From NCBI GenBank assembly GCA_022690815.1, contig JALCZJ010000008.1, positions 1-64,000 of the forward strand: a DNA stretch of 64,000 bases. Reading direction: 5' to 3'. Each line of letters begins with the position of its first letter. Positions within the stretch are counted from its first letter, which is position 1. The notes below the pieces were generated by a model. That model made no database searches. It was not told the origin of the DNA and saw only the letters and a list, made by a program, of their open reading frames with translations. This document shows, in pieces, positions 1-64,000 of this stretch. A program made the translations under genes and the position numbers. The DNA is from Ferrimicrobium sp. (GTDB lineage Bacteria > Actinomycetota > Acidimicrobiia > Acidimicrobiales > Acidimicrobiaceae).

Positions 1-202
1 CAACGCAAGTTGGACCTAGGAGGTGGTCAAGCATCGACTTGGGCTCGTTCTGTCCCTGTGGAGAGGGCAGAACACTCACAGGCGGCTGGAGAGCGACAAC
101 ACAAGAGGTGCAGGTAAATGTAGATGTATTTTGGAGCGGGTGCCCCAAAAGCGGCGACACCTGCGCCGACGGCGAGTCCGCCGGAGCTGAGGAGGCAGCA
201 GC

Positions 203-556
203 GTGAACCCCGTGCGCGCCGATACCGCGACGACCTACCCGGTGTGTCGGAACCCGTTCGGGCGTCTCGGGCGCCAGCGCTCCTGCTCGAGCGTGTGCCG
301 GCAGACAGCTCGGCGATCCAAGCGAGTCGCCCCAGCCGAGCCGGTCGTCTCGCGCTCCGAGGTCGTCTACGCCTGCCCGAGCTGCGAGGCCTGCTACCTC
401 GGAGAGCAAAGATGCGAGGCCTGCAACACGTGGTGTCGCAGGTTCGGGCCGGGCGCGGAGTGCCCGTGCTGCGGGAAGCCGGTCTCGATTGTCGACCTGT
501 TGAGCCCCGACCAACTCGCCCCGACCATGCCTGCCACGACAAAGCTGAGGAGGTGA
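203..556 (+). CDS. small cysteine-rich zinc-ribbon protein
   Basis: A 117-residue basic protein with twelve cysteines: C15, C28 and C32 near the N-terminus, then C58, C61, C64, C71, C74, C78, C87, C89 and C90. The spacing suggests one N-terminal treble-clef-like knuckle and two C-terminal zinc ribbons. The GTG start at 203 has GGAGG at 191-195, seven bases upstream. Small proteins of this layout are, as I recall, common in actinobacteria near mobile elements; that link is from memory and no transposase is seen here. Its base composition is visibly richer in G+C than the genes that follow, which fits acquisition by transfer. A nucleic-acid-binding role is only a guess. Other long open frames overlap it on both strands, but only this frame gives ordered Cys pairs. 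Confidence 0.6.
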   Translation: MNPVRADTATTYPVCRNPFGRLGRQRSCSSVCRQTARRSKRVAPAEPVVSRSEVVYACPSCEACYLGEQRCEACNTWCRRFGPGAECPCCGKPVSIVDLLSPDQLAPTMPATTKLRR

Positions 557-599
557 CCAGCCGAAGTTGATGCCGCCTCAAAAATCTCATCCACAACTC

Positions 600-628
600 T
601 TGACCATTTCTCCCGCTCAGAGTACTCT
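600..628 (+). promoter_or_regulatory. sigma-70-type promoter of the SRPBCC gene
   Basis: TTGACC at 600-605 and TACTCT at 623-628 are separated by exactly 17 bp. The GTG at 636 follows the -10 hexamer by seven bases, so transcript and reading frame would begin together. This decides the start of the downstream gene. Confidence 0.55.
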
Positions 629-635
629 GGCACCT

Positions 636-1064
636 GTGCGTGTCTCCAAATCCAGCATCCATATCGAGGCATCTCGCGAGACGGTGTGGTCAGTCGTCAC
701 CGAGCCCACCTACGTTAAGCAGTGGCAGTACGGCAGCCACCTGCAGACCGACTGGAGCGTCGGCTCCCAGATCCGCTTCATCAGCGAGTGGCAGGGCCAG
801 ACTTTCGAGCAGTGGGGTACCGTCCTCCACGTCGACGCCCCGAACCGCCTCGCCTATTCGCTGTTCGCTCCCCGGCCCGATCTGGAGGACAAGCCGGAGA
901 ACTACTTCACGATGACCTACATCCTCGATGGCGACGAAGGTGCCACCACCACCTTGACGATCCTCCAAGAGGATCCACGGCCCGGAGCGGACGACACCGG
1001 TGAGGAGGAGGACAACCCGGTGTTGGCGGCACTGAAGACCCTCGCCGAATCAGTCGGGAAGTAG
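636..1064 (+). CDS. SRPBCC / START-like domain protein
   Basis: A protein of about 142 residues of the SRPBCC helix-grip fold. It starts with the typical strand and helix (SSIHIEASRETVWSVVTEP), followed by WQYGS, a beta-rich middle and a C-terminal helix ending LAALKTLAESVGK. Members bind hydrophobic ligands or act as cyclase/AHSA1-like proteins; the ligand here is unknown. The frame is open from 567, but I prefer the GTG at 636: TTGACC at 600-605, a 17-bp spacer and TACTCT at 623-628 form a good promoter whose start site would fall on or next to this GTG, giving a leaderless mRNA. If 567 is used, an AGGAGG lies about 13 bases upstream and the protein gains 23 residues. Confidence 0.75.
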   Translation: MRVSKSSIHIEASRETVWSVVTEPTYVKQWQYGSHLQTDWSVGSQIRFISEWQGQTFEQWGTVLHVDAPNRLAYSLFAPRPDLEDKPENYFTMTYILDGDEGATTTLTILQEDPRPGADDTGEEEDNPVLAALKTLAESVGK

Positions 1065-1424
1065 ACAACACTTGAGTCGGGCGTCCTCTTCTCGATCATC
1101 TGCAGCGGCAACCTTCGTAACCAGAAAGAGAGGCGACGTGCCTCCAAGGACAACTACACCGTGGAGTACGCGTAGCTCATCGCCACGGATCGGGCCACGT
1201 CAGCTTCAAACAACCATGGAGTTCTGGGCACCAGCCTCATGCTCCGCCGATCAGATAGCGTTCCTCTACTCCAGGAGTACTGCACCCGAGTTTTCAAGGA
1301 GAGTGGCTGAACCAGCCTGGGGTGGGAACCACCGTTGAACCGACAAGCAGGCAAACCGAGTCATAGATACGCACGAACGATCAACCGCGATAACCCAGAA
1401 CACCACGCCTGCACTGGATTCATC
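1065..1424. other. intergenic region, no gene recognised
   Basis: About 360 bases between the SRPBCC gene and tRNA-Ile. Open frames on both strands are short and have no recognisable domain. One plus-strand frame directly after the SRPBCC stop (1065-1171) reads through a basic stretch (RNQKERRRASKDNYTVEY) to a TAG. It has no start codon of its own in good context and could be a remnant, possibly of a mobile element next to the tRNA; this is weak. Confidence 0.4.
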
Positions 1425-1501
1425 TGGTGGGGCTACCTGGACTCGAACCAGGGACCTCAGCATTATCAGTGCTGCGCTCTAACCAACTGAGCTATAGCCC
1501 C
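1425..1501 (-). tRNA. tRNA-Ile (anticodon GAU)
   Basis: The complement folds as a complete cloverleaf. The acceptor stem GGGGCTA pairs with TAGCCCC. The D-arm contains AGCTCAGTTGGTTAGAGC, the anticodon loop is CTGATAA with GAT at the anticodon position, and the T-arm has GGTTCGAGTCC. A CCA end appears to be encoded at 1425-1427. Isoleucine tRNA with GAU is usually found in rRNA spacers, but here it stands alone. tRNA 3' ends are frequent integration sites, and the 3' end faces the GC-rich gene at the left edge of the window. Confidence 0.95.
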
Positions 1502-1589
1502 AGAGACATCCACTTTAACAGCCCCATGACCGTTAGCGAGCCGATCTCGCGGCTCGGGTACAACTTTGTTGATTCGATAGCCGTTGGGG

Positions 1590-2516
1590 CTACTTGGCGG
1601 GGATGCCTGCGGAGACGATACCTCCGCCACCGCCATCTCCACCCGTCCCAGACGAGCCGCCACCGGTCTGATCCCCAGAGTTCGATGGCAGACTTGTGGT
1701 TGAGGTGGAACCACTGTTCGTACTCGGATTCGTGGTTGAATTCAGCCCAAATCCTGGAACGCTCGGACTAACGGTTGAGGTGCCGAGGATCTTCGAACAG
1801 AACTGTGGCACCGTCAACCCCTGATTTAGCGCACTTTCGGCTAGGCGCATAAATTTTGTCGACTTCTGCAGCTTACGGAGCGCTTCCGTGGAGCTCTTTG
1901 ACACCGCCTGCGCTTGGCTGGAGGCGTCTTGGTAGGAGACGCACAGTCCACGGTAACTTGCGGGTACCGCGGAACCCGTCAAACCTGGGGCTATCGTGGC
2001 TCCCTGTCCTTGGTTGTTGCCGTCACGGTTACCATTGCCTTGTTTGCTTGTTCCACCCCCACTGACAGCCGTAGAAGTCTGGCCCGACGCTGGGGTATTC
2101 GAGCCGGTAGTCGAGGAGCTGGAGGCCTTTGATCCTGTACCTGTCGACCTGGCACTCTTTGAATCTCTTGACCCGCTTGTTGGTTGCGCTTTTGTCGGCG
2201 TGGCGGCTTGTCTTCGCACCACGTGGGTGGTCGGGTGCTCCAAGGTATGCGTTAAGGCGACCGTAAACCCACCACCGACCACGACAAAGGCTGCAGCTGC
2301 CGCCACAATTTTCAGTGGAGTGAATCGAGACAGTACCCGTTGCCGTTGTGCCTGGCGGCCCAGAATCTCCCGCCTAAACGCCGCAACGTCGACATCCTCT
2401 CTGGCGAGCTCTGCGGCGGTCGGTGCGGACCGAGCGGTGCGAATGACTTTAGCGAGTCGACCTGTTCCCAAGGGGTCGCCACCCCCCAAAATGCTCTCGA
2501 TTTCGTCTGGGTCCAC
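1590..2516 (-). CDS. membrane-anchored sigma-factor partner (putative anti-sigma factor)
   Basis: A 308-residue protein placed directly downstream of an ECF sigma factor, the usual place for its anti-sigma factor. Residues 1-65 are a charged cytoplasmic segment (MDPDEIESILGGGDPLGTGR and on), followed by one membrane helix at about 69-90 (IVAAAAAFVVVGGGFTVALT). A long Ser/Thr/Gly-rich disordered extracellular segment follows at about 100-185. A small ordered domain with two cysteines (LCVSYQD and VPQFCSKIL) is next, then another Gly/Ser/Thr-rich tail. The start is GTG with AAGGAG ten bases upstream. I see no HxxxCxxC zinc anti-sigma motif, so it is not a classical ZAS protein. The assignment rests on gene order and topology, not on sequence family. 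Confidence 0.6.
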   Translation of the reverse strand: MDPDEIESILGGGDPLGTGRLAKVIRTARSAPTAAELAREDVDVAAFRREILGRQAQRQRVLSRFTPLKIVAAAAAFVVVGGGFTVALTHTLEHPTTHVVRRQAATPTKAQPTSGSRDSKSARSTGTGSKASSSSTTGSNTPASGQTSTAVSGGGTSKQGNGNRDGNNQGQGATIAPGLTGSAVPASYRGLCVSYQDASSQAQAVSKSSTEALRKLQKSTKFMRLAESALNQGLTVPQFCSKILGTSTVSPSVPGFGLNSTTNPSTNSGSTSTTSLPSNSGDQTGGGSSGTGGDGGGGGIVSAGIPAK

Positions 2517-2568
2517 CAGTCTTACACTCCTTGCTCCAACAGGTATAACGCAAGTCCTACCCTGTATG

Positions 2569-3153
2569 TTACGCTTTATCCTCGAGACTTTCGGCTATTT
2601 TGACCAGTGCCCGATGTTGAATGACACGTACCGAGGCTTCTGTCTTACCGACAAGTATCCCGACCTCCTTCGCACTCAGTCCACCGAGGACTCGCAACAG
2701 CACAATCTCCGCCTGTTCCTCAGTAAGTCCCTCCACCAGAGCAGCGACCGCCTCATCAATCTCGAGTTGGGCCGACGAGGTTGCCAAAGTCTGATCCTCG
2801 ACGTCTAACTCGGTGGTTACCTGTGGTCGCACCGCCTGCCGCCGGTAGAGATCAATCATTCGACGCCGGGCTGTTGCGAATATCCATGCACGGAAGGCGA
2901 CTTCATCACCGACAAACGTCGGTAGGCCTTTCACAATGGTTACCCACACCTCTGACGCAACGTCCTCCGCGTCCCCAGCGAGCCGGGTACGCAAGAATCG
3001 CAGGAGGTTGGAGTGGTAGGCACGGTACAAAGCACGGAAGGCGATCTCGTCACCACGTTGGGCCCGATGAAGAATCTCTGGAAAGTCTTCAACTCCAAAC
3101 TGACTCACTGGACTCCTCGACACCATCGCGGGCACAAAGCCTCTGCTTCGCAT
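2569..3153 (-). CDS. ECF-type RNA polymerase sigma factor
   Basis: A 194-residue sigma-70 family protein of extracytoplasmic-function type. Region 2 is seen at about residues 33-100 (FRALYRAYHSNLLRFLRTRL, then AEDVASEVWVTIVKGLPTF and FRAWIFATARRRMIDLYRR). Region 4 with its helix-turn-helix is at about 140-190 (LTEEQAEIVLLRVLGGLSA, then VGKTEASVRVIQHRALVKI). It would direct RNA polymerase to a small regulon, probably including its own operon with the membrane protein 52 bases downstream. The stimulus is not visible. A second ATG ten codons in is an alternative start. Confidence 0.9.
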   Translation of the reverse strand: MRSRGFVPAMVSRSPVSQFGVEDFPEILHRAQRGDEIAFRALYRAYHSNLLRFLRTRLAGDAEDVASEVWVTIVKGLPTFVGDEVAFRAWIFATARRRMIDLYRRQAVRPQVTTELDVEDQTLATSSAQLEIDEAVAALVEGLTEEQAEIVLLRVLGGLSAKEVGILVGKTEASVRVIQHRALVKIAESLEDKA

Positions 3154-3435
3154 CCTGGAACGACTCTACCGGGCTACTCCACGGCACGCGCCCGCTTTGT
3201 GTAATCATGCGTCCTCGGCCTCTAGCGACCCCAAACATACGCAATGCCTGCAAGGACGAGCCAAGGTCGCGATCTCACTCATCGGTGATGGAGGGATGAA
3301 GATACCGATCTGCCATGCCGCGATATCAATATTCGTTGACGTCTCTGGGCGCGGGCATCAACAACGCCTCAATATCCCATGGATGGTTGGTTGGTCCAAA
3401 ACAAGCATTTCTAGGCTGGGCTCGCTTCAAAGTAA

Positions 3436-5139
3436 ATGGGAGTTGCCGTGGCGTTTGTTATCGAAATTGTCCTCCTTGTGGTAGTCCTTGGCCTCATCTG
3501 GAGATACCTTGGTTCCTACCTCACCGCCGTTTTCGAGGGGAGGGTTCACTTCCTCGACTGGATCGAGAAGCCTTTACTCTGTCTACTCGGTATTAAACCT
3601 GGAGCGGAGCAGAGTTGGCGCCGTTACCTGAGGTCATTGCTGACCTTCTCCTTCGTCTCACTCATCATCACGTATCTTCTGTTAGTACTCCAGGGACATT
3701 TACCATTGAATCCCCAGCATCTCGCCGATGTCACACCTGCCCTAGCTTTTAACACAGCAGTCTCATTCCTCACCAACACCAACTGGCAAAACTATGCCGG
3801 CGGTACGACGATGTCCTACCTTTCACAGATGGTGGCACTTGCGACCCAGAACTTCGTATCGGCCGCGGTGGGTCTCGCTGTGGCAATCGCGGTGATTCGC
3901 GGCTTCGCTCGCAAGCGCTCGAACACCCTCGGAAACTTCTGGATCGATACAATACGGGGTATTTTCTACGTACTTCTGCCTATCTCGATTGTGATGACAC
4001 TCGTCTTTGTCTGGCAGGGTTCCCCGCAGACGCTCCTTGGCCCCATCCACATCCACGACGCCTTAAACAGCTTCCACCAAACGATCCTACGCGGACCGGT
4101 TGCATCCCAGGAGGTAATCAAGCAGCTCGGCACCAACGGTGGTGGCTTCTTCAATGCCAACGCGGCACACCCATATGAGAACCCGACCGGCTTAACTAAT
4201 TTCCTTGAGATCGTCCTCATTCTCTGCATCCCAGTCGCGCTGACCTATACCTTCGGCAAAATGGTTGGCAACATCAAGGAAGGAGTCGCCGTCCTTATGG
4301 TGATGGTTATCCTCTTTGCCGGAACCTTTGCCTTCACCCTAGCTGCAGAAAAGGGTGGCAATCCTGCGATACGAGCAGCGGGTATCACTGGCACCCGTGG
4401 GAACATGGTTGGCAAGGAGTCACGCTTTGGCGTCGACAACTCTGTGCTCTTCAACGTAACCTCTACCCAAACCTCGACCGGCTCGGTTGATTCGTCCAAT
4501 GACTCCTATACCCCGATCGGTGGACTCGGAATGATGGCAGGCATGATGTACGGAGAGGTCTCACCAGGCGGTATTGGAAGTGGGATGTACACCATACTCA
4601 TCTTCGCAATCCTCACGGTCTTTATCGCTGGATTGATGGTGGGAAGAACCCCTGAGTATGTTCGAAAGAAAATCCAACGAACGGAGATAATTTGGGCTTC
4701 CATTGGAGTACTCGTCATGCCCATAACCGTTTTGGTTCTTACCGCCATTACGGTCGCTATTCCAGACGGACGAGCCGCTGTACTCAACCATGGACCTCAT
4801 GGCTTCTCTGAGATCCTCTACGCCTTTACTTCGCAAGCTAATAACAATGGGTCAGCTTTCGCAGGACTCTCAACCAATACAGCCTATTTCAACATTACCG
4901 GGGCTATCGCCATGCTCATCGGCCGCTTTGGCGTCATTGTGCCGGTCATGGCGCTGGCGGGATCGCTTGGCGCCAAGGAGGAGGTGCCAGTTACTGCCGG
5001 CACCTTCTTAACCGCTACACCGATGTTCACTGGTCTACTCGTTGGTATCATCCTGCTGGTTGGAGCCCTCAACTTCTTCCCAGCGGTAGCTCTTGGTCCA
5101 GTCGCCGAAGCAGTTCTTCACGGGAGGTTCTTCTCATGA
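3436..5139 (+). CDS. kdpA: potassium-transporting ATPase subunit A
   Basis: KdpA is the K+-selective channel-like subunit of the high-affinity KdpFABC pump, which scavenges potassium at low external concentration. At 567 residues with about ten membrane helices it has normal family length. Filter-like segments are visible ([10 protein letters not shown], then [20 protein letters not shown], and [14 protein letters not shown]). It overlaps kdpB by four bases (ATGA), and kdpB overlaps kdpC, so the three form one operon. The start at 3436 has no clear ribosome site; the GTG at 3448 has GGAG five bases upstream and may be used. I see no kdpF in the 280 bases upstream. Control is probably by the KdpDE system encoded just downstream. 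Confidence 0.97.
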
Positions 5140-7172
5140 CCGCAGGTACTCGCACAAAGGGGGTCGCAGGGTCTAAGTCGCTCTTTGACACCGAAATTCT
5201 CTCTACCGCCATCAAGGCCTCTTTTGTGAAACTTGACCCGCGGGTGCAGGTTCGCAATCCAGTGATGTTCGTCGTCTACATTGGCACCATCGTCACGCTT
5301 GTGGCCTCGATCATCCACTCGTCACTGTTCTCATGGATGGTTACTGTTGTGCTCGCCTTCACCGTTTTGTTCGCCAACTTTGCCGAGGCGATGGCCGAAG
5401 GGCGAGGGAAGGCTCAGGCTGACACCCTGCGAAGAACCCGTACCGAGACCGAGGCCCGTCGACTCAAGAACGACGGGGACGAAGAGCTTGTGGCGGCGAA
5501 TCAACTCTTAGCCGGCGACCTTGTCGTCTGCGAGGCAAGCGACATCATCCCCTCCGATGGCGAAATCGTAGAGGGTGTTGCGTCGGTGGATGAGTCGGCG
5601 ATCACCGGCGAATCCGCGCCGGTGATTCGCGAAGCAGGCGGTGATCGCTCCTCTGTCACCGGTGGAACTCAGGTGCTATCCGACCGGATTGTGATCAAGA
5701 TCACCGCGACGCCGGGAAACTCGTTTCTCGATCGAATGATATCCCTTGTTGAGGGGGCCGACCGAAAGAAGACTCCGAACGAAGTCGCGCTCTCGATTCT
5801 GCTGATCGCCTTGACAGTGATCTTCGTCCCGGTCGTGGTGAGCCTCGAGTATTTTGCCCACTTTGCCCACACAGGAATTGCTATCGTCACACTCGTCGCA
5901 CTACTGGTCTGCCTGATCCCGACCACCATCGGCGCACTCCTCTCCGCCATCGGCATCGCTGGAATGGATCGCATGGTTCAAAAGAATGTGCTCGCCATGT
6001 CAGGCAGAGCGGTCGAAGCAGCTGGCGATGTGTCGACGCTGCTACTCGACAAGACGGGAACCATCACTTTTGGCAACCGGATGGCGTCTCGGTTCCTCCC
6101 TGTTGGAGGCACCACTGCCGAGGAGATGGCACGAGTTGCTCGTCTTGCATCATTGGCAGATGAGACGCCAGAGGGTCGCTCGATCGTCGTCCTTGCCAAG
6201 AACGAGTACGGAATTCGCGACAACGACGCCACTGGCTACGAGTTTGTACCGTTTTCAGCCACGACCAGGATGTCAGGCGTCGACATCGGTGACAGCCAAA
6301 TCCGAAAGGGGGCGACCGAGGCCGTCAAACGGTGGGTTCTCGAGCAAGGCGGTGAGGTGCCCATAGAGATCGACAACATCACCAAAGAGGTCGCGAATGC
6401 AGGCTCTACGCCACTCGTGGTTGCCAAAGACAAACAGGTGCTAGGGGTTGTTGAACTCAAAGACGTCGTCAAGCCCGGCATCAAGGAGCGATTTGCGGAG
6501 TTACGCCGAATGGGTATTCGTACCGTGATGATCACCGGTGATAACCCGCTGACCGCTGCTGCCATCGCCTCTGAGGCTGGGGTTGACGACTATCTCGCCG
6601 AGGCTACGCCGGAGCGAAAACTCGAGCTCATCAAAGAGGAACAGGAGGGTGGCAAGCTCGTTGCCATGACGGGAGACGGGACCAACGACGCCCCAGCGCT
6701 TGCCCAAGCCGATGTTGGTGTCGCGATGAACTCAGGTACCGTCGCCGCCAAGGAGGCTGGCAACATGGTGGATCTCGACTCCAGTCCAACCAAGCTGATC
6801 GAGATCGTCGAGGTAGGCAAACAGCTTCTCATCACCCGAGGGGCTCTCACCACCTTCTCGATCGCCAACGACCTGGCCAAGTACTTTGCGATCATTCCCG
6901 CACTTTTCATTACCGCCTATCCGCAACTCAAGGTGCTCAATGTCATGGGTCTCCACTCCCCCATCACCGCAATTCTCTCGGCGGTCATCTTCAACGCACT
7001 CATCATTATCGTCTTAATTCCTCTGGCATTGCGTGGGGTCAAATTCAGACCAGCCGCTGCCGGGGAGATTATCAGACGCAACGTATTCATCTATGGGGTT
7101 GGCGGGGTGATCCTACCCTTCATCGGGATCAAACTCATCGACATCATCTTGACCGTAACGAGGTTGTACTAA
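5136..7172 (+). CDS. kdpB: potassium-transporting P-type ATPase subunit B
   Basis: KdpB is the P-type ATPase that energises potassium uptake through KdpA. The 678-residue protein shows the actuator motif TGES with S160 at the position that is inhibitorily phosphorylated in E. coli KdpB (S162). The phosphorylation site DKTGT has D305, and the hinge motif [20 protein letters not shown] is complete. The N- and C-terminal membrane segments are all present. It overlaps kdpA by four bases and kdpC by one base (TAATG), indicating translational coupling and the fixed stoichiometry typical of the operon. Confidence 0.98.
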
Positions 7173-7708
7173 TGCTGACGCAGATTCGCCGCTCGATTGT
7201 CTTGGCCATCTTCTTTGCCGTCGTCCTTGGACTCGGCTACCCATTGCTAGAGACTGGCCTCGCCAATGTCTTCTTTCCAAGCCAGGCTCAGGGTTCGATC
7301 ACCGCCTATGGCTCGACTGAGATCGGCCAGCATTGGACCGGAACACGGTGGTTTCATGGTCGTCCCGACACCGACAACGACACCGTCACCGGAGGCACCA
7401 ATCTCGGTCCACGATCGAAGCAACTCCTGGACAATACCAAATCGCTCGTGGCCTTTTGGCACACACACGGTGTCGACCCCACCCAGGAGCTCGTCACCAC
7501 CTCAGGCAGCGAAGTGGACCCAGACATCTCACCACGAAGCGCTTTGGTTCAAATTCCGATGATCACCCGGTCAACTGGCGTTGGGGCCCAACAACTGAGG
7601 CACTTGATACAGGCGCAAACCGTCGGTCCTCAATACGGGATCTTTGGCGACCGATACGTCAACGTTCTCAAACTCAATGAAGCACTCGCGTTGATCGAGA
7701 AACACTGA
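7172..7708 (+). CDS. kdpC: potassium-transporting ATPase subunit C
   Basis: KdpC is a single-span accessory subunit that associates with KdpB and raises its nucleotide affinity. This copy is 178 residues, a normal length, with one N-terminal membrane helix (RRSIVLAIFFAVVLGLGYPL) and a soluble domain containing the family features GTRWFHGRPD, and LVTTSGSEVDPDISP then ALVQIPMI. The ATG follows the kdpB stop by overlap (TAATG). It is the last gene of the kdpABC run; about 200 bases without a recognised gene follow before the convergent kdpD half. Confidence 0.97.
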   Translation: MLTQIRRSIVLAIFFAVVLGLGYPLLETGLANVFFPSQAQGSITAYGSTEIGQHWTGTRWFHGRPDTDNDTVTGGTNLGPRSKQLLDNTKSLVAFWHTHGVDPTQELVTTSGSEVDPDISPRSALVQIPMITRSTGVGAQQLRHLIQAQTVGPQYGIFGDRYVNVLKLNEALALIEKH

Positions 7709-7907
7709 CAACGATGATCCCTCAATGAGCAGGTCGTTGCTGCACCACAACGTGACTGCCCGCAACGCTCCTCCCCTGCAACGATCGGCTCATCACTTAG
7801 CAACGGGTTCCTGGAACGACGCCCGGGCGCCGATCGTGCCGATCACTGCCATCCTTGGTCAGCACGAGCCATCCCTACAGGACAGGATCTGTCGGGCGAG
7901 TCCGCAT

Positions 7908-9089
7908 TCAGTTATCGTCCATGTCGGACACCCCCGGATCGTAGTCCCGAATACCGATCACATGCACATCGATACCCATGGGGCCAACCTTTCGAAGTAC
8001 TTGGTTCACGATCGAACCTTTGAGAAGCTCTTCTCGTCTCGATCGCTTCGAGGCGCCAAGAACAATCTGGGTGATTTGGTGCTCGAAGGCCGTCTCTACC
8101 ATGATGTCTACGATCTTCGTTCCGTGTTTTTCCAGGAAGATCACACCAAGGTCGTGGCTCAACTTTCTGAGCGATTCAATCTCACAAGCTTGGTGTTCGG
8201 AGATATCTGTGTCTGGCGTGATGAGCAACGACCGCAAGTCCGCCTTGGAGCGAAGCGCCATCCGCGCAGCCCTACGCAACACCCTGGGTGTCTCCGGTGA
8301 AAGACTCAGCCCAACAAGGTATCGCTCCCTGGTCTCGAAAACTTTTTTTCCATGCCTACTAGCAAACGATGCGATCAGTTCTTCGTCGGTCTCATCGGCG
8401 ACGTAGCGGAGCGCCAGTTCACGGAGCGCTGTGAGGTTTTGGGTTGTGAAGAAGTTGTCCAAGGCGGCCTGGATTTTTGGTTGGGGATAGATGTTGCCGT
8501 GCAGCATTCTTCGTCGCAACTGTTGAGGGGAGGAGTCGATCAGTTCGAGCTGATCAGCTTGGCGGACCACCCAATCTGGCACTCGCTCAGCGATCCTGAC
8601 ACCGAGCATCTCCTCGACAGCTCCAGCGATGCTTTCGATGTGTTGGACATTCAGGGTCGCAATCACATCAATGCCGGCACCCAGGAGATCCAACACGTCC
8701 TCGTAGCGCTTCTCGTGGGGTCCAGAGCCCGGAATGTTGGTGTGAGCGAGTTCATCGACCAACACAACCTCGGGGTGACGCGCCAGCACCGCAGCGGTGT
8801 CCATCTCGGCGAACTGATGACCTTGGTAGTCGACGACCTTCTGAGTTATTACCGGTATCTCACGGATCAACTCTTGGGTGTGAGCACGACCGTGGGTCTC
8901 CACAAGGCCGATCACGACGTCAGTACCTCGTTGCAATCGACGCCAGCCCTCGTCCAACATCGCACAGGTCTTACCCACACCGGCCATCGCACCCAGGTAA
9001 ATTCGAAAGCGACCCGCCGCCTCGACATCACCGCCAAACGACGAATCGAGCCCGCCGTTAGTTCCTTTGGTACCAGCAGCCGACGTCAT
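7908..9089 (-). CDS. kdpD: KdpD N-terminal half (KdpD ATP-binding domain plus USP domain), stand-alone
   Basis: A 393-residue protein equal to the cytoplasmic input half of KdpD, the sensor kinase controlling kdp genes. It starts with the KdpD domain, Walker A (GAMAGVGKTCAMLDEGWRR), the QKVVDYQGHQFAEMD segment and VLVDELAHTN. It ends with a universal-stress-protein fold at about 270-385 (LVGLSLSPETPRVLRR to QITQIVLGASKRSRREELL). The membrane and kinase parts are missing and are encoded in the opposite direction just upstream. Added to the other half, the total of 887 residues is close to that of a complete KdpD. It would have to act in trans on the membrane half. TAGTAT at 9098-9103 lies eight bases before the ATG, suggesting a leaderless or nearly leaderless transcript. 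Confidence 0.93.
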   Translation of the reverse strand: MTSAAGTKGTNGGLDSSFGGDVEAAGRFRIYLGAMAGVGKTCAMLDEGWRRLQRGTDVVIGLVETHGRAHTQELIREIPVITQKVVDYQGHQFAEMDTAAVLARHPEVVLVDELAHTNIPGSGPHEKRYEDVLDLLGAGIDVIATLNVQHIESIAGAVEEMLGVRIAERVPDWVVRQADQLELIDSSPQQLRRRMLHGNIYPQPKIQAALDNFFTTQNLTALRELALRYVADETDEELIASFASRHGKKVFETRERYLVGLSLSPETPRVLRRAARMALRSKADLRSLLITPDTDISEHQACEIESLRKLSHDLGVIFLEKHGTKIVDIMVETAFEHQITQIVLGASKRSRREELLKGSIVNQVLRKVGPMGIDVHVIGIRDYDPGVSDMDDN

Positions 9090-9110
9090 GGATCCCTATA
9101 CTAGGGGACG
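9090..9110. promoter_or_regulatory. symmetric divergent promoter between the two kdpD halves
   Basis: The 21 bases between the two start codons hold two overlapping -10 hexamers. TATACT at 9097-9102 reads right and TAGTAT (complement of 9098-9103) reads left, sharing five base pairs. Each hexamer is followed by exactly eight bases and then the start codon (GTG at 9111 on plus, ATG ending at 9089 on minus). The surrounding sequence CCCTATACTAGGGG is nearly palindromic. The -35 regions would lie inside the opposite coding sequence and are weak by eye. Confidence 0.55.
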
Positions 9111-10595
9111 GTGGGAGCAGTGATGCGCACAGCTAGATTACGAGCAAGCCGATCATCGGCTTTTGGGGCTGGACTCAGCGTCATCCTCATTGGGATATTT
9201 TCAATCGCTCTCATCCCTTTGCGCGCCCATATACCACCAGCCTCCATCGCTCTCATCCTTGTGGTTCCATTGGTTGCGAGCATCGCTGCTGGAGGTATTG
9301 CTGCCGGTGTTGTCGCCACCATTCTCGGTTTTGGTGCTTATGACCTATTCTTTATTCCCCCGTACAACACGCTAGCGGTAGGTACCGCATCGAACTGGAT
9401 CCCGTTGGCGGTTTACGTCCTCGTAGGGTTCGTCACCGTGCTGATCGACCGACGCTTTCGACTCCAACGCGAACGCGCGATCTACCATGCACAGATTCTC
9501 GAACGACTCGCTGCCTTACCTGCGGCGTTGATCAGCGAGCATGAGGTTGAAGAGATTTGGCAAACCACCACTGAACAGATCGCTAGGCTTGTCGACCTAC
9601 AAGGAGCGATGGTGTTGCGAGCGGACAACCAGCTGCTTCGGCCAGCCAATGTTGTTGGCGACCCACAGCTGGGGTCCGCGATCGCCGCTGCCTTTGTCGG
9701 CACCAATGGAGTGGCAAAGATCGGTGAGGCTAGGGTTGAAGGATTCTGTGTTCGTTCATTCGCACTCACAACTCCAGCAAATAATTTCGGGTTGCTCATC
9801 GTCTGGAACGATCACTTTCCCGCGGTGTTGGTGCGAGCGCTCGAGGTTGCTGCGAGCCAAATCTCGGCCGCACTCGAACGGACCCAACTCCAAGAGACCC
9901 GCATCAAACTCAACACCCTGCAACAGATCGATGGCTGGCGTGCCTCACTCTTGCGGACCGTCTCTCATGATCTATTGACACCCCTCGCAGGAATCAAAAC
10001 AGCGACCACCACGCTGGCCGACTTTGGGGATCAGCTCGAGGAGATCGAACAAGACCAGCTCTTTGAGACTATGTTGAGTCAAATCGATCGCTCTATCCAA
10101 CTGGTCGGTGATCTCTTGAACGTCACGCGAATCGAGGCTGGCGCCTTTGAACTACAGTATCAAGAGGTTGACCTTGTATCGGTGGTGAGACAGGTGGCAA
10201 CTGGTATCGACTTTCTCTCGGTTGGATCAAGACTCGACCTCGTGTTTTCCGAAGGCCTATCACCAATCAAGGCTGACCCTGGTTTATTGCGCGAGGTAAT
10301 CTGGAATCTTCTCGACAACGCCGTGCGTCACTCCCCCATAGGTGCACCGGTACAGGTGATTCTCGAGACCAACTCGGACACGGCTAGCATCCAGGTGCGT
10401 GACTCAGGACAACTCGAAGGGGGTGCCGATGAGCTGCAACTCTTCGACTGGTTCCATGCCGTTGGCAACAGTGGTCGAAGCGGCCTTGGTTTGGCGATCG
10501 CCCGCTCCTTTGTTGAGGCTCATCACGGGCGGTTGACCGTCTCGCCAAGCCCAGTCGGGACAATCTTTACCGTGGAATTACCATTATCGCAATGA
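9111..10595 (+). CDS. kdpD: KdpD C-terminal half: membrane sensor histidine kinase (DUF4118, GAF-like, HisKA, HATPase)
   Basis: A 494-residue sensor kinase matching the C-terminal half of KdpD. Four membrane helices at about 20-115 correspond to the DUF4118 domain, with the characteristic YDLFFIPPYNTLAV turn. A GAF-like linker spans about 130-260. The dimerisation/phosphorylation helix carries RTVSHDLLTPLAGIK with H286, and the ATPase domain carries EVIWNLLDNAVRHSP and SGLGLAIARSFVEAHHG. It lacks the KdpD and USP domains, which are encoded divergently at 7908-9089. It overlaps kdpE by four bases (ATGA). The GTG at 9111 is preferred over the ATG at 9123 because it sits eight bases after a TATACT hexamer. 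Confidence 0.93.
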   Translation: MGAVMRTARLRASRSSAFGAGLSVILIGIFSIALIPLRAHIPPASIALILVVPLVASIAAGGIAAGVVATILGFGAYDLFFIPPYNTLAVGTASNWIPLAVYVLVGFVTVLIDRRFRLQRERAIYHAQILERLAALPAALISEHEVEEIWQTTTEQIARLVDLQGAMVLRADNQLLRPANVVGDPQLGSAIAAAFVGTNGVAKIGEARVEGFCVRSFALTTPANNFGLLIVWNDHFPAVLVRALEVAASQISAALERTQLQETRIKLNTLQQIDGWRASLLRTVSHDLLTPLAGIKTATTTLADFGDQLEEIEQDQLFETMLSQIDRSIQLVGDLLNVTRIEAGAFELQYQEVDLVSVVRQVATGIDFLSVGSRLDLVFSEGLSPIKADPGLLREVIWNLLDNAVRHSPIGAPVQVILETNSDTASIQVRDSGQLEGGADELQLFDWFHAVGNSGRSGLGLAIARSFVEAHHGRLTVSPSPVGTIFTVELPLSQ

Positions 10596-11272
10596 GTTCG
10601 ATACTCATCATCGACGACGATCCAGCCCTGTCCCGCGTACTTCGGATCGGCTTGACGGCGGCCGGCTACGATGTGACCGTCGAGCTTAGAGGTCTCGACG
10701 GACTCGCGCGCGTCATCCAAGATCGCCCTGATCTCTTGGTGGTCGACCTAGGTCTACCCGATGTCGATGGCGTCGGGCTCGTGGCTGAGCTGCGCCGTTA
10801 CCACAAAAAAGGACTCGTCGTTCTCTCCGCCGCAGGCGACGAACAAACCAAAATCAAGGCCCTTGACCGCGGAGCTGACGATTACGTGACCAAACCCTTT
10901 GGCCTCGGCGAGTTCGAGGCTCGGCTCCGCGCTCTGGAACGCAGGATAGAGCCGTTGACCCCAACGCAATCACTACTGGAAGCTGCACCCAACCTGACAA
11001 TCGATCTGGCAAGGCGCGTTGTTCTTTGCGTAGACCAAGGAGAGATCCGTCTAACACCGCGCGAGTTCGACCTGCTCCGCTTTCTCGTGCAAAATCGTAA
11101 TCGGCTCTGCACCCACCAACTGCTCCTCACCAACGTCTGGGGACCCGGATACGATGATCCCCACCATGTTCGCGTTTACGTTAACCGCCTACGACGCAAA
11201 CTTGGACCCGCGAGTCAGTACCTTCGCTCCCGGGCAAGTATGGGTTACATCTGGGACGATGGCAAGCCCTAA
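10592..11272 (+). CDS. kdpE: KdpE response regulator
   Basis: A 226-residue OmpR-family response regulator and the expected partner of the kinase half with which it overlaps. The receiver domain has the acidic pair IIDDDP, phospho-acceptor D52 in VDLGLPDVDG, and the conserved lysine in DYVTKPFG. The C-terminal winged helix is typical (LTPREFDLLRFLVQNRNRL, then VRVYVNRLRRKL and GYIWDDGKP). When phosphorylated it should activate kdpABC, which lies 5 kb upstream on the same strand rather than adjacent. Confidence 0.95.
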   Translation: MSSILIIDDDPALSRVLRIGLTAAGYDVTVELRGLDGLARVIQDRPDLLVVDLGLPDVDGVGLVAELRRYHKKGLVVLSAAGDEQTKIKALDRGADDYVTKPFGLGEFEARLRALERRIEPLTPTQSLLEAAPNLTIDLARRVVLCVDQGEIRLTPREFDLLRFLVQNRNRLCTHQLLLTNVWGPGYDDPHHVRVYVNRLRRKLGPASQYLRSRASMGYIWDDGKP

Positions 11273-11537
11273 CGCTATGGTGAACGTGCGCAATTGTCGA
11301 ACGCTGCTAAGACACAACGACGCCAACAGCACTGTCGGTTTACCAACCCTAACCCGTGCCGATTACCCGTCATGCTGGTTTAGCGTCTCCCTGGCAATAC
11401 CGAGATGAAGCCAGGTATGAAAACTGTAGGTGCCTTGCCGGTACGCTTCATTTGCGCTCGCAATCCGAATGCAGCGTCGCTTCCGATCGTCACGACTGTG
11501 CCGCATGAGCCGTGGTACTGTCCTTGGGAAACTGGTA

Positions 11538-12335
11538 TTACTTGGCGACAGCCAACGAACCCTTACGTGCCGCATCCGTGAGGAGCGTAAGATTGGACAA
11601 TCCCGGAAGGCGAGAGAACTTGCGGTCAACGCGTTCGGCTGCCATAAGCCCATCCTCATCAGAGAACAGGTAGTGTGCCATGTGAGAGACTTCGCTGTCT
11701 GGTACAACACCACTGCCAACCGGAGCCCAAAACTTTGTCAAGGCAAAGCGAGCAAGACGTTGTGCGCGTCGATTGCCCTCTAGTCGCCGACGAGCCTCAC
11801 GTTCATAGAAATCGAGATGACGACCCTCCTGTTTCATGATTCGGCGAACCAATTCACTCAACACTGGGTGCTCGGCCTTGGTAATCATGCGTGAGTACGC
11901 AGCCTGCGCCGTCAGTTCGTTGATCGCTCCCCAGCACATCTGAATCGCCACAAAATCATCAGCGATAAGCGAACCGATGTTGAAGGTCAACAGGCGGATC
12001 TCGTCCAGCCATTTGCGCTCCCGTCGAAGACTCTGTGCCGAGGCCTTCGCTCCGGGCTCCTGGTGCAATTCGAGCACCTTCCCAAGCATTTCACCATGCC
12101 AAAACTCCTCGTAGTTCCAACAGGCGAGGAAAGCGGTCACATCGGGGTCCCGATGTGCACTCGTCGCGAGAATTTCCCGGAGATAGCAGATCGTGTGGCT
12201 CTCGACGTCGCACATATACCGGAGACACCGGAGTATCTCTGGTGCAAGTGGCTTCGTCACAAAGGCATCGAAGTCGATTCCTTCGATATCTACTCGAGCC
12301 GATCGACCGATGATTGAACGACTGGATACTGCCAT
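11538..12335 (-). CDS. ferritin-like diiron protein
   Basis: A 265-residue mostly helical protein with carboxylate and histidine pairs arranged as in the ferritin-like superfamily. There is a first-helix Glu (VESHTICYLREI), EEFWHGEM in the second helix, an Ile-Asn-Glu in the third (AINELTAQAAYSR), and EGRHLDFYEREARRR in the fourth. These ExxH repeats are those that bind a diiron centre in acyl-ACP desaturase-like and related proteins. No signal peptide or membrane segment is seen. The substrate is unknown; oxygenase/desaturase-type or iron-handling roles are possible. It stands alone, with about 265 bases to kdpE and 200 bases to the next gene, neither region holding a recognisable gene. Confidence 0.75.
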   Translation of the reverse strand: MAVSSRSIIGRSARVDIEGIDFDAFVTKPLAPEILRCLRYMCDVESHTICYLREILATSAHRDPDVTAFLACWNYEEFWHGEMLGKVLELHQEPGAKASAQSLRRERKWLDEIRLLTFNIGSLIADDFVAIQMCWGAINELTAQAAYSRMITKAEHPVLSELVRRIMKQEGRHLDFYEREARRRLEGNRRAQRLARFALTKFWAPVGSGVVPDSEVSHMAHYLFSDEDGLMAAERVDRKFSRLPGLSNLTLLTDAARKGSLAVAK

Positions 12336-12533
12336 AGTAGTTCTTCGCTCCCCAACACTAAGCCGGATGTCATCAGCACCTGGTGATGCCTACCGAGGTT
12401 ACATCACACCATACCTGACCGCTGAGCCCATCTTATCTTGTACGATTCCATCAACCGTAACGGATGCATTGACAGCTTGAATGCGTCGCTGATGTGATCG
12501 TCCTTCGATGTCAATGGTAGCCAGCGGCAGCCC

Positions 12534-13301
12534 TCAGACTACAGCCTCTAGTAGGATCCCCCGAATCGAATCAAGCTCTTCATGGGTGACATCAAGACCA
12601 AGAAGCCAAGCCTCAATCGATCCGGATCGCGCTCGAAGGTTCGAGAGCAAGCGAAGAATAGTTTGAGGATTAGCCGTGAAGAGGATTGAGGGGACGTCAT
12701 TCATGACCGCTCGTTCTTCGGGGTGCTGTTGAGCTAATCGGTCCATCCACTCCTGTGTCGCTCGATCAGTCAGTTGATAATCGCTGGCTATCGTCGCATC
12801 AGGAACACCAAGCATCGCCAAGAGGAGCGCGCTGAGAACCCCAGTCCTATCCTTTCCAGCAACGCAATGGAAAACGAGTGGATAGCGTTGCGGGCAGGCA
12901 AAGATGTGAAAGGCTTGAGCGATCGCGCTCGATCCCCTGTCGAGTAGGTACTGATATCTCGAATCCAGATACGCTTGATCGTCGACACCAACTCCACGCA
13001 CTCCGATGACGTCTTCGACCAGGGGTAGGTGATAGTAGTCAACCTGATGAGGGTAACGATCGACAGGAAAGTAACCACGGCGCTTAACCTCTTCGTCACT
13101 GCGAAGATCGATCACGGTTCGAAGGCCAAGAGGGGTCAGACGCGCAATATCGTCACGAGCGAGTTGCGCTAGATCATCCGATCGATAAATCATCGCTTGA
13201 CGCAGTCTCTGTCCGTTTTGGGTGCGGTAACCGCCCAGGTCCCGAAAGTTCAGAGGCCCATCAAGCGGTACTCGTGGATCGGATGGTTGTGCGCTCCTCA
13301 C
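12534..13301 (-). CDS. tyrosine-protein phosphatase family protein (copy 1)
   Basis: A 255-residue protein of the PTP superfamily (Y_phosphatase3 type, related to fungal and bacterial lipid/protein phosphatases). The N-terminal NFRDLGGYRT signature is followed by DLRSDEEV, and the P-loop FHCVAGKDRTG has C146 as nucleophile and R152 as the phosphate-binding arginine. A general-acid Asp is probably in the variable loop. It starts five bases after the gyrA stop on the same strand, so it may be transcribed with gyrBA. A second member of the same family lies at 57832-58644, diverged in sequence but with the same motifs. Confidence 0.88.
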   Translation of the reverse strand: MRSAQPSDPRVPLDGPLNFRDLGGYRTQNGQRLRQAMIYRSDDLAQLARDDIARLTPLGLRTVIDLRSDEEVKRRGYFPVDRYPHQVDYYHLPLVEDVIGVRGVGVDDQAYLDSRYQYLLDRGSSAIAQAFHIFACPQRYPLVFHCVAGKDRTGVLSALLLAMLGVPDATIASDYQLTDRATQEWMDRLAQQHPEERAVMNDVPSILFTANPQTILRLLSNLRARSGSIEAWLLGLDVTHEELDSIRGILLEAVV

Positions 13302-13306
13302 AAGGC

Positions 13307-15775
13307 CTATCCTTGGGGAATCTGTTCTTCCGACTCGGTATCTTGCACGACACCGACAGACGAGATCACCTCAGAGCCTTGCAGGGTCATCAGTTTCACA
13401 CCGGTCGCGATCTTGCCTTGCGCCGAGATCGATTTCGCTCGAACTCGAATGGTTTGTCCGTTCGAACTTACGATGATGAGTTGTTCATCACGAGAGACGA
13501 ATTCAGCAGCAACCAAATGACCTTTCTGTGGTGTGAGCTTCATGCCATGGACACCGGCGCCGCCTCGTCGCTGGGTCGAAAAGAATCGCGGACTGATGCG
13601 CTTACCGTAGCCAAGTGAGGTCACGAGCACGACTTCTTGGTCGTCGTCGAGCATATCACCGCCGATTACCCGGTCGTTGGGCCGAAGACGCATCGCCTTC
13701 ACGCCAGCAGTAGCTCGTCCAGTAGAGCGCACGTCATCGATAGAGAACCGGATCACCATTCCATCCTTGGAAAAGATCATGGCCTCCCGGCCAGCTTGCG
13801 CGGTTGCGACCTTGACCAGCCGATCCCCTTCCCGCAAGTCAATCGCGATAAGGCCGTCGCGACGAGAGCGGGCGTACTCCGGCATTGGGGTGCGCTTAAT
13901 CATCCCCTCTTCGGTGATGAAGACGAGGTCGGTCTCTTCGGGGAAGTCCTTGGTCCCCATAACCGCCGCGATCGTCTCACCCTCTTGCAAGGGGATCAGA
14001 TTGACCATCGCGGTACCCCGAGCACTTCGCTCCAGTCTCGGCAATTCGTATCCACGCAGTTGGTAGACCTTACCACGAGACGAGAAGATCAGAATCTTTG
14101 ACAGCATTGATGAGGGGATGAGGTGGCTAATGCCATCCTCCTCCTTGACCTTGGCCCCGACGACACCACGACCTCCACGATTCTGTGCTCGAAACGACGC
14201 ATCTGGCACCGCTTTGATATATCCCGAACGAGAGATCATCACCACGAGACTCTCGTCCTCGATCAGATCCTCGGCTGAGAACTCACCAGGGTCAATGACG
14301 AACTGTGAGCGCCTTGGTTGCTCGTAGGGCCGTGAGGCCTCGATCAGTTCTTCCTTGACGATGCTATCGAGCCTGACTCGATCGGCCAAGATCGCCTCGA
14401 GCTCAGCGATCGAAAGGTGCAACTGCGCCGACTCCTCCTCTAATTCGGATCGACCAAGACGGGTCAATCGGCCCAGCGTCATGTCGAGGATGTGATTCGC
14501 CTGGAGTTCCGAGAAGTCGAACGGGGAGGCCATCAGCGCTTCTCGAGCCTCGCGTCGATCAGCCGACTCGCGAATGGCACGGATGACAGCATCGAGCTGG
14601 TCGATGCATCGGAGCAATCCATCAACAATGTGGAGGCGCTCTTGCGCTTTGCGTAAACGATACTCAGAGCGTCGAGTAACGACCTCTCGCTGGTGCTCGA
14701 TGTAGACCTGGATGGCCTGCAACAAGTTGAGTGTTCGAGGGACGCCATCGACGATCGCCAGCATGTTGATGGCAAAACTCGACTGCAATGGTGTCAGTTT
14801 GTAGAGGTTGTTGAGTACGACATTCGCATTTGCGTCGCGCTTAAGCTCGATCACGAATCGACTCTCGCGACCCGATGAGTAGTTCTGCACATCCGATATA
14901 CCATCGATGAGCTTGTCTTCGACGAGCTTCTTGATGCGCTCAGCGATCTGCTCGAACGATGTCTGAAACGGGATGTCTGTGACTACGATCTGCGAACGGT
15001 TCTTAATCTCTTCGATCTCCGCAACGGCACGCAATCGTACCGATCCTCGACCGGTTCGATAGGCGGCGACGATTCCCTCTCGACCAAGGATCTGGCCACC
15101 CGTTGGAAAGTCGGGCCCTGGGACGATCGAGAGAAGATCATCGACCACGGCCTCTGGGTGATCGATCACATACACCACGGCCTTGACGACCTCAGCAAGG
15201 TTGTGCGATGGTATCTGGGTCGCCATCCCAACGGCGATTCCTTGAGACCCATTGACGAGGAGATTCGGAAATCTCGCCGGCAACACCGATGGCTCCACCG
15301 ACTGCGAGTCATAGTTGGGAATGAAGTCGACCGTCTCTTCATCGATACTGGCCAGCATCTCTAGCGCAATCGGAGCCAACCGGCACTCGGTGTAACGAGA
15401 AGCGGCTGGCCCTGTGGATGGATCAGGAGCCCCAAAATTGCCGTGTCCATCGATCAAGGGGTGGAGTAAGGAAAAGTCCTGTACCATCCTGGCGAGTGCA
15501 TCATAGATTGCCGCATCACCATGTGGGTGAAACTTCCCCATCACGTCACCGACAACCTTGGCACACTTGACGTGTGGTCGATCCGGCCGATAGCCGTTAT
15601 CGAACATCGAGTAGAGAATTCGCCGGTGGACCGGCTTGAGTCCATCTCGTGCATCCGGTAACGCTCGTGAGATAATCACCGACATCGAGTACTCAAGGAA
15701 GGAGCGTTCCATCTCCTCCTGGAGCTCGACGAGCTGGACCTGTGATGACTCTACACCTTCTGAATCTTCTGGCAT
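13307..15775 (-). CDS. gyrA: DNA gyrase subunit A
   Basis: GyrA is the DNA-breakage subunit of gyrase, which introduces negative supercoils with GyrB. This copy has 822 residues, full length, with catalytic Tyr128 in ASRYTECRL. The quinolone-resistance segment reads HPHGDAAIYDALARM: residue 88, equal to E. coli Ser83, is alanine, as in mycobacteria, while Asp92 is kept. The C-terminal beta-pinwheel has repeated motifs, including a GyrA-box-like QNRGGRGV (about residue 540). It follows gyrB with eight bases between, in the usual gyrB-gyrA operon. Confidence 0.99.
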   Translation of the reverse strand: MPEDSEGVESSQVQLVELQEEMERSFLEYSMSVIISRALPDARDGLKPVHRRILYSMFDNGYRPDRPHVKCAKVVGDVMGKFHPHGDAAIYDALARMVQDFSLLHPLIDGHGNFGAPDPSTGPAASRYTECRLAPIALEMLASIDEETVDFIPNYDSQSVEPSVLPARFPNLLVNGSQGIAVGMATQIPSHNLAEVVKAVVYVIDHPEAVVDDLLSIVPGPDFPTGGQILGREGIVAAYRTGRGSVRLRAVAEIEEIKNRSQIVVTDIPFQTSFEQIAERIKKLVEDKLIDGISDVQNYSSGRESRFVIELKRDANANVVLNNLYKLTPLQSSFAINMLAIVDGVPRTLNLLQAIQVYIEHQREVVTRRSEYRLRKAQERLHIVDGLLRCIDQLDAVIRAIRESADRREAREALMASPFDFSELQANHILDMTLGRLTRLGRSELEEESAQLHLSIAELEAILADRVRLDSIVKEELIEASRPYEQPRRSQFVIDPGEFSAEDLIEDESLVVMISRSGYIKAVPDASFRAQNRGGRGVVGAKVKEEDGISHLIPSSMLSKILIFSSRGKVYQLRGYELPRLERSARGTAMVNLIPLQEGETIAAVMGTKDFPEETDLVFITEEGMIKRTPMPEYARSRRDGLIAIDLREGDRLVKVATAQAGREAMIFSKDGMVIRFSIDDVRSTGRATAGVKAMRLRPNDRVIGGDMLDDDQEVVLVTSLGYGKRISPRFFSTQRRGGAGVHGMKLTPQKGHLVAAEFVSRDEQLIIVSSNGQTIRVRAKSISAQGKIATGVKLMTLQGSEVISSVGVVQDTESEEQIPQG

Positions 15776-15783
15776 ACTGCTCC

Positions 15784-17721
<1,938 letters not shown>

Positions 17722-17784
17722 TCACTCCTTCAGTCATGCACCACAGTCCATTCACGAACAATCGATCGAATTCAGTCTAATCGG

Positions 17785-18126
17785 TCAAGGTACTTCCTTG
17801 GTCTTTCCGGATGCAACAATGCGTAGCTCTCCCACCATACCTTCGGCCTCGAGTGCTAACTTCAGTTGCATCGCTCGTAACTTCACCGCTGGAATGATCT
17901 CTCGGTCTGTCACGACGACTATCCCTGATCTCTTGGTTGAGGTAACGTTAATCATGGGTGCAATATCTGGACCAAATAGCCGCTCTACTACACGATGAAT
18001 GCAGACCTCTTTATCTTGATCAATGGACTCGATTCCGTCGACTAGATTAGCGATAATATTACGGAGTATCACCGGTTCTCGATGTTGAACATCAACATAC
18101 CTATTGAGATACAATTCGCCCACCAC
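17785..18126 (-). CDS. dciA: DciA-like helicase-loading protein (DUF721)
   Basis: A 113-residue protein located between recF and gyrB, the place of the DUF721 family in actinobacteria. The KH-like domain is visible in LFGPDIAPMINVTSTKR, then GIVVVTDREI and VKLRAMQLKLALEAE. DciA helps recruit or load the replicative helicase DnaB in bacteria lacking DnaC. The start overlaps the end of recF by 26 bases. Sequence match to the family is modest, so identification leans on position and length. The gene is visibly richer in A+T than gyrB. Confidence 0.75.
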   Translation of the reverse strand: MVGELYLNRYVDVQHREPVILRNIIANLVDGIESIDQDKEVCIHRVVERLFGPDIAPMINVTSTKRSGIVVVTDREIIPAVKLRAMQLKLALEAEGMVGELRIVASGKTKEVP

Positions 18127-19156
18127 TCACCTCAACTACAGACCATTCAATAGCTGAATCTGTAGCCTCTGTACTGGTAGCTATCGTCTGATATTGGCCA
18201 ATCATTCTCACTAATCTCGCCGCCCTATCCCGATCGAACTCTGAGAAGACGTCATCAAGAATCAGGAGAGGAGACTCCTTGATCTCCTCCTTGATAAACT
18301 GGGCACTTCCAACCCGGAGCGCTATCGCGAGTGAGCGAACCTGACCTTGTGAAGCCGTCGACTTTGCTGGTAATCCGTTGAGTTCTATACTAAAATCATC
18401 TCGATGAAATCCTACACTTGTAGACCCTCTTCGAATATCATCTGATCGAGCTTCGATCAACTCTTTCAATGGATCATCTTTCCAACTTGGCTCGTATCGG
18501 AGATCTATTTTTTCATTAGTATTCGTTACTCCATTATTAAAATCCTGCACGGATGTACGTAATTTTCCCAAGAGTTCAGCTCGTGCTTCACTGATAACAA
18601 TCGATGATCGTGCAAGTTCCTCATCAAACACATCCAGGGTTACAAAATCAATATTTGTCGAACGTATCAGATTTTGTCGCTGCTTTAATAGACGCGAAGC
18701 CCGGTTGATCATGCGCTGTATGAGAGGGTTGCAACGCACGAGGATACCATCGAGATACTCTCGTCTAACGCTTGGTAACCCTGTGATGATATCTCGATCC
18801 TCCGGAACAAAAGTGACAACAGGATATTGTGCATTCAATTGGGTCATTCGGACGTTTTGCTCATCGATCTGCATGCGCTCACGACGTAAAGGACTGGTAG
18901 TAATCACGATGCAATGCTCGACTCCATCGCGACGCTCTGCCCGAACAGCGGTTCTCCAGTACGGAGCTCCCTTCTGGAGCACCGTGCCGGTATCTGACGT
19001 TCGAAAGGACCGCCCGTTCAACCCGACGCACACGGCCTCTGCAAGACTCGTCTTTCCAGCCCCGTTTTGACCTACCAGGAGCGTTTTGTCACCGAACTCG
19101 AGCTCAGCTTCTCTGATGTTACGAAACCCCTCGAGCTGTAATGAACGGACCTTCAC
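18101..19156 (-). CDS. recF: DNA replication and repair protein RecF
   Basis: RecF is an SMC-like ATPase that helps load RecA at single-strand gaps together with RecO and RecR. At 351 residues it shows Walker A (GQNGAGKTSL, K35), the signature region TASQGQVRSLAIALRVGSAQ and Walker B (PLLILDDVFSEFD). The first residues (MKVRSLQLEGFRNI) are typical. It follows dnaN with three bases between. The middle of the gene, about 18400-18700, is noticeably A+T rich compared with neighbours. Confidence 0.97.
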   Translation of the reverse strand: MKVRSLQLEGFRNIREAELEFGDKTLLVGQNGAGKTSLAEAVCVGLNGRSFRTSDTGTVLQKGAPYWRTAVRAERRDGVEHCIVITTSPLRRERMQIDEQNVRMTQLNAQYPVVTFVPEDRDIITGLPSVRREYLDGILVRCNPLIQRMINRASRLLKQRQNLIRSTNIDFVTLDVFDEELARSSIVISEARAELLGKLRTSVQDFNNGVTNTNEKIDLRYEPSWKDDPLKELIEARSDDIRRGSTSVGFHRDDFSIELNGLPAKSTASQGQVRSLAIALRVGSAQFIKEEIKESPLLILDDVFSEFDRDRAARLVRMIGQYQTIATSTEATDSAIEWSVVEVSGGRIVSQ

Positions 19157-19159
19157 CAG

Positions 19160-20266
19160 CTACTTTTGCACGATAGGCATTAAAAGGTAGACAAAGGATC
19201 GCGAATCAGAGTTCGTGATGCAAGCTGCTCGATTGGATTCGAGAAACTCAAAGCGCACCACCTCTGACTCTACCGCATCGATACCCTCTGCCAAGAGATC
19301 CGGATCGAAGCTGATCGAGAATTCTTCGTCTGAGAAGTTGACGTCGATCACTTCATGAACTTGACCAATCTGCGGGATCTTGACGCTCAGCTCACATGAG
19401 GTACCGGTCATCGTCATTCGTAACATCGAAGAGTTTCTCGCCTCTCTCGCCATTCTACGCAACGTCCGTAAAGCTGACACCAACTGGGACCGATCTGCCA
19501 ACATGACACGTGAATAGGAGACTTCAACGAGACGTCGGTAGTCACGGAAGGGTTCATCTATCAGTCGGGTGGCCAACGTGGTTGATCCGACGGAGAAGAC
19601 GGCTTCACGAGCTCCAATCTTCACACTCAACAGCTGATCGGCACCTAACGTACCGAGAATGCGTTCGATCTCGCGGACCGCTCGGGTGGGGATAACTACC
19701 TCACCGGTCTCAGCCTCTCTCAACATATTGATACCCGCGATATCGCGAAGAGCGAGTCGAATGCCATCAGTGGCAACCAACCGCAGCCCTTCGAGCGACG
19801 AAGCGAACAACATGCCTGAGTAGATCAGGTCACGCGTATCGTCCTTGCTTGCAGCGATGGCCACCTGAGCGATACCGTTGGCCAACTCAGCCGACGGCAC
19901 CGTAACCGACGGTAGATCTTCCACGCCAAGCGGTGGAACTTCAAACTCGTTGAGAAGGTTCAGCGATACCTCAGCACGACCTGAGCGAAACGAAACGATG
20001 GCTTCTTCCACCACAATCTCGACGCGATCACCTGGTAGCGATTTCATCAGGTCGACCGCCAACGCTGCTGGCGTGGTGAATCGAGTATCAGCTCCATCAA
20101 CTGGAACAGTGGACCGTATTGAGAGATCGCTCTCGCGGCCCTCGACCTCGAGTAACCCTGCAACCACAGTCCACCGCAAGCCGGTGATCGACCCTCGTGA
20201 GCTCAATGCTCGGGATGCGTTGGTGAGAGCGTCGGCTAGAGGTGCGCGATCGCAGATGAAATGCAC
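19160..20266 (-). CDS. dnaN: DNA polymerase III sliding clamp (beta subunit)
   Basis: DnaN forms the ring-shaped dimer that tethers replicative polymerase to DNA. The protein has 368 residues in three repeated clamp domains and ends in the characteristic YLLMPIVQK (family YLIMPMRL). It begins MHFICDRAPLADALTNASRA. AAGGA-type ribosome site sequence precedes the ATG on the complement. It lies between the origin spacer and recF, the usual order. Confidence 0.97.
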   Translation of the reverse strand: MHFICDRAPLADALTNASRALSSRGSITGLRWTVVAGLLEVEGRESDLSIRSTVPVDGADTRFTTPAALAVDLMKSLPGDRVEIVVEEAIVSFRSGRAEVSLNLLNEFEVPPLGVEDLPSVTVPSAELANGIAQVAIAASKDDTRDLIYSGMLFASSLEGLRLVATDGIRLALRDIAGINMLREAETGEVVIPTRAVREIERILGTLGADQLLSVKIGAREAVFSVGSTTLATRLIDEPFRDYRRLVEVSYSRVMLADRSQLVSALRTLRRMAREARNSSMLRMTMTGTSCELSVKIPQIGQVHEVIDVNFSDEEFSISFDPDLLAEGIDAVESEVVRFEFLESNRAACITNSDSRSFVYLLMPIVQK

Positions 20267-20496
20267 AGGTCATCCTTTCTTATAGGTATAGATCTAATAG
20301 TAGTAATAAGGGCTCTGGACTGTGGATGGTTGCGTAAAACTGCAGCTAAAGGGGCATATTGTTATTCACTGAGGGTGGATCAGTATCCACAGGGCTGGGG
20401 AGAATGCTAGTACTGATCGATGTACGGAGGGGTTTGACCCCATGAGGTGTTGATAACCGGTGTGCGGTCCACATGCTATCCACAGTCTTATGCACC
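20267..20496. other. probable replication origin (oriC), dnaA-dnaN spacer
   Basis: This 230-base gap between dnaA and dnaN contains several near-matches to the DnaA box TTATCCACA. GTATCCACA is at 20383-20391, CTATCCACA at 20476-20484, the reverse form TGTTGATAA at 20448-20456, and weaker TGTGGATGG at 20321-20329. An A+T-rich run (tataggtatagatctaatag and following, about 20280-20312) next to dnaN could be the unwinding element. Actinobacterial origins usually lie in this spacer. No box here is perfect; the only perfect one is upstream of dnaA. Confidence 0.75.
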
Positions 20497-21906
20497 TTAC
20501 TTGGTTGGATCACGTAACAACTTGAAAAGTTGATCAACCTGCTCAAAGGTCTCAACTGATGTCTGCATCACACTTTGGACTTTCTGTACGGCGTGGATCA
20601 CGGTGGTGTGGTCACGACCACCAAACTCTCGACCGATCTCTGGGTAGCTCAGCTCTGTCAGTTCTCGCATGATATACATCGCGATCTGGCGAGCCATGGC
20701 GATCGGGCGTTTTCGTGATTGAGCCAGGAGCTCAGTCGGTGTCGTGTTGAAGAAGTTTGCAGTGACGGTAATGATTTCTCGTGGATCTCGAGGTTTGAGT
20801 CGTTGCGAACTCGTGATGAGGTCAGAAAGGATCATTTGCGCCAGATCAAGGGTGACGGGTACTTGGTTGAGACTTGAATACGCCGAGAGTCGAGTGAGTG
20901 CACCTTCGAGTTCACGTATATTGTCGGTGATGTTGGTCGCGATGAGCTCGATCACAGAGGTATCCATCGAAAATCCGGAGTCCTCCGCTTTACGTTGCAG
21001 GATCGCGGATCGAGTCTCTAAGTCGGGAGGTTGGACATCGGTGATGAGTCCCATAGCGAATCGGCTTCTGAGCCGGGCTTCAAGAGTAGCGATGGCCTTT
21101 GGTGATCGGTCTGAGGTGAGCACGATCTGCTTCTGGGCGCCATAGAGGTAGTTGAAGGTATGAAAGAACTCCTCTTGAATCGCCTCCTTGTTCTGGAGGA
21201 ATTGAATATCGTCAACTAAGAGAACATCGCATTCACGGTACCTGGCCTTAAAGTCAGAGGTTTTGTTACGTTGGATGGCGTCGACAAATTCGTTCAAGAA
21301 GGTCTCTGTTGAGACGTACTTAACATATTTGTCTCGGTAGTTTTGGCGAACATAGTTACCAATGGCGTGGAGCAGATGGGTCTTGCCGAGCCCGGCACCG
21401 CCATGGATGAAGAGTGGATTGTACGAGGCAGCAGGTGTCTCTGCCACCGCCAACGCGGCGGCGTGGGCAAACCGGTTTGATGATCCGATAACAAACGCTT
21501 CAAAGGTGTAGCGAGCATCGAAGCTGGTAGAGAGTCGCGACTTCGCGCTAGCTGGTCGGCTAGGGCCCAAATCGAAGCCAAACAAGTCAGCCTCCTCTGG
21601 ACGCTTCTTGTCGGATGCGTTCGCGTCTGGCACCTCGGTCGCCCAGGTAATCTTCTCGTTGGCTCGAACCTGGATGCGGACAGGGACCGGATGACCGATA
21701 GCTTCAGAAAAGAGCGATCCGAGCACCTCCCGATACTTGGTCTCGAGGCGCTCCTTGGCGAGTGGGGATGGGGTAGCCAGAACCACCTCGTCGGTCGTGA
21801 TGGTCACTGGCGTAATCGAGATAAACCAGGTCTTCCACGCTGCTTCACCAACGTGTTCGCGAAAACGCTCTGAGATGTTGGCCCATAGACCCTCGTGCTC
21901 AGACAA
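20497..21906 (-). CDS. dnaA: chromosomal replication initiator DnaA
   Basis: DnaA binds DnaA boxes and opens the origin. All four domains are seen: N-terminal domain I (EGLWANISERFREHVGEAAW), a linker, the AAA+ domain with Walker A (GGAGLGKTHLLHAIG) and Walker B (VLLVDDIQF), and the DNA-binding signature GGRDHTTVIHAVQKV. I choose TTG at 21906 because GGGAGGAGGG lies directly upstream with four bases between; this gives 469 residues. The frame is open to a GTG at 21939, but that start lacks a ribosome site and would place the perfect DnaA box (21921-21929) inside the gene. Confidence 0.98.
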   Translation of the reverse strand: MSEHEGLWANISERFREHVGEAAWKTWFISITPVTITTDEVVLATPSPLAKERLETKYREVLGSLFSEAIGHPVPVRIQVRANEKITWATEVPDANASDKKRPEEADLFGFDLGPSRPASAKSRLSTSFDARYTFEAFVIGSSNRFAHAAALAVAETPAASYNPLFIHGGAGLGKTHLLHAIGNYVRQNYRDKYVKYVSTETFLNEFVDAIQRNKTSDFKARYRECDVLLVDDIQFLQNKEAIQEEFFHTFNYLYGAQKQIVLTSDRSPKAIATLEARLRSRFAMGLITDVQPPDLETRSAILQRKAEDSGFSMDTSVIELIATNITDNIRELEGALTRLSAYSSLNQVPVTLDLAQMILSDLITSSQRLKPRDPREIITVTANFFNTTPTELLAQSRKRPIAMARQIAMYIMRELTELSYPEIGREFGGRDHTTVIHAVQKVQSVMQTSVETFEQVDQLFKLLRDPTK

Positions 21907-21920
21907 GTGGCCCTCCTCCC

Positions 21921-21964
21921 TTATCCACAGACTTGTCACCTTGTGGATATGAACCTGTGGAAAA
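21921..21964. promoter_or_regulatory. DnaA-box cluster upstream of dnaA
   Basis: Three boxes lie in 44 bases: perfect TTATCCACA at 21921-21929, and reverse-strand TGTGGATAT at 21942-21950 and TGTGGAAAA at 21956-21964, each one base from consensus. They lie just upstream of the proposed dnaA start, so they could serve dnaA autoregulation, origin function, or both. Confidence 0.7.
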
Positions 21965-22170
21965 CTATTGCTGTCCAGAGTAACGAACCATCATAGAGGT
22001 ATTTTGAGGCGCTGTTTGGCGGTTCTCTGATTTTCCTGTTGTAGGGCTGGCGACACGAACGAGCTGCGTTCATGAGACCTGAGACCTTGATCGTGACGTT
22101 GGGAGTAAAGACGCTATGCTATACGGGTTGAGTGGGCTGTTCCAGGTTGGACAGCGGTAAGGGAGTTATT

Positions 22171-22305
22171 GTGAAGAGAACGTTCCAGCCGAATAATCGG
22201 CGTCGGTCTAGGAAGCATGGGTTTCGGCATCGGATGGCGACAAGAGCCGGTCGTGCCATTATCAGGGCTCGCCGTAGTAAAGGAAGAGCGCGTCTTTCCG
22301 CGTAG
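22171..22305 (+). CDS. rpmH: 50S ribosomal protein L34
   Basis: A 44-residue, highly basic protein starting [19 protein letters not shown] and ending RARLSA, an unmistakable L34 of the large ribosomal subunit. The start codon is GTG, with AAGGGAG shortly upstream. It is divergent from dnaA and followed after five bases by rnpA, as in nearly all bacteria. Confidence 0.97.
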
Positions 22306-22310
22306 CACTG

Positions 22311-22676
22311 GTGGAGTTCAAGTCGCTGCGCACACGGGAAGAGTTCGATCGTGTTTTTCGAGAGGGACGTCGGTGGCGTGGCGACTACGTAAATGTGGTT
22401 TTCGTGCGCAATGAAGGTGATCCTCTCGTTGATGAGGTGATGACAAAGATTGGCATCGCGGTGTCGAGACGCTATGGGAATGCGGTGCAGCGTAACACGT
22501 TCCGGCGTCGGTTACGAGAGGTTGTTCGCTCCAGTGGTTTGCCAAGCGGATCCTACTTTTTCAGTCCTCGTCGTGGATGGGATGAGACCACCTTTGCAGG
22601 TTTGAAAAGTGACATCACTAGGCTGTGTGTTGAAGGACTCGGCCACGGTTTGAAGAAGGTGACGAATGAGCGATAA
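22311..22676 (+). CDS. rnpA: ribonuclease P protein component
   Basis: RnpA is the protein cofactor of RNase P, which matures tRNA 5' ends. The 121-residue basic protein has the family signature around [20 protein letters not shown] and an N-terminal [16 protein letters not shown] segment. The start is GTG immediately after rpmH. It overlaps yidD by eleven bases. Confidence 0.95.
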
Positions 22677-22935
22677 GGAGCTCTCACCCCTAGGGGTCCT
22701 CTTGGTAAAACTTATCGAAGGTTACCAGGTTGTACGGCGCGGGAGACCATCTCCTTGCCGCTATACACCGAGCTGCTCCGAGTACGCTAAGGAGGCTATT
22801 GAGGAGCACGGCTCTATCACGGGAACGTGGTTGGGAGTGCGGAGGGTTCTTCGTTGTAATCCGTTCGGCTCAAGTGGATACGATCCCGTCCCTCCAGGGA
22901 AACATGTACCCAAGCATGGGAGAGAAGTAAGATAA
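22666..22935 (+). CDS. yidD: membrane protein insertion efficiency factor YidD
   Basis: An 89-residue protein of the YidD family with the conserved [19 protein letters not shown] motif and [20 protein letters not shown]. YidD assists membrane protein insertion beside YidC. It overlaps rnpA by eleven bases and yidC by one base, consistent with one transcript. Confidence 0.95.
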
Positions 22936-23930
22936 TGAACATACTCGGCGATATCCTCCGTCCGATCTATGACCTGTTAGCAGGCATCATCACGTTCTGG
23001 TACGCACTGGTGCCTAGTTATGGCATAGCGATCTCATTGCTGACGGTGACCGTGATGGTGGCCATTTCGCCGCTCACCATTAAGAGCACAAAGTCGATGC
23101 TCCAGATGCAAGCGATCCAGCCGAAGATCAAGGAGCTTCAGAAGCAGTTCAAGGGAGATCGCCAGGGGTTGGCCGAGGCCCAGCAGGCGCTCTTCAAGGA
23201 GAACAAAGTCTCGCCAGCTGGTGGCTGTCTCCCGATGCTCCTGCAGTTCCCGCTCCTGATCGTCATGTACGATGTCATTCGGGGACTGACCAACACCGTC
23301 AAGACGGCCCATGGAGTCGTAGCTTCGCCAAAGTACATCATTCACTCAAGTCTGCTGTATAAGCATTTGGTTATTGACCATGGGACTATGAAGTTCCTGG
23401 GAATCAACTTAGACTTGACCGCGCTCCACCTTCACCTGGGCTTCTTTGACTCGCTCCCGTATTACTTATTGGTCATCGTATCGGTCGCACTGCAGTACCT
23501 ACAGATCAAGCAGATCACTGGAAAGAACCCAACAGCTGCGGCTGCGAACCCGATGGCCTCTAAAACCCAACAGATCTCCACCCTGGTGTTTGGTTTTATC
23601 TATCTCGACATCCCTGCAGGTGTAGTCGTTTACTTCCTCGTCTCCGGTATCTTTAGGGTGGTCCAGCAAGAGCTCATGTGGAGGCACGATCCCACATTGC
23701 GTTCCCACTCTGTGGAGGCGCGACGCAAGGCTGCCGATGCGAAGCAGAATCAGATCATTGAGGCTAAGGAGATTGTGCGCCGCCCATCGCCGTCAAAGAA
23801 TTTGCTACGCCGTTTGCTCCCTGGGACCACCCCAGCCCTCTCAACGGACAACAATGCGAGCCCGCTGGACCCGCCGAAACCACGTCCGCCGCGAGACAAT
23901 CGTTCAAATAAGAAGAAAAAGCGTCGCTAG
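22935..23930 (+). CDS. yidC: membrane protein insertase YidC
   Basis: YidC inserts and folds membrane proteins, alone or with Sec. The 331-residue Gram-positive-type protein has the core helices, beginning with FWYALVPSYGIAISLLTVTV, and the conserved GGCLPMLLQFPLLIVMYDVI. The arginine in helix one normally found in the hydrophilic groove may be replaced, as I read ISPLTIKSTKS there. The C-terminal tail is long and basic (ending RSNKKKKRR), as in ribosome-binding variants. It is followed by khpB. Confidence 0.96.
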   Translation: MNILGDILRPIYDLLAGIITFWYALVPSYGIAISLLTVTVMVAISPLTIKSTKSMLQMQAIQPKIKELQKQFKGDRQGLAEAQQALFKENKVSPAGGCLPMLLQFPLLIVMYDVIRGLTNTVKTAHGVVASPKYIIHSSLLYKHLVIDHGTMKFLGINLDLTALHLHLGFFDSLPYYLLVIVSVALQYLQIKQITGKNPTAAAANPMASKTQQISTLVFGFIYLDIPAGVVVYFLVSGIFRVVQQELMWRHDPTLRSHSVEARRKAADAKQNQIIEAKEIVRRPSPSKNLLRRLLPGTTPALSTDNNASPLDPPKPRPPRDNRSNKKKKRR

Positions 23931-23994
23931 TTCCCAGACTAGCTGATAACGGGTGACAAGGCCCACAAATAAAGACAAGGAGCTAACTGCTGCA

Positions 23995-24858
23995 ATGGAG
24001 TGGATAGAGACCACTGGTAAAGATCTTGACGAGGCCAAGGAACTCGCACTGGAACACCTTGGTGTTGAGGAGAGCGATATTGAGTTCGAGGTTTTGGATG
24101 AGGGTCGAGCAAGTTTTCTTGGATTCGGCAAGAAGTCAGCCCGGATTCGGGCCCGCCTCCGACCGTCGTTTCCTAATCCGAAGCGGGAACGCAAGCCACG
24201 TCGGCCACGTACCACGACATCCGAGACCGACAATGAGAAAGCCGAGAAGCCAAAGACCGAGAGGTCACGATCTGAGAAGCCAAAGGAGCCAAGGAAAGTG
24301 GAGTCAGAGGAGAATAGCAGCTCAAAGGTCGAGCGCACCGAGGTTAGCCGAGTAGAGCTGGCCAATGCGGCTCAGGAGTTCCTGGCTGGACTCATGCACG
24401 AGTTTGGCTTGTCGGGTGAGGTAACAGTTACTCATCTCGACGAAGATTCGATGGAGTTAGAGATCAACGGAGAGGGACTTGGATCCCTCGTCGGTCCGCG
24501 CGGTAGCGTTCTAACCGCTGTGCAAGAGGTTACTCGCTCGGTCGTTCAGACTCGAGCTGGCGAGGGTGCCGGACGCGTAGGGGTTGATATCGCAGGGTAT
24601 CGGATGAAGCGCCGAGAAGCGCTAGAGAAGTTCGCTCGCGACCAGGCTGAGAAGGTACGGCTGTCCGGCGAGAAGCTCGTTTTTGAAGAGATGATGGCTC
24701 CTGACCGCAAGATCATCCATGATACGGTGGCTGAGATTGACGGTGTGAGCACGCGATCCGAGGGTGAGGAGCCACATCGCTACGTCGTGATGTTCAAGGA
24801 TGACTCATCTACCCAGGAAGTCGACAGTGACGGAGAGCCTGCAGCAATCGATTCGTAA
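23995..24858 (+). CDS. khpB: Jag/KhpB RNA-binding protein
   Basis: A 287-residue protein with three domains. A Jag N-terminal domain is at 1-50 (MEWIETTGKDLDEAKELAL). A long charged linker rich in Lys, Glu, Arg and Pro follows, then a KH domain with LVGPRG, and an R3H domain (RREALEKFARDQAEKVRLSG to RKIIHDTVAEI). It binds RNA and is linked to cell elongation and division in Gram-positives. I use the ATG at 23995, with AAGGAG at 23977-23982, which matches the usual family N-terminus; a GTG at 23953 is also in frame. Confidence 0.93.
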   Translation: MEWIETTGKDLDEAKELALEHLGVEESDIEFEVLDEGRASFLGFGKKSARIRARLRPSFPNPKRERKPRRPRTTTSETDNEKAEKPKTERSRSEKPKEPRKVESEENSSSKVERTEVSRVELANAAQEFLAGLMHEFGLSGEVTVTHLDEDSMELEINGEGLGSLVGPRGSVLTAVQEVTRSVVQTRAGEGAGRVGVDIAGYRMKRREALEKFARDQAEKVRLSGEKLVFEEMMAPDRKIIHDTVAEIDGVSTRSEGEEPHRYVVMFKDDSSTQEVDSDGEPAAIDS

Positions 24859-25441
24859 GGCCCATGATTGGGGTTTCATCGGTGGAGACCTTGATCAACA
24901 TCTGAAGCATTCGTCGGCCTTCGCTGATGCTCTGCAACACCTAGAGATGACGAGTCAATCTGGTGTCGACTTGGGTAGTGGCGGAGGCCTTCCTAGCCTC
25001 GTTCTTTTGGAGCGGTTCCCAGAACTGCGTTTGTGTCTCGTTGAAGTCATGGCTAAACGAGCGGCTTTCTTGCGCGATGCGGTCAGTGTTATGCAAGTCA
25101 GCGAGCGGGCCGATGTCGTTGTCCGCCGAGCTGAGGAGTTGGCTCATGACACTCGGTATCGCGAACAGTTCTCCTTTGTAACTGCTCGTAGTTTTGCTGG
25201 ACCAGGAATCACAGCCGAGGTCGCAGCAGGCTATGTAGCCTTGGATGGTTTTGTGGTGGTGTCGGAGCCGCCTGACTCAGCCGGTGAACGCTGGTCGGCA
25301 GAGGGACTTGGTCGAATTGGTCTCGAGTTGGTTGAGATCAGACGGGATACCTTTGGTCTGGCCATTCTTAGAAAATTCAAGCATTGTGGTCCGCGTTACC
25401 CCCGCCTCGCTGGTAAGGCCTGGAAGCAACCATTGTTCTAG
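24827..25441 (+). CDS. rsmG: 16S rRNA (guanine527-N7)-methyltransferase RsmG
   Basis: RsmG (GidB) methylates G527 in 16S rRNA using S-adenosylmethionine. The SAM-binding motif VDLGSGGGLPSLVLLERFPE is followed by LVEVMAKRAAFLRDAV and FSFVTARSFAGP. It has about 204 residues from the GTG at 24827, which has AGGAAG eight bases before it; an ATG at 24800 would extend it. It overlaps the end of khpB. The C-terminus (PRYPRLAGKAWKQPLF) is typical. Confidence 0.95.
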   Translation: MTESLQQSIRKAHDWGFIGGDLDQHLKHSSAFADALQHLEMTSQSGVDLGSGGGLPSLVLLERFPELRLCLVEVMAKRAAFLRDAVSVMQVSERADVVVRRAEELAHDTRYREQFSFVTARSFAGPGITAEVAAGYVALDGFVVVSEPPDSAGERWSAEGLGRIGLELVEIRRDTFGLAILRKFKHCGPRYPRLAGKAWKQPLF

Positions 25442-25455
25442 GCGCGCGCCTTTTT
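25440..25455 (+). terminator. possible intrinsic terminator after rsmG
   Basis: AGGCGCGCGCCTTTTT immediately after the rsmG stop. The GC-rich self-complementary part can form only a short stem (AGGC/GCCT), followed by a T run. It fits the end of the rpmH-rsmG transcript. Confidence 0.4.
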
Positions 25456-26670
25456 CGGCCGTCAGTACTTGGGCACTGAGCGGTCGCAACCGAGTTTACA
25501 CTCGCTACCCTGTGACCCCTTTGCGTTCGATGGCTGATCCGTCGTGGATAGTGTACGAGACTGCTGATAGCGCTCAATTGATGGTTCTTTGGTTTAACAC
25601 TCCCCCACTATTGGTTGTTGTGTCGTGCGAGGTCCCCATTGGGGCCAGGGGTGGCAAAAAGTTTCGATAGCAATGGTGGTCCCTTTGTTCTATCGACTGA
25701 ATGAGTCGTCTTGGGTGTGAATGGTCGTCTATGGTTTACGATGGTTCCTTCGGCGTAGGATACATGTGGTCCCCGTGCTAGTCGAGTGGTGCCCGCTTCT
25801 GAGGTGTCAACGCTGGTTGTCATCAGAGTTGCTTGGGGAGTGGTGTGCTTGGGCCGCGAGTCATGGATCCATGTTCTCCCTTGCCCGCTGGCAGGAGGTG
25901 CCATAGTGGGTAGGAGGTCGAGTGGAGTTTGTCACCAAGCAAGACTTCGTCAAGCGCACACGGTTCATTTCACATATTCGCTTTGTGGTGGAGGAAGTGG
26001 CGTGGGAAGGATGAGTCTGTGACTCCACGGTGATCTCGTTGCGTTTGAAAGGTTGGAATCACTGTTGCGACCCTGACCGGACTGCTTGTGCTGAGACGCT
26101 GGAAGGTTTCGCGACAAGGGGCTCGTGGCGATTGTTCCGATTGAATGCTACCGGTTTGTTTGGGGAGGGCCCACTGGTACGGGTTCGTGCTGAGGAATTG
26201 TGTTGGTGATGTACGAGGGAAGCATTGCAGGAGCGTTGTTGTGCCACAAGCGATGTGTTCTCGTTGTGGGGGCTGAAGGTTACGGGTCGTATCTGCCCAT
26301 GTAATTGTTCGGCAAGGCCTATCCAGTCCCATGGGTCCCCTATTCGTCCTGGCAGTCGATGTGGCTATGGAGCCCAACTGCATCGGTAGAGTTTCATTGG
26401 TCGCGTGCGGAATCGGCGCGGCGTGAGATGACGAAGATGGATTCGGGTCATTACTCTCGCTATCACATTCAGTTGCTCTGTGTCCCCCGCCTGGATTCCG
26501 GTCGGCTTCGTGGAGGCGTCGGCCTCCTGCTCCTCCTGGTGCAGTGGTTATGGTGCTGGCTAGACCAGTTGGAGAATGTTGCTGGTTCTTGGGTTTGTGC
26601 CGTTCTGGATATCAGTCGATTGCGTGGAGTGCCGCTCGTGCTAGAGTGATTTCAACGGCTGCACGCTGAA
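25456..26670. other. gene-free stretch between rsmG and parA
   Basis: About 1.2 kb in which I see no convincing gene on either strand. The frames that stay open are rich in Trp, Val and Cys on plus, or Pro, Thr and Gln on minus, as expected from the G+T-rich plus strand rather than from protein selection. They have no domain and no matched ribosome sites. The strand bias toward G and T is strong and visible by eye. It ends at the two parS sites. It may be decayed sequence, an untranslated RNA, or a structural part of the origin region. Confidence 0.5.
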
Positions 26671-26686
26671 GGTTTCACGTGAAACA
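26671..26686. promoter_or_regulatory. parS site 1
   Basis: GGTTTCACGTGAAACA differs from the consensus parS TGTTTCACGTGAAACA only in its first base. It would be bound by the ParB encoded 0.8 kb downstream, seeding the partition complex near the origin. Confidence 0.93.
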
Positions 26687-26706
26687 TGACGGAAGGTTCG
26701 AGACGG

Positions 26707-26722
26707 TGTTCCACGTGAAACA
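26707..26722. promoter_or_regulatory. parS site 2
   Basis: TGTTCCACGTGAAACA has a single mismatch to consensus parS, at base 5. It lies 20 bases after site 1 and 31 bases before the parA start, so ParB binding could also affect parAB transcription. Confidence 0.93.
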
Positions 26723-26753
26723 TGGGTTCAGCAGTGAAAGAACCTGAAGGGAC

Positions 26754-27527
26754 GTGATAGTGGAGCAGGGCGCAAGAGTCATCGCATTGGCGAATCAAAA
26801 GGGTGGCGTTGGAAAGACGACGACGGCGGTCAACCTATCTGCTTCATTGGCTGAGTTGGGTCACCGTGTTTTGGTCCTCGATCTTGACCCGCAGGGAAAT
26901 GCCACAACAGGCCTAGGGGTGAGCCCTCGGGAGTTGGAGCACTCCGTCTACGACGTGTTGATGAAGGATGAGCCCATCGAGAACGTCATCGAAGCTACCA
27001 TCGTGGCCAATCTGTTTCTTTGCCCGGCCACCATCGACCTGGCAGGTGCTGAGATTGAATTGGTCTCGGCTTTCTCCCGTGAGCTGCGATTACGTCGTGC
27101 ACTAGACGGGATTCGGGCGGATTTCGACTATGTGATTATCGACTGTCCCCCATCGTTGGGCCTGTTGACTATCAATGCTCTTTCCGCAGCGGATACAGTG
27201 ATGGTCCCGATCCAGTGTGAGTATTATGCGCTCGAAGGACTTTCTCAGCTTTTCCGGAATGTTGGACTGATCCAGGCTTCGCTGAATCCGGAACTCAGTA
27301 TCGATTACGTGGTGATGACCATGTATGACGCACGCACCAACCTTGCCGAACAGGTTGTTCGTGAGGTGCGTGAATATTGTGGGGATACGGTCTGCAAGAC
27401 AATCATCCCACGTACCGTTCGTCTATCGGAGGCCCCCTCCTTTGGCAAGCCTATCACGGTGTTCGATCCGGGTTCGCGAGGGGCGATCGCCTATCGACAT
27501 TTAGCAAGGGAGGTAGCCAATGGCTAG
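26754..27527 (+). CDS. parA: chromosome partitioning ATPase ParA
   Basis: ParA (Soj) is a Walker-type ATPase that binds the nucleoid and drives origin segregation with ParB. The 257-residue protein has the deviant Walker A NQKGGVGKTTTAVNLSASL, with the signature lysine preceding the P-loop, plus LVLDLDPQGNATTG and YVIIDCPPSLGLLT. The start is GTG. It overlaps parB by eight bases. Two parS sites lie directly upstream. Confidence 0.97.
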   Translation: MIVEQGARVIALANQKGGVGKTTTAVNLSASLAELGHRVLVLDLDPQGNATTGLGVSPRELEHSVYDVLMKDEPIENVIEATIVANLFLCPATIDLAGAEIELVSAFSRELRLRRALDGIRADFDYVIIDCPPSLGLLTINALSAADTVMVPIQCEYYALEGLSQLFRNVGLIQASLNPELSIDYVVMTMYDARTNLAEQVVREVREYCGDTVCKTIIPRTVRLSEAPSFGKPITVFDPGSRGAIAYRHLAREVANG

Positions 27528-28413
27528 GCAGTCTGGTCTCGGGAAGGGGTTGGGTGCCCTCATTCCGGTCGCGAACGACCGATATGCGGAAGGGCTACAG
27601 GAGATCCCTATCGGTCTGGTCCACGCGAATCGATACCAGCCGCGGAAACGGTTCAGTGAAGAGGGTCTGTCGGCATTGGCGGCCTCGATCAGTGAACTCG
27701 GTGTGCTCCAGCCGATTCTGGTTCGGAGACAGGATGACGGATTTGAGTTGGTAGCTGGGGAACGGCGTTGGCAGGCTGCACAGCGGGCTGGGTTAACGGC
27801 TATACCAGCGCTTATCCAGGAGCGTGACGACCTCGGTTCGTTGCAGGTGGCGGTTGTTGAGAATCTTCATCGGGAGGATCTCAATGCTCTGGAGGAGGCG
27901 GCGGCATACCGACAGTTGATTGACGATTTTGGTTTGACGCATGAGGCGGTTGCACAAAGGGTTGGTAAGAGCCGGGTGGCCGTATCAAATACTCTGCGAT
28001 TGTTGCAACTCCCAGCCTCGGTGCAGCGTGCGCTTATTGAGGGCACGCTTTCCGCGGGGCATGCGCGAGCGTTGTTGGGATCGCCAGATCGGAAGCTTCA
28101 GGAGCGATTGGCTGAGAGGATCATCGCCGAGGGGTTGAGCGTGCGAGAGGCCGAGGAGTTGGTGCGCCAGACGGTGTCGCCGGTGTCGGGGGCCAATGAC
28201 GTACAGCGGGAGGAGCCAGCGGATGGGGCTGCTCCCAAACCTCGTCCGGCTGTGGTGGTTGAGGTCGAGGGGTTGCTATCTGAGTCGTTGCTGACCTCGG
28301 TGTCGATCGATCTCAAGAAGGGTGGTTCAGGCAGTATCAGACTGGATTTTGCGGATCTGAACGACTTGCATCGAATCGCTTCTTCGATCGTCGACCCCGG
28401 GTTCGAGTCTTAA
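27520..28413 (+). CDS. parB: chromosome partitioning protein ParB
   Basis: ParB is the CTP-dependent clamp that loads at parS. The 297-residue protein begins RQSGLGKGLGALIP. It has the N-terminal ParB/Srx domain with the GERRWQAAQRAGL box, then ENLHREDLNALEEAAAYRQL, a helix-turn-helix (HEAVAQRVGKSRVAVSNTLR), and a C-terminal dimerisation domain. It matches the parS sites upstream of parA. Confidence 0.97.
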   Translation: MARQSGLGKGLGALIPVANDRYAEGLQEIPIGLVHANRYQPRKRFSEEGLSALAASISELGVLQPILVRRQDDGFELVAGERRWQAAQRAGLTAIPALIQERDDLGSLQVAVVENLHREDLNALEEAAAYRQLIDDFGLTHEAVAQRVGKSRVAVSNTLRLLQLPASVQRALIEGTLSAGHARALLGSPDRKLQERLAERIIAEGLSVREAEELVRQTVSPVSGANDVQREEPADGAAPKPRPAVVVEVEGLLSESLLTSVSIDLKKGGSGSIRLDFADLNDLHRIASSIVDPGFES

Positions 28414-28486
28414 GTGAAGGTTATATCGAGGTTAAGGGTGAAGTTTGTACACAGCTGTGCATAAGGTTGTGGATGAACGGTGTGTT

Positions 28487-28534
28487 CCCCAGGTACGTTC
28501 GAAGCGATCCGGTCTGCAGCGCCCCTACCTGGGG
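28487..28534. terminator. inverted repeat between convergent parB and CCA-transferase genes
   Basis: CCCCAGGTA at 28487-28495 and TACCTGGGG at 28526-28534 form a perfect 9-bp dyad with a 30-base spacer. It lies in the 233-base gap between convergent genes, where no gene is seen, so transcription termination is the likely role, but there is no T run. Confidence 0.35.
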
Positions 28535-28646
28535 TAATGCGACGGCGAAATGGGTTCACTGTAGCGCCCGGGTTCGTGTGGCCGTTCAGCCAAGGCTGTG
28601 GATCGATTGTTGTGATGTTGTTGCGGGGCGTTCTTAGGGGTTGTCG

Positions 28647-30089
28647 CTAGCGACGGTCAGGTCTCTTTAGGGGCGAGTGTTTGCGTATGTGGCTTTGTTC
28701 TTCGGCTCGGGGTTGGCTCGCCCACCAGTGGAGAAGTCGCTCGATCGCGACCTCAGTTGGCAGCGGTCCTTCATCAAGTTCGGTTTCGAGGAGAAAGGCG
28801 AGAGCCTTGCCAACGGTGGGGGAGGGGCCGACGTTGAGAAGCTTCATGATATCGTCGCCGTTGAGGCTGGGTCGTAGCGCAGCCGCTGCATCGGCCGCCT
28901 GAAGGTCGATGACGCGTTGCCTGAAGTCCGCCATCCGTTGTGCCATAGCCGCGAGCTTGTGCTGGTTGCGGGTGGTGGCGTCGCAGAGGGTCAGTTCATT
29001 TAGATCTTCATAGAGTTCACCAGCATCTCGCACGTAGCGACGTACGGCCGAGTCGGACCAGCCGGCTTCGTAGCCATGAAAGCGCAGATGCAATGCGACG
29101 AGCTTAGTGACGTCTTGGATGAGGTCTTTGGGGTAGCGGAGGTCAGTGAGGATGGTTGTCGCCATGCGAGCCCCAACGACGTCGTGGAAGTGGAAGGTGA
29201 CACCTTCTGGACCGAACTGACGGGTCTTGGGTTTTGCAATATCGTGGAGTAGGGCGGCCAGTCGTAGTCGGAGGCGTGGGGAACATTTGCGGACCACGGC
29301 GATGGTGTGGGCTAGGACGTCTTTGTGGTGGTGCACCGGGTCCTGCTCGAGGCGCAACGCGGCGAGCGCCGGGAGAAAGTTATTCGCGAGGGGCGTTTCG
29401 ACTAAGAATTGGAGGCCGGCTGATGGGTCATCAAGGGTCAACAGCCGGTTGAGCTCATCGCGAATTCGTTCGCGCGAAAGGATCGAAAGCCGTGAAGCGA
29501 ACTGGCCAACGGCTGCGATTAGGCCTGGCTCTGGCTCCAGGTCGAAGCGCGCGATGAACCGAGCGGCGCGAAGCATGCGAAGGGGGTCCTCAACAAACGA
29601 GACCTCGGGTGAGACGGGTGTCCTGAGTTGCTTGGCGACGAGGTCGCTCACCCCGTCGTACGGGTCGATGAGGACTGGCTCTGCGGTCGTCAGTTCCAGA
29701 GCCATGGCGTTGATGGTAAAGTCGCGACGAGCAAGATCCTCAGCCAGCGATCCAGAAAAGTCCACTGTTGGCTTGCGGCTTGTGTTGGCGTAGACATCAC
29801 GACGATGTGTGGTGATCTCGAGCTTGAGTTCACCAAAGGAACAGGCAATGGTGCCAAAGCGCTCGCCTGCACGGTTGACAGAGTGGATGAGACCTTCGAG
29901 CACGGCGATGATATCGCTGGGCAGCGCGTCGGTGGTCAGGTCAATATCGGTGATCTCGCTGGGGCTGAAGCCAAGCATGAGATCACGTACGACACCACCG
30001 ACGATGTAGAGGCGGAGGTTGTGCTGGTGAAAACGCTCGGCAACTGGCTGCAGTTGGCTGATGATGGGTTGAAAACGGTCGGGGATCAC
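28647..30089 (-). CDS. pcnA: CCA tRNA nucleotidyltransferase (poly(A) polymerase family, HD domain)
   Basis: A 480-residue class II nucleotidyltransferase. The catalytic region is LYIVGGVVRDLMLGFSPSE followed by ITDIDLTTDALP, with both acidic residues of DxD. The RRDFTINAMAL motif and the basic ERIRDELNRLL segment belong to the tRNA-binding part. The C-terminal HD domain has HHKDVLAHTIAVV and LAALLHDIAKPKTRQ. In actinobacteria this gene, often labelled pcnA, adds CCA ends to tRNAs. GTG start. It is convergent with parB. Confidence 0.95.
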   Translation of the reverse strand: MIPDRFQPIISQLQPVAERFHQHNLRLYIVGGVVRDLMLGFSPSEITDIDLTTDALPSDIIAVLEGLIHSVNRAGERFGTIACSFGELKLEITTHRRDVYANTSRKPTVDFSGSLAEDLARRDFTINAMALELTTAEPVLIDPYDGVSDLVAKQLRTPVSPEVSFVEDPLRMLRAARFIARFDLEPEPGLIAAVGQFASRLSILSRERIRDELNRLLTLDDPSAGLQFLVETPLANNFLPALAALRLEQDPVHHHKDVLAHTIAVVRKCSPRLRLRLAALLHDIAKPKTRQFGPEGVTFHFHDVVGARMATTILTDLRYPKDLIQDVTKLVALHLRFHGYEAGWSDSAVRRYVRDAGELYEDLNELTLCDATTRNQHKLAAMAQRMADFRQRVIDLQAADAAAALRPSLNGDDIMKLLNVGPSPTVGKALAFLLETELDEGPLPTEVAIERLLHWWASQPRAEEQSHIRKHSPLKRPDRR

Positions 30090-30200
30090 CTCGGGTACCT
30101 ATTTCTGCTCTAGCTAACGGACTGCCCTATCCTACCTCGCCTGGATTCAGCCGAGCTGATACCGGCCCGTGCGACGATAGTGGTTGCAAGCCAGTAACGC

Positions 30201-31238
30201 CTAGTTTGTTGGTGGCGATGCGATGCCTTGTGATTCAAGAGCTCCTCTTCGCATTCGGTCGAGCGTGTTTACCAGATCGGTTTCGATGGTGCCCGCAGGT
30301 TCAAAGGGATCGGGACGGCGTCCGAGGTCGAGCATGGCCTCGAACATGGCGATGGCCGACTCGGCCAAGGCGTTGAGGTCGTAGCCGCCTTCAAGAAAGG
30401 CGATCGTTCTTCCTTTGGGCACGTATTGGAGTGCCCAGGCAGTCAGGTGATAAAAGTCGTCGGCGCGGTAACCGAGATCGGTGAGTGGATCGGCTCGATG
30501 GCCATCGAAGCCAGCAGAGATCAAGAGCCACGTTGGGTTGAAGGCCGCAATGGTGGGGGAGGCGATCACGTCAAGGGCTGCAAGAGCCGTCTGCCCCGAT
30601 GTCCGTGGGGGAAGAGGGATGTTGACCGTGAGGCCCGCCGCGTCGTTTGACCCTAGTTCGAAGACCTTTCCGGTGCCTGGGTAGAGGGGATGTTGATGCG
30701 TTGAGACGTAGAGCACTGATGCATTCGCGTAGAAGATGTCTTGCGTGCCGTTGCCATGATGGGCATCAAAGTCGATGATGAGAACACGCTCGCCCTGTTC
30801 GACCAGCTGTTGGGCGGCGATGGCGATGTTGTTGAAGACGCAAAACCCCATCGAGGTATCCGCCGTCGCGTGGTGGCCAGGTGGCCTAACTGCAACGAAC
30901 GCCGAATCCGCCTCTCCCTGTCGGAGGCGATCGATGGCGTTGAGCCCGGCGCCAGCCGCCAGTAGAGCGACATCGTAGGATTGATATCCCACGTGGGTAT
31001 CAGCATCGATTGGTCCACCACCCATCAGGCAGAGCTGACGGATTTCAGCAACGTGGGCTGGGTCGTGGACCCTGATGATTGACTCGGTGCTGGCAGGCGA
31101 GGGTTGAAAGCGAACGATGCCATCGTGGAATCGGTCGACAACTGAGGTGATCACCTCGAGTCGGCTGGCTGACTCAGGGTGAAAGAGACCGGGATCATGT
31201 TCGAGGTATTCGGGATGGGTGCCGAACAATACGGTCAT
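30201..31238 (-). CDS. histone-deacetylase-family protein (AcuC/acetylpolyamine amidohydrolase type)
   Basis: A 345-residue zinc-dependent deacetylase-fold protein. Visible motifs are HPESASRLE, AVRPPGHHATADTSMGFCVF with the catalytic His pair, and the zinc ligands in VLIIDFDAHHGNGTQDIF; a further Asp ligand comes in the SAGFDGHRADPL segment. Bacterial members remove acetyl groups from polyamines or from acetylated proteins such as acetyl-CoA synthetase; the substrate here is not known. TAGCAT (complement of 31245-31250) lies six bases before the ATG, so the mRNA is probably leaderless. Confidence 0.92.
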   Translation of the reverse strand: MTVLFGTHPEYLEHDPGLFHPESASRLEVITSVVDRFHDGIVRFQPSPASTESIIRVHDPAHVAEIRQLCLMGGGPIDADTHVGYQSYDVALLAAGAGLNAIDRLRQGEADSAFVAVRPPGHHATADTSMGFCVFNNIAIAAQQLVEQGERVLIIDFDAHHGNGTQDIFYANASVLYVSTHQHPLYPGTGKVFELGSNDAAGLTVNIPLPPRTSGQTALAALDVIASPTIAAFNPTWLLISAGFDGHRADPLTDLGYRADDFYHLTAWALQYVPKGRTIAFLEGGYDLNALAESAIAMFEAMLDLGRRPDPFEPAGTIETDLVNTLDRMRRGALESQGIASPPTN

Positions 31239-31402
31239 GCCCTTATGCTACCGTGACTCTGGCTACTCGCGGTTCCCTACCTCTATCTCCGGCTGATTGG
31301 CGCCGTCTGAGTGTCTGGGATCACTCTGTGTTATTCAGCTATTAGTGTTTGACTAAAGAGCTCAGGTGTACGGGCTATGCAGGAAAGGACCGTTGACGCT
31401 AG

Positions 31403-32122
31403 TTGGCTGCGCTAAGAAGTGTCGGTGGCATCCAAGTTCGGTATTCACCGTGGTATGGAAATTCAGGAGCCGTATTGGTTGCGGTTCCGCCACACGTTTG
31501 GGTGCGAGATCCCGAGATCCTCTTCCGAGCGATGGCGCTAGGCCAGGAGATGGGCTACTCGAGGTTCTTGGTTCAGGCGACCGGATCTACCCAGAAGGCT
31601 GTCCTTGCCTCTGCGGGCATGCGCGAAGTGGATCGACTGCATGTGCTCTTTCGGCGAAGTGCGCTCAGTCTCCCTCAGGTTCCGGCCTCCGCTGGCATAG
31701 CCCGGATTCATCGGGCGAGTCAGCTCCACGTCGACGAGGTGATCCGCGTTGACAATGCATGTTTTGAGCCGTTTTGGGCCATGAATCAACTAGCACTTGC
31801 TGAGGCGGTCGCAGCGACACCCCGGAGTCGGTTTAGGGTGGTGACCGTAGGCGATTCTGACGAGGTAGCGGGCTACGCTATTTTTGGCCTAGGTGGTGGC
31901 GAGGGTTATCTCCAAAGGATCGCGGTGGATCCTCGCTGGCAAGGCCGTGGGTTTGCCACACGACTGATCGTTGACGGCCTGCGATGGGCGAAGAGGTGGA
32001 GAACACGGCGAGTTGGAGTCAACACACAACAGCGTAACGAGAATGCTCTCAAGCTCTACCTCAAACTCGACTTCGACCTCCAGCCGGAGGGTATCTCGAT
32101 TTTTGAGCCATCTGTCTCTTAG
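31403..32122 (+). CDS. GNAT-family N-acetyltransferase
   Basis: A 239-residue protein with a C-terminal GNAT domain: LQRIAVDPRWQGRGFATRLI forms the acetyl-CoA-binding loop, and NENALKLYLKLDF is the usual last motif. The N-terminal half looks like a second, degenerate acyltransferase fold (RFLVQATGSTQKAVLASAGM), a two-domain shape also seen in mycothiol synthase, but I cannot assign that function. The start is a TTG with AGGAAAGGA thirteen bases upstream, so the N-terminus is uncertain. It overlaps the following gene. Confidence 0.8.
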   Translation: MAALRSVGGIQVRYSPWYGNSGAVLVAVPPHVWVRDPEILFRAMALGQEMGYSRFLVQATGSTQKAVLASAGMREVDRLHVLFRRSALSLPQVPASAGIARIHRASQLHVDEVIRVDNACFEPFWAMNQLALAEAVAATPRSRFRVVTVGDSDEVAGYAIFGLGGGEGYLQRIAVDPRWQGRGFATRLIVDGLRWAKRWRTRRVGVNTQQRNENALKLYLKLDFDLQPEGISIFEPSVS

Positions 32123-33947
32123 GGTTATCGTCGCACTCGTTCTCGTCCCTTTGGTCTCAGTGGTGCTAGTCATGCCTGGACACGAGCGACTCGCTGCCTA
32201 CAAGGATAGGATCACCCTGACGCAAGCGCCCGGGGTGGTGAGTGGATCCGGACCCCTCTCGATCGATTTTCGTTTTTCGGGCACCACCAACAACGCAGAA
32301 GCCTTTCTTGTGGTCTATCCGAGCACCTCATCACGCTCACAACTGCGTCAAACCCTCCACCAAGGTCCCGGTGGCTCACCACTGGCACTCTCTCGGCCGA
32401 TGCCGTTGGCTAACATACGTGGGTCCGGCGGCGGTTATCGTCTGCGCTCACCTATCTTCTCTGATATCTCCTGCGGCGCTGACTGTGCTGGCGTCTACCC
32501 AGTCGAACTCCGTATCGCCAATAGTCAAACCGGTGTCACCGTGAGCCAAGTCATTCTTGGTATACCTTTTTTCCCATCAGGTGACGCAGCAACCACTCCA
32601 CTCGGTGTTGCCGCAGTCCTTCATGTCGAACTACCTGCGTCTGCTAAGACCGTCGACCCGGCGTTGGTGAACCTCTCGAGTTCACCAGCTGCGGCCAGCA
32701 TCTCGGTCGGAGGCAGGCTCGGTACGTCGATCGCGGATCAGATCCGGTATGCCAAGCTCGTTGGCCCCTCGACTTTACATCAGCGCATCCTCTCACCCTA
32801 TGCTTCCTCCCAGGCGGGCTGCGCGAATCCTCAATTCTCTTCGCTTATCGGTTTTGGTGCCCGCCTCGGGTTATCAGCACAGGTCAATGGGACCGACACT
32901 GGCGCGGCGGTCTTTGACACGGTGCCGAGCCGAGCCGAGTTGGGTGCCTTGCATCGACAAAGGGTGAGCGTCGCAGTGGTACCAGACACGGTGCTTGGTA
33001 AACTCGCTTCGGTGCTCTCGGTGTCAGATCCAGCGCACGTGCGAACCATGGGTCTCACGTTGTTGGGGTCGAGCCAACAGCTGAGCACTGAGTTGGCGAA
33101 CGCGACCACGCCGGACGGATACCAGCGCTTGTTGGCCGACCTTGCCCAATTCTATTTTCAGGCCCCTGCCCAAAATGGACGAGTGGCGACGATGGGTGTC
33201 AACGTTACGACACCCCAACAGCTCCAATCTCTGGTGGCGGTTCTCGATCGCCTCCATAGCACCTCGCTTTTTCAACTCGAGACGCTTAGTCAAGCAGCGA
33301 ATTTGCCGAGCAGCCAGATCGCTGAGTCCGATCTCAGTCTCGCCACGTCATCACCCCACTGCCCGACCGTGAATCGATCACTGCGATCAGCGTTGAATCG
33401 CCTCAGTGGATTGACTTCGGCTGACACTGGATCGCATAGTCCGCTCAATGGTTTGATCGGACTAGCACAGCTTGCGACCGGTCGAGAGCCAACGCTCGGT
33501 CGGCAAGCTGCTGTGTCACTCGAAGAGCAGGAACGAAGACTGCTCGCCAACGTGCAGTTGGTGGGATCGAGGACGATTACCTTGACCTCTCATAGCGTGT
33601 CAGTGCCGCTGACCTTGTCGTCAACATTGCCCTTCCCGATCAGTGTGAAGATGTCGATTCACTCATCTGAGATCGCGTTTCCCAAGGGCTCCACACGGAG
33701 TCTCTCTCTGAAGCGGGGGACCCAAACCGTTGCCCTCCCGGTCGTCGTCAAGGCTCTTGGAACCTTCGCGGCGTCGGCGGTCGTCGCAGCGCCCAATGGC
33801 AACGTGTTGTTGAGCACCACGCTGACGGTGCATTCAACCGGCTTTTCGACCGTTGGCATCGTCTTGACCGTTGGGGCAGCATTGGTCTTGATCTCCTGGT
33901 GGGTGCGTACCGCGCGACGGCACCACAAAAAGCCGAGGGATGTGTGA
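32103..33947 (+). CDS. DUF6049-like exported membrane protein
   Basis: A protein of about 614 residues with an N-terminal signal helix (LRVIVALVLVPLVSVVLVMP), a large extracytoplasmic part, and one C-terminal membrane helix (VGIVLTVGAALVLISWWVR) followed by a basic tail. Two Cys pairs are visible outside (DISCGADCAGV; later SQAGC and SPHCPTV). In mycobacteria a protein of this shape sits between the pcnA-side genes and murJ, and the same order is seen here. Its function is unknown, presumably envelope-related. I use the TTG at 32103 (GGAGGG nine bases upstream), overlapping the GNAT gene by 20 bases. It overlaps murJ by four bases (GTGA). Confidence 0.75.
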   Translation: MSHLSLRVIVALVLVPLVSVVLVMPGHERLAAYKDRITLTQAPGVVSGSGPLSIDFRFSGTTNNAEAFLVVYPSTSSRSQLRQTLHQGPGGSPLALSRPMPLANIRGSGGGYRLRSPIFSDISCGADCAGVYPVELRIANSQTGVTVSQVILGIPFFPSGDAATTPLGVAAVLHVELPASAKTVDPALVNLSSSPAAASISVGGRLGTSIADQIRYAKLVGPSTLHQRILSPYASSQAGCANPQFSSLIGFGARLGLSAQVNGTDTGAAVFDTVPSRAELGALHRQRVSVAVVPDTVLGKLASVLSVSDPAHVRTMGLTLLGSSQQLSTELANATTPDGYQRLLADLAQFYFQAPAQNGRVATMGVNVTTPQQLQSLVAVLDRLHSTSLFQLETLSQAANLPSSQIAESDLSLATSSPHCPTVNRSLRSALNRLSGLTSADTGSHSPLNGLIGLAQLATGREPTLGRQAAVSLEEQERRLLANVQLVGSRTITLTSHSVSVPLTLSSTLPFPISVKMSIHSSEIAFPKGSTRSLSLKRGTQTVALPVVVKALGTFAASAVVAAPNGNVLLSTTLTVHSTGFSTVGIVLTVGAALVLISWWVRTARRHHKKPRDV

Positions 33948-35545
33948 TCAAGCAACTCAAACGACTACTTTTTGGCACTCGTGAGTCGGCGAGCCAGAAT
34001 GCGGCCCTGCTCGCGGCCGGGACGCTGACCTCGCGGCTGACGGGTCTGATCAGACTGGTTGTACTCGCTGTGGTGCTCGGTGTCCGTCCGCTCGCAGATG
34101 CCTACAACCTTGGCAACAATACGCCCAACATGCTCTACGATCTGTTGTTGGGTGGGGTGATCTCGGCGACGTTGCTGCCAGTCCTCTCTGCGCGCTTTAG
34201 CGTTGCAGGGCGTCGACTGGGCAACAGGAGCCAAGCTACGATTCTGACCTTGGGCGTTGCGGCGTTGTTGATCGCGACGGTCATTTTCGAACTCCTTGCC
34301 CCGGTGATCATCAGTCTCTACACCATCGCCAATCACCATGGTTATGCTCCGGCCCAACGAGAGCTCGCTGTGGAGCTGTTGCGCTTGTTTGCACCCCAAC
34401 TGTTTTTCTACGGCGCAATCTCGCTCTTTACAGCGGTGTTGAATCTGCGAGGCAACTTTGCCTCGGCAGCCTTTGCCCCAATCGCCAACAACGTCGTCGC
34501 GGTGTTGTCACTCGTGCTCTTTGCTGCCCTCTATCCAGGCGCAAATCTCAACGTGGTGCTGGCTCACTCGGGGGCCGCCTTGATCCTTGGACTCGGTTCG
34601 ACCGCTGGGGTGGCGGCGCAAATGTTGGTACTGTTGCCAGTCCTCTTCCGTCTGGGAATCGAGTTTCGCCCATCATTCTCGGTGCGAGATCCAGCGGTCA
34701 AAGAGATGTTCTCACTCTCGTCTTGGACGGTTGGTTTCGTCATCGCCAACCAAGTAGCGGTCTTTGTCGTGCTCGCGATCGCTGATCCGCGACCTGGCTT
34801 TGTTAGTGCCTACAATTACGCCTACCTGTTCTTCCAGCTCCCGTATGCGATCGTCTCCCTCTCGATCATGACGGCGCTCCAGCCGAGGCTCGCTCGCCTC
34901 TGGGCAACCAACGATCGGTTGGGGTACGCTACGAACCTGACTCGCGCCTTGCGTGCCAGCGTCGCGATTACCTTGCCGCTGGCGGCGGTGATGTTGGTCG
35001 GTGCACCGGTTGGGCTGGATCTTGTGTTGCGCTACGGGGCGGTCGGGCTTTCTGGTGTGCACCTGACCGCTGAGGCCCTCCAGGGCTTTGCCGTCGGACT
35101 CCCTGGTTTTGCCCTGTTTCTTTCGATTGTCCAGGGCCTACAGGCGACACGGAATGCCCGAGTCGTGTTCATGCTCTATGTCGTGGAAAACGGTCTCAAT
35201 ATCGTGCTCGCCTTTGTGCTGGTCGGTCACTACGGTGTCGAAGGGTTGACCCTAGCGCTATCGATCGCCTACACGGTTGCCGCACTGCTTGGCCTCGTAA
35301 TCCTGGCTCGCATGCACGCGTTGCGGGCCCCTGGGGACCTGCTCCGTGTCTGGGGGCGTCTCGGGTTGCTTGGAGCGATCGCAGCGGTCGTGCTCTGGAG
35401 GTTGTTGCCGTCGATCGATGGTCCAAGGAGCCTCGGATTTGTGTTCCAAACCGTGGGCTCACTACTGATCGCTGCGGGAATCTTTGTGGTGCTCAACGCG
35501 CTGGCAGCTAGACTGACCCGCCAAAGAAGGGAGCTGCAGCGATGA
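33944..35545 (+). CDS. murJ: lipid II flippase MurJ
   Basis: MurJ (MviN) moves lipid II across the membrane for peptidoglycan synthesis. The protein has about 533 residues and roughly 14 membrane helices. The conserved start SQNAALLAAGTLTSRLTGLI is followed by ADAYNLGNNTPNMLYDLLLG. Basic residues of the central cavity are likely among R in SRLTGLIRL and others. The GTG at 33944 shares bases with the upstream TGA. There is no pseudokinase extension of the mycobacterial kind. It overlaps degV by four bases. Confidence 0.94.
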   Translation: MIKQLKRLLFGTRESASQNAALLAAGTLTSRLTGLIRLVVLAVVLGVRPLADAYNLGNNTPNMLYDLLLGGVISATLLPVLSARFSVAGRRLGNRSQATILTLGVAALLIATVIFELLAPVIISLYTIANHHGYAPAQRELAVELLRLFAPQLFFYGAISLFTAVLNLRGNFASAAFAPIANNVVAVLSLVLFAALYPGANLNVVLAHSGAALILGLGSTAGVAAQMLVLLPVLFRLGIEFRPSFSVRDPAVKEMFSLSSWTVGFVIANQVAVFVVLAIADPRPGFVSAYNYAYLFFQLPYAIVSLSIMTALQPRLARLWATNDRLGYATNLTRALRASVAITLPLAAVMLVGAPVGLDLVLRYGAVGLSGVHLTAEALQGFAVGLPGFALFLSIVQGLQATRNARVVFMLYVVENGLNIVLAFVLVGHYGVEGLTLALSIAYTVAALLGLVILARMHALRAPGDLLRVWGRLGLLGAIAAVVLWRLLPSIDGPRSLGFVFQTVGSLLIAAGIFVVLNALAARLTRQRRELQR

Positions 35546-36381
35546 GTGTGGCGGTTGTTGTGGATTCGGCGTCAGATCTGCCCAATGAGCTTGCAGACGC
35601 CTTGGATATCCGTCGTGTGCCGCTGACTATCAGTCTCGATGGTGTCGACCACAAGGATGGTACCGAGCTCTCGCGAGAGCGCTTCTGGGAGCTGGTTCGC
35701 ACGGCTGAGGAGCTCCCGAAGACCTCGGCCCCTTCGCCCGCCGAATTCGATGCCGCCTTTAGCGAGGCGTTGGATGCTGGTGCTAGTCACGTGATGTGTT
35801 TCACCATGACCCGGGATCTCTCGGCCACGTACCAGTCGGCGGTGACAGCCGCGAGCGCCTTTTCCCATCGCGTTTCGGTGCTCGATACCCGAACGTTGAC
35901 CATCGGTGAAGGGCTTGTCGCGATTGGGGTAGCACGCGCAGCCCAAGACGGAGCGTCACCGGATACGTGCCAGGCACTCGGTGCTTCGTTGATCGAACGA
36001 ATCCGAACCTTTGGCACGCTTGACACCCTCGACAATCTTCGTAAGGGCGGCAGAATCGGGGCCGCTAGTGCTCTGCTGGGCACGCTGATGTCGTTTAAGC
36101 CCTTGATCGAGGTACGTGATGGCGCCATCTTGGCGGCGGGCCGGGTTCGTACTCGCAAGACGGCGCTCACCGCGCTCCTGGAGAAGTTCGAGGGTAATGG
36201 CCCGTACCAGCAAGTTGGACTCGTCCATGCGATGGCCCCGGACCTCGATGAGGCCTTGACGCGGGTCAAGGTGGTGACGGGCGTCGACGATGTCATCGTC
36301 ACGGTGATGGGTGCTACGATCGGAACACACGCGGGACCAGGAGCTCTCGGCATTTCGGTGGTCAAAGGCGAAGTAAGCTAA
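35542..36381 (+). CDS. DegV family fatty-acid-binding protein
   Basis: A 279-residue DegV protein that binds a fatty acid in a buried pocket, presenting it to fatty-acid kinase in other bacteria. The motifs VVVDSASDLPNELA, KTSAPSPAEF, TMTRDLSATYQSA and LDNLRKGGRIG are all present. It overlaps murJ by ATGA. It is followed after 21 bases by a small membrane protein, so it probably belongs to the murJ operon. The lipid link between DegV and envelope genes is suggestive only. Confidence 0.93.
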   Translation: MSVAVVVDSASDLPNELADALDIRRVPLTISLDGVDHKDGTELSRERFWELVRTAEELPKTSAPSPAEFDAAFSEALDAGASHVMCFTMTRDLSATYQSAVTAASAFSHRVSVLDTRTLTIGEGLVAIGVARAAQDGASPDTCQALGASLIERIRTFGTLDTLDNLRKGGRIGAASALLGTLMSFKPLIEVRDGAILAAGRVRTRKTALTALLEKFEGNGPYQQVGLVHAMAPDLDEALTRVKVVTGVDDVIVTVMGATIGTHAGPGALGISVVKGEVS

Positions 36382-36402
36382 ACGCATAAGGAGGGAATCC
36401 AG

Positions 36403-36741
36403 ATGGGTGAACGACACGGTGAAACCGAGGCGCAACGCGACCTCGCGTCACGCGCAACGGAGTGGGTCGACGAGATCACGAAGTTTCTCCAGAATAAGGC
36501 CGTCTCCCCGTTATTCTGGTTGGCTCGAGCCATCATTTTCGGCCTCGTTGGCATTGTCTTGGTGATCGTCGCTGCGGTGTTGACCGTCGATGCGTTGGTG
36601 AAACTGCTCGACGCCTATCTCTTTGCCGGGCGCGTCTGGATCACCTACTTCGTCATCGGTGGTCTCGCGTTGGTGGCGTCGATCTTCGCTTGGCGCAAGA
36701 TGGGTCGTTACCGGTTCCACCCGCAACAAGCGTCGACCTAA
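36403..36741 (+). CDS. small membrane protein, two transmembrane helices
   Basis: A 112-residue protein with an amphipathic, charged N-terminus, two membrane helices at about 42-66 (AIIFGLVGIVLVIVAAVLTV) and 78-96 (WITYFVIGGLALVASIFAW), and a basic tail. AAGGAGG lies just before the ATG, a strong ribosome site. The overall plan resembles small phage-holin-like/DUF membrane proteins next to murJ or trxB in actinobacteria; I do not recognise a named family. It probably shares the transcript of degV. Confidence 0.75.
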   Translation: MGERHGETEAQRDLASRATEWVDEITKFLQNKAVSPLFWLARAIIFGLVGIVLVIVAAVLTVDALVKLLDAYLFAGRVWITYFVIGGLALVASIFAWRKMGRYRFHPQQAST

Positions 36742-36890
36742 GCGGGGCTCAGTGCTATCGACCTCGACAGTCGGGTGGGAATCAGTTGTTGTGGCGATGG
36801 GTTGTACAGGTATCAAAGGAAGAGCATGCATGCTGAAGGTAACGCAGGCTGATCGCTAGGGCTGTCGTCAACTCAACACGAGCGTCACGC

Positions 36891-36962
36891 CGAGCCCAAG
36901 CATCACGGCGAGGCCAAACGTCACGGCGAGCCCAAGCATCACGGCGAGGCCAAGCATCACGC
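36891..36962. repeat. 18-bp tandem repeat, four copies, upstream of trxB
   Basis: Four units of CGAGSCCAARCRTCACGG run head to tail at 36891-36908, 36909-36926, 36927-36944 and 36945-36962, alternating two variants (CGAGCCC and CGAGGCC). A partial copy (CGAGCGTCACGC) precedes them. As 18 is a multiple of three, one plus frame reads as His-rich repeats (EPKHHG, EAKRHG, EPKHHG, EAKHHA) ending at a TAG just before trxB, but with no clear start because a TGA lies at 36850-36852. Confidence 0.9.
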
Positions 36963-36990
36963 AGAGGTATAGAGGAGAACGAGTTCAACG

Positions 36991-37962
36991 ATGACCGAAG
37001 ATGCCAAGGTAGTTATTATCGGATCCGGGCCGGCCGGACTTACGTCAGCGATCTATGCTGCACGGGCTGACCTTAGCCCTGTTGTTCTCGAAGGAGAGCC
37101 CTCGTCGACCTCGGACCAGCCGGGTGGCCAGCTGATGTTGACCACCGAGATCGAGAACTTTCCGGGATTCGTCGATGGGATCCTCGGTCCCGAGTTGATG
37201 GCGAATTTTCGTGCTCAGGCCGAACGCTTTGGTGCCCGGATGCATGGCGCGAAGGCGTCTCGTATCGATTTCTCCGGCCCACAGCCTTTGATCTGGGCGT
37301 CGGATTCTTCGTCGGACGAACCGACCTACCGTGCTGACGCCGTAATCATCGCCACCGGTGCCCGTTCGATCATGCTTGGAATCGATGACGAGCTTCGACT
37401 GGTGGGTCATGGAGTGTCGACGTGTGCGACCTGCGATGGCTTCTTCTTCCGCGGACATCACATCGCGGTTGTTGGCGGTGGTGACTCTGCGCTGGAGGAG
37501 GCGCTGTTCCTGACCAAGTTCGCCGAGTCGGTGACCATTATCCATCGGCGTGATCAACTTCGAGCCTCGAAGATCATGCAGGATCGGGCGATGGCCAACC
37601 CGAAGATTAGGTTCCTTTGGAATCGACAAGTGGTGGAGCTCCATGAGGAGGGTGGTTCCCTCCGAGGCGTCACGCTCCAAGATACGACCGGCGAGGGTCG
37701 CGAACGACACGATTTCACCGGTCTTTTCGTTGCCATTGGCCATGCCCCGAACACCGACGTGTTCAAAGGTGAACTTGAGATGGACGATCTTGGTTACATC
37801 ATTACTCAACCTGGGTCGACGGCGACGAGTGTTCGTGGCGTTTTTGCGGCTGGTGACGTGCAGGATCACCTCTATCGTCAGGCGATCACTGCAGCTGGGT
37901 CGGGCTGCCAGGCGGCACTCGACGTAGAGCACTACTTGGCAAGCCGCGAGTCTTCCAAGTAG
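36991..37962 (+). CDS. trxB: thioredoxin reductase
   Basis: TrxB is a flavoenzyme that passes electrons from NADPH to thioredoxin. The 323-residue protein has the FAD-binding IIGSGPAGLTSAIYAARA, the redox pair CATC (C145, C148), the NADPH-binding VVGGGDSALEEALFLTKFA and the C-terminal GVFAAGDVQD. Length is standard. AGAGGAGAACG precedes the ATG. It is followed 250 bases later by trxA. Confidence 0.97.
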   Translation: MTEDAKVVIIGSGPAGLTSAIYAARADLSPVVLEGEPSSTSDQPGGQLMLTTEIENFPGFVDGILGPELMANFRAQAERFGARMHGAKASRIDFSGPQPLIWASDSSSDEPTYRADAVIIATGARSIMLGIDDELRLVGHGVSTCATCDGFFFRGHHIAVVGGGDSALEEALFLTKFAESVTIIHRRDQLRASKIMQDRAMANPKIRFLWNRQVVELHEEGGSLRGVTLQDTTGEGRERHDFTGLFVAIGHAPNTDVFKGELEMDDLGYIITQPGSTATSVRGVFAAGDVQDHLYRQAITAAGSGCQAALDVEHYLASRESSK

Positions 37963-38103
37963 CCGATTGACTAGACTGGTAATAGTTGTGAACGCAACTA
38001 CTGATATGCAACGATCCGGCGGGTAACGGTCGACATGGTTTCTCGCAGGCCGGTCGAGTTAGCTAGGCTTGGCCAACGTTGCAAGACTGACGAATTTGCC
38101 ATA

Positions 38104-38145
38104 CCAGTAAGTCTGGGCCAGTAAGTTTGGGATAATGACTTTGGG
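38104..38145. repeat. 14-bp tandem repeat upstream of trxA
   Basis: CCAGTAAGTCTGGG (38104-38117) and CCAGTAAGTTTGGG (38118-38131) are followed by the degenerate third copy ATAATGACTTTGGG (38132-38145). The array lies 66 bases before the trxA start, within the promoter region. Confidence 0.8.
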
Positions 38146-38211
38146 TAGAGTTGCATTTGGACAAGATAGCGAGATTCATGGGAATTATGGATTTCGGGAA
38201 TGGAGTGAGAA

Positions 38212-38544
38212 ATGAGCGTAGAGATCATTGAACTAAACGATCAGAACTTCGATGAGCGGATCAAAGCGGCGACGACCCCGGTACTAGTAGACTTCTGGGC
38301 AGAGTGGTGTGGACCGTGCAAGATGATTGCTCCAATTCTCGAGGAGATCGCCGAGGACAAGGGCGGAGAGCTGACGATTGGGAAGTTGAACGTCGACAAC
38401 GCTCTTGGAGTGGCTCGGAAGTTCGAGATCATGAGCATTCCGACCCTGATGCTGTTCCGCGATGGCGAGCCAGTCAAGAGGATCGTGGGAGCGATGTCGA
38501 AGAAGGCATTGCTCAAGGAACTGGATCCGGCGCTCGCTGGTTGA
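38212..38544 (+). CDS. trxA: thioredoxin
   Basis: A 110-residue classical thioredoxin with the active site FWAEWCGPCKMIAP (C33, C36), the cis-proline in IMSIPTLMLF and the final FRDGEPVKRIVGA segment. It is reduced by the neighbouring trxB product and supplies electrons to cytosolic disulfides. Its stop overlaps the TTG start of the following CwlM-like gene (TTGA), so the two are co-translated, as in mycobacteria (trxC-cwlM). Confidence 0.97.
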   Translation: MSVEIIELNDQNFDERIKAATTPVLVDFWAEWCGPCKMIAPILEEIAEDKGGELTIGKLNVDNALGVARKFEIMSIPTLMLFRDGEPVKRIVGAMSKKALLKELDPALAG

Positions 38545-39515
38545 ACCCCCCAGCGAGGATCGATCCTTCGAACTCTGAGGCGAGCCTGGCTGATGTCGTG
38601 GCTCGGCTCGAGAAATTGGGCTTTGGCCCAACCACTGGGTCGGCTGGCCTCACAGAGGCCATTGAGGCCTTTCAACTGTCTCGGGGCATCCCCGAGACGG
38701 GGGAGTGCGATCAAATTACCTGGAGGAGCCTCGTAGAGGCCGGTTTTGCCTTTGGGGATCGAGTCCTCTATTTCCGTAATCCGAGCTTCCGTGGCGACGA
38801 TGTTGCCTGGCTTCAGGAGCGGCTCGGCAACCTCGGTTTTGATCCTGGGCGTGTCGACGGTATCTTTGGACCTCGCACCAGAGACGCACTCCAAGATTTC
38901 CAATCGAATGTTGCGCTGCCCGCCGACGGTATCTGTGGTGGGGCAACCGTCGATGAGTTGCGCCGGGTGTTTGGGCGATCGAGCGAACACATTCACGGAG
39001 TTCGCGAACGCCAGCGTCTTCGCGTGCGGAAAAAGCCGCTGAGTGAGGCGTCCGTTGCCGTTTTTGGTTCATTACTCCTCGAGCAGCAATCAGAGTTGCT
39101 TGCCCAGCGCCTCCGAACACGAGGGGCTAGAGCGGTGGCCATTAATGATGGTGATCAGTCGCGACTCGCCACGACCGCCAACACTAGGCAGTTGGACCTG
39201 GTAACCTATTTCGATTTCTCGACCTTTGGCGTGCAGGTGGCCTACTATTCGGGTTTTCGTTACACGTCACCCGCTGGCATGCTCTTGGCAGAGATTGTTT
39301 CAGATGCACTTGAGCATCTTGGCCTGCCCATCCCAGTCAGCACGCGCGGAATGACGTTACCGATTCTTCGGGAGACCAGAATGCCAGCCGTATCTATCGC
39401 CATCGACCACCCCCACCACTGGCTGATCCTGGGACCAGAAGTGGTCGAGGCGGTCGCAGGCGCGATCGAACGTTTTCTCGTCGACCCGGAGCCAGAGGCA
39501 CAGGCGACAATTTAG
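38541..39515 (+). CDS. cwlM: CwlM-like protein: two peptidoglycan-binding domains and a degenerate amidase domain
   Basis: A protein of about 324 residues starting at the TTG that overlaps the trxA stop. Two PG_binding_1 repeats are clear (VVARLEKLGFGPTTGSAGLT to TWRSLVEAG; DVAWLQERLGNLGFDPGRVD to VDELRRV). The C-terminal part aligns with amidase_3, but the zinc and catalytic residues are absent: no DPGHGG motif, no His in the position of SIHAN (TYFDFSTFG), and Asp instead of Glu near the end (RMPAVSIAID). No signal peptide is present. Mycobacterial CwlM is a cytoplasmic inactive amidase that regulates peptidoglycan synthesis; position after trxA and the pattern of loss support the same role here. 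Confidence 0.82.
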   Translation: MNPPARIDPSNSEASLADVVARLEKLGFGPTTGSAGLTEAIEAFQLSRGIPETGECDQITWRSLVEAGFAFGDRVLYFRNPSFRGDDVAWLQERLGNLGFDPGRVDGIFGPRTRDALQDFQSNVALPADGICGGATVDELRRVFGRSSEHIHGVRERQRLRVRKKPLSEASVAVFGSLLLEQQSELLAQRLRTRGARAVAINDGDQSRLATTANTRQLDLVTYFDFSTFGVQVAYYSGFRYTSPAGMLLAEIVSDALEHLGLPIPVSTRGMTLPILRETRMPAVSIAIDHPHHWLILGPEVVEAVAGAIERFLVDPEPEAQATI

Positions 39516-39531
39516 CTCGTCGACGGACTAG

Positions 39532-40605
39532 CTAGGCGCGAGGACGCGCGTACTCGTTCACCATCTCTTGGGCAACGCCATCTCGGAACTGCTGCGGTGG
39601 CGACTTCATGAAGTACGCGGATGGTCCGAGCAGTGGACCACCTTCACCACGGTCGAGGGCGATCTTGGCACAGCGGACGGCATCGATGATGACACCAGCG
39701 CTGTTGGGGGAGTCCCAGACCTCGAGCTTGAGTTCGATATTCAATGGGACATCCCCAAAGTTGCGACCTTCGAGTCGAATGTAGGCCCATTTGCGGTCTT
39801 CAAGCCATGGAACATGATCGGATGGCCCGATGTGCACGTCGTTGGCCTCGATGCCATGATCGATCTGACTGGTGACCGATTGAGTCTTGGAGATCTTCTT
39901 AGACTCAAGGCGCTCGCGCTCGAGCATGTTCTTAAAGTCCATGTTCCCACCGACGTTGAGCTGATAGGTGCGGTCGATGACGAGCCCACGGTCTTCGAAA
40001 AGACGAGCAAGCGTGCGATGTACGATCGTGGCACCGACCTGGCTCTTGATGTCGTCGCCGACGATCGGAACCCCGGCGGCGGTGAACTTGGCGGCCCACT
40101 CGGGATCGGAGGCGATGAAGACGGGAATTGCGTTTACGAAGGCGACCTTGGCATCAAGGCAGGCCTGTGCATAGAACTTCTGCGCCTTCTCAGAACCCAC
40201 CGGTAGATAGGCGACGAGAACGTCGGCCCGTGCCGCCTTCAGTGCCTCGACGACATCGACTGGCTCGAGTGGAGATTCCTCGATGGATTCGCGATAGTAC
40301 TTGCCGAGGCCATCAAAGGTTGGCCCTCGCTGGACCGTCACCTGGCTTTCGGGGACATCAGCGAACTTGATGGTGTTGTTGCGCCCAGCGAAGATCGCCT
40401 TGGAGAGGTCGACCCCAACCTTGGTGGCATCAACGTCGAAGGCCGCGACAAACTCGAGGTCGCTGACGTGATAGTCACCGAGCTGCACATGCATGAGACC
40501 CGGAACCTCATCGTCGGGACTTGCGTCTCGGTAATAGTGGACTCCCTGAATTAACGAGCTAGCGCAGTTACCGACGCCGGCGATCGCGACACGTACTTTT
40601 GACAT
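39532..40605 (-). CDS. ino1: inositol-3-phosphate synthase
   Basis: Converts glucose-6-phosphate to inositol-3-phosphate, the first step to inositol lipids and mycothiol in actinobacteria. The 357-residue protein begins [20 protein letters not shown], an NAD-binding GxGxxAS start, and contains [12 protein letters not shown], then [20 protein letters not shown] and the C-terminal [14 protein letters not shown], all family landmarks. I place the start at 40605 (GGGGAG just upstream); longer in-frame extensions run through the padR coding region and are not real. It follows padR by 28 bases in the same direction. Confidence 0.96.
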
Positions 40606-40633
40606 CGTTCTCCCCATTTCCTTTCTCTGTTGC

Positions 40634-41257
40634 TTACCGCGAGAGCGTCTGGTGCTCTCGAAGACTTTTAAGTTCTCGCTCGATCCACTGCTGCTCGGCA
40701 TCGAGTCGATACTCGAGCCCTTGTCGTACTTGACGAAGGCCTGGTGAGGCGGTGGTGACCTGGCGTAGATCGCGAATTCGTTCGTTGATGCGGCTGAGCC
40801 GTCGCTCGAGGAGTGAGAGGCGTTCGTCCTCATCGAGGCGAGCGCTAAAGGCCAACGCGAACCAGAAGGCACGATCATCGTCGATGTCGATGTTGCGGAG
40901 CATGATATCGAGTGCCTCTTGGCCGGCTTGGGTGATGGTATAAACCTTGCGGTTGCGGTGCCCAAGGGCTGGTTGATCGGCGTTCTGGAGTAGCGCGAAC
41001 TCGGCCGCGAGCGCTCCGGACAGCTGGCGTGGATCGAATCGAGTTCTCTGACTCGAGCCGGTTGCAGAGCCAATGAATCCACGGCGTTCAAGTTTTGCCA
41101 GTGCTGGATAGAGCGATCCCCATGACATGGTCATGATGGCCCCGAATGCGGTATCGATGCGGCGCTTGAGTTCGTATCCATGCATACGCTCCTCAGCAAG
41201 AAGACCGAGGAGGACCAGCTCGGTTGCTGATCCGTTGGAGTACGAGGCGGTGGGCAT
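40634..41257 (-). CDS. PadR family transcriptional regulator
   Basis: A 207-residue PadR protein: winged helix at about 10-90 ([20 protein letters not shown], then [15 protein letters not shown]) and a C-terminal helical dimerisation domain rich in Arg and Glu. It lies directly upstream of ino1 in the same direction, the same pair as Rv0047c-Rv0046c in mycobacteria, so it probably controls inositol synthesis. TATACT (complement of 41265-41270) lies seven bases before the ATG, indicating a leaderless transcript. Confidence 0.93.
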
Positions 41258-41648
41258 TCACATCAGTATAGCAGATGATTGTAATAAGCCAATATAGCGA
41301 CTCGTTATATAGGTAGGGGAGCTAGAAGGTTTGGCCGGCCTAGCGAGTCACTCCCACCCGGACCCAAGCGGTTGGTAAACGTTACGCGGAGGAGATTGAG
41401 AATCGGTGCTCCATATCGGAGGCCTGTGATGGGAGGTGAGGTACAGCGTCAGTTGACCGGGTATGCGCCGACGCTCGAAGAATGTCGAGTGTTTGGATCG
41501 GGTCCAGTTGTAGCTTCCAACCCAGCACACACGTGGTAGCAGTGGCTGATCGACAGCACCTGATGAGACTCAATCTGGCACGGTCAGCGCCCAGATCGAG
41601 GTGTATCGGCGCCCTGACGCAAATGAGTGACGATGCTAGGCTTAAGCC
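41258..41648. other. divergent promoter region between padR and amidase
   Basis: About 390 bases without a credible gene. Near padR, TATACT at 41265-41270 (minus) and an imperfect dyad around 41295-41313 (TATAT and ATATA arms spaced by a short core) may be its promoter and operator. At the other end, CTGACG at 41614-41619, a 17-bp spacer and TAGGCT at 41637-41642 lie six bases before the amidase ATG, giving a probable leaderless promoter. Confidence 0.45.
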
Positions 41649-43076
41649 ATGTCTCGACTCTTTTCCCAGCTGCCAACCGCAAGCGAGCTTGGCGCACTCA
41701 TCCGATCTCGTCAAGTCTCACCAACCGAGGTTCTGATCGACACGGTCGAACGAATCGAGGCCCACAACCCGGCGGTGAACGCGGTCATCTGGTCCGATTT
41801 TGAGGACGCGAAGCGTCGTGCTAACGCGCTCGAACAGCGCTTGGTGCGCTCAAACGATGAAGAACTCCCGACGTTCTTTGGCGTACCTCTCCCGATTAAG
41901 GACCTCACGGAGGTTAAGGGCTGGCCTGCGACCTATGGTTCGCTCGCCGTCTCTGATGCACCCAAGGACGAGAGTGAGTTGGTCGTCGAGGCGTTTGAGC
42001 GAGCGGGGATGTTGCTCGTTGGGCGTACCAATGCCCCAGAATTTGGCCCGATCCCGGTGACCGAGAATGTTCGCTACGGCGTGACTCGTAATCCTTGGAA
42101 CCTCGACCTGACCCCGGGTGGCTCCAGCGGAGGTGCAGCGGCCGCGGTAGCTAGTGAGATGTTCGCTATTGCCCATGGCAATGACGGCGGTGGCTCCATT
42201 CGCATCCCCGCCTCGTGCTGTGGGTTGGTGGGTCTCAAGGTCGCTCGTGGCCGGGTGCCTTCTCGAAATTTCTCGTGGGAGGGTGGTTCGGTAGAGGGCG
42301 TGCTCACCCGAGATGTTCGAGACACAGCGCTTGCACTCGATAGGATCGCAGGCCCAGATCGAGCGCAGTGGTACAACGCGCCGGCACCCGATCAACCCTT
42401 CGCAACGGCGTTGAGTATAGAGCCGACACACCTACGAGTGGCGATGGTCACAAAGGCCCCCTTTGATCTTCCCGTCGACGAGGAGTGCCTGCGCGCAGTC
42501 ACGCTGACTGCAACCACGCTCGAGGCGCTTGGGCATGAGATTGTTCCCATGGAGCTTCCAAAGGTGGATGACTTTCTCGTTCCCTTCCTCAACGTCGTCA
42601 ACACCGGCCTCGCCGGTTATCGAGATGTCGACTGGAGTCGTACCGACGGCCACATTCAACGCAATCGCGAGGCTGCACTCGCGGTATCGAGCCTCGATTA
42701 CGTGCGATCGGTCGGGGAGCTCCAACGATGGACCCGTGGCTTTGTGAGCCGATGGGGCAGCGAGTTTGATATTCTCTTGACGCCGACGATGTCGATCCTG
42801 CCTCCCCGCGCCGGTGCGGTACTCGAAGAGCTACACGCCTCCTCGGAGACATCGAGCTCCTCGTTGACGGTGTTGCAGATGGCCGTGTTCACCTCAGCCT
42901 TTAACATGACTGGGCAGCCCGCCATCTCCTTGCCGGTTCATGTAACCGATAGCGGTGTTCCGGTTGGGGTACAGCTCGTGTCAGGGCCCTGGGACGAGAT
43001 GACGTTGCTTTCGCTATCCGCCCAGGTCGAAACCGCCGTCGGCTGGGCACAGCGTCCACGACCACCGATGGTGTGA
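41649..43076 (+). CDS. amidase signature family protein
   Basis: A 475-residue hydrolase of the amidase signature family. The Ser-Ser-Lys triad is complete: K84 in PLPIKDLTEV, S159 in TPGGSSGGAAAAVAS and nucleophile S183 in GGSIRIPASCCGLVGLK. Members cleave amides such as aliphatic or aryl amides, or act as GatA in tRNA amidation. Without gatB or gatC nearby, a catabolic amidase is more likely than GatA. There is no signal peptide. A -10 hexamer ends six bases before the ATG, so the mRNA is probably leaderless. It converges on the APC permease gene. Confidence 0.9.
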   Translation: MSRLFSQLPTASELGALIRSRQVSPTEVLIDTVERIEAHNPAVNAVIWSDFEDAKRRANALEQRLVRSNDEELPTFFGVPLPIKDLTEVKGWPATYGSLAVSDAPKDESELVVEAFERAGMLLVGRTNAPEFGPIPVTENVRYGVTRNPWNLDLTPGGSSGGAAAAVASEMFAIAHGNDGGGSIRIPASCCGLVGLKVARGRVPSRNFSWEGGSVEGVLTRDVRDTALALDRIAGPDRAQWYNAPAPDQPFATALSIEPTHLRVAMVTKAPFDLPVDEECLRAVTLTATTLEALGHEIVPMELPKVDDFLVPFLNVVNTGLAGYRDVDWSRTDGHIQRNREAALAVSSLDYVRSVGELQRWTRGFVSRWGSEFDILLTPTMSILPPRAGAVLEELHASSETSSSSLTVLQMAVFTSAFNMTGQPAISLPVHVTDSGVPVGVQLVSGPWDEMTLLSLSAQVETAVGWAQRPRPPMV

Positions 43077-43139
43077 GTACGCAACTCCTGGATCAAACCT
43101 TCCGTGTAAGAGGATCCTCTGCTGCGAACGCAAGAGTGC

Positions 43140-44783
43140 TCAATCGCTGGTGACGGCGTCGCCACTGTTGCCCGAGGCGGCGTCGCTGTTGTTGGCGGCT
43201 GCGTCGGCCTTTCGGTCGGCGTCGGCCGCGCGGATCGCATGATGGGGTCGCCCAAAGACGAAGTAGAGCGCACCGATGACGATGATGATGAAGTCGACGA
43301 GGATAGTCAACCAGTCGAAGTTGAACAGGGCCCCACGAGGCGAGGTTAGCCCGGTTGGTGCGACGATGTTGACGATCATCCCGACGCCATAGATCAGTCC
43401 AAGCACCGCGACCAGATAACCCCAGTTGCCGAGCTGGAACGAGCCTTCTGGCTTCCAGCCGCGGAAGCGGGCGATGAGGTAAGCCAAGACCACCATCTGG
43501 AACGAGATGTAGATGCCTGAGACACCAAAGCTCACGAGGGCCGTCAGGGCGTTGACGTGCGCCGGGTAGACAATGAAGCCGATGTGGATTGGCTTTGACG
43601 GTGTGAAGTGAACCAGGAACGAGAGCAGCTCGGGGATGACGGCAGCAAGCAGAATGGCAGCAACCGGAGTTTTGCGCCGCGGCGAGATTCGACGCAGGAC
43701 ACGATGACCTGGAACCGCCCGATCCCTGGCGTAGGAAAACACGAGACGAGCGCCTGCCCCCTGGACCGCGAGGCCACAAGAGAAGAAGGCGAAACAGATG
43801 ACAAAGAGGATGAGATCTTGAAAGAACTTGGCTGAAATCGCGCTTTGAAGGATCCCCGGAACCCCCTGGGTTGCGGCCATAGCAAATCCCTTTGGACCGG
43901 CAGGTATCGCGAGGCTCAATGCGCCGACGAGAATCATCGAGACGATGCCGCCGAACACCAAGGCAGAGATCATCGCACGAGGAACATGACGCGAGGCGTT
44001 GACGACCTCCTCGGCGACGTCGCCGGCACTTTCAAAGCCGTAAAAGATGTAGACCGGTCCGAGCACGGCAATGAGCGCCGCTCCAGCCCACCAGTTGCCG
44101 TTGAAGTTCACACCCAAGGGACTGGTCTTGAGGTGGGTGGTTCCCTGGGTGGTAAAGAGATAGCCGAGTGAATGATGAGTGGCAAAGGCGAGGAGGACGA
44201 TAGCGAGTCCTACCGTGCCGAGCACCTCGAACCAGGTGCCAACGCGCGATATCGAGCCGAGAAAGCGGACACCATAGACGTTAAAGAGCGTCTGTCCTAC
44301 GAGGTAGAGCGTCGAGATCAGGAGAATGGTGTTGGGCGATGATCCATTGAGATGGGTGCCAAAGAGGTTGTTGACCAGGTCTGCAAAGTATCCCGGTACC
44401 CCGGTATCGACTGAGGCGACGGTGATGATGAGGGCCCATCCGTACATCCATCCAACCCACCAGCCATAGCCGGTACCCATGAGCCGCTTGCTCCACTGAA
44501 ACAGTGCACCAGCGATCGGATAGCTCGAGCCGAGCTCGCCGAAGATCAGGGCGACAAAGAGTTGGCCAATGACCACGATTGGGATAAGCCAGATAAAGGC
44601 TGGCCCGGCGGTCCCGAGGCTGAGCGCGTACAGCGAGTAGATCCCAACCACTGGTGATAGATAGCAAAAGGCCACCGAGAAGTTCTCAAAGAGTGTCATC
44701 ACCCTCGACAGCTCTTGGCGATAGCCCAACTCTGCGAGACGAGCCTCGTCGGATTGTGGTGTCTGACCTTTGTTGGTGTCCAT
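43140..44783 (-). CDS. APC-family amino acid permease
   Basis: A 547-residue integral membrane protein with twelve predicted helices. The first helix region has FSVAFCYLSPVVGIYSLYAL, and the family region FYGFESAGDVAEEVVNASRH is clear. This is the amino acid/polyamine/GABA permease type. The C-terminal 30 residues are a hydrophilic tail rich in Asp, Ala, Asn and Ser. A long GGGGGGAGAG precedes the ATG. The substrate cannot be read from sequence. Confidence 0.9.
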   Translation of the reverse strand: MDTNKGQTPQSDEARLAELGYRQELSRVMTLFENFSVAFCYLSPVVGIYSLYALSLGTAGPAFIWLIPIVVIGQLFVALIFGELGSSYPIAGALFQWSKRLMGTGYGWWVGWMYGWALIITVASVDTGVPGYFADLVNNLFGTHLNGSSPNTILLISTLYLVGQTLFNVYGVRFLGSISRVGTWFEVLGTVGLAIVLLAFATHHSLGYLFTTQGTTHLKTSPLGVNFNGNWWAGAALIAVLGPVYIFYGFESAGDVAEEVVNASRHVPRAMISALVFGGIVSMILVGALSLAIPAGPKGFAMAATQGVPGILQSAISAKFFQDLILFVICFAFFSCGLAVQGAGARLVFSYARDRAVPGHRVLRRISPRRKTPVAAILLAAVIPELLSFLVHFTPSKPIHIGFIVYPAHVNALTALVSFGVSGIYISFQMVVLAYLIARFRGWKPEGSFQLGNWGYLVAVLGLIYGVGMIVNIVAPTGLTSPRGALFNFDWLTILVDFIIIVIGALYFVFGRPHHAIRAADADRKADAAANNSDAASGNSGDAVTSD

Positions 44784-45029
44784 CTCTCCCCCCCAGAGCT
44801 CGGTCCTCGTTTCTCACTCTAACGTGCTCATGAGAGAAATGTGATCAGAATTTCAAATTTCTGCAATGATAGTGACGCTCGTGTGCGTCGGATGTGACGG
44901 ATACGAGGCGGACAGTGAGTATCCTCCTTGGGGCGGACGACGGCGTTGCCGGTGAGGCTCATCGCTTTGATCGAGTCGAAGACTTCGCTCGCAGTGGCTA
45001 TCGGTTGATGGGTTGGCTAGGGTAGTCCC

Positions 45030-45896
45030 ATGGTTGGCGAACGTGGGATTTGTGATCGTGTAGGTGGCGTCGCCCACGTGTCGGCTTCTCGCGCCCTACT
45101 GGTTCGCATTGAAGACTACTTCGATCAGTTACCCCGCACCGAGGCCGATGTCGAGGCCGTCGGTCCGTTGAACCTCGTGATCAGCCGCACCCCGTTTCAC
45201 TACCCTGCGCGCCCAGCTGCTGGCGGAGCCCGTCGTATCCGCACCCGCCAACTTCGTCGACTTGAGCGTTCTTGTGTCGATCACCGCCTGCCCATTGAGC
45301 TTGAATGGATCGCGGAGCTCAACCCAGAGCTAGAACAGGTTGTGGTTAGGTCAGGCTGGACCGTGACGAGTCACCCGCTACTCATCGTGACCCGTGATCA
45401 GCTTGTGCCGCGGCCAAGAAGCCAGCAGGTCCGGGTCGTTGATCCTCATGAACCCGCACTCCTTGCTTGTCGTGCGGTCATTGAGGTTGCGTTTAGTAGG
45501 TCAGTGTCGACGACGGCGGGCACGCGCGAGCGAGATCGTTTACTGGATGCGATCGACAACGAACTCGCAGCCTATGTGAGGAGAAGAGCCCGCGCAGGTG
45601 ACACCGTGACCGGTGCAGTTGTGGCTAAAGATCGTGGCGTACTTGCGGGAGGCTCCTATCGTCGGGTTGGTGTCATGGCTGAGGTGGTCGGTGTTGGAAC
45701 ACTCCCTGCCTACCGTCGACAGGGCCATGGCCTCGACGTGGTAAGCCTGCTGTGCGACCATGCCTTCGAGCGAGGTACCGAGGAGGTACTGCTGACGGCT
45801 TGGAGCCAGTCGGTGGCCGAGCTCTATGGCAAGCTCGGCTTTGTCCGGGTTGGAACTGCCATGGTAGCACAGCTACAAGCACCAGGCGATGGGTGA
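45030..45896 (+). CDS. GNAT-family N-acetyltransferase
   Basis: A 288-residue protein with a C-terminal GNAT domain (VGVGTLPAYRRQGHGLDVVS and SVAELYGKLGFVRVG). The N-terminal 130 residues are basic and may form a second domain. TAGGGT at 45018-45023 lies six bases before the ATG, again suggesting a leaderless mRNA. It is flanked by a 245-base upstream gap and a 175-base downstream gap, neither with a recognised gene. Confidence 0.82.
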   Translation: MVGERGICDRVGGVAHVSASRALLVRIEDYFDQLPRTEADVEAVGPLNLVISRTPFHYPARPAAGGARRIRTRQLRRLERSCVDHRLPIELEWIAELNPELEQVVVRSGWTVTSHPLLIVTRDQLVPRPRSQQVRVVDPHEPALLACRAVIEVAFSRSVSTTAGTRERDRLLDAIDNELAAYVRRRARAGDTVTGAVVAKDRGVLAGGSYRRVGVMAEVVGVGTLPAYRRQGHGLDVVSLLCDHAFERGTEEVLLTAWSQSVAELYGKLGFVRVGTAMVAQLQAPGDG

Positions 45897-46072
45897 ACGA
45901 TGCTTTGGGATTTGTGTCGGCCGCGGCGAGATGCAACGGTCGGTGCCACACCAGACCTCCTGCCGACGAACCTGGCAGGGGGTTGGTGGACGGTTGGCGA
46001 GCGCGCCAAGCAGCGTCCCGAGATCCTGTTTCGACCTCAGACCGCAGCTCAATGCGAAACCGCAGCTACACC

Positions 46073-46459
46073 CTAGGCCATGGCTTCGATCTGCTTGAGG
46101 ATTTTGTTCTCGACCTCCACAGTCCAGGCCATCTCGGCGATGTCAACTGGCAGAAAGAGATCTGAGATGAGCAGCGTCTCTACGGCGGTTACGACAAGAT
46201 CTTTCTTCCAATCACCAACGCCGATGGTCAGTGTGGCGTCGTCAGCCGGACCCGTGAGTGAGAGGATGAGGGCGCGCTGTGCCGAGATGATCTCGCTCAA
46301 AAATCCGCCCTTCTTGGCCTGGAAGACATAACCTTTGGTCGCGTCACCGGCGCTTTCGACGGTGAACCCATCACTCTTGAGGAACTCCTCGATCTTGTTT
46401 GCAAAGCTGTCGAGATCTACTTGCTTGCCTTTGAATGAAACGGACTTCTTGCCAGCCAT
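46073..46459 (-). CDS. conserved-looking protein of unknown function
   Basis: A 128-residue soluble protein I do not recognise. It starts AGKKSVSFKGKQVDLDSFAN, has alternating beta strands and helices (AQRALILSLTGPADDATLTI, then DLVVTAVETLLISDLFLPVD) and ends KILKQIEAMA. The AAAGGAG ten bases before the ATG is strong. No Cys, His clusters or membrane segments. The strand pattern could suit a small ligand-binding or scaffold fold. Confidence 0.75.
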   Translation of the reverse strand: MAGKKSVSFKGKQVDLDSFANKIEEFLKSDGFTVESAGDATKGYVFQAKKGGFLSEIISAQRALILSLTGPADDATLTIGVGDWKKDLVVTAVETLLISDLFLPVDIAEMAWTVEVENKILKQIEAMA

Positions 46460-46750
46460 TGGATATGCTCCTTTGTTCGGTTGGTTGTTGACCCTCCTTG
46501 TGGATGATCACCCCTACCTTGTCATAATTTCTCTTAGATTTCAACCCAGCACCTTCAGGGTTAGGTTATGACGTGGCTTCGAGACCGATCAGATCGCACG
46601 GCTGATCTCATAGTCACGGTCTGCACAGTCTCGTGCTGGCGGAGTTGGCAACTCTGTTGGACAAGCAGATCTCACGAGAGGTTGGTGCCAACAATCAATC
46701 GTGTGTGGCGTGCTCGACAGCGCTGTTCGTGGGTGGACTCAATGGGGACG

Positions 46751-47278
46751 TTAACAGCCGACGGCACCGTCGATCAGCTCACGGATGAGGTCTGCGTGGC
46801 CGTTATGGCGCGCATACTCCTCGATGAGGTGGGTGAGGATCCAGCGTAACGTGACGAGATCACCGTTAAGAGGACTGCTACCAGTATCGTCGAGTGAGGC
46901 TGGTGCCATACGATCGTCGGCGAGGCGGCACTGCTCGTGAAAGATTGCGAGGTCGTGTGCAAAGGTTGATGCTTCGGCTTCGTCAAAATCGGCATCCGGG
47001 GAAGCTTCACTGCAAAAGATCCCCTCATCGCGTGGTGAACCGGTAAAGACGATGCTGGTCCAGTAATGTTCGACCTCACTGAGATGGCGAACTAAGCCAT
47101 GAAGCGAGAGTGAGGATGTCGGGATGGGACGTAGGTTGCACCGGGTGTCGTCGAGGCCCTCGCATTTGAGTTCTAGGGTCATGCGGTGATAGTGAAGCCA
47201 GCCCTCCAACATCTCACGCTCATTGGCTCCATACGATGGTTCGCTTCGCCTTGGGTCGATGAGGTCGTTGCTAGCCAT
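46751..47278 (-). CDS. DinB-superfamily DUF664 protein
   Basis: A 175-residue four-helix protein of the DinB/YfiT superfamily, DUF664 branch. The metal-ligand histidines are in LVRHLSEVEHYW and near the C-terminus (RWILTHLIEEYARHNGHADL). Relatives are thiol-dependent S-transferases, many using mycothiol or bacillithiol. I use the ATG at 47278, starting ASNDLIDPRRSEPSYG; the frame extends further but lacks a ribosome site. Confidence 0.82.
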   Translation of the reverse strand: MASNDLIDPRRSEPSYGANEREMLEGWLHYHRMTLELKCEGLDDTRCNLRPIPTSSLSLHGLVRHLSEVEHYWTSIVFTGSPRDEGIFCSEASPDADFDEAEASTFAHDLAIFHEQCRLADDRMAPASLDDTGSSPLNGDLVTLRWILTHLIEEYARHNGHADLIRELIDGAVGC

Positions 47279-47398
47279 GGCTTTCACCCCCAGTGATAGA
47301 TCCGAGCACCATGCTAATCGACTAAAGGCCAACAAGATGAGGTGACGCGTGATCGGCGCTGAGACGTGTACGAGTTCGGCAAAGCCACGATGGGTTCG

Positions 47399-48049
47399 TT
47401 ACAGTTTTGCCGCCGCCTTGAGGAGCTGGTTCATGGTCGAAACCGGGGCGGTGTTCTGATACGTGATGACGCCGTCTCGGTTTACGAGGAGGTAGTAGTC
47501 GGGAATCCCGGCCGGATCATAGCGACGACTCAGCCCTGAGCTCGCAAGCCCAAAGGTCCACTGTCGATTCCGAAATGACGTCTGGGCGGCACTCCTGGCA
47601 AAGGCTAGCAGACTGGCATCGGCTCCTTTTGCTGGCCCAAAGTCTCCCCAAAGCCCGAGGGCAAGTACGGAAACATGATCACGACCGAGAATAGGTAATT
47701 CTCGAGCAACGGCCGGGATACTGATCGCGCAGCTCGCACAGCCTCCGGCGATAAACCACACCATGATGGCATGACCGCGGTAGCTGCGCAACGCTACCGG
47801 TTGGTGAGCGAGGTTCATGAAGGTTCCATGCATAATGGAGGCGGCGCTCGGTTCATAGCTATCTGAGACGGTTACGCTCCGGTTATGGGTCAGCGTCGCC
47901 GTCAGCGAGGTTGCCTGCCTGCCTTTTGCGAGCTGGAGGCCGCCGATGATGGTCACGATGACGACCGCGAGCGTCAATCCGAGAATCAGGATGCGTCGCT
48001 TTGGCCTGGCGTGTCGGTTCATCGGGTCAACAGCTGGTGCTCGGGTCAT
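47399..48049 (-). CDS. membrane-anchored thioredoxin-like protein, CASC motif
   Basis: A 216-residue TlpA-type protein. A basic cytoplasmic N-terminus and one membrane helix (about 20-40, LILGLTLAVVIVTIIGGLQL) anchor a periplasm-side thioredoxin fold with the redox pair CASC (C104, C107) after VWFIAGG, and the later YYLLVNRDGVITYQNT strand and cis-Pro region. It is the last gene of a four-gene minus-strand operon and follows its paralogue by two bases. The two are only distantly alike outside the fold. Its role is presumably thiol transfer or metal binding outside the membrane; see the operon finding. Confidence 0.85.
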   Translation of the reverse strand: MTRAPAVDPMNRHARPKRRILILGLTLAVVIVTIIGGLQLAKGRQATSLTATLTHNRSVTVSDSYEPSAASIMHGTFMNLAHQPVALRSYRGHAIMVWFIAGGCASCAISIPAVARELPILGRDHVSVLALGLWGDFGPAKGADASLLAFARSAAQTSFRNRQWTFGLASSGLSRRYDPAGIPDYYLLVNRDGVITYQNTAPVSTMNQLLKAAAKL

Positions 48050-48051
48050 CC

Positions 48052-48717
48052 TTAGACTCCCTTCACTGCCTTTAGGAGTTGGGGCATGGTAGCCGACGGT
48101 GAGCTGTTGATGTAGGTGATCTTGCCCTCACGGTTGATGAGATAGTAGATATCGAGGTAACCAACCGGGTCATAGGCCTTTGAGAGTCCAAATGATGAGA
48201 CTCCAAAGGTCCAGTCGGGGTTGTGAAGTTCAGAGCCAGCAAGCGCCGTGGCAAAAGTCGACATGCTGGGGCCGGTTGACCCGAGGTCGTGGTACAGTTC
48301 GATCTCCTTGACCTTGACGCCAGCGGCTGCAAGGGTTGCCAGGTTCTTGGCCATCACCTTGGTTCCGGCTTGACACGATGAGCACCAGGTGGAGACGAAC
48401 CACAAAAGGGTTGGGCTTCCCTTGGTGGACGCGACGGTTTCGTGCTGGCCGCTCAGGGTTGTAAAGGTTCCGTTTGGAGTGGCTGATCCGACGGAGGGCA
48501 GCGGGTCAGCGGCACTTTGAGCCGTTGATTGTGGCGGCGTGCTCTGGCCATGGTGAAGGTTGGTTAACCCAACGGCTGCGAGGATGACAGCAACGACAGC
48601 GGCCCCGAGGCCGACGAAGAGACGAAGCTGGCGATTGTGCTGGCGTTGCTGATAGCGCTGTGCTCGTCTCGATGGCGGCTTTGCTCGATTTGGGGCTTCA
48701 TTGGTTGGTTTGTTCAC
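48052..48717 (-). CDS. membrane-anchored thioredoxin-like protein, CSSC motif
   Basis: A 221-residue protein with a basic, Gln-rich cytoplasmic segment, one membrane helix (about 34-53, FVGLGAAVVAVILAAVGLTN), a Ser/Gln/Pro linker and an AhpC/TlpA-like thioredoxin fold with CSSC (C112, C115) after LLWFVSTW. The conserved IYYLINREGKITYINSSPS stretch matches the downstream paralogue. The GTG at 48717 has GGAGG seven bases upstream and overlaps the stop of the upstream membrane-protein gene by four bases. It is probably a periplasmic reductant or metal-thiol carrier working with the two membrane proteins. Confidence 0.87.
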   Translation of the reverse strand: MNKPTNEAPNRAKPPSRRAQRYQQRQHNRQLRLFVGLGAAVVAVILAAVGLTNLHHGQSTPPQSTAQSAADPLPSVGSATPNGTFTTLSGQHETVASTKGSPTLLWFVSTWCSSCQAGTKVMAKNLATLAAAGVKVKEIELYHDLGSTGPSMSTFATALAGSELHNPDWTFGVSSFGLSKAYDPVGYLDIYYLINREGKITYINSSPSATMPQLLKAVKGV

Positions 48718-49289
48718 TGGTGTACCTCCGAGATTGATGATTGCTGGTCGGTGACTGCGGCATCCGGGGCCGGAAGACGACAGGATGCACAACAGAAGCG
48801 ATGGGCGGACCACCAGAGAGAGATGAGCAAGATAGCAAGGCTCACCCCGAGAAACAGCGTCTCTTGGGTCGCAAAGAAGTGTTGGATGCCTCCGGTGGCG
48901 TTGTAGAGACCGAGGGAGGAGAAGCCGACAAAGGCCAGCAAGGTGGGGATGATCGGTGTGCAGCAAAGGAAACTGGGAACCAAGCTCGCAACGAAGGCAA
49001 TACCAGTGAGCGAGGTTGACCCAGCTGAGACGACATCGCGCATGGCGCTCACTTGCACCATCACGACCAGACCCATGGCGGTCCCAAGAACGATGCTCCA
49101 TCCTACGATGTAGGGGTCGAGATACGTCCAGTTTGAGAAGGCGATCTGTTGGGTGAAGTCAAAGGGTAGGAGCAACGAGTAGGCGAGCGCGAAGACCGTC
49201 GCGAGGCCAATCCACCCGAAGCGCCGACCGGGGCTTTTGACTACAAAGGCGATCGTGTCGCGAATCTGAATGATCTGACGTGTGAGCAT
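48714..49289 (-). CDS. membrane protein with paired cysteines (CCTP)
   Basis: A 191-residue protein with about four membrane helices. The sequence VPSFLCCTPIIPTLLAFVG places a vicinal pair C109-C110 inside a helix next to prolines, and the C-terminus carries FCCASC (C166, C167, C170). This is the cysteine plan expected of a membrane thiol relay or soft-metal transporter; I do not recognise a named family. It starts three bases after the stop of the MerT-like gene and overlaps the CSSC thioredoxin gene by GTGA. Confidence 0.75.
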   Translation of the reverse strand: MLTRQIIQIRDTIAFVVKSPGRRFGWIGLATVFALAYSLLLPFDFTQQIAFSNWTYLDPYIVGWSIVLGTAMGLVVMVQVSAMRDVVSAGSTSLTGIAFVASLVPSFLCCTPIIPTLLAFVGFSSLGLYNATGGIQHFFATQETLFLGVSLAILLISLWWSAHRFCCASCRLPAPDAAVTDQQSSISEVHQ

Positions 49290-49291
49290 GC

Positions 49292-49603
49292 TTACCAACC
49301 GGTCCGTTGGGTCTTTGGTGCCTGGAAAAGAGGAGTAGTGGTGGCATCGTGTACCGAGTGTGTGAGGCAAGCATGTGTGCCACAGTCGTTACGCCTCTTC
49401 TTCCTAGTGCGCCAACCGACAAGAACAGCCAATGCGATGAGGCCTAGGCCGACCCCGCCGAGCCAGGTAGCGCCAACGACTCCGAGGGCACCAACGATCA
49501 GCGGTCCTGCGCAACAAACGATAGGGGCGATGGCGCAAAGACCGACATAGCCCCATCCGGAGTGCTCTTCCTTGATCGCTGCTTGGTTCGATCGTTTCGA
49601 CAT
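49292..49603 (-). CDS. MerT/MerF-like small membrane protein
   Basis: A 103-residue protein with two predicted membrane helices. The first, GLCAIAPIVCCAGPLIVGAL, carries the vicinal pair C30-C31 followed by GP, like the Cys-Cys-x-Gly-Pro of MerT that passes Hg(II) through the membrane. The C-terminal cytoplasmic tail has C74, C79 and several His (CGTHACLTHSVH). It is the first gene of the four-gene operon, with a BlaI-type dyad 45 bases upstream. Assignment as mercury transporter is inferred from this motif and from merA 2.4 kb away. Confidence 0.7.
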   Translation of the reverse strand: MSKRSNQAAIKEEHSGWGYVGLCAIAPIVCCAGPLIVGALGVVGATWLGGVGLGLIALAVLVGWRTRKKRRNDCGTHACLTHSVHDATTTPLFQAPKTQRTGW

Positions 49604-49647
49604 TTGTGACACCCGCCTCTGCCAATGGGGTTGATTACCCACAATGA

Positions 49648-49665
49648 TACTACGTAAATGTAGTA
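49648..49665. promoter_or_regulatory. BlaI-type operator before the four-gene thiol operon
   Basis: TACTACGTAAATGTAGTA is a perfect 6-bp dyad (TACTAC at 49648-49653, GTAGTA at 49660-49665) with a 6-base core. It lies in the 64 bases between the M56 gene and the MerT-like gene, overlapping a possible -10 (TAGTAT on the complement). A similar dyad with the same spacing lies upstream of blaI at 51321-51338. Confidence 0.75.
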
Positions 49666-49667
49666 GT

Positions 49668-50678
49668 TCATGCAGTACGAGCGGATTTCGTGAAGCTCCA
49701 AGGTGCAGCCAGACGCCGCCAGCCCAGCACACCAAGGACCAGCGAGAGTACCAAAGCACAGCTGAACAGGGATGGGGAAAGAATTTGGTTGGCAGTGAGG
49801 ACACAGGAGGCGAGGGCGACCAGGGTCGAGGGTGCGATAACCGCGGCTCCCATCGCCAAGAGTTGTCCCCCAGGTGTTGGCGTCGGTTCCTGGAGGCGTC
49901 GGATGCGATAGCGCACGTCGTCGGGGGCTCCGAAATGCGCGTCCGCGAGTCTTGCTTGTCGAGTGACGACTTTGGCAAGCGCGGTCATGATGACGGGAGC
50001 ACCGATGATCCGTCGAGCTTCATGGTCGGCGGCAACCTCAAGCTCTCGTCGCAGGCCATTCCAGGCATTGCGAACCGGTGGAATGAACCAGTAGAGTGCA
50101 GCGATTCCTGAGGCGAGCTCTAGCAAGCGGGTGTGACCAAGACGCAGGTGTGCAGCTTCGTGTTCGAAGACGGCTTGGCGCTCTTGGTCACTCAAGAGCG
50201 CAAGGGTCCCTGTGGTCACCAGCGCTCGCGGATGCACCAGGCCGGCTGAGACGGCGTGGATGTCGTTGGAGCTGACGATGGCTACACCGCTGCCGAGTGG
50301 GGAGGAGTAGTGGCCGATCACCGTCATCTGCGCCAGATCGAGAGTCGCGTCTCGACGCCTTTGGTGCCCGATGAGCGCAACCCCAATCGGAATGATGACA
50401 GCGGCCGCGAGGAGATACCCACTCAAATCCCAGGGGGCGGCCCCGAGCCCGAGGGCACAGCCAAAGTCGGTGAGCTTGCGGTGGGCGGTGAGATCCACAA
50501 CCGAACCAACCGAACACAGAACCCAGGCAGCTGGTACGATCGCCCATCCAAGGAGCGACACGACAAAGCCGGTAGCGATCGCCTCGGGCGCGTTGATGAT
50601 GCGGCCGAGGCGTGTGAGTGCACTCGGCAAGATGGCCAAGACCCCAACCGCGATCGGACCTATGAGGAGCAGCGTCAT
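49668..50678 (-). CDS. M56-family membrane metalloprotease (BlaR1-like, no sensor domain)
   Basis: A 336-residue protein with several membrane helices and the zinc-protease motif FEHEAAHLRLGH (H173, E174, H177), with a likely third ligand Glu in RRELEVAADHEARR. In BlaR1 and MecR1 such a protease is activated by a signal and triggers cleavage of the BlaI repressor. Here the C-terminal penicillin-binding sensor domain is missing, so it must sense another cue or respond to a partner. It overlaps blaI by ATGA, confirming the pair. Confidence 0.9.
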   Translation of the reverse strand: MTLLLIGPIAVGVLAILPSALTRLGRIINAPEAIATGFVVSLLGWAIVPAAWVLCSVGSVVDLTAHRKLTDFGCALGLGAAPWDLSGYLLAAAVIIPIGVALIGHQRRRDATLDLAQMTVIGHYSSPLGSGVAIVSSNDIHAVSAGLVHPRALVTTGTLALLSDQERQAVFEHEAAHLRLGHTRLLELASGIAALYWFIPPVRNAWNGLRRELEVAADHEARRIIGAPVIMTALAKVVTRQARLADAHFGAPDDVRYRIRRLQEPTPTPGGQLLAMGAAVIAPSTLVALASCVLTANQILSPSLFSCALVLSLVLGVLGWRRLAAPWSFTKSARTA

Positions 50679-51055
50679 GATTCTTGCTGCCTTTCGATCA
50701 GCGCAGCGAGTTCGCCAAGGAGTGCCTCGTCGTGGATCTCGTCAACGAAGTACATCAGGACCCGACGTGGGTCCTGCGAAGCTGACAGGAGTCGGTCGAT
50801 TTCCTTGGCTGCGAGTCGGTCGATGCCCCCGATCACCGAGTAGCGGTGGACGCCATCATCGTTCGTGCGATGGACCAAGCCCTTCGCGACCAGGCGGTTC
50901 AAGATAGTCATGATGGTGGTGTAGGCGCGCCGTGGTTCGCTGAGTCCATCATGGACCTCGCGTCCGGTCAGCGGGCGTTGCTCTTTGAGCAGCACCTCCA
51001 TCACGCGCTCCTCGAGTTGACCAACCTTGGTGCCTGCGATCATCGTCCGTTTCAT
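50675..51055 (-). CDS. blaI: BlaI/MecI-family repressor
   Basis: A 126-residue winged-helix repressor: VGQLEERVMEVLLKEQRPLT, then AYTTIMTILNRLVAKGLVHR, followed by the C-terminal dimerisation region with the family-type cleavage segment (VLMYFVDEIHDE). I use the ATG at 51055, with GGAAGG eight bases upstream; longer starts add a few Lys/Arg codons. It is co-transcribed with the M56 protease and probably binds the two TACTAC-type dyads in this cluster, repressing its own promoter and the thiol operon until the protease is triggered. Confidence 0.92.
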   Translation of the reverse strand: MKRTMIAGTKVGQLEERVMEVLLKEQRPLTGREVHDGLSEPRRAYTTIMTILNRLVAKGLVHRTNDDGVHRYSVIGGIDRLAAKEIDRLLSASQDPRRVLMYFVDEIHDEALLGELAALIERQQES

Positions 51056-51263
51056 CGGCCTAGCCTTCCGCTTCTTGTCCACTCGTGTCCAGTTGGTGGG
51101 CGTGTTCTCGTCGCCCTACCTCAATGTCGCAGCTGTAGGCCCGGTCCCCACCGTGAGTACAGCATCGCCAATGCATCTTCGTCGATGGGGGCAATCTCTC
51201 GGTCAATCTGGCAACACGAGGACTCTATGACATGAGCTGCCCGTCGGAGTGATCCTTCGCGCT

Positions 51264-51328
51264 GTGCCTACCAACCGTGCTCACCAACCGTGCTCACCAA
51301 CCGTGCTCACCAACCGTGTCTACTAATA
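51264..51328. repeat. 13-bp tandem repeat array running into the blaI operator
   Basis: GTGCCTACCAACC (51264-51276) is followed by three perfect copies of GTGCTCACCAACC (51277-51289, 51290-51302, 51303-51315) and a diverged fifth unit GTGTCTACTAATA (51316-51328), which merges into the operator at 51321. Confidence 0.93.
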
Positions 51329-51338
51329 ATGTGTAGTA
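51321..51338. promoter_or_regulatory. BlaI-type operator upstream of blaI
   Basis: TACTAATAATGTGTAGTA is an 18-bp dyad with one arm (GTAGTA) identical to that of the 49648 site and the other one base different (TACTAA against TACTAC), with the same 6-base core length. The complement of 51335-51340 is TATACT, so a repressor here would cover the -10 and start site of the blaI promoter. Confidence 0.7.
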
Positions 51339-51430
51339 TAGCGTTGTCGGCGATGGCAATGATGGACACGCTTTTCTCTTTGTGCAGCCTTAGGCGTCTT
51401 GACGTCGTCAGCCGATCGGACTCGATGTGG

Positions 51431-51904
51431 TCACTGAGACACCATTGTGTGGATCAGACGCGAACGCGCTGTTCGCTCGCGGTGCTTGGTCGCCTCGGTT
51501 TGCGCCAACGCCGTGGGTATGAGGTGACAAACATTACCGGGTGGACAGTCGTCGACGTTGAGCTGCTCGGCGCGCGCAATCAATTCTCTCAGGGTCGCTA
51601 GTGCCTCGTTGAGCTTGGCGATCTTTTCTTGGTATTCGAGTGCACGCCCATTGAGCAGTGTAAGGACGTGTTGGCAGGGGACGACGCCAGCTCTGCGGTA
51701 GGCGAGGATTTCACGGATCTCCTTCAGTGAGAGTCCAGCTGATTGACTCGCCTTGACAAAGTTGATCTGCGCGATCGCCTCATCGGGGTAGTCGCGGTAA
51801 CCCTCTGGAGTCCGAGCCGGCGGCGAAAGCACGCCGATCTCTTCGTAGTAGCGGAGTGTCTTAACGGGTACGTGAGTGACCTTGGCAATCTGACCGATTC
51901 TCAT
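51431..51904 (-). CDS. merR: MerR-family metal-responsive regulator
   Basis: A 157-residue MerR protein: the N-terminal winged helix (MRIGQIAKVTHVPVKTLRYY then EEIGVLSPPARTPEGYRDYP) is followed by a long dimerisation helix and a C-terminal Cys motif. Cysteines C77, C120 and C126 stand where MerR-type sensors place their three Hg(II)-binding thiols, although the last two are closer together (CPPGNVC) than in Tn501 MerR, resembling general heavy-metal-responsive members. It is divergent from merA with a shared dyad between. TAGACT lies seven bases before the ATG, so its mRNA is probably leaderless. Confidence 0.88.
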   Translation of the reverse strand: MRIGQIAKVTHVPVKTLRYYEEIGVLSPPARTPEGYRDYPDEAIAQINFVKASQSAGLSLKEIREILAYRRAGVVPCQHVLTLLNGRALEYQEKIAKLNEALATLRELIARAEQLNVDDCPPGNVCHLIPTALAQTEATKHRERTARSRLIHTMVSQ

Positions 51905-51921
51905 CAATCACAGTCTAGATG

Positions 51922-51945
51922 AACCGTCCAGCCAACTGGAGGGTT
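51922..51945. promoter_or_regulatory. MerR-type operator between merR and merA
   Basis: AACCGTCCAG (51922-51931) and CTGGAGGGTT (51936-51945) form a dyad with a 4-base core and a single mismatch per arm. This shape is that of MerR-family operators lying in a stretched promoter spacer. It sits 18 bases upstream of the merR start and 69 bases upstream of merA. Confidence 0.7.
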
Positions 51946-52013
51946 TTTACGCTGAGGGTTTGATGGTTCGACACATCTGTCCCAGAGGTGTCGATGAAGA
52001 AGGAGGAAGTCAG

Positions 52014-53456
52014 ATGAATTCGACAGACCAAGGATCAATCGTTTGTGATCTTGCGGTGATTGGGTCGGGTAGCGCTGCCTTCGCGACGGCGATTCGAGCG
52101 GTTGGCCTCAAGGCAACGGTCGTGCTCATCGAGGAGAACTCGATTGGGGGTACCTGCGTGAACGTCGGTTGTGTGCCCTCCAAGGCGTTGCTTGCAGCCG
52201 CCGAGGCCCGTTACCGTGCGATGGATCAGCCGTTCCCCGGCATTCACACCGCGGCTGGTCCTGTCGCGATGGATGAGCTGATCGAGGGCAAGCGAGCACT
52301 CGTTGACCAGTTGCGGCGAGACAAATATGAGGACCTCGCAGCGGCCTATGGCTTTACGGTCATCCACGGCCGAGCCCAGTTTGTTGAGTCAGGGGCTCTC
52401 ATGGTCAACTTCGAGGACGCCCGAGGAGTGCGCGAGCGCGAAGTGGTGGCGACCAAGATCGTGATCGCCACCGGGGCGACTCCCACGGTCCCGCCCATTT
52501 TAGGCCTTGATGCTGTCCCGTTTCTCACGTCGACGACCGCGATGGAGCTCCAAGCCGTGCCGGAGCACCTGCTGGTGATTGGAGCGAACGCGGTCGGTTT
52601 AGAGCAGGCCCAGCTCTTTGCCCACCTTGGCGCATCGGTGACCATTCTCGAGGCTCGTGATCGGATTGCACCGTTCGAGGAGCCCGAGATATCGGCAGCA
52701 CTCGCCAAGATCCTTGGCGACGAGGGCATTGCGGTGGTAACGGCGGCGACGATAACCCAGATCAACAGCCACCAGGGCAGGATCACTCTCACATATGAGC
52801 GAGGGGCCTCGGCGCACGAGCTCGAAGGCGATGCATTGCTGGTGGCGACGGGACGTCGACCAAACACCCAGAAGCTAGGGCTGGCACACGTTGGCGTTGA
52901 AGTCGGGACTCAGGGAGAGGTGATTGTCGATGAGCAACTGCAAACGACCAATCCACGGATTTGGGCCGCAGGTGACGTGACGGGTGCCCCCCAGTTTGTC
53001 TACGTCGCCGGTCTCCACGGTACGATCGTGGCCGACAATGCTTTGCTCGATGCCGGACGCAGCATCGACTATCGCACGTTGCCGAGAGTGACCTTCACCG
53101 CGCCGCAGATCGCGTCGGTCGGTTTGACCGACGAGGGAGCTGTTGCGGCTGGGTATCGGTGTGACTGTCGGGTAGTCGAACTCAGTGCCGTAGCTCGTGC
53201 GCTCGTGAATCGCGACACGAGGGGCCTCGTGAAAATTGTGGCTGACCAGGCGACCAACAAGGTGTTAGGCATTCATCTGCTCGCCGACGGCGCTGGGGAT
53301 GCCATCCTCGCCGGGGTCTATGCACTCGAGGCTAACTTTACGGTCGAACAACTCGCGACGACTTGGGCTCCCTATCTCACGATGGCCGAGGCGATTCGTC
53401 TCGGGGCGCAGTCGTTCACCCGCGATGTTGGCATGCTTTCTTGCTGCGCCTCCTGA
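52014..53456 (+). CDS. merA: mercuric reductase
   Basis: MerA is a cytosolic flavoenzyme that reduces Hg(II) to volatile Hg(0) with NADPH. The 480-residue protein has the FAD site AVIGSGSAAFATAIRAV, the redox-active GGTCVNVGCVPSK (C48, C53), and the diagnostic C-terminal vicinal pair in MLSCCAS (C477, C478) that receives Hg(II). This pair separates it from dihydrolipoamide dehydrogenase. The N-terminal metal-binding domain found in many MerA proteins is absent. I use the ATG at 52014 with AAGGAGG upstream rather than the in-frame ATG at 51960. It is transcribed away from merR. Confidence 0.94.
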   Translation: MNSTDQGSIVCDLAVIGSGSAAFATAIRAVGLKATVVLIEENSIGGTCVNVGCVPSKALLAAAEARYRAMDQPFPGIHTAAGPVAMDELIEGKRALVDQLRRDKYEDLAAAYGFTVIHGRAQFVESGALMVNFEDARGVREREVVATKIVIATGATPTVPPILGLDAVPFLTSTTAMELQAVPEHLLVIGANAVGLEQAQLFAHLGASVTILEARDRIAPFEEPEISAALAKILGDEGIAVVTAATITQINSHQGRITLTYERGASAHELEGDALLVATGRRPNTQKLGLAHVGVEVGTQGEVIVDEQLQTTNPRIWAAGDVTGAPQFVYVAGLHGTIVADNALLDAGRSIDYRTLPRVTFTAPQIASVGLTDEGAVAAGYRCDCRVVELSAVARALVNRDTRGLVKIVADQATNKVLGIHLLADGAGDAILAGVYALEANFTVEQLATTWAPYLTMAEAIRLGAQSFTRDVGMLSCCAS

Positions 53457-53485
53457 TCGGTTGAGTTCGAGACTCCCACCTCAAT

Positions 53486-53506
53486 GCCAACCTCGGTCAG
53501 GTTGGC
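53486..53506. terminator. hairpin between convergent merA and kinase genes
   Basis: GCCAACCT (53486-53493), loop CGGTC, AGGTTGGC (53499-53506): a perfect 8-bp stem in the 82-base gap between converging genes. No T run follows, but the position supports a shared terminator. Confidence 0.5.
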
Positions 53507-53538
53507 GGTTAGTGGCTCAGTATGTCCGAGGTGTGTGC

Positions 53539-54906
53539 TCAACGCTGCGTCGAAAACGTCACGCCAATGGTGACCGCGTTGCCCAAGGCCGTGTCGGTGT
53601 TGTAGACGTACGTGGTGCCACCGATCTTGGTGATCACCTCGCGCACGATTGCGAGGCCCAAACCAGATCCATCGATGGCTCTCGACGCTGGGGTGCGATA
53701 GAAGCGCTCAAAAATTCGGTCGCGATCGACATCCGAGATTGGGTCAGCGAGGTTCGTCACCTCGAGGTTGGTTGGCGTCAGTGTGATCGTGATGGTCGAA
53801 CCAGACGGTGAGAATTTGATGGCGTTATCGAGTAAATTGCTAACGACTTGATCGATCGCTCGCTTTGAGGCCTGGATGACAACTGGCACCGGAGGCGAAG
53901 CGTACGCCATTTCCCTATTCGAGCGTGTCCTAAACCGATCGACTAGCTCCATGACGGTGGCTCCAACGTCGAGCGCGCTGGTGACCTCATTGGGTTGTTC
54001 GGTCAGAACCAGATCGACGAGCTCGCTCACGAGGTTGGTGAGCTCTCGGGTCTCGGTGTCGAGATCGGCTAAGATTCGGGCTCGATCGTTGGCGGCAAGC
54101 GCGTCGTAGCGTCCCAACAGGTCGATATTGGTTCTGAGCGAGGTCAGTGGCGTGCGAAGCTCGTGAGAGGCGTTCTGGATGAGTCGACGTTGCTGGGCCT
54201 CGGAGTCACGAACTGCCCCAAGCGCGCGCTCAAAGGCGCGTGCCAAGACCCCAACCTCATCGCTTCGTTGCGCCTGGGAATGAAGTGAGGAATCGGTGTC
54301 GGGCGTCAATGTGGTGATGGTGTTCGCGAGGCGAAGAATCGGTCGGCTGATGGCGGTGGCGATTGCCAAGCCCAGAAGGGCGGCCGCGAGCGCTGCGCCT
54401 ACGACCAGTAGGCCAAAGCGGATCCTGAGCACCCCAAGCGAGGTGAGCACATCGTTGATGTTGCGCGCGACCACGAGAGCTCCTCGTCGCCCAAGGCTGT
54501 TCGTGAGCACCCGGTAGGTGGTCGATCCGACGTGCTGTGTCCCGAGCCATCGGGTCGCCAATCCACGTGCGATTGCGACATCATGATACGATGTTGTCAA
54601 CTTCTGAGCGCCTGTGACGAGCGTGATGACGCCATCTGGCTTGATAACTTCGACGATGACACCGGGTAAGAGACCATGATCGTGGGCGGGTCCGTCAAGG
54701 AGAATGGGTGGCGTCGGCGCGAACGATGTTCGTGGCCGCAATAGCGCTGGGTGCGAACGTAGTGTCACCGCGGTCTCTCGCAGCGACAGATCGACGGAGG
54801 CCATCAGCTGGTGGGTGGTCGTGGTGTAGGACAAGATGGCAACAACGAACCCGGTGGCAGTCGCGAGTGCAGCGAGCACGATGGCAAGACGAGTCCTAAG
54901 TTTCAC
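53539..54906 (-). CDS. sensor histidine kinase (MprB/CutS-like)
   Basis: A 455-residue sensor kinase. One membrane helix lies at 8-27, an extracytoplasmic sensor domain at about 30-165, the second helix at about 163-185, then HAMP, HisKA with NASHELRTPLTSL (H248) and the ATPase domain (SNLLDNAIKFSPSGSTITI, then DGSGLGLAIVREVITKIGG). The GTG start overlaps the response regulator stop by four bases. The signal is not evident from sequence; the outer domain lacks cysteines or His clusters. Confidence 0.93.
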   Translation of the reverse strand: MKLRTRLAIVLAALATATGFVVAILSYTTTTHQLMASVDLSLRETAVTLRSHPALLRPRTSFAPTPPILLDGPAHDHGLLPGVIVEVIKPDGVITLVTGAQKLTTSYHDVAIARGLATRWLGTQHVGSTTYRVLTNSLGRRGALVVARNINDVLTSLGVLRIRFGLLVVGAALAAALLGLAIATAISRPILRLANTITTLTPDTDSSLHSQAQRSDEVGVLARAFERALGAVRDSEAQQRRLIQNASHELRTPLTSLRTNIDLLGRYDALAANDRARILADLDTETRELTNLVSELVDLVLTEQPNEVTSALDVGATVMELVDRFRTRSNREMAYASPPVPVVIQASKRAIDQVVSNLLDNAIKFSPSGSTITITLTPTNLEVTNLADPISDVDRDRIFERFYRTPASRAIDGSGLGLAIVREVITKIGGTTYVYNTDTALGNAVTIGVTFSTQR

Positions 54907-55604
54907 GGTTGAACCAGGACGTAACCGACACCTCGAACCGTCTTGAGTAGTTTCGTCTCTCCTGGAAGCTCGAGCTTGCGGCGCAGATACCCGATGTAGA
55001 CGGCCAGGTTCTTGGACTCTGAGCCAAAGTCGTAACCCCAAATGCGGTCGTAGATCAGGCCGTGGGTCAGGACTCGACCAGCATTTTCAGCAAGGAGTAG
55101 TAGCAGGTCAAACTCGGTCTTGGTCAGTTCAAGCTCGCGTTGACCTCGAAAGGCTCGCCGCCCCAGCTCGTCGAGAGAGAGGTCCCCGACGACGATCCAT
55201 GATCCATTACTCGTTGGTGACGTCCGCCTCAACAAGGCTCGAACACGTGCAAACAGTTCGTCAAGAGCAAACGGTTTTGTGAGATAGTCGTCGGCGCCGG
55301 CGTCAAGCCCCAGCACGCGGTCATTGACCTCTGTTCGGGCCGTCAACAAGAGGATTGGAGTGGTGTTCGCGGCGTTGCGTAGGCGTCGGCAAACGGTAAC
55401 GCCATCGGCCCTTGGCATCATGACGTCGAAGATGAAAAGATCGAAAGCTTGTTGTTCGATGGCCTCAAGCGCCTCGTAGCCATCGCTGACCGCGACGACG
55501 CGATACCCCTCGAGCTCGAGGGCCAAGCGCGTCGAATCCCGTGTTGCACGATCATCCTCGGCTATCAGGATGCTGGCTGGCTGTTCTTGAGTGCGGTACA
55601 CCAT
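54903..55604 (-). CDS. OmpR-family response regulator (MprA-like)
   Basis: A 233-residue response regulator. The receiver has the acidic patch LIAEDDRATRD, phospho-acceptor D60 in FIFDVMMPRADGVT and K in DYLTKPFALDEL. The C-terminal winged helix has LTKTEFDLLLLLAENAGRVL and VYIGYLRRKLEL. The ATG at 55604 follows TACTAT (complement of 55611-55616) by six bases, fitting a leaderless transcript. It forms an operon with the kinase; the divergent exported-protein gene at 55941 is a possible target. Confidence 0.95.
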   Translation of the reverse strand: MVYRTQEQPASILIAEDDRATRDSTRLALELEGYRVVAVSDGYEALEAIEQQAFDLFIFDVMMPRADGVTVCRRLRNAANTTPILLLTARTEVNDRVLGLDAGADDYLTKPFALDELFARVRALLRRTSPTSNGSWIVVGDLSLDELGRRAFRGQRELELTKTEFDLLLLLAENAGRVLTHGLIYDRIWGYDFGSESKNLAVYIGYLRRKLELPGETKLLKTVRGVGYVLVQP

Positions 55605-55940
55605 CTCGTGATAGTAGTCCAACGACGAGTTTGATAAGAGACATGTGAGGCGTTTACTCCTAGTTCGCTGATGTCTTACCTTCTTCTTACCGGATTGAGA
55701 CGGTCTTCTTGCATTAGCCGATCAGACTGCGTTGCGTGGTGGCTGTATTGGTGTTAAGGGAGCAGATGAGGAAACGACCAAAGGACCAGGTGTTTGTGTC
55801 AGTCGCCAAGCTATGGGCTAAATTGGAACCTTGCAGTGTCCAACCCTGTAAGAGTTGACCGCTCTTGGTGTCTGCTTCGGTCTCACCGGTTTTCTACCAC
55901 CTAGGAGTAGTTCGAGCTACGTTTGAAAAGGAGATTACGG
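55605..55940. other. divergent promoter region between response regulator and DUF5666-like gene
   Basis: About 336 bases with no credible gene. The response regulator's TACTAT -10 is at one end and the AAGGAG ribosome site of the exported-protein gene is at the other. A conserved-looking box for the regulator could lie here, but I see no clear direct repeat. Confidence 0.35.
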
Positions 55941-56861
55941 ATGAACGTGAAAAAACTGGTTCTGGCGCGCAAGGGTATCGTGGTCGGGGTCACCGCAGGT
56001 GGCGCTCTTGCCCTGATAGCGGTCGGGGTCGTCGCTGCAGGGGGCCCGAGTAACACCAGCGGTCAAGTGGCAGCGAACCTACCAACGGCGGTGACGACCG
56101 CCAACCACTCAAAGGTTGGCCGACATCATCACGCCCTTCATAGGCGAGGTACCGAAGGCAAGGTGACCGACATCACCGCGCAGACGCTCACGATTAAAAC
56201 TGCTCGTAACGTCACCATGAGCTATGGCTTGACGAGCACTACGGTCTATCGAGAAGCTGGCAGTTCGATCAGTTCCTCCGCGATAACCGATGGCGATGTC
56301 GTGCTCGTCAGGACGGCGCGGTCATCGACGGTTGCCACGATGGTTCGGGTGGTCCCACCATTAGTCGCGGGTGACATCACGGGCATCAATGGATCAACGA
56401 TCACCATCGCCAATCAATTTGGATTGGTACGAACGATCGATACTAGCCCATCAACGACCTATAGTGAGGCGAAAATGTCGATCCAAGAAGGCGCGCTCGC
56501 GGTTGGTGATCATATCATCGCCGTGGGAACCGTCACAGCTAATGGTGAGGTGCTGGATGCTTCGAGGATCGTGCTCAGCCCTGCGACCTACGCTGGCACG
56601 GTGACTTCGGTGACCTCGGGTGCTATTACCCTTCGGCGATTCGATGGATTGACGGTGACGATCGACACTGGATCTGGGACGACCTATCGAATGGGCAAGT
56701 CCACAGCTACTGCGTCAGCGGTGAGCGTGGGAGAGCGGATTGTCGTTCGTGGGACGGTAAGCAATTCAGGCACGATGGATGCCATTAGTGTTTGGATCCT
56801 TCGAACTCATGCCCATTCGCAGTCTACGAACAGTGCCCAAGCGTCACCCGCGGTTGTGTAG
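55941..56861 (+). CDS. exported protein with repeated DUF5666-like domains
   Basis: A 306-residue protein with an N-terminal signal or anchor helix (GIVVGVTAGGALALIAVGVV), a His-rich linker (VGRHHHALHRR), and three similar beta-rich repeats of about 65 residues. Each has the pattern G-x-V/I-T-x-I then T-I-x-T then T-x-Y then G-D/E-x-I-x-V (for example EGKVTDITAQTLTIKTAR, AGDITGINGSTITIANQFG, AGTVTSVTSGAITLRRFDG). This matches DUF5666, of unknown function. AAGGAG lies nine bases before the ATG. It is divergent from a two-component operon, which may regulate it. Confidence 0.8.
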   Translation: MNVKKLVLARKGIVVGVTAGGALALIAVGVVAAGGPSNTSGQVAANLPTAVTTANHSKVGRHHHALHRRGTEGKVTDITAQTLTIKTARNVTMSYGLTSTTVYREAGSSISSSAITDGDVVLVRTARSSTVATMVRVVPPLVAGDITGINGSTITIANQFGLVRTIDTSPSTTYSEAKMSIQEGALAVGDHIIAVGTVTANGEVLDASRIVLSPATYAGTVTSVTSGAITLRRFDGLTVTIDTGSGTTYRMGKSTATASAVSVGERIVVRGTVSNSGTMDAISVWILRTHAHSQSTNSAQASPAVV

Positions 56862-57027
56862 TGACGTAGTGTCGTTGGGCCCCTATCAATCAAAACGGCA
56901 AGGTCTGGTCCCACTCGATCCTGATACCATGCGCTGCGTGTCGTCGGCGAGAGGCATCGAGCGGGTTGGCCAGAAGCGAAGGTCGAAGCTGATGGCCGAC
57001 GGGTTGAGTGCGCAAAGACCTTGAGGC

Positions 57028-57537
57028 TTAGCGGACCGCCTGTTCGTGGGAGAGCAGGATCTTCTTTCGCTCCAACCCACTGGAGTAACCAGTCAGTGAG
57101 CCGTTGGACCCGATCACCCGGTGACAGGGGATCACGATAGGGATTGGATTGGCGCCAATAGCGCCCCCAACCGCCCGCGAGGCATTCGGACGACCTATGG
57201 AGCGAGCGACCGCTCCATAGGTCGTCGTCGTTGCGAAGCCAATGCGCCCAAGGGATTTCCACACGGCCATTTGAAAACCACTTCCGATGGCAAGTGTAGG
57301 GAGATTGAAGCGCTTTAACTTGCCTGCAAAGTAAGCATCGAGCTGCCGTGCCGCCTCGGTCAGCAGGGGTGCTGCTCCGATCGTCGACGGGGGAGTTTCG
57401 CTTCTGTCAACAAAGTCAATCCCCATCAAATACTGGTCGTCACCTGTGAGTCGAATCGGGCCCAGCGGCGAGTCGATGACCAAGCTCGAAACCGTAGTTT
57501 TGGCTGCGATGGCTGTCTCGTATGGCGTTTCCTTCAT
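57028..57537 (-). CDS. ogt: methylated-DNA--protein-cysteine methyltransferase
   Basis: A suicide repair protein that removes methyl groups from O6-methylguanine in DNA. The active-site motif PIVIPCHRVIGSNGSLTGYS is complete, with the acceptor Cys at about residue 138, after the DNA-binding helix (SLGRIGFATTTTYGAVARSI). The 169-residue length is normal. I prefer the ATG at 57537 (GGAG eight bases upstream). Its coding sequence contains a 16-bp perfect hairpin at 57189-57226. Confidence 0.94.
   Translation of the reverse strand: MKETPYETAIAAKTTVSSLVIDSPLGPIRLTGDDQYLMGIDFVDRSETPPSTIGAAPLLTEAARQLDAYFAGKLKRFNLPTLAIGSGFQMAVWKSLGRIGFATTTTYGAVARSIGRPNASRAVGGAIGANPIPIVIPCHRVIGSNGSLTGYSSGLERKKILLSHEQAVR
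57189..57226. repeat. 16-bp perfect inverted repeat inside ogt
   Basis: GACGACCTATGGAGCG (57189-57204), loop AGCGAC, CGCTCCATAGGTCGTC (57211-57226). The stem is perfect and lies in the helix-turn-helix coding part of ogt. Confidence 0.95.
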
Positions 57538-57831
57538 GCCCATCACTCCGTTTGTATCCTCAGGAGCTGCGACTATTCCGGCTGCTTTCGGTAGCCGTCA
57601 GAGGCGTTGGCTCAAGGTCGTACATCTAAATTATGGAACGAGCAGAATCCCTCGTCGATGTCATCCTATTTGATCGCTGTGCCTTGGTGGGCAAGTTGGT
57701 GAGACGGCGATGCGGAGCGTGGGACGGAGTAACCCTTGGGCCGACACCGGTAAGCGCAAGGATCATTGTGACTGGGCGGTTAGCCGAGGATTTGGCAAAC
57801 GTTAACCGTGATGCCGGATTGGGTTTAGCTA

Positions 57832-58644
57832 GTGTTCACCAGAAGGCGTCACGATGTCGTAATGGAACCGGACCAATCCCAGAATATCGACACATCAACG
57901 TTTACCGCGAAGCGAATACCCTTGGAGGGTGCCTGGAACGTGCGAGACCTTGGTGGTTCGGTGTCGTTGTTCGGTGGTGTTGTTGCGCGGGGGCTGATCA
58001 TTCGAGGGGACTCACCACATCGACTGACCGCCGATGATTTGGCACTCTTGGCGCCAATCGGAATTCGTGCCATTGTTGATCTGCGGCGTCCTGAGGAGGT
58101 GGCTCATTTTGGCTCGGGCCCTTTGGCCGATGGCGTGCGTGTCATCTTTCATGTGCCCCTGCGCCAGGCTCCTCGCTTTGAGGCTCCGGTGAGCCAAACG
58201 GATGATTTATTGTCTCTCTATCGTCACTACGTCAACCACGACACGAGGGAGTTGGCCGACATCATTGCCTTCGTGTCGGATGTGCGACACCTCCCGGTCT
58301 TTATTCATTGCCATGCCGGCAAAGATCGAACCGGAGTCGTGGCAGCATTGATTCTTGCACTGCTGGGTGTTCCCGACCAGTGGATCGCAGCCGACTACGC
58401 GCTTACGAGTGATGCCTTTGCCAACTTTCTCATCCAGTCAGGCGCGGTTGTATACGATAACGAGATGGCCCCAGCAGTTCGTTCCGATGCGAGCACCATG
58501 TCGAGGCTGCTGGCAGAGATTCGCGACCGACACGGGTCGGTGGAGCAGCTTTTACTGGCGAATGGGCTCACGCATCGTGAGCTGGTTAGTCTGCGCCGAA
58601 ATCTGCTGGTATCGAGCGACCTTCGATGTCTGCAACAGCCTTGA
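57832..58644 (+). CDS. tyrosine-protein phosphatase family protein (copy 2)
   Basis: A 270-residue paralogue of the phosphatase at 12534-13301. NVRDLGGSV and DLRRPEEV correspond to NFRDLGGYR and DLRSDEEV of the first copy, and the P-loop IHCHAGKDRTG has C160 and R166 (counting from the GTG at 57832). The start is uncertain; an ATG at 57862 would remove ten residues. Substrates may be phosphotyrosine proteins or phosphoinositides, which would fit an inositol-making organism but is inference. It converges with the membrane-protein gene that ends four bases later. Confidence 0.88.
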   Translation: MFTRRRHDVVMEPDQSQNIDTSTFTAKRIPLEGAWNVRDLGGSVSLFGGVVARGLIIRGDSPHRLTADDLALLAPIGIRAIVDLRRPEEVAHFGSGPLADGVRVIFHVPLRQAPRFEAPVSQTDDLLSLYRHYVNHDTRELADIIAFVSDVRHLPVFIHCHAGKDRTGVVAALILALLGVPDQWIAADYALTSDAFANFLIQSGAVVYDNEMAPAVRSDASTMSRLLAEIRDRHGSVEQLLLANGLTHRELVSLRRNLLVSSDLRCLQQP

Positions 58645-58647
58645 CGG

Positions 58648-59973
58648 TCAGATTGATGGTGATTGAACGCTCGATACGGTCGACACTTGGACTCGGCTGC
58701 CTGCCCGGAGCTTTTGATCTGCCTTGTGGAAGATGATAGCCCAGACCGCCATATTGGCTGGGTACAGCAGATAGCCAAAGCGGGTCGCCGGGGCGAGCAA
58801 TATGGCGATGAAGAAGATGAGCGCCACGTATCCGGTCATCGTCGCGAGTGAGGCTGGGCGCATTCTACGATAGAAAACCAACGCAAGCTCGGCGCCGATG
58901 AGTACGAGCGCAGCGACGACGAAGAGGTGCAGCTGAGAGCCGAAGAGGCCCACCAGTTTTTGGCCGAGCAACGGTGACTCTGCCGGCGACTTGATCTTGG
59001 TGAGGCCCAGAGGAAAAAGGATCTCGTTGACGAAGAAAGCTCTTGGGTCGATCAGACTGGCAATGGCTATCACCGGTGCCAGCACTGTGATGAGGCCCAC
59101 GCCATAGCGGGCGCGGCTATGCCGGTTGTCTTGACGTGGTTGTACGATGGCTAAGCCGAAGGCCAACGGCCATGCAGTGAGCTTGATCGCGGCGGCGAGG
59201 CCGCTCGCAAGCCCAGCGATGAAGGGATGTTTGCGGTAGCTTAAAACCAACGCAAGGAGAAGCAGCGCGATGATCGGAAGGTCATCGCCGCCAGTCACCA
59301 GGGGCAGAGCACCGGTGGGAAGAACGATAACAAACTGAAAGAGGCGTACGCGGTCATCAGCCGAGAGGCGACTGAGGGCCAGGGCGATCGTGGTGACGAG
59401 GAGGGTGAAGAGCGTGAGACTCACCCGGGCGTCTCGTAAGGGTTTGGGAATGGTAAGGCCGTTGGGAATGCCGAAGATGATCATGCCCGGCAAATAGGGG
59501 TCAAAAGCGTTGGCGTCGGTGGCCTTTGAAAAGTTCTGAACGCCGACTCCAACGGAGTGTGGGGTGTTGAGATAGCAGTTTTCGTCGCGTACCACACGGT
59601 CCCCACACCGTTCGATGACAGCTACCTCATCTTGTGCATGGATCCCCGGAGCGTTGTTGACGCGCTGGGCGATAGAGACACCGAGGGGCACCACGAGGCA
59701 AAGAATGAACAGCGATGCGACAAGCCCTCGACGGGTGTAGCGGTTGGCTCGCCAACCCCTATGGTGGGAAATGGCAAACGCGACAAGCCCAACGAAAGCA
59801 TACGGTAGGACCGCAAACTCGCCCCACTGCACGTAGTCGCCTTGCGTTGATATGAAGAGTTGCCCGATAGCAAAGACTGCCGAACCGAGATAGAGCAACG
59901 CATCCTGCTCCAGCGGAGTCAATTCTCTTAGGATGCGCCAAACTTTTTGGCCCTGCTCGGGCACCACTAGCAC
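58648..59973 (-). CDS. polytopic membrane protein, possible GT-C type glycosyltransferase
   Basis: A protein of about 441 residues with roughly ten to twelve membrane helices. The extracytoplasmic loop after the early helices has two Cys and an Asp/Glu-rich stretch (EVAVIERCGDRVVRDENCYL), and later HPFIAGLASGLAAAIKLTAW resembles DUF2029-type mannosyltransferases. The family is not certain. The GTG at 59973 follows TATACT (complement of 59980-59985) by six bases, with TCGACG 17 bp upstream, a good leaderless promoter; longer starts are unlikely. Confidence 0.7.
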   Translation of the reverse strand: MLVVPEQGQKVWRILRELTPLEQDALLYLGSAVFAIGQLFISTQGDYVQWGEFAVLPYAFVGLVAFAISHHRGWRANRYTRRGLVASLFILCLVVPLGVSIAQRVNNAPGIHAQDEVAVIERCGDRVVRDENCYLNTPHSVGVGVQNFSKATDANAFDPYLPGMIIFGIPNGLTIPKPLRDARVSLTLFTLLVTTIALALSRLSADDRVRLFQFVIVLPTGALPLVTGGDDLPIIALLLLALVLSYRKHPFIAGLASGLAAAIKLTAWPLAFGLAIVQPRQDNRHSRARYGVGLITVLAPVIAIASLIDPRAFFVNEILFPLGLTKIKSPAESPLLGQKLVGLFGSQLHLFVVAALVLIGAELALVFYRRMRPASLATMTGYVALIFFIAILLAPATRFGYLLYPANMAVWAIIFHKADQKLRAGSRVQVSTVSSVQSPSI

Positions 59974-60221
59974 GCTAGCAGTATAGCAGCGTTGCCGATG
60001 AGCGTCGACGAATGATGAAAAATGACGCCACCGTGTCGCTGAATGACGCTGGCCAAGTGGGGTTGATGGCCAAGCAGGTGTCGCGAGCAAGCCGTAGTTC
60101 GTCAAGCCCAGTCGTCAGGCCCAGTGTTGCGAGACCTGCTGCGGTAGATAACTCCTCTGACAGCAGACTGGTTTCGCCAATGACTGGTAGTGCAAGGTGT
60201 GCGAGCTGTTGCGACGGTACC

Positions 60222-60707
60222 ATGGAACTCGTGTCCTTTGTCATCGACGTTCGCCATGCAGTCCATTTCTCACAATGCGTCGAAGTGTTGTCGGCGGTTT
60301 ATGCGCGCAACTCGTATCCGGCGTATTGGCCCGCTGATCCGGTGGTTTGGCTGCAGGGCGCCGATGCGCTCAGTGCCTGGGTGGCACTCGATGATGACAC
60401 GGTTTTTGGGCACGTTGGCCTGAAGCAATCCGCGCTGGCCGATGGTCGAGCGGTCGGAGAGATCTTTCGACTCTATGTTGACCCACGAATCCAGGGCCAA
60501 GGAGTCGGTCGTGCATTGCTCAATTATGCCGTCGATCAAGCTAGGGCGCGTCAATTGCGGCCGATGCTTCGGGTAATCCCTGAGGTCGGCGAGGTGACGG
60601 CGTTCTACGAGCATCTTGGCTGGCGCTTGCACGACTCTCGACCGGCGACGAGTGGGCCGCTTGCAGACGCGGGTCTCACGGTGGCAACGTATTTACTGGA
60701 GGACTAG
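60222..60707 (+). CDS. GNAT-family N-acetyltransferase
   Basis: A 161-residue acetyltransferase with the acetyl-CoA loop RLYVDPRIQGQGVGRALLNY and the final VTAFYEHLGWRLHD. The ATG at 60222 starts MELVSFVIDVRHAVHFSQC; the frame is open further upstream but that extension reads as noise. It stands between a divergent membrane-protein gene and the YbjQ pair. Substrate unknown. Confidence 0.85.
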   Translation: MELVSFVIDVRHAVHFSQCVEVLSAVYARNSYPAYWPADPVVWLQGADALSAWVALDDDTVFGHVGLKQSALADGRAVGEIFRLYVDPRIQGQGVGRALLNYAVDQARARQLRPMLRVIPEVGEVTAFYEHLGWRLHDSRPATSGPLADAGLTVATYLLED

Positions 60708-60876
60708 CGCATATCGTTCATTCCTGTGGAGGTGGCTTGGCGCAAGGACCGTCAGGTGCTTTTGCCAAAGGACAGCGGAGCTCACTGTCGACGGAACCTG
60801 ACGATTTGCTGAAATGCCCCCTTGTGGTCGAAGCCTTATGTGATAGGGTGGCCTAGACGAGGGAGGTTGTGACAGC

Positions 60877-61785
60877 GTGGCAGTTTGGGATGGCAAGGGT
60901 TTACCGCCGGCCGCACAACGCAGGGTAGAGTCCGCGGCCGCTTCGTCGTTGCGATCATCGCTCCTATCGATTACCGCCAACACAGGGATCGAGTCCGTTG
61001 GCTATCGCCCGGTTAGCGAGGTCATGGGGAGTGTGGTGCTCAGCACCTATGGTGCGGTGATGCCTTCGTGTGGGGTCTACAACCAAGGCTATGGATCGCC
61101 ATTCGGCATGAACCAAGGTCTATCCGGGGTGCGAATGGGTGCGGGCCAACAGTTTTATGGAGGGTATGAGCCCTACGTTGATGTGATCAATCGGGGCTGG
61201 ACGGTGGCCATCAACCGTATGCTGACCGAATCCAAAGCGGTCGGCGCGCACGGGGTCGTTGGCGTGAAGCTAACCCAGGCTCGGTTTGAAGGTGGTGCCA
61301 TCGAGTTCATGGCCATGGGTACCGCTGTCCGCTCAACAGTGGTGAAGGATCATCATGGTCGTGATATCTTCACGACCCATCTCGATGGCCAAGATGTGTC
61401 CAAGCTGCTCCACCATGGCTGGATGCCGGTTCGCCTGATCGTCGAGGTGACCGTCGCTGTGCGTCACGATGACTACAACACCCTCAATCAAGGTTCAATG
61501 TTTGCTCCCAACGCCGAGCTGACAGGGTTCAGCGATCTCGCAAACTCGGCTCGCTCGTCCGCTAGACAGAGCCTCCGTCGCCACCTCAAGCCAAAGGAAG
61601 AGGTGGGGATGATCATCGACTCCCTGGATTCCAATATCTTTCGTAACGAAATGGGACAAGGTCACTCCGATCACCTGTGCGAGGTGCGCGTGACTGGGAC
61701 CACCATCGCACAGTCCGGCCAGTCCGAGACACGCATGGAGCCACTTTCAATCATCTATCTCAAGTCAAGAAAGGCAGGAGCGTAA
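60877..61785 (+). CDS. YbjQ/UPF0145-like protein with two domains
   Basis: A 302-residue protein with two YbjQ-like domains. The characteristic helix with the following strand occurs in each half: AINRMLTESKAVGAHGVVGV with FMAMGTAVRS, and later SLRRHLKPKEEVGMIID. An insertion rich in Gly, Tyr and Gln lies in the first domain (about 65-100, CGVYNQGYGSPFGMNQG). YbjQ is described as a putative heavy-metal-binding family that forms pentamers. GGAGG is 11 bases before the GTG start. It is followed after five bases by a second two-domain YbjQ gene. Confidence 0.78.
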   Translation: MAVWDGKGLPPAAQRRVESAAASSLRSSLLSITANTGIESVGYRPVSEVMGSVVLSTYGAVMPSCGVYNQGYGSPFGMNQGLSGVRMGAGQQFYGGYEPYVDVINRGWTVAINRMLTESKAVGAHGVVGVKLTQARFEGGAIEFMAMGTAVRSTVVKDHHGRDIFTTHLDGQDVSKLLHHGWMPVRLIVEVTVAVRHDDYNTLNQGSMFAPNAELTGFSDLANSARSSARQSLRRHLKPKEEVGMIIDSLDSNIFRNEMGQGHSDHLCEVRVTGTTIAQSGQSETRMEPLSIIYLKSRKAGA

Positions 61786-61790
61786 GCAAC

Positions 61791-62618
61791 ATGGCGGAAG
61801 AGACACTCGATCCACAGCAGCTTGGGGTGCCGGAGGACGCCATCAAGCGTCTCCAGGAGATGCGGCCGGGGCAATCGACCTCGTTGTTCACATCAGACCT
61901 CTCGGTGAACGAGTTTCTGCTCGTACGAGAGGCTGGTTTCCGACCGTTGGGGCTGGTCTTTGGCTCCTCGATCTATCACGTGGGTATTCAGGTGGGGCGT
62001 TGGAGTTCCAATCAGGAGCTTGATAAGTTGACCTCAGCGATGTACCATGCGCGAGAACTCGCGATGGAGCGTATGCAGTCCGAAGCCGAGGTACTTGGTG
62101 CCGACGGTATCGTCGGTGTCCGCCTCGATGTCGAGTTCAAGGAGTTCGGCAACGATATCGCTGAATTCATTGCGGTAGGCACAGCGGTCAAGGCTGATGA
62201 CACCACAATTAACTGGCAGAGCGGAGGGCGTCCATTCACCTCGGACCTCAGCGGGCAGGATTTTTGGACTCTTCTACAGTCGGGGTACGCCCCACTTGGG
62301 ATGGTCATGGGCACCTGTGTCTATCACATAGCTCATCAAGGGATGTTGAAGTCGATGGGTAACTTTGGCCAAAACACCGAAATCCCGGTCTTCACTGAGG
62401 CGCTCTATGACGCTCGAGAACTCGCGATGAGTCGCATGCAGGCGGAAGCAGAGGCTCTCCACGCAGAGGGCATTGTGGGTGTGAAATTGCTCGCTCTTCC
62501 TCATCAGTGGGGCGGTCACACCACCGAGTTCTTCTCGATCGGGACAGCGGTCCATCCGCTGCGAGACAACCACATTATCGCCAAGCCTCAGATGGTGCTA
62601 CCACTCACTGACTTCTAG
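61791..62618 (+). CDS. tandem-domain YbjQ family protein
   Basis: A 275-residue protein with two clear YbjQ repeats. The first has GFRPLGLVFGSSIYHVGIQV, then MERMQSEAEVLGADGIVGVR and AEFIAVGTAVKA; the second has GYAPLGMVMGTCVYHIAHQG, then MSRMQAEAEALHAEGIVGVK and TEFFSIGTAVHP. Standard YbjQ has one domain, so this is a fused duplication. AGGAG lies ten bases upstream of the ATG. Together with the preceding gene, four domains are encoded in one operon. Confidence 0.85.
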   Translation: MAEETLDPQQLGVPEDAIKRLQEMRPGQSTSLFTSDLSVNEFLLVREAGFRPLGLVFGSSIYHVGIQVGRWSSNQELDKLTSAMYHARELAMERMQSEAEVLGADGIVGVRLDVEFKEFGNDIAEFIAVGTAVKADDTTINWQSGGRPFTSDLSGQDFWTLLQSGYAPLGMVMGTCVYHIAHQGMLKSMGNFGQNTEIPVFTEALYDARELAMSRMQAEAEALHAEGIVGVKLLALPHQWGGHTTEFFSIGTAVHPLRDNHIIAKPQMVLPLTDF

Positions 62619-63017
62619 TCTCCTCGACGCGGATGCGTCTGGGGAGAGGTCGACCCAATCACTTTGCTGTCGTTGCGCTCGTCGTCGATGTGGCGACGCC
62701 ATCGTCGAAAGCGGAGCTATCGCCCAAGGGTGCATGGTACCGAAGTGGACATAGCGCCGAAGCAGGCGTAGCGCCGAAGCCGATTGGGTTGCGTTGGCAA
62801 CTAAGCGATGTGTTGCTCAAGGTGTGAGGTCAAGGGGTGAGCTTGCGAGGTGTCACCATGACGTCGATGTGAGCATGATGCAGGCGGATGCTGCATCTTT
62901 GCGAGCACTGCCACCCGTGCAGCGTCAACGGTTGGGCACAAGGGGTTTGCATAGGATAGCCTTTTGAAACTTGCCGCTTGTGGGTTTTTGCGGTGCCATG
63001 AAGGGAGACCATGATCA
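62619..63017. other. intergenic region with a 17-bp duplication
   Basis: About 400 bases with no credible gene. It contains GTGGACATAGCGCCGAA (62745-62761) followed directly by GCAGGCGTAGCGCCGAA (62762-62778), a diverged 17-bp tandem duplication. A GGGAG ribosome site for the esterase is at its right end. Confidence 0.45.
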
Positions 63018-63947
63018 ATGGCGTTGGATCCAGTGTTGAAACAATTTCTCGAGAGCATGCGAGCGGGTGGCGCAAAGGCAACCTATGAGATGGAGCTTTC
63101 CGAAGCACGCGCGCTTGGCGAGGCGATGGCCCCGCTTGCTTTCTCCCAGGCCGACGAAATGGAGCAAGTCACCGATATCGTGGTGGGCTCGACACCGGTG
63201 CGTATCTACACTCCTGGGGGAGCCAACGATGTACTCACACTGTTTTTCCATGGTGGCGGCTTTGTGATCGGAAGCATTGTCTCCTACGATCCATTGGTTC
63301 GTCGTCTGGCTGCACGAACGAAGTCGACTATCGCGTCGGTGGGATACAGGCTGGCCCCCGAACACCCATTTCCAGCAGCTGTCGAGGACGCTATAGCCGT
63401 CCTACATTGGGGTTCTAAGTCGGCAGCCCAGCTAGTCGGATCAGCTTCTCCCCGCCTGGCGGTGGCGGGTGACTCTGCGGGTGGCAACCTGGCGGCGGTG
63501 GTGGCACTCGAGGCGCGTGACCAAGGGATCGATCTGATCGGACAGCTTTTGGCCTACCCGGCCACGGACATCAACACCGAGACGCCATCGATGCATCAGT
63601 TCGCAGCCGGCTACTTCCTCGAACGCGAGGAGGTGATCTGGTTCGGTGAACAGTACTACCAAGACGAGGCCGCCGCACTCGCCGATTGGCGCGCGCGCCC
63701 GGTGCTGGCGGACCCAACTGGCGTCGCGCCGGCCATCGTAGCGGTGGCCGGTTATGACCCGATTAGAGATTTTGGACTCCAATACGCACAACACCTCGAG
63801 CGGAGCGGGGTGCCGACACGTACCTACGATTACGAGACGCTTGTCCACGGTTTCCTCTCGTTAGGTGATATCGTCCCGGCGGTCCGAGAGGCGACTAGCA
63901 ACCTCTTTGACGCCTTTGCGGGGTTGTTGCAATCCGGTAAGGTCTAA
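63018..63947 (+). CDS. alpha/beta hydrolase, hormone-sensitive-lipase family esterase
   Basis: A 309-residue esterase of the HSL (bacterial family IV) type. The oxyanion motif FFHGGGFVIGS (residues 78-81 HGGG) and the nucleophile elbow VAGDSAGGNLAA (S153) are clear. The acid Asp is in GYDPIRDFGL and the base His in LVHGFLSLGD. There is no signal peptide, so it is cytosolic. Short-chain ester substrates are usual for the family. GGGAGACC lies just upstream of the ATG. Confidence 0.95.
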   Translation: MALDPVLKQFLESMRAGGAKATYEMELSEARALGEAMAPLAFSQADEMEQVTDIVVGSTPVRIYTPGGANDVLTLFFHGGGFVIGSIVSYDPLVRRLAARTKSTIASVGYRLAPEHPFPAAVEDAIAVLHWGSKSAAQLVGSASPRLAVAGDSAGGNLAAVVALEARDQGIDLIGQLLAYPATDINTETPSMHQFAAGYFLEREEVIWFGEQYYQDEAAALADWRARPVLADPTGVAPAIVAVAGYDPIRDFGLQYAQHLERSGVPTRTYDYETLVHGFLSLGDIVPAVREATSNLFDAFAGLLQSGKV

Positions 63948-64000
63948 GCGTTGGGTATTGAGCCGTCGGTAGACCTACGAGACGGATGGCGTGTGCCCAA

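Follow-up and report, generated by a model that had tools for sequence, protein, structure and literature searches.

To our knowledge, the mer field has yet to settle how Hg(II) reaches the mercuric reductase MerA in organisms without MerP and MerT. A locus within the window (the whole stretch of 64,000 nucleotides analysed here) raises this question together with a second one, namely what a BlaI/M56 protease-repressor pair, known from penicillin resistance, does beside merA. On the minus strand, blaI-M56 is followed by a merT-like gene, mem2, trx1 and trx2, and is adjoined by a merR gene divergent from merA (Table 1). The genes are tightly packed, with 4-bp overlaps at blaI/M56 and mem2/trx1, 2-bp gaps at merT/mem2 and trx1/trx2, and a 64-bp gap between M56 and the merT-like gene. 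All eight genes were found where the earlier note had placed them, and their arrangement recurs in other actinobacteria, which makes it more than a chance grouping. The reading that we favour, at a probability of roughly 60%, is a variant mer locus in which a module for Hg(II) uptake or thiol relay that lacks MerP is governed through BlaI by a cysteine-based M56 sensor, while MerR drives merA. The genes, their linkage and the operator sequences are observations; that Hg is sensed and carried is our inference.

Table 1. Genes and predicted operators of the locus, with positions in the window.
Feature	Position	Strand	Description
blaI	50675..51055	-	BlaI/MecI-type repressor, 126 aa; PF03965 64.5 bits (cut-off 22.6)
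M56	49668..50678	-	M56 (BlaR1-type) membrane metalloprotease, HEAAH, Cys 55/74/292/307; PF05569 39.8 bits (cut-off 31)
merT-like	49292..49603	-	Small MerT/MerF-like membrane protein; vicinal Cys 30-31 in helix 1, C79
mem2	48714..49289	-	Membrane protein Mem2, CC[TS]P in helix, conserved C170
trx1	48052..48717	-	TlpA/ResA-like thioredoxin fold, CSSC, predicted N-terminal hydrophobic anchor
trx2	47399..48049	-	Thioredoxin fold, CASC, predicted N-terminal hydrophobic anchor
merR	51431..51904	-	Metal-type MerR regulator, Cys 77/120/126; PF13411 70.2 bits
merA	52014..53456	+	Mercuric reductase, redox pair C48/C53, C-terminal CC; TIGR02053 557.4 bits (cut-off 454.45)
Predicted BlaI-type operator	49648..49665		TACTAC-N6-GTAGTA, perfect; between M56 and merT-like gene
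Possible second BlaI-type operator	51321..51338		One mismatch; 265 bp upstream of blaI
Putative MerR-type operator	51922..51945		AACCCTCCAG-N4-CTGGACGGTT (minus-strand reading); in merR-merA gap

The earlier note named a refuting outcome, in which the four genes would stand apart from blaI-M56 and mer genes in other genomes, and its idea, supported in part, passed this check. The module keeps company with blaI-M56 and/or merA elsewhere: the order blaI-M56-merT-mem2-trx is conserved in other actinobacteria, BlaI-type boxes are conserved and MerA is associated. A phylum-wide search for Mem2 detected it in 2 of 396 genomes, the window genome included. MerA scored over its curated cut-off in 16 of the 19 Mem2-positive genomes vs 18 of the 128 Mem2-negative ones (Fisher 1.4e-9, the genomes not being independent); these counts were compiled by hand, and weak Mem2 matches (G092, G095, G116 and G120) were counted as negative. 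Leaving out G035 and G039, which have only a distant Mem2 paralogue, MerA was present in 15 of 17. For the comparison of loci, we dropped L046 (the same match as L045), L063 (the same contig as L044) and the weak rows L022-L025 (E over 1e-4), and kept L069, L070, L072 and L073 apart as paralogues. A MerA-like gene (at least 48% identity) lay in the fetched stretch of 15 of the 31 mapped loci and was not found in that of the other 16, which include four paralogues and some short contigs. In G039, MerA is on the same contig as the mem2 gene of L073, about 9.6 kb away and outside the fetched 9 kb, and in L109 (G035) blaI-M56-merT is followed by a gene other than mem2.

The designation "MerT-like" held for the cysteines and failed for the family score. 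C30, C31 and C79 were kept in 22 of 22 rows; the protein reached 14.1 bits with PF02411, far under the MerT cut-off of 32.9, which was exceeded in none of the 19 Mem2-bearing genomes. Its gene was present in 22 of the 28 non-paralogue Mem2 rows and was not found in L048, L050, L060, L067, L071 and L075. Mem2 itself had no Pfam or NCBIfam match. Of the two cysteine motifs that had been pointed out in it, the CC of CCTP stood, and FCCASC was dropped as a functional motif except for its final Cys, the rest being unconserved: C109, C110 and C170 were kept in 31 of 32 rows, the exception being L076, which is cut by a contig end and was left out of the mem2 tree. The predicted structure of Mem2 was poor (pLDDT 68.6, pTM 0.46), Z in the VIA look-up for this model (34 chains) reached at most 5.4, with unrelated helical chains, and its profile found just one chance match (E 0.88) among PDB sequences.

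Both thioredoxin-fold proteins are probably membrane-anchored, since each has a basic N-terminus followed by a hydrophobic stretch. Trx1 scored 26.1 bits with PF00578 (cut-off 26) and matched the ResA model weakly (27.2 bits, cut-off 170), with MPT53/ResA structures among its nearest matches; trx2 scored 18 bits with PF08534, under the cut-off, and all ResA/DsbE/TlpA NCBIfam scores of the two proteins were under cut-off as well. Both Cys of CSSC were kept in 27 of 27 trx1 rows, and those of CASC in 19 of 20 trx2 rows, the 20th being truncated. Thus, truncated rows aside, the Cys of the MerT-like protein, Mem2 and both CxxC motifs are invariant. The two proteins resemble TlpA, ResA and DsbE in having a CxxC domain behind a predicted N-terminal anchor, but they are encoded with Mem2 beside merA, and the matches are weak. 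MerP (TIGR02052) was over its curated cut-off, which may be strict for this phylum, in none of the 19 Mem2-bearing genomes; sub-threshold HMA-type matches occurred in 13 of them, that of the window genome being on another contig. The proposal that thioredoxins replace MerP fits the former count and the redoxin genes that precede Mem2 relatives on plasmids, and is tempered by the sub-threshold matches.

These distant Mem2 relatives were found on five plasmid records from Acidiphilium, Acidithiobacillus and Halorussus, in all of which merA lies within 3 kb; a profile comparison aligned the two groups of Mem2 (hhalign 98.8%). Three of the five records annotate the gene immediately ahead of mem2 as a redoxin. 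In Halorussus vallis this gene has an AhpC-TSA domain, and in H. aquaticus it has the same length and annotation as that of its twin, from which the redoxin type was taken. The plasmid loci share with the window a redoxin-mem2 pair beside merA and the same CC[TS]P helix, to which H. vallis adds a small CC-helix protein, and merB-merA accompanies the haloarchaeal copies. They differ in having a single redoxin, placed before mem2, and MerR-type or ArsR regulators, with no BlaI/M56 in the regions seen. In these records, Mem2 is annotated as "hypothetical" and the redoxin either as such or as a DUF3105 protein. Since merA and redoxin are linked to mem2 in the five records, the thioredoxin-Mem2 pair appears to be a wider mer companion; no published description of it in this role was found.

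On the other hand, there are redoxin-mem2 sets beside sulfocyanin and Lgt-like genes for which the fetched stretch shows no merA, as in L069, where a redoxin-redoxin-mem2 set adjoins a sulfocyanin gene. The pair may thus be a device for thiols or copper in general. By analogy with the membrane electron carriers CcdA and MauE, Mem2 could keep the outer thioredoxins reduced for the repair of extracytoplasmic thiols blocked by Hg(II), Cu or oxidants, with MerA a neighbour under the same selection. Such a redox relay would suit the TlpA/ResA type of the trx1 relatives, the sulfocyanin neighbour of L069 and the 16 mapped loci whose fetched stretch has no MerA; it is less easily reconciled with the merT-like CC protein that accompanies Mem2 in most non-paralogue rows or with merA near Mem2 in every plasmid record, and we hold it to be possible, if rather unlikely.

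In MerA, C48 and C53 were present in 15 of 15 rows and C477 and C478 in 14 of 15, and Cys 77, 120 and 126 of MerR were kept in 7 of 7. The MerR protein scored alike with the CueR (80.1 bits), CadR/PbrR (79.7) and Hg(II)-responsive MerR models (TIGR02051; 76.8, cut-off 150.85), all under cut-off. Perhaps, then, the locus answers to a different soft metal (Cu, Ag, Cd) or to acid or oxidative stress, with MerR as a Cd/Pb/Cu-type sensor and with MerA and the module linked under separate inputs, for which the sulfocyanin gene beside the L069 paralogue could also be cited. We regard this as improbable, as MerA is over its curated cut-off and co-occurs with Mem2, and merB-merA stands beside the haloarchaeal Mem2 copies. 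In common with the mer operon, the window has a true MerA with a divergent MerR-type regulator, and a small membrane protein whose helix 1 carries two vicinal Cys; however, it has neither MerP nor MerT over the family cut-offs, adds Mem2 and two thioredoxin folds, and apparently places the module under a second regulator, BlaI/M56.

CopY/TcrY are BlaI-family repressors with a C-terminal cysteine hook. The window BlaI scored 18.9 bits with their model (TIGR02698, cut-off 121.95), and CopY-like direct metal sensing was rejected for it because it contains no Cys, as is the case in 11 of 18 BlaI rows. In the M56 protein, H173, E174 and H177 of HExxH were invariant in 10 rows, and the absence of a penicillin-binding domain was confirmed: no M56/M48 match extends past residue 221, and no other family matched. 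That no beta-lactamase is near held as far as the class A family is concerned (PF13354, no match in the genome). BlaR1 structures were the closest to the M56 model (Z 11.6, 212 residues, rmsd 6.2); with Foldseek by itself, no match to an M56 protein reached E 0.001 (BlaR1 E 0.055).

All of C55, C74, C292 and C307 were present in 17 of 17 distinct merT-linked M56 proteins, and also in the mem2-linked L106 from another lineage. Among 12 other distinct M56 proteins, C74 and C307 were each found in 11, C55 in one and C292 in none, and thus, from the alignment, C55 and C292 appear specific to the merT-linked clade. The search for additional controls with PF05569 was insensitive, with matches in 2 of 60 genomes and known same-genus M56 genes missed. 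As the merT-linked proteins formed one clade (support 100/100, identical rows removed, 32 to 29), a single gain in their ancestor could be enough to account for the correlation. The four Cys are predicted to lie near the outer face, where the loop is poorly modelled and has two basic residues; they point to direct sensing of thiols or soft metals rather than of damage in general.

The pair resembles BlaI-BlaR1 and MecI-MecR1 in the overlap of a BlaI-family repressor gene with an M56 protease gene, in a palindromic box before the target operon and, as modelled, in a BlaR1-like protease scaffold. It differs in having four Cys predicted near the outer face and neither a penicillin-binding sensor domain nor a class A beta-lactamase, and in that its presumed target operon is a mer-type module. 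The mycobacterial BlaI Rv1846c, whose M56 partner Rv1845c has no sensor domain, is a further actinobacterial BlaI with an M56 protein that lacks the penicillin-binding domain; its regulon differs from the presumed target operon of the window.

The perfect palindrome before the merT-like gene occurs only once in the 2.54 Mb genome. A BlaI-type box (up to 3 mismatches) was detected at this position in 17 of 17 blaI-bearing loci tested, with differing spacers, and in none of the 10 tested loci that lack blaI; the share of random same-locus stretches with an equally good box was 0.005-0.090 per locus. L055, near-identical to L054, was left out of this test and L064-type short contigs were kept; outside it, boxes are also present in L106 and in L076 (a short 4-kb contig without blaI), which has two. 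The blaI-M56 pair could instead be a cell-envelope or energy-stress pair, as in mycobacteria, that stands upstream by chance without controlling the mer module, and M56 proteins without the penicillin-binding domain do stand beside blaI elsewhere in this order. Given the distribution of boxes between loci with and without blaI, and the two invariant Cys that set the merT-linked M56 clade apart, we consider this very improbable.

The box upstream of blaI is the only one-mismatch match in the genome, at which about 2.7 are expected by chance (2.54 Mb, base composition set at 58% GC), so that the evidence for it is its position. A box just before blaI (up to 3 mismatches) was present in 13 of 17 loci, the window not being one of these 13, since its upstream box falls outside the tested stretch. 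Sites with up to 2 mismatches were not enriched genome-wide (17 vs 88 for the reversed control pattern); with this and the chance expectation, genome-wide counts were rejected as proof by themselves, and the operator claim is carried by position and conservation. Boxes with 3-4 mismatches that seemed to lie upstream of merA (L045, the window and others) were discarded as merR coding sequence (RYYEEIG codons). A sigma-70 promoter scan was uninformative (0 found vs 1.9 expected).

Control by BlaI/M56 is one wiring among several. In L045, L059 and L060 the module lies behind merR/merA with no blaI in the fetched stretch, and in L050 an ArsR-type gene precedes it. For merA there is a separate putative operator of MerR type, which is clear in the same-genus-type gaps L044, L061 and L062 and weaker in L045, L059 and L060.

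Under the variant mer locus that we favour, the CxxC thioredoxin domains outside the membrane would replace MerP as acceptors of Hg(II) or another thiophilic species. They would hand this species on, or the electrons for its release, to the CC pairs in the MerT-like protein and in Mem2, and these two proteins would bring Hg(II) to MerA, where it would be reduced to Hg(0). M56 would be the outside sensor: thiophilic metal, or oxidation of thiols, at its Cys on the outer face would activate the cytoplasmic protease, which would cleave BlaI and free the merT-mem2-trx1-trx2 operon, and probably blaI-M56 as well. Inside the cell, MerR would sense Hg(II) and drive merA.

Apparently, a mercury-resistance gene set of this kind in some actinobacteria has not been described so far. 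More tentatively, M56 may be a BlaR1-type receptor in which an outer four-Cys cluster replaces the penicillin-binding domain, reads Hg(II) or the thiol state and destroys BlaI, with the thioredoxin-fold proteins and Mem2 forming a second, MerP-free mercury entry route common to actinobacteria, acidophilic proteobacteria and haloarchaea. If true, this would widen BlaR1-type signalling from antibiotics to soft-metal and thiol sensing, with testable residues and operators. For the route of Hg(II) to MerA, a concrete gene set that recurs from actinobacteria to haloarchaea can now be named. Mercury reduction by microbes has practical interest at mining and saline sites.

The four genes for a MerT-like protein, the membrane protein Mem2 and two anchored thioredoxin folds, Trx1 (CSSC) and Trx2 (CASC), form a module beside blaI-M56 and a divergent merR-merA pair (see table). 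The M56 gene is separated from the MerT-like gene by a 64-bp gap, and the module genes overlap each other or are spaced by 2 bp. No match to class A beta-lactamases was found in the own genome (2.54 Mb, 98% complete). Downstream of trx2, a mycothiol-S-transferase gene (MST, PF04978, 149.6 bits) was detected at 46751-47335, and an MST gene is also close to the module in L044, L061 and L062 (L-numbers denote loci from other genomes).

Genes of the module and its neighbours in the window
Gene	Coordinates	Strand	Assignment
trx2	48049-47399	minus	under AhpC-TSA cut-off
trx1	48717-48052	minus	AhpC-TSA 26.1 bits, barely at cut-off (26)
mem2	49289-48714	minus	no match in Pfam or NCBIfam
MerT-like gene	49603-49292	minus	MerT 14.1 bits, far under cut-off (32.9)
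M56 gene	50678-49668	minus	M56 39.8 bits (cut-off 31); start overlapped by blaI
blaI	51055-50675	minus	BlaI 64.5 bits (cut-off 22.6)
merR	51904-51431	minus	MerR-family regulator (Pfam/NCBIfam); upstream of blaI
merA	52014-53456	plus	true MerA, TIGR02053 557.4 bits (cut-off 454.45); divergent, upstream of blaI

Among 147 related genomes, a strong Mem2 match (E <= 1e-10) was detected in 19 and a weak one in 4, and a Mem2 pattern scan of genome contigs, covering close relatives only, revealed 17 loci, all from metagenome-assembled actinobacteria. Many of the 31 mapped loci have the order blaI-M56-merT-mem2-trx. L045, L059 and L060 show merR / merA-(merT)-mem2-trx with blaI-M56 absent, and in L050 an ArsR-type gene precedes the module. 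Of the 31 loci, 15 have a MerA-like gene (at least 48% identity) within the fetched stretch; several short contigs and the four loci with a more distant Mem2 paralogue (L069, L070, L072 and L073) are among the remaining 16. At the genome level, MerA was above the cut-off in 34 of the 147, namely in 16/19 with Mem2 versus 18/128 without it (Fisher 1.4e-9, an inexact p value because the genomes are related). G035 and G039 have the distant paralogue only, and excluding both leaves MerA in 15 of 17 Mem2-bearing genomes. As for the exceptions, merA in G131 is broken by a run of N about 2 kb from the module, and completeness is 76% for G026 and 82% for G035. On the Mem2 tree, the label for the presence of blaI changes at least 6 times, with only one change forced by well-supported branches; these sequence comparisons suggest that the link to mer is stable and that the regulators beside it are exchanged. 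Among 396 genomes sampled from the phylum, Mem2 was found in 2, the own genome and G203. Locus L106 of G203, on a 7.6-kb contig, holds two thioredoxin-fold genes and an M56 gene; neither blaI nor merT was matched there.

Other gene arrangements were also observed. A second pyridine-nucleotide disulfide oxidoreductase gene, in the opposite direction, lies between the M56 and MerT-like genes in L049 (3299-4648) and in L058 (5035-6369, the one of the two scanned against Pfam), and in L109 of G035 blaI-M56-merT is followed, in place of mem2, by a 346-aa gene without assignment (119-1159).

The BlaI-type palindrome TACTAC-N6-GTAGTA (here, the box) has a single perfect copy in the genome, at 49648-49665 between the M56 and MerT-like genes, and a single one-mismatch copy, which lies upstream of blaI at 51321-51338. 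As about 0.07 perfect and 2.7 one-mismatch boxes are expected in the genome by chance, the evidence lies in the position of the boxes and not in their count. We searched the 300 bp before the MerT-like gene in 17 blaI-bearing loci (the window and 16 others) and identified a box in all 17, with 0 mismatches in 5 loci, 1 in 3, 2 in 7 and 3 in 2; the GTAGTA half is intact in every one, the spacers differ, and random stretches taken from each locus contained an equally good box at a frequency of 0.005 to 0.090. In 10 other loci, whose fetched stretches lack blaI, no box (up to 3 mismatches) stands before merT, found in 4 of them, or mem2, found in all 10. A box with up to 3 mismatches is also present before blaI itself in 13 of the 17; none was detected in the tested stretch of L057, L068 and L109, and that of the window, 265 bp upstream of blaI, is beyond it. 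Outside these 17 and 10 loci, L076 (4-kb contig, no blaI) has two one-mismatch boxes in tandem (2524-2562) before trx2-merT-mem2, and L106 has one perfect box. In L076, merA is on the strand opposite to trx2-merT-mem2.

The merR-merA gap contains a MerR-type operator, AACCCTCCAG-N4-CTGGACGGTT, which recurs clearly in the gaps of L044, L061 and L062; those of L045, L059 and L060 show a weaker form. With boxes at the module and blaI and this operator at merA, control of the locus seems to be split between two regulators, merA being under MerR and the module under BlaI/M56, which probably also controls its own genes. The boxes were assigned to BlaI on the ground of the operator type of known BlaI systems, and by this analogy BlaI would bind them.

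At 51264-51328, between the upstream box and blaI, a 13-bp unit (GTGCTCACCAACC on the plus strand) occurs in four to five tandem copies. The box-to-blaI distance, only about 50-60 bp in L044, L061, L062 and L064, looks as if an insert had grown there in the window.

Cysteines C30, C31 and C79 of the MerT-like protein are kept in 22/22 aligned rows, C109, C110 and C170 of Mem2 in 31/32 (the exception is cut off by a contig end), and the CxxC motifs of Trx1 and Trx2 in 27/27 and 19/20 (one row truncated), respectively, where each of the four sets includes one identical pair (L054/L055). In MerR, C77, C120 and C126 are present in 7/7. In the M56 protein, C55, C74, C292 and C307 are invariant across the 17 distinct merT-linked proteins and are also present in L106. 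Of 12 distinct M56 proteins with no nearby merT-like match, 11 retain C74 and 11 C307, one has C55 (L087, with a doubtful alignment) and none has C292. Since the merT-linked M56 proteins form one clade (support 100/100), the two extra cysteines may have arisen once, but they are invariant even among proteins that, in one alignment, have no more than 32-51% identity to the window's M56.

The predicted M56 model (pLDDT 77.9, pTM 0.78) has helices at 2-27, 31-64 and 83-117, the protease domain, and helices at 269-295 and 302-327. With segment boundaries set by hand, basic residues number 2 in 21-32, 19 in 104-268 and 4 in 321-336, whereas the loop 57-83 has 2 and 296-301 has 0. By the positive-inside rule, this distribution would place C74 in the outer loop, which is poorly modelled, and C55, C292 and C307 near the outer helix ends. 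Foldseek alone gave no M56 match at E <= 0.001 (BlaR1 E 0.055); on a second look, the best structural matches were BlaR1 cryo-EM structures (Z 11.6, 212 residues, rmsd 6.2). EL1 (56-96), the outer loop of BlaR1 that extends beyond helices 2 and 3, has been linked to signalling (PMC9834060). Unlike BlaR1, the window's M56 continues not into a sensor domain but into a short loop and the final helix. As the window's BlaI contains no cysteine, sensing is expected elsewhere, and most simply M56 would be the sensor.

From the genes, their order, the boxes, the conservation and the MerA association, we infer the remaining steps. By analogy to BlaR1, proteolysis of BlaI would start when the predicted outer-face cysteines of M56 meet Hg(II) or undergo thiol oxidation; the derepressed operon would provide CxxC domains on the outside for binding or unloading Hg(II), the two CC-pair membrane proteins may hand Hg(II) inward, and MerA, induced through MerR, would reduce it. 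Norambuena et al. reportedly tied thioredoxins to Hg(II) tolerance in Thermus in 2018. MerP was above the curated cut-off in none of the 19 Mem2-bearing genomes; the sub-threshold matches seen in 13 of them lie in short frames, in frames of P-type-ATPase size and, in two cases, in MerA-sized frames, so that some of these genomes may still hold a divergent MerP.

An electron relay via Mem2 that keeps the outer thiols reduced is equally physical, and is somewhat favoured by the link of a Mem2 paralogue to sulfocyanin. In G033, this paralogue locus (L069:761-7543) contains blaI-M56, two redoxins, the Mem2 paralogue, an Lgt-like gene and the sulfocyanin (SoxE) gene, and the 12 kb fetched contain no merA. 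L070 and L073, each scanned in part, resemble it by size and mem2; the L073 contig holds MerA about 9.6 kb off. Possibly the L069 set is a non-mercury sister system under BlaI/M56, and such sets, with no merA in the fetched stretch, warn that the redoxin-Mem2 pair can serve a non-mercury role.

Searches of the open PMC literature on BlaI/M56/redoxin and mer topics did not find the system among the matches listed. The mer proteins named in passages of two surveys (PMC3466566, PMC8261052) are MerP, T, C, E, F, G, B, D and R, and excerpts of PMC9948709, PMC7760498 and PMC10433974 name merP/merT sets without the present arrangement; one of them also describes proteome changes that involve thioredoxin and mer. 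We file the locus as a variant of mer rather than under the beta-lactam BlaR1 system.

Relatives of Mem2 were also detected beyond the phylum. A tblastn search against plasmids retrieved two Halorussus records (E 8e-5) and pACMV1 of Acidiphilium multivorum (E 4e-3), and the pACMV1 Mem2 as query added a second Acidiphilium plasmid and one from Acidithiobacillus ferrooxidans. In all 5 records merA is at most 3 kb from the Mem2 relative ('hypothetical protein'), merB is also present in both Halorussus records, and the gene directly before the Mem2 relative is an annotated redoxin in the three proteobacterial ones. In Halorussus vallis, a fusion of C2H2 zinc fingers, an AhpC-TSA thioredoxin fold (CPSC) and DUF3105 (L099:4536-5987), annotated as a 'DUF3105' protein, lies directly before Mem2, between it and an ArsR/CC-helix pair in a merAB locus; the corresponding gene of H. 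aquaticus is alike by annotation and length alone. A further H. vallis protein of 79 aa, whose first helix contains VVCC, has no Pfam match and is reminiscent of the MerT-like protein. Profile alignment of the two Mem2 groups gave 98.8% in hhalign (E 1.3e-16, single comparison) over 156 columns, with the CC[TS]P helix common to both, and trx1 showed 28% and 26% identity to the two redoxins. As it is linked to mer beyond the phylum, the redoxin-Mem2 pair looks, from these alignments and gene neighbourhoods, like an older mer companion, to which the BlaI/M56 control would be a local addition.
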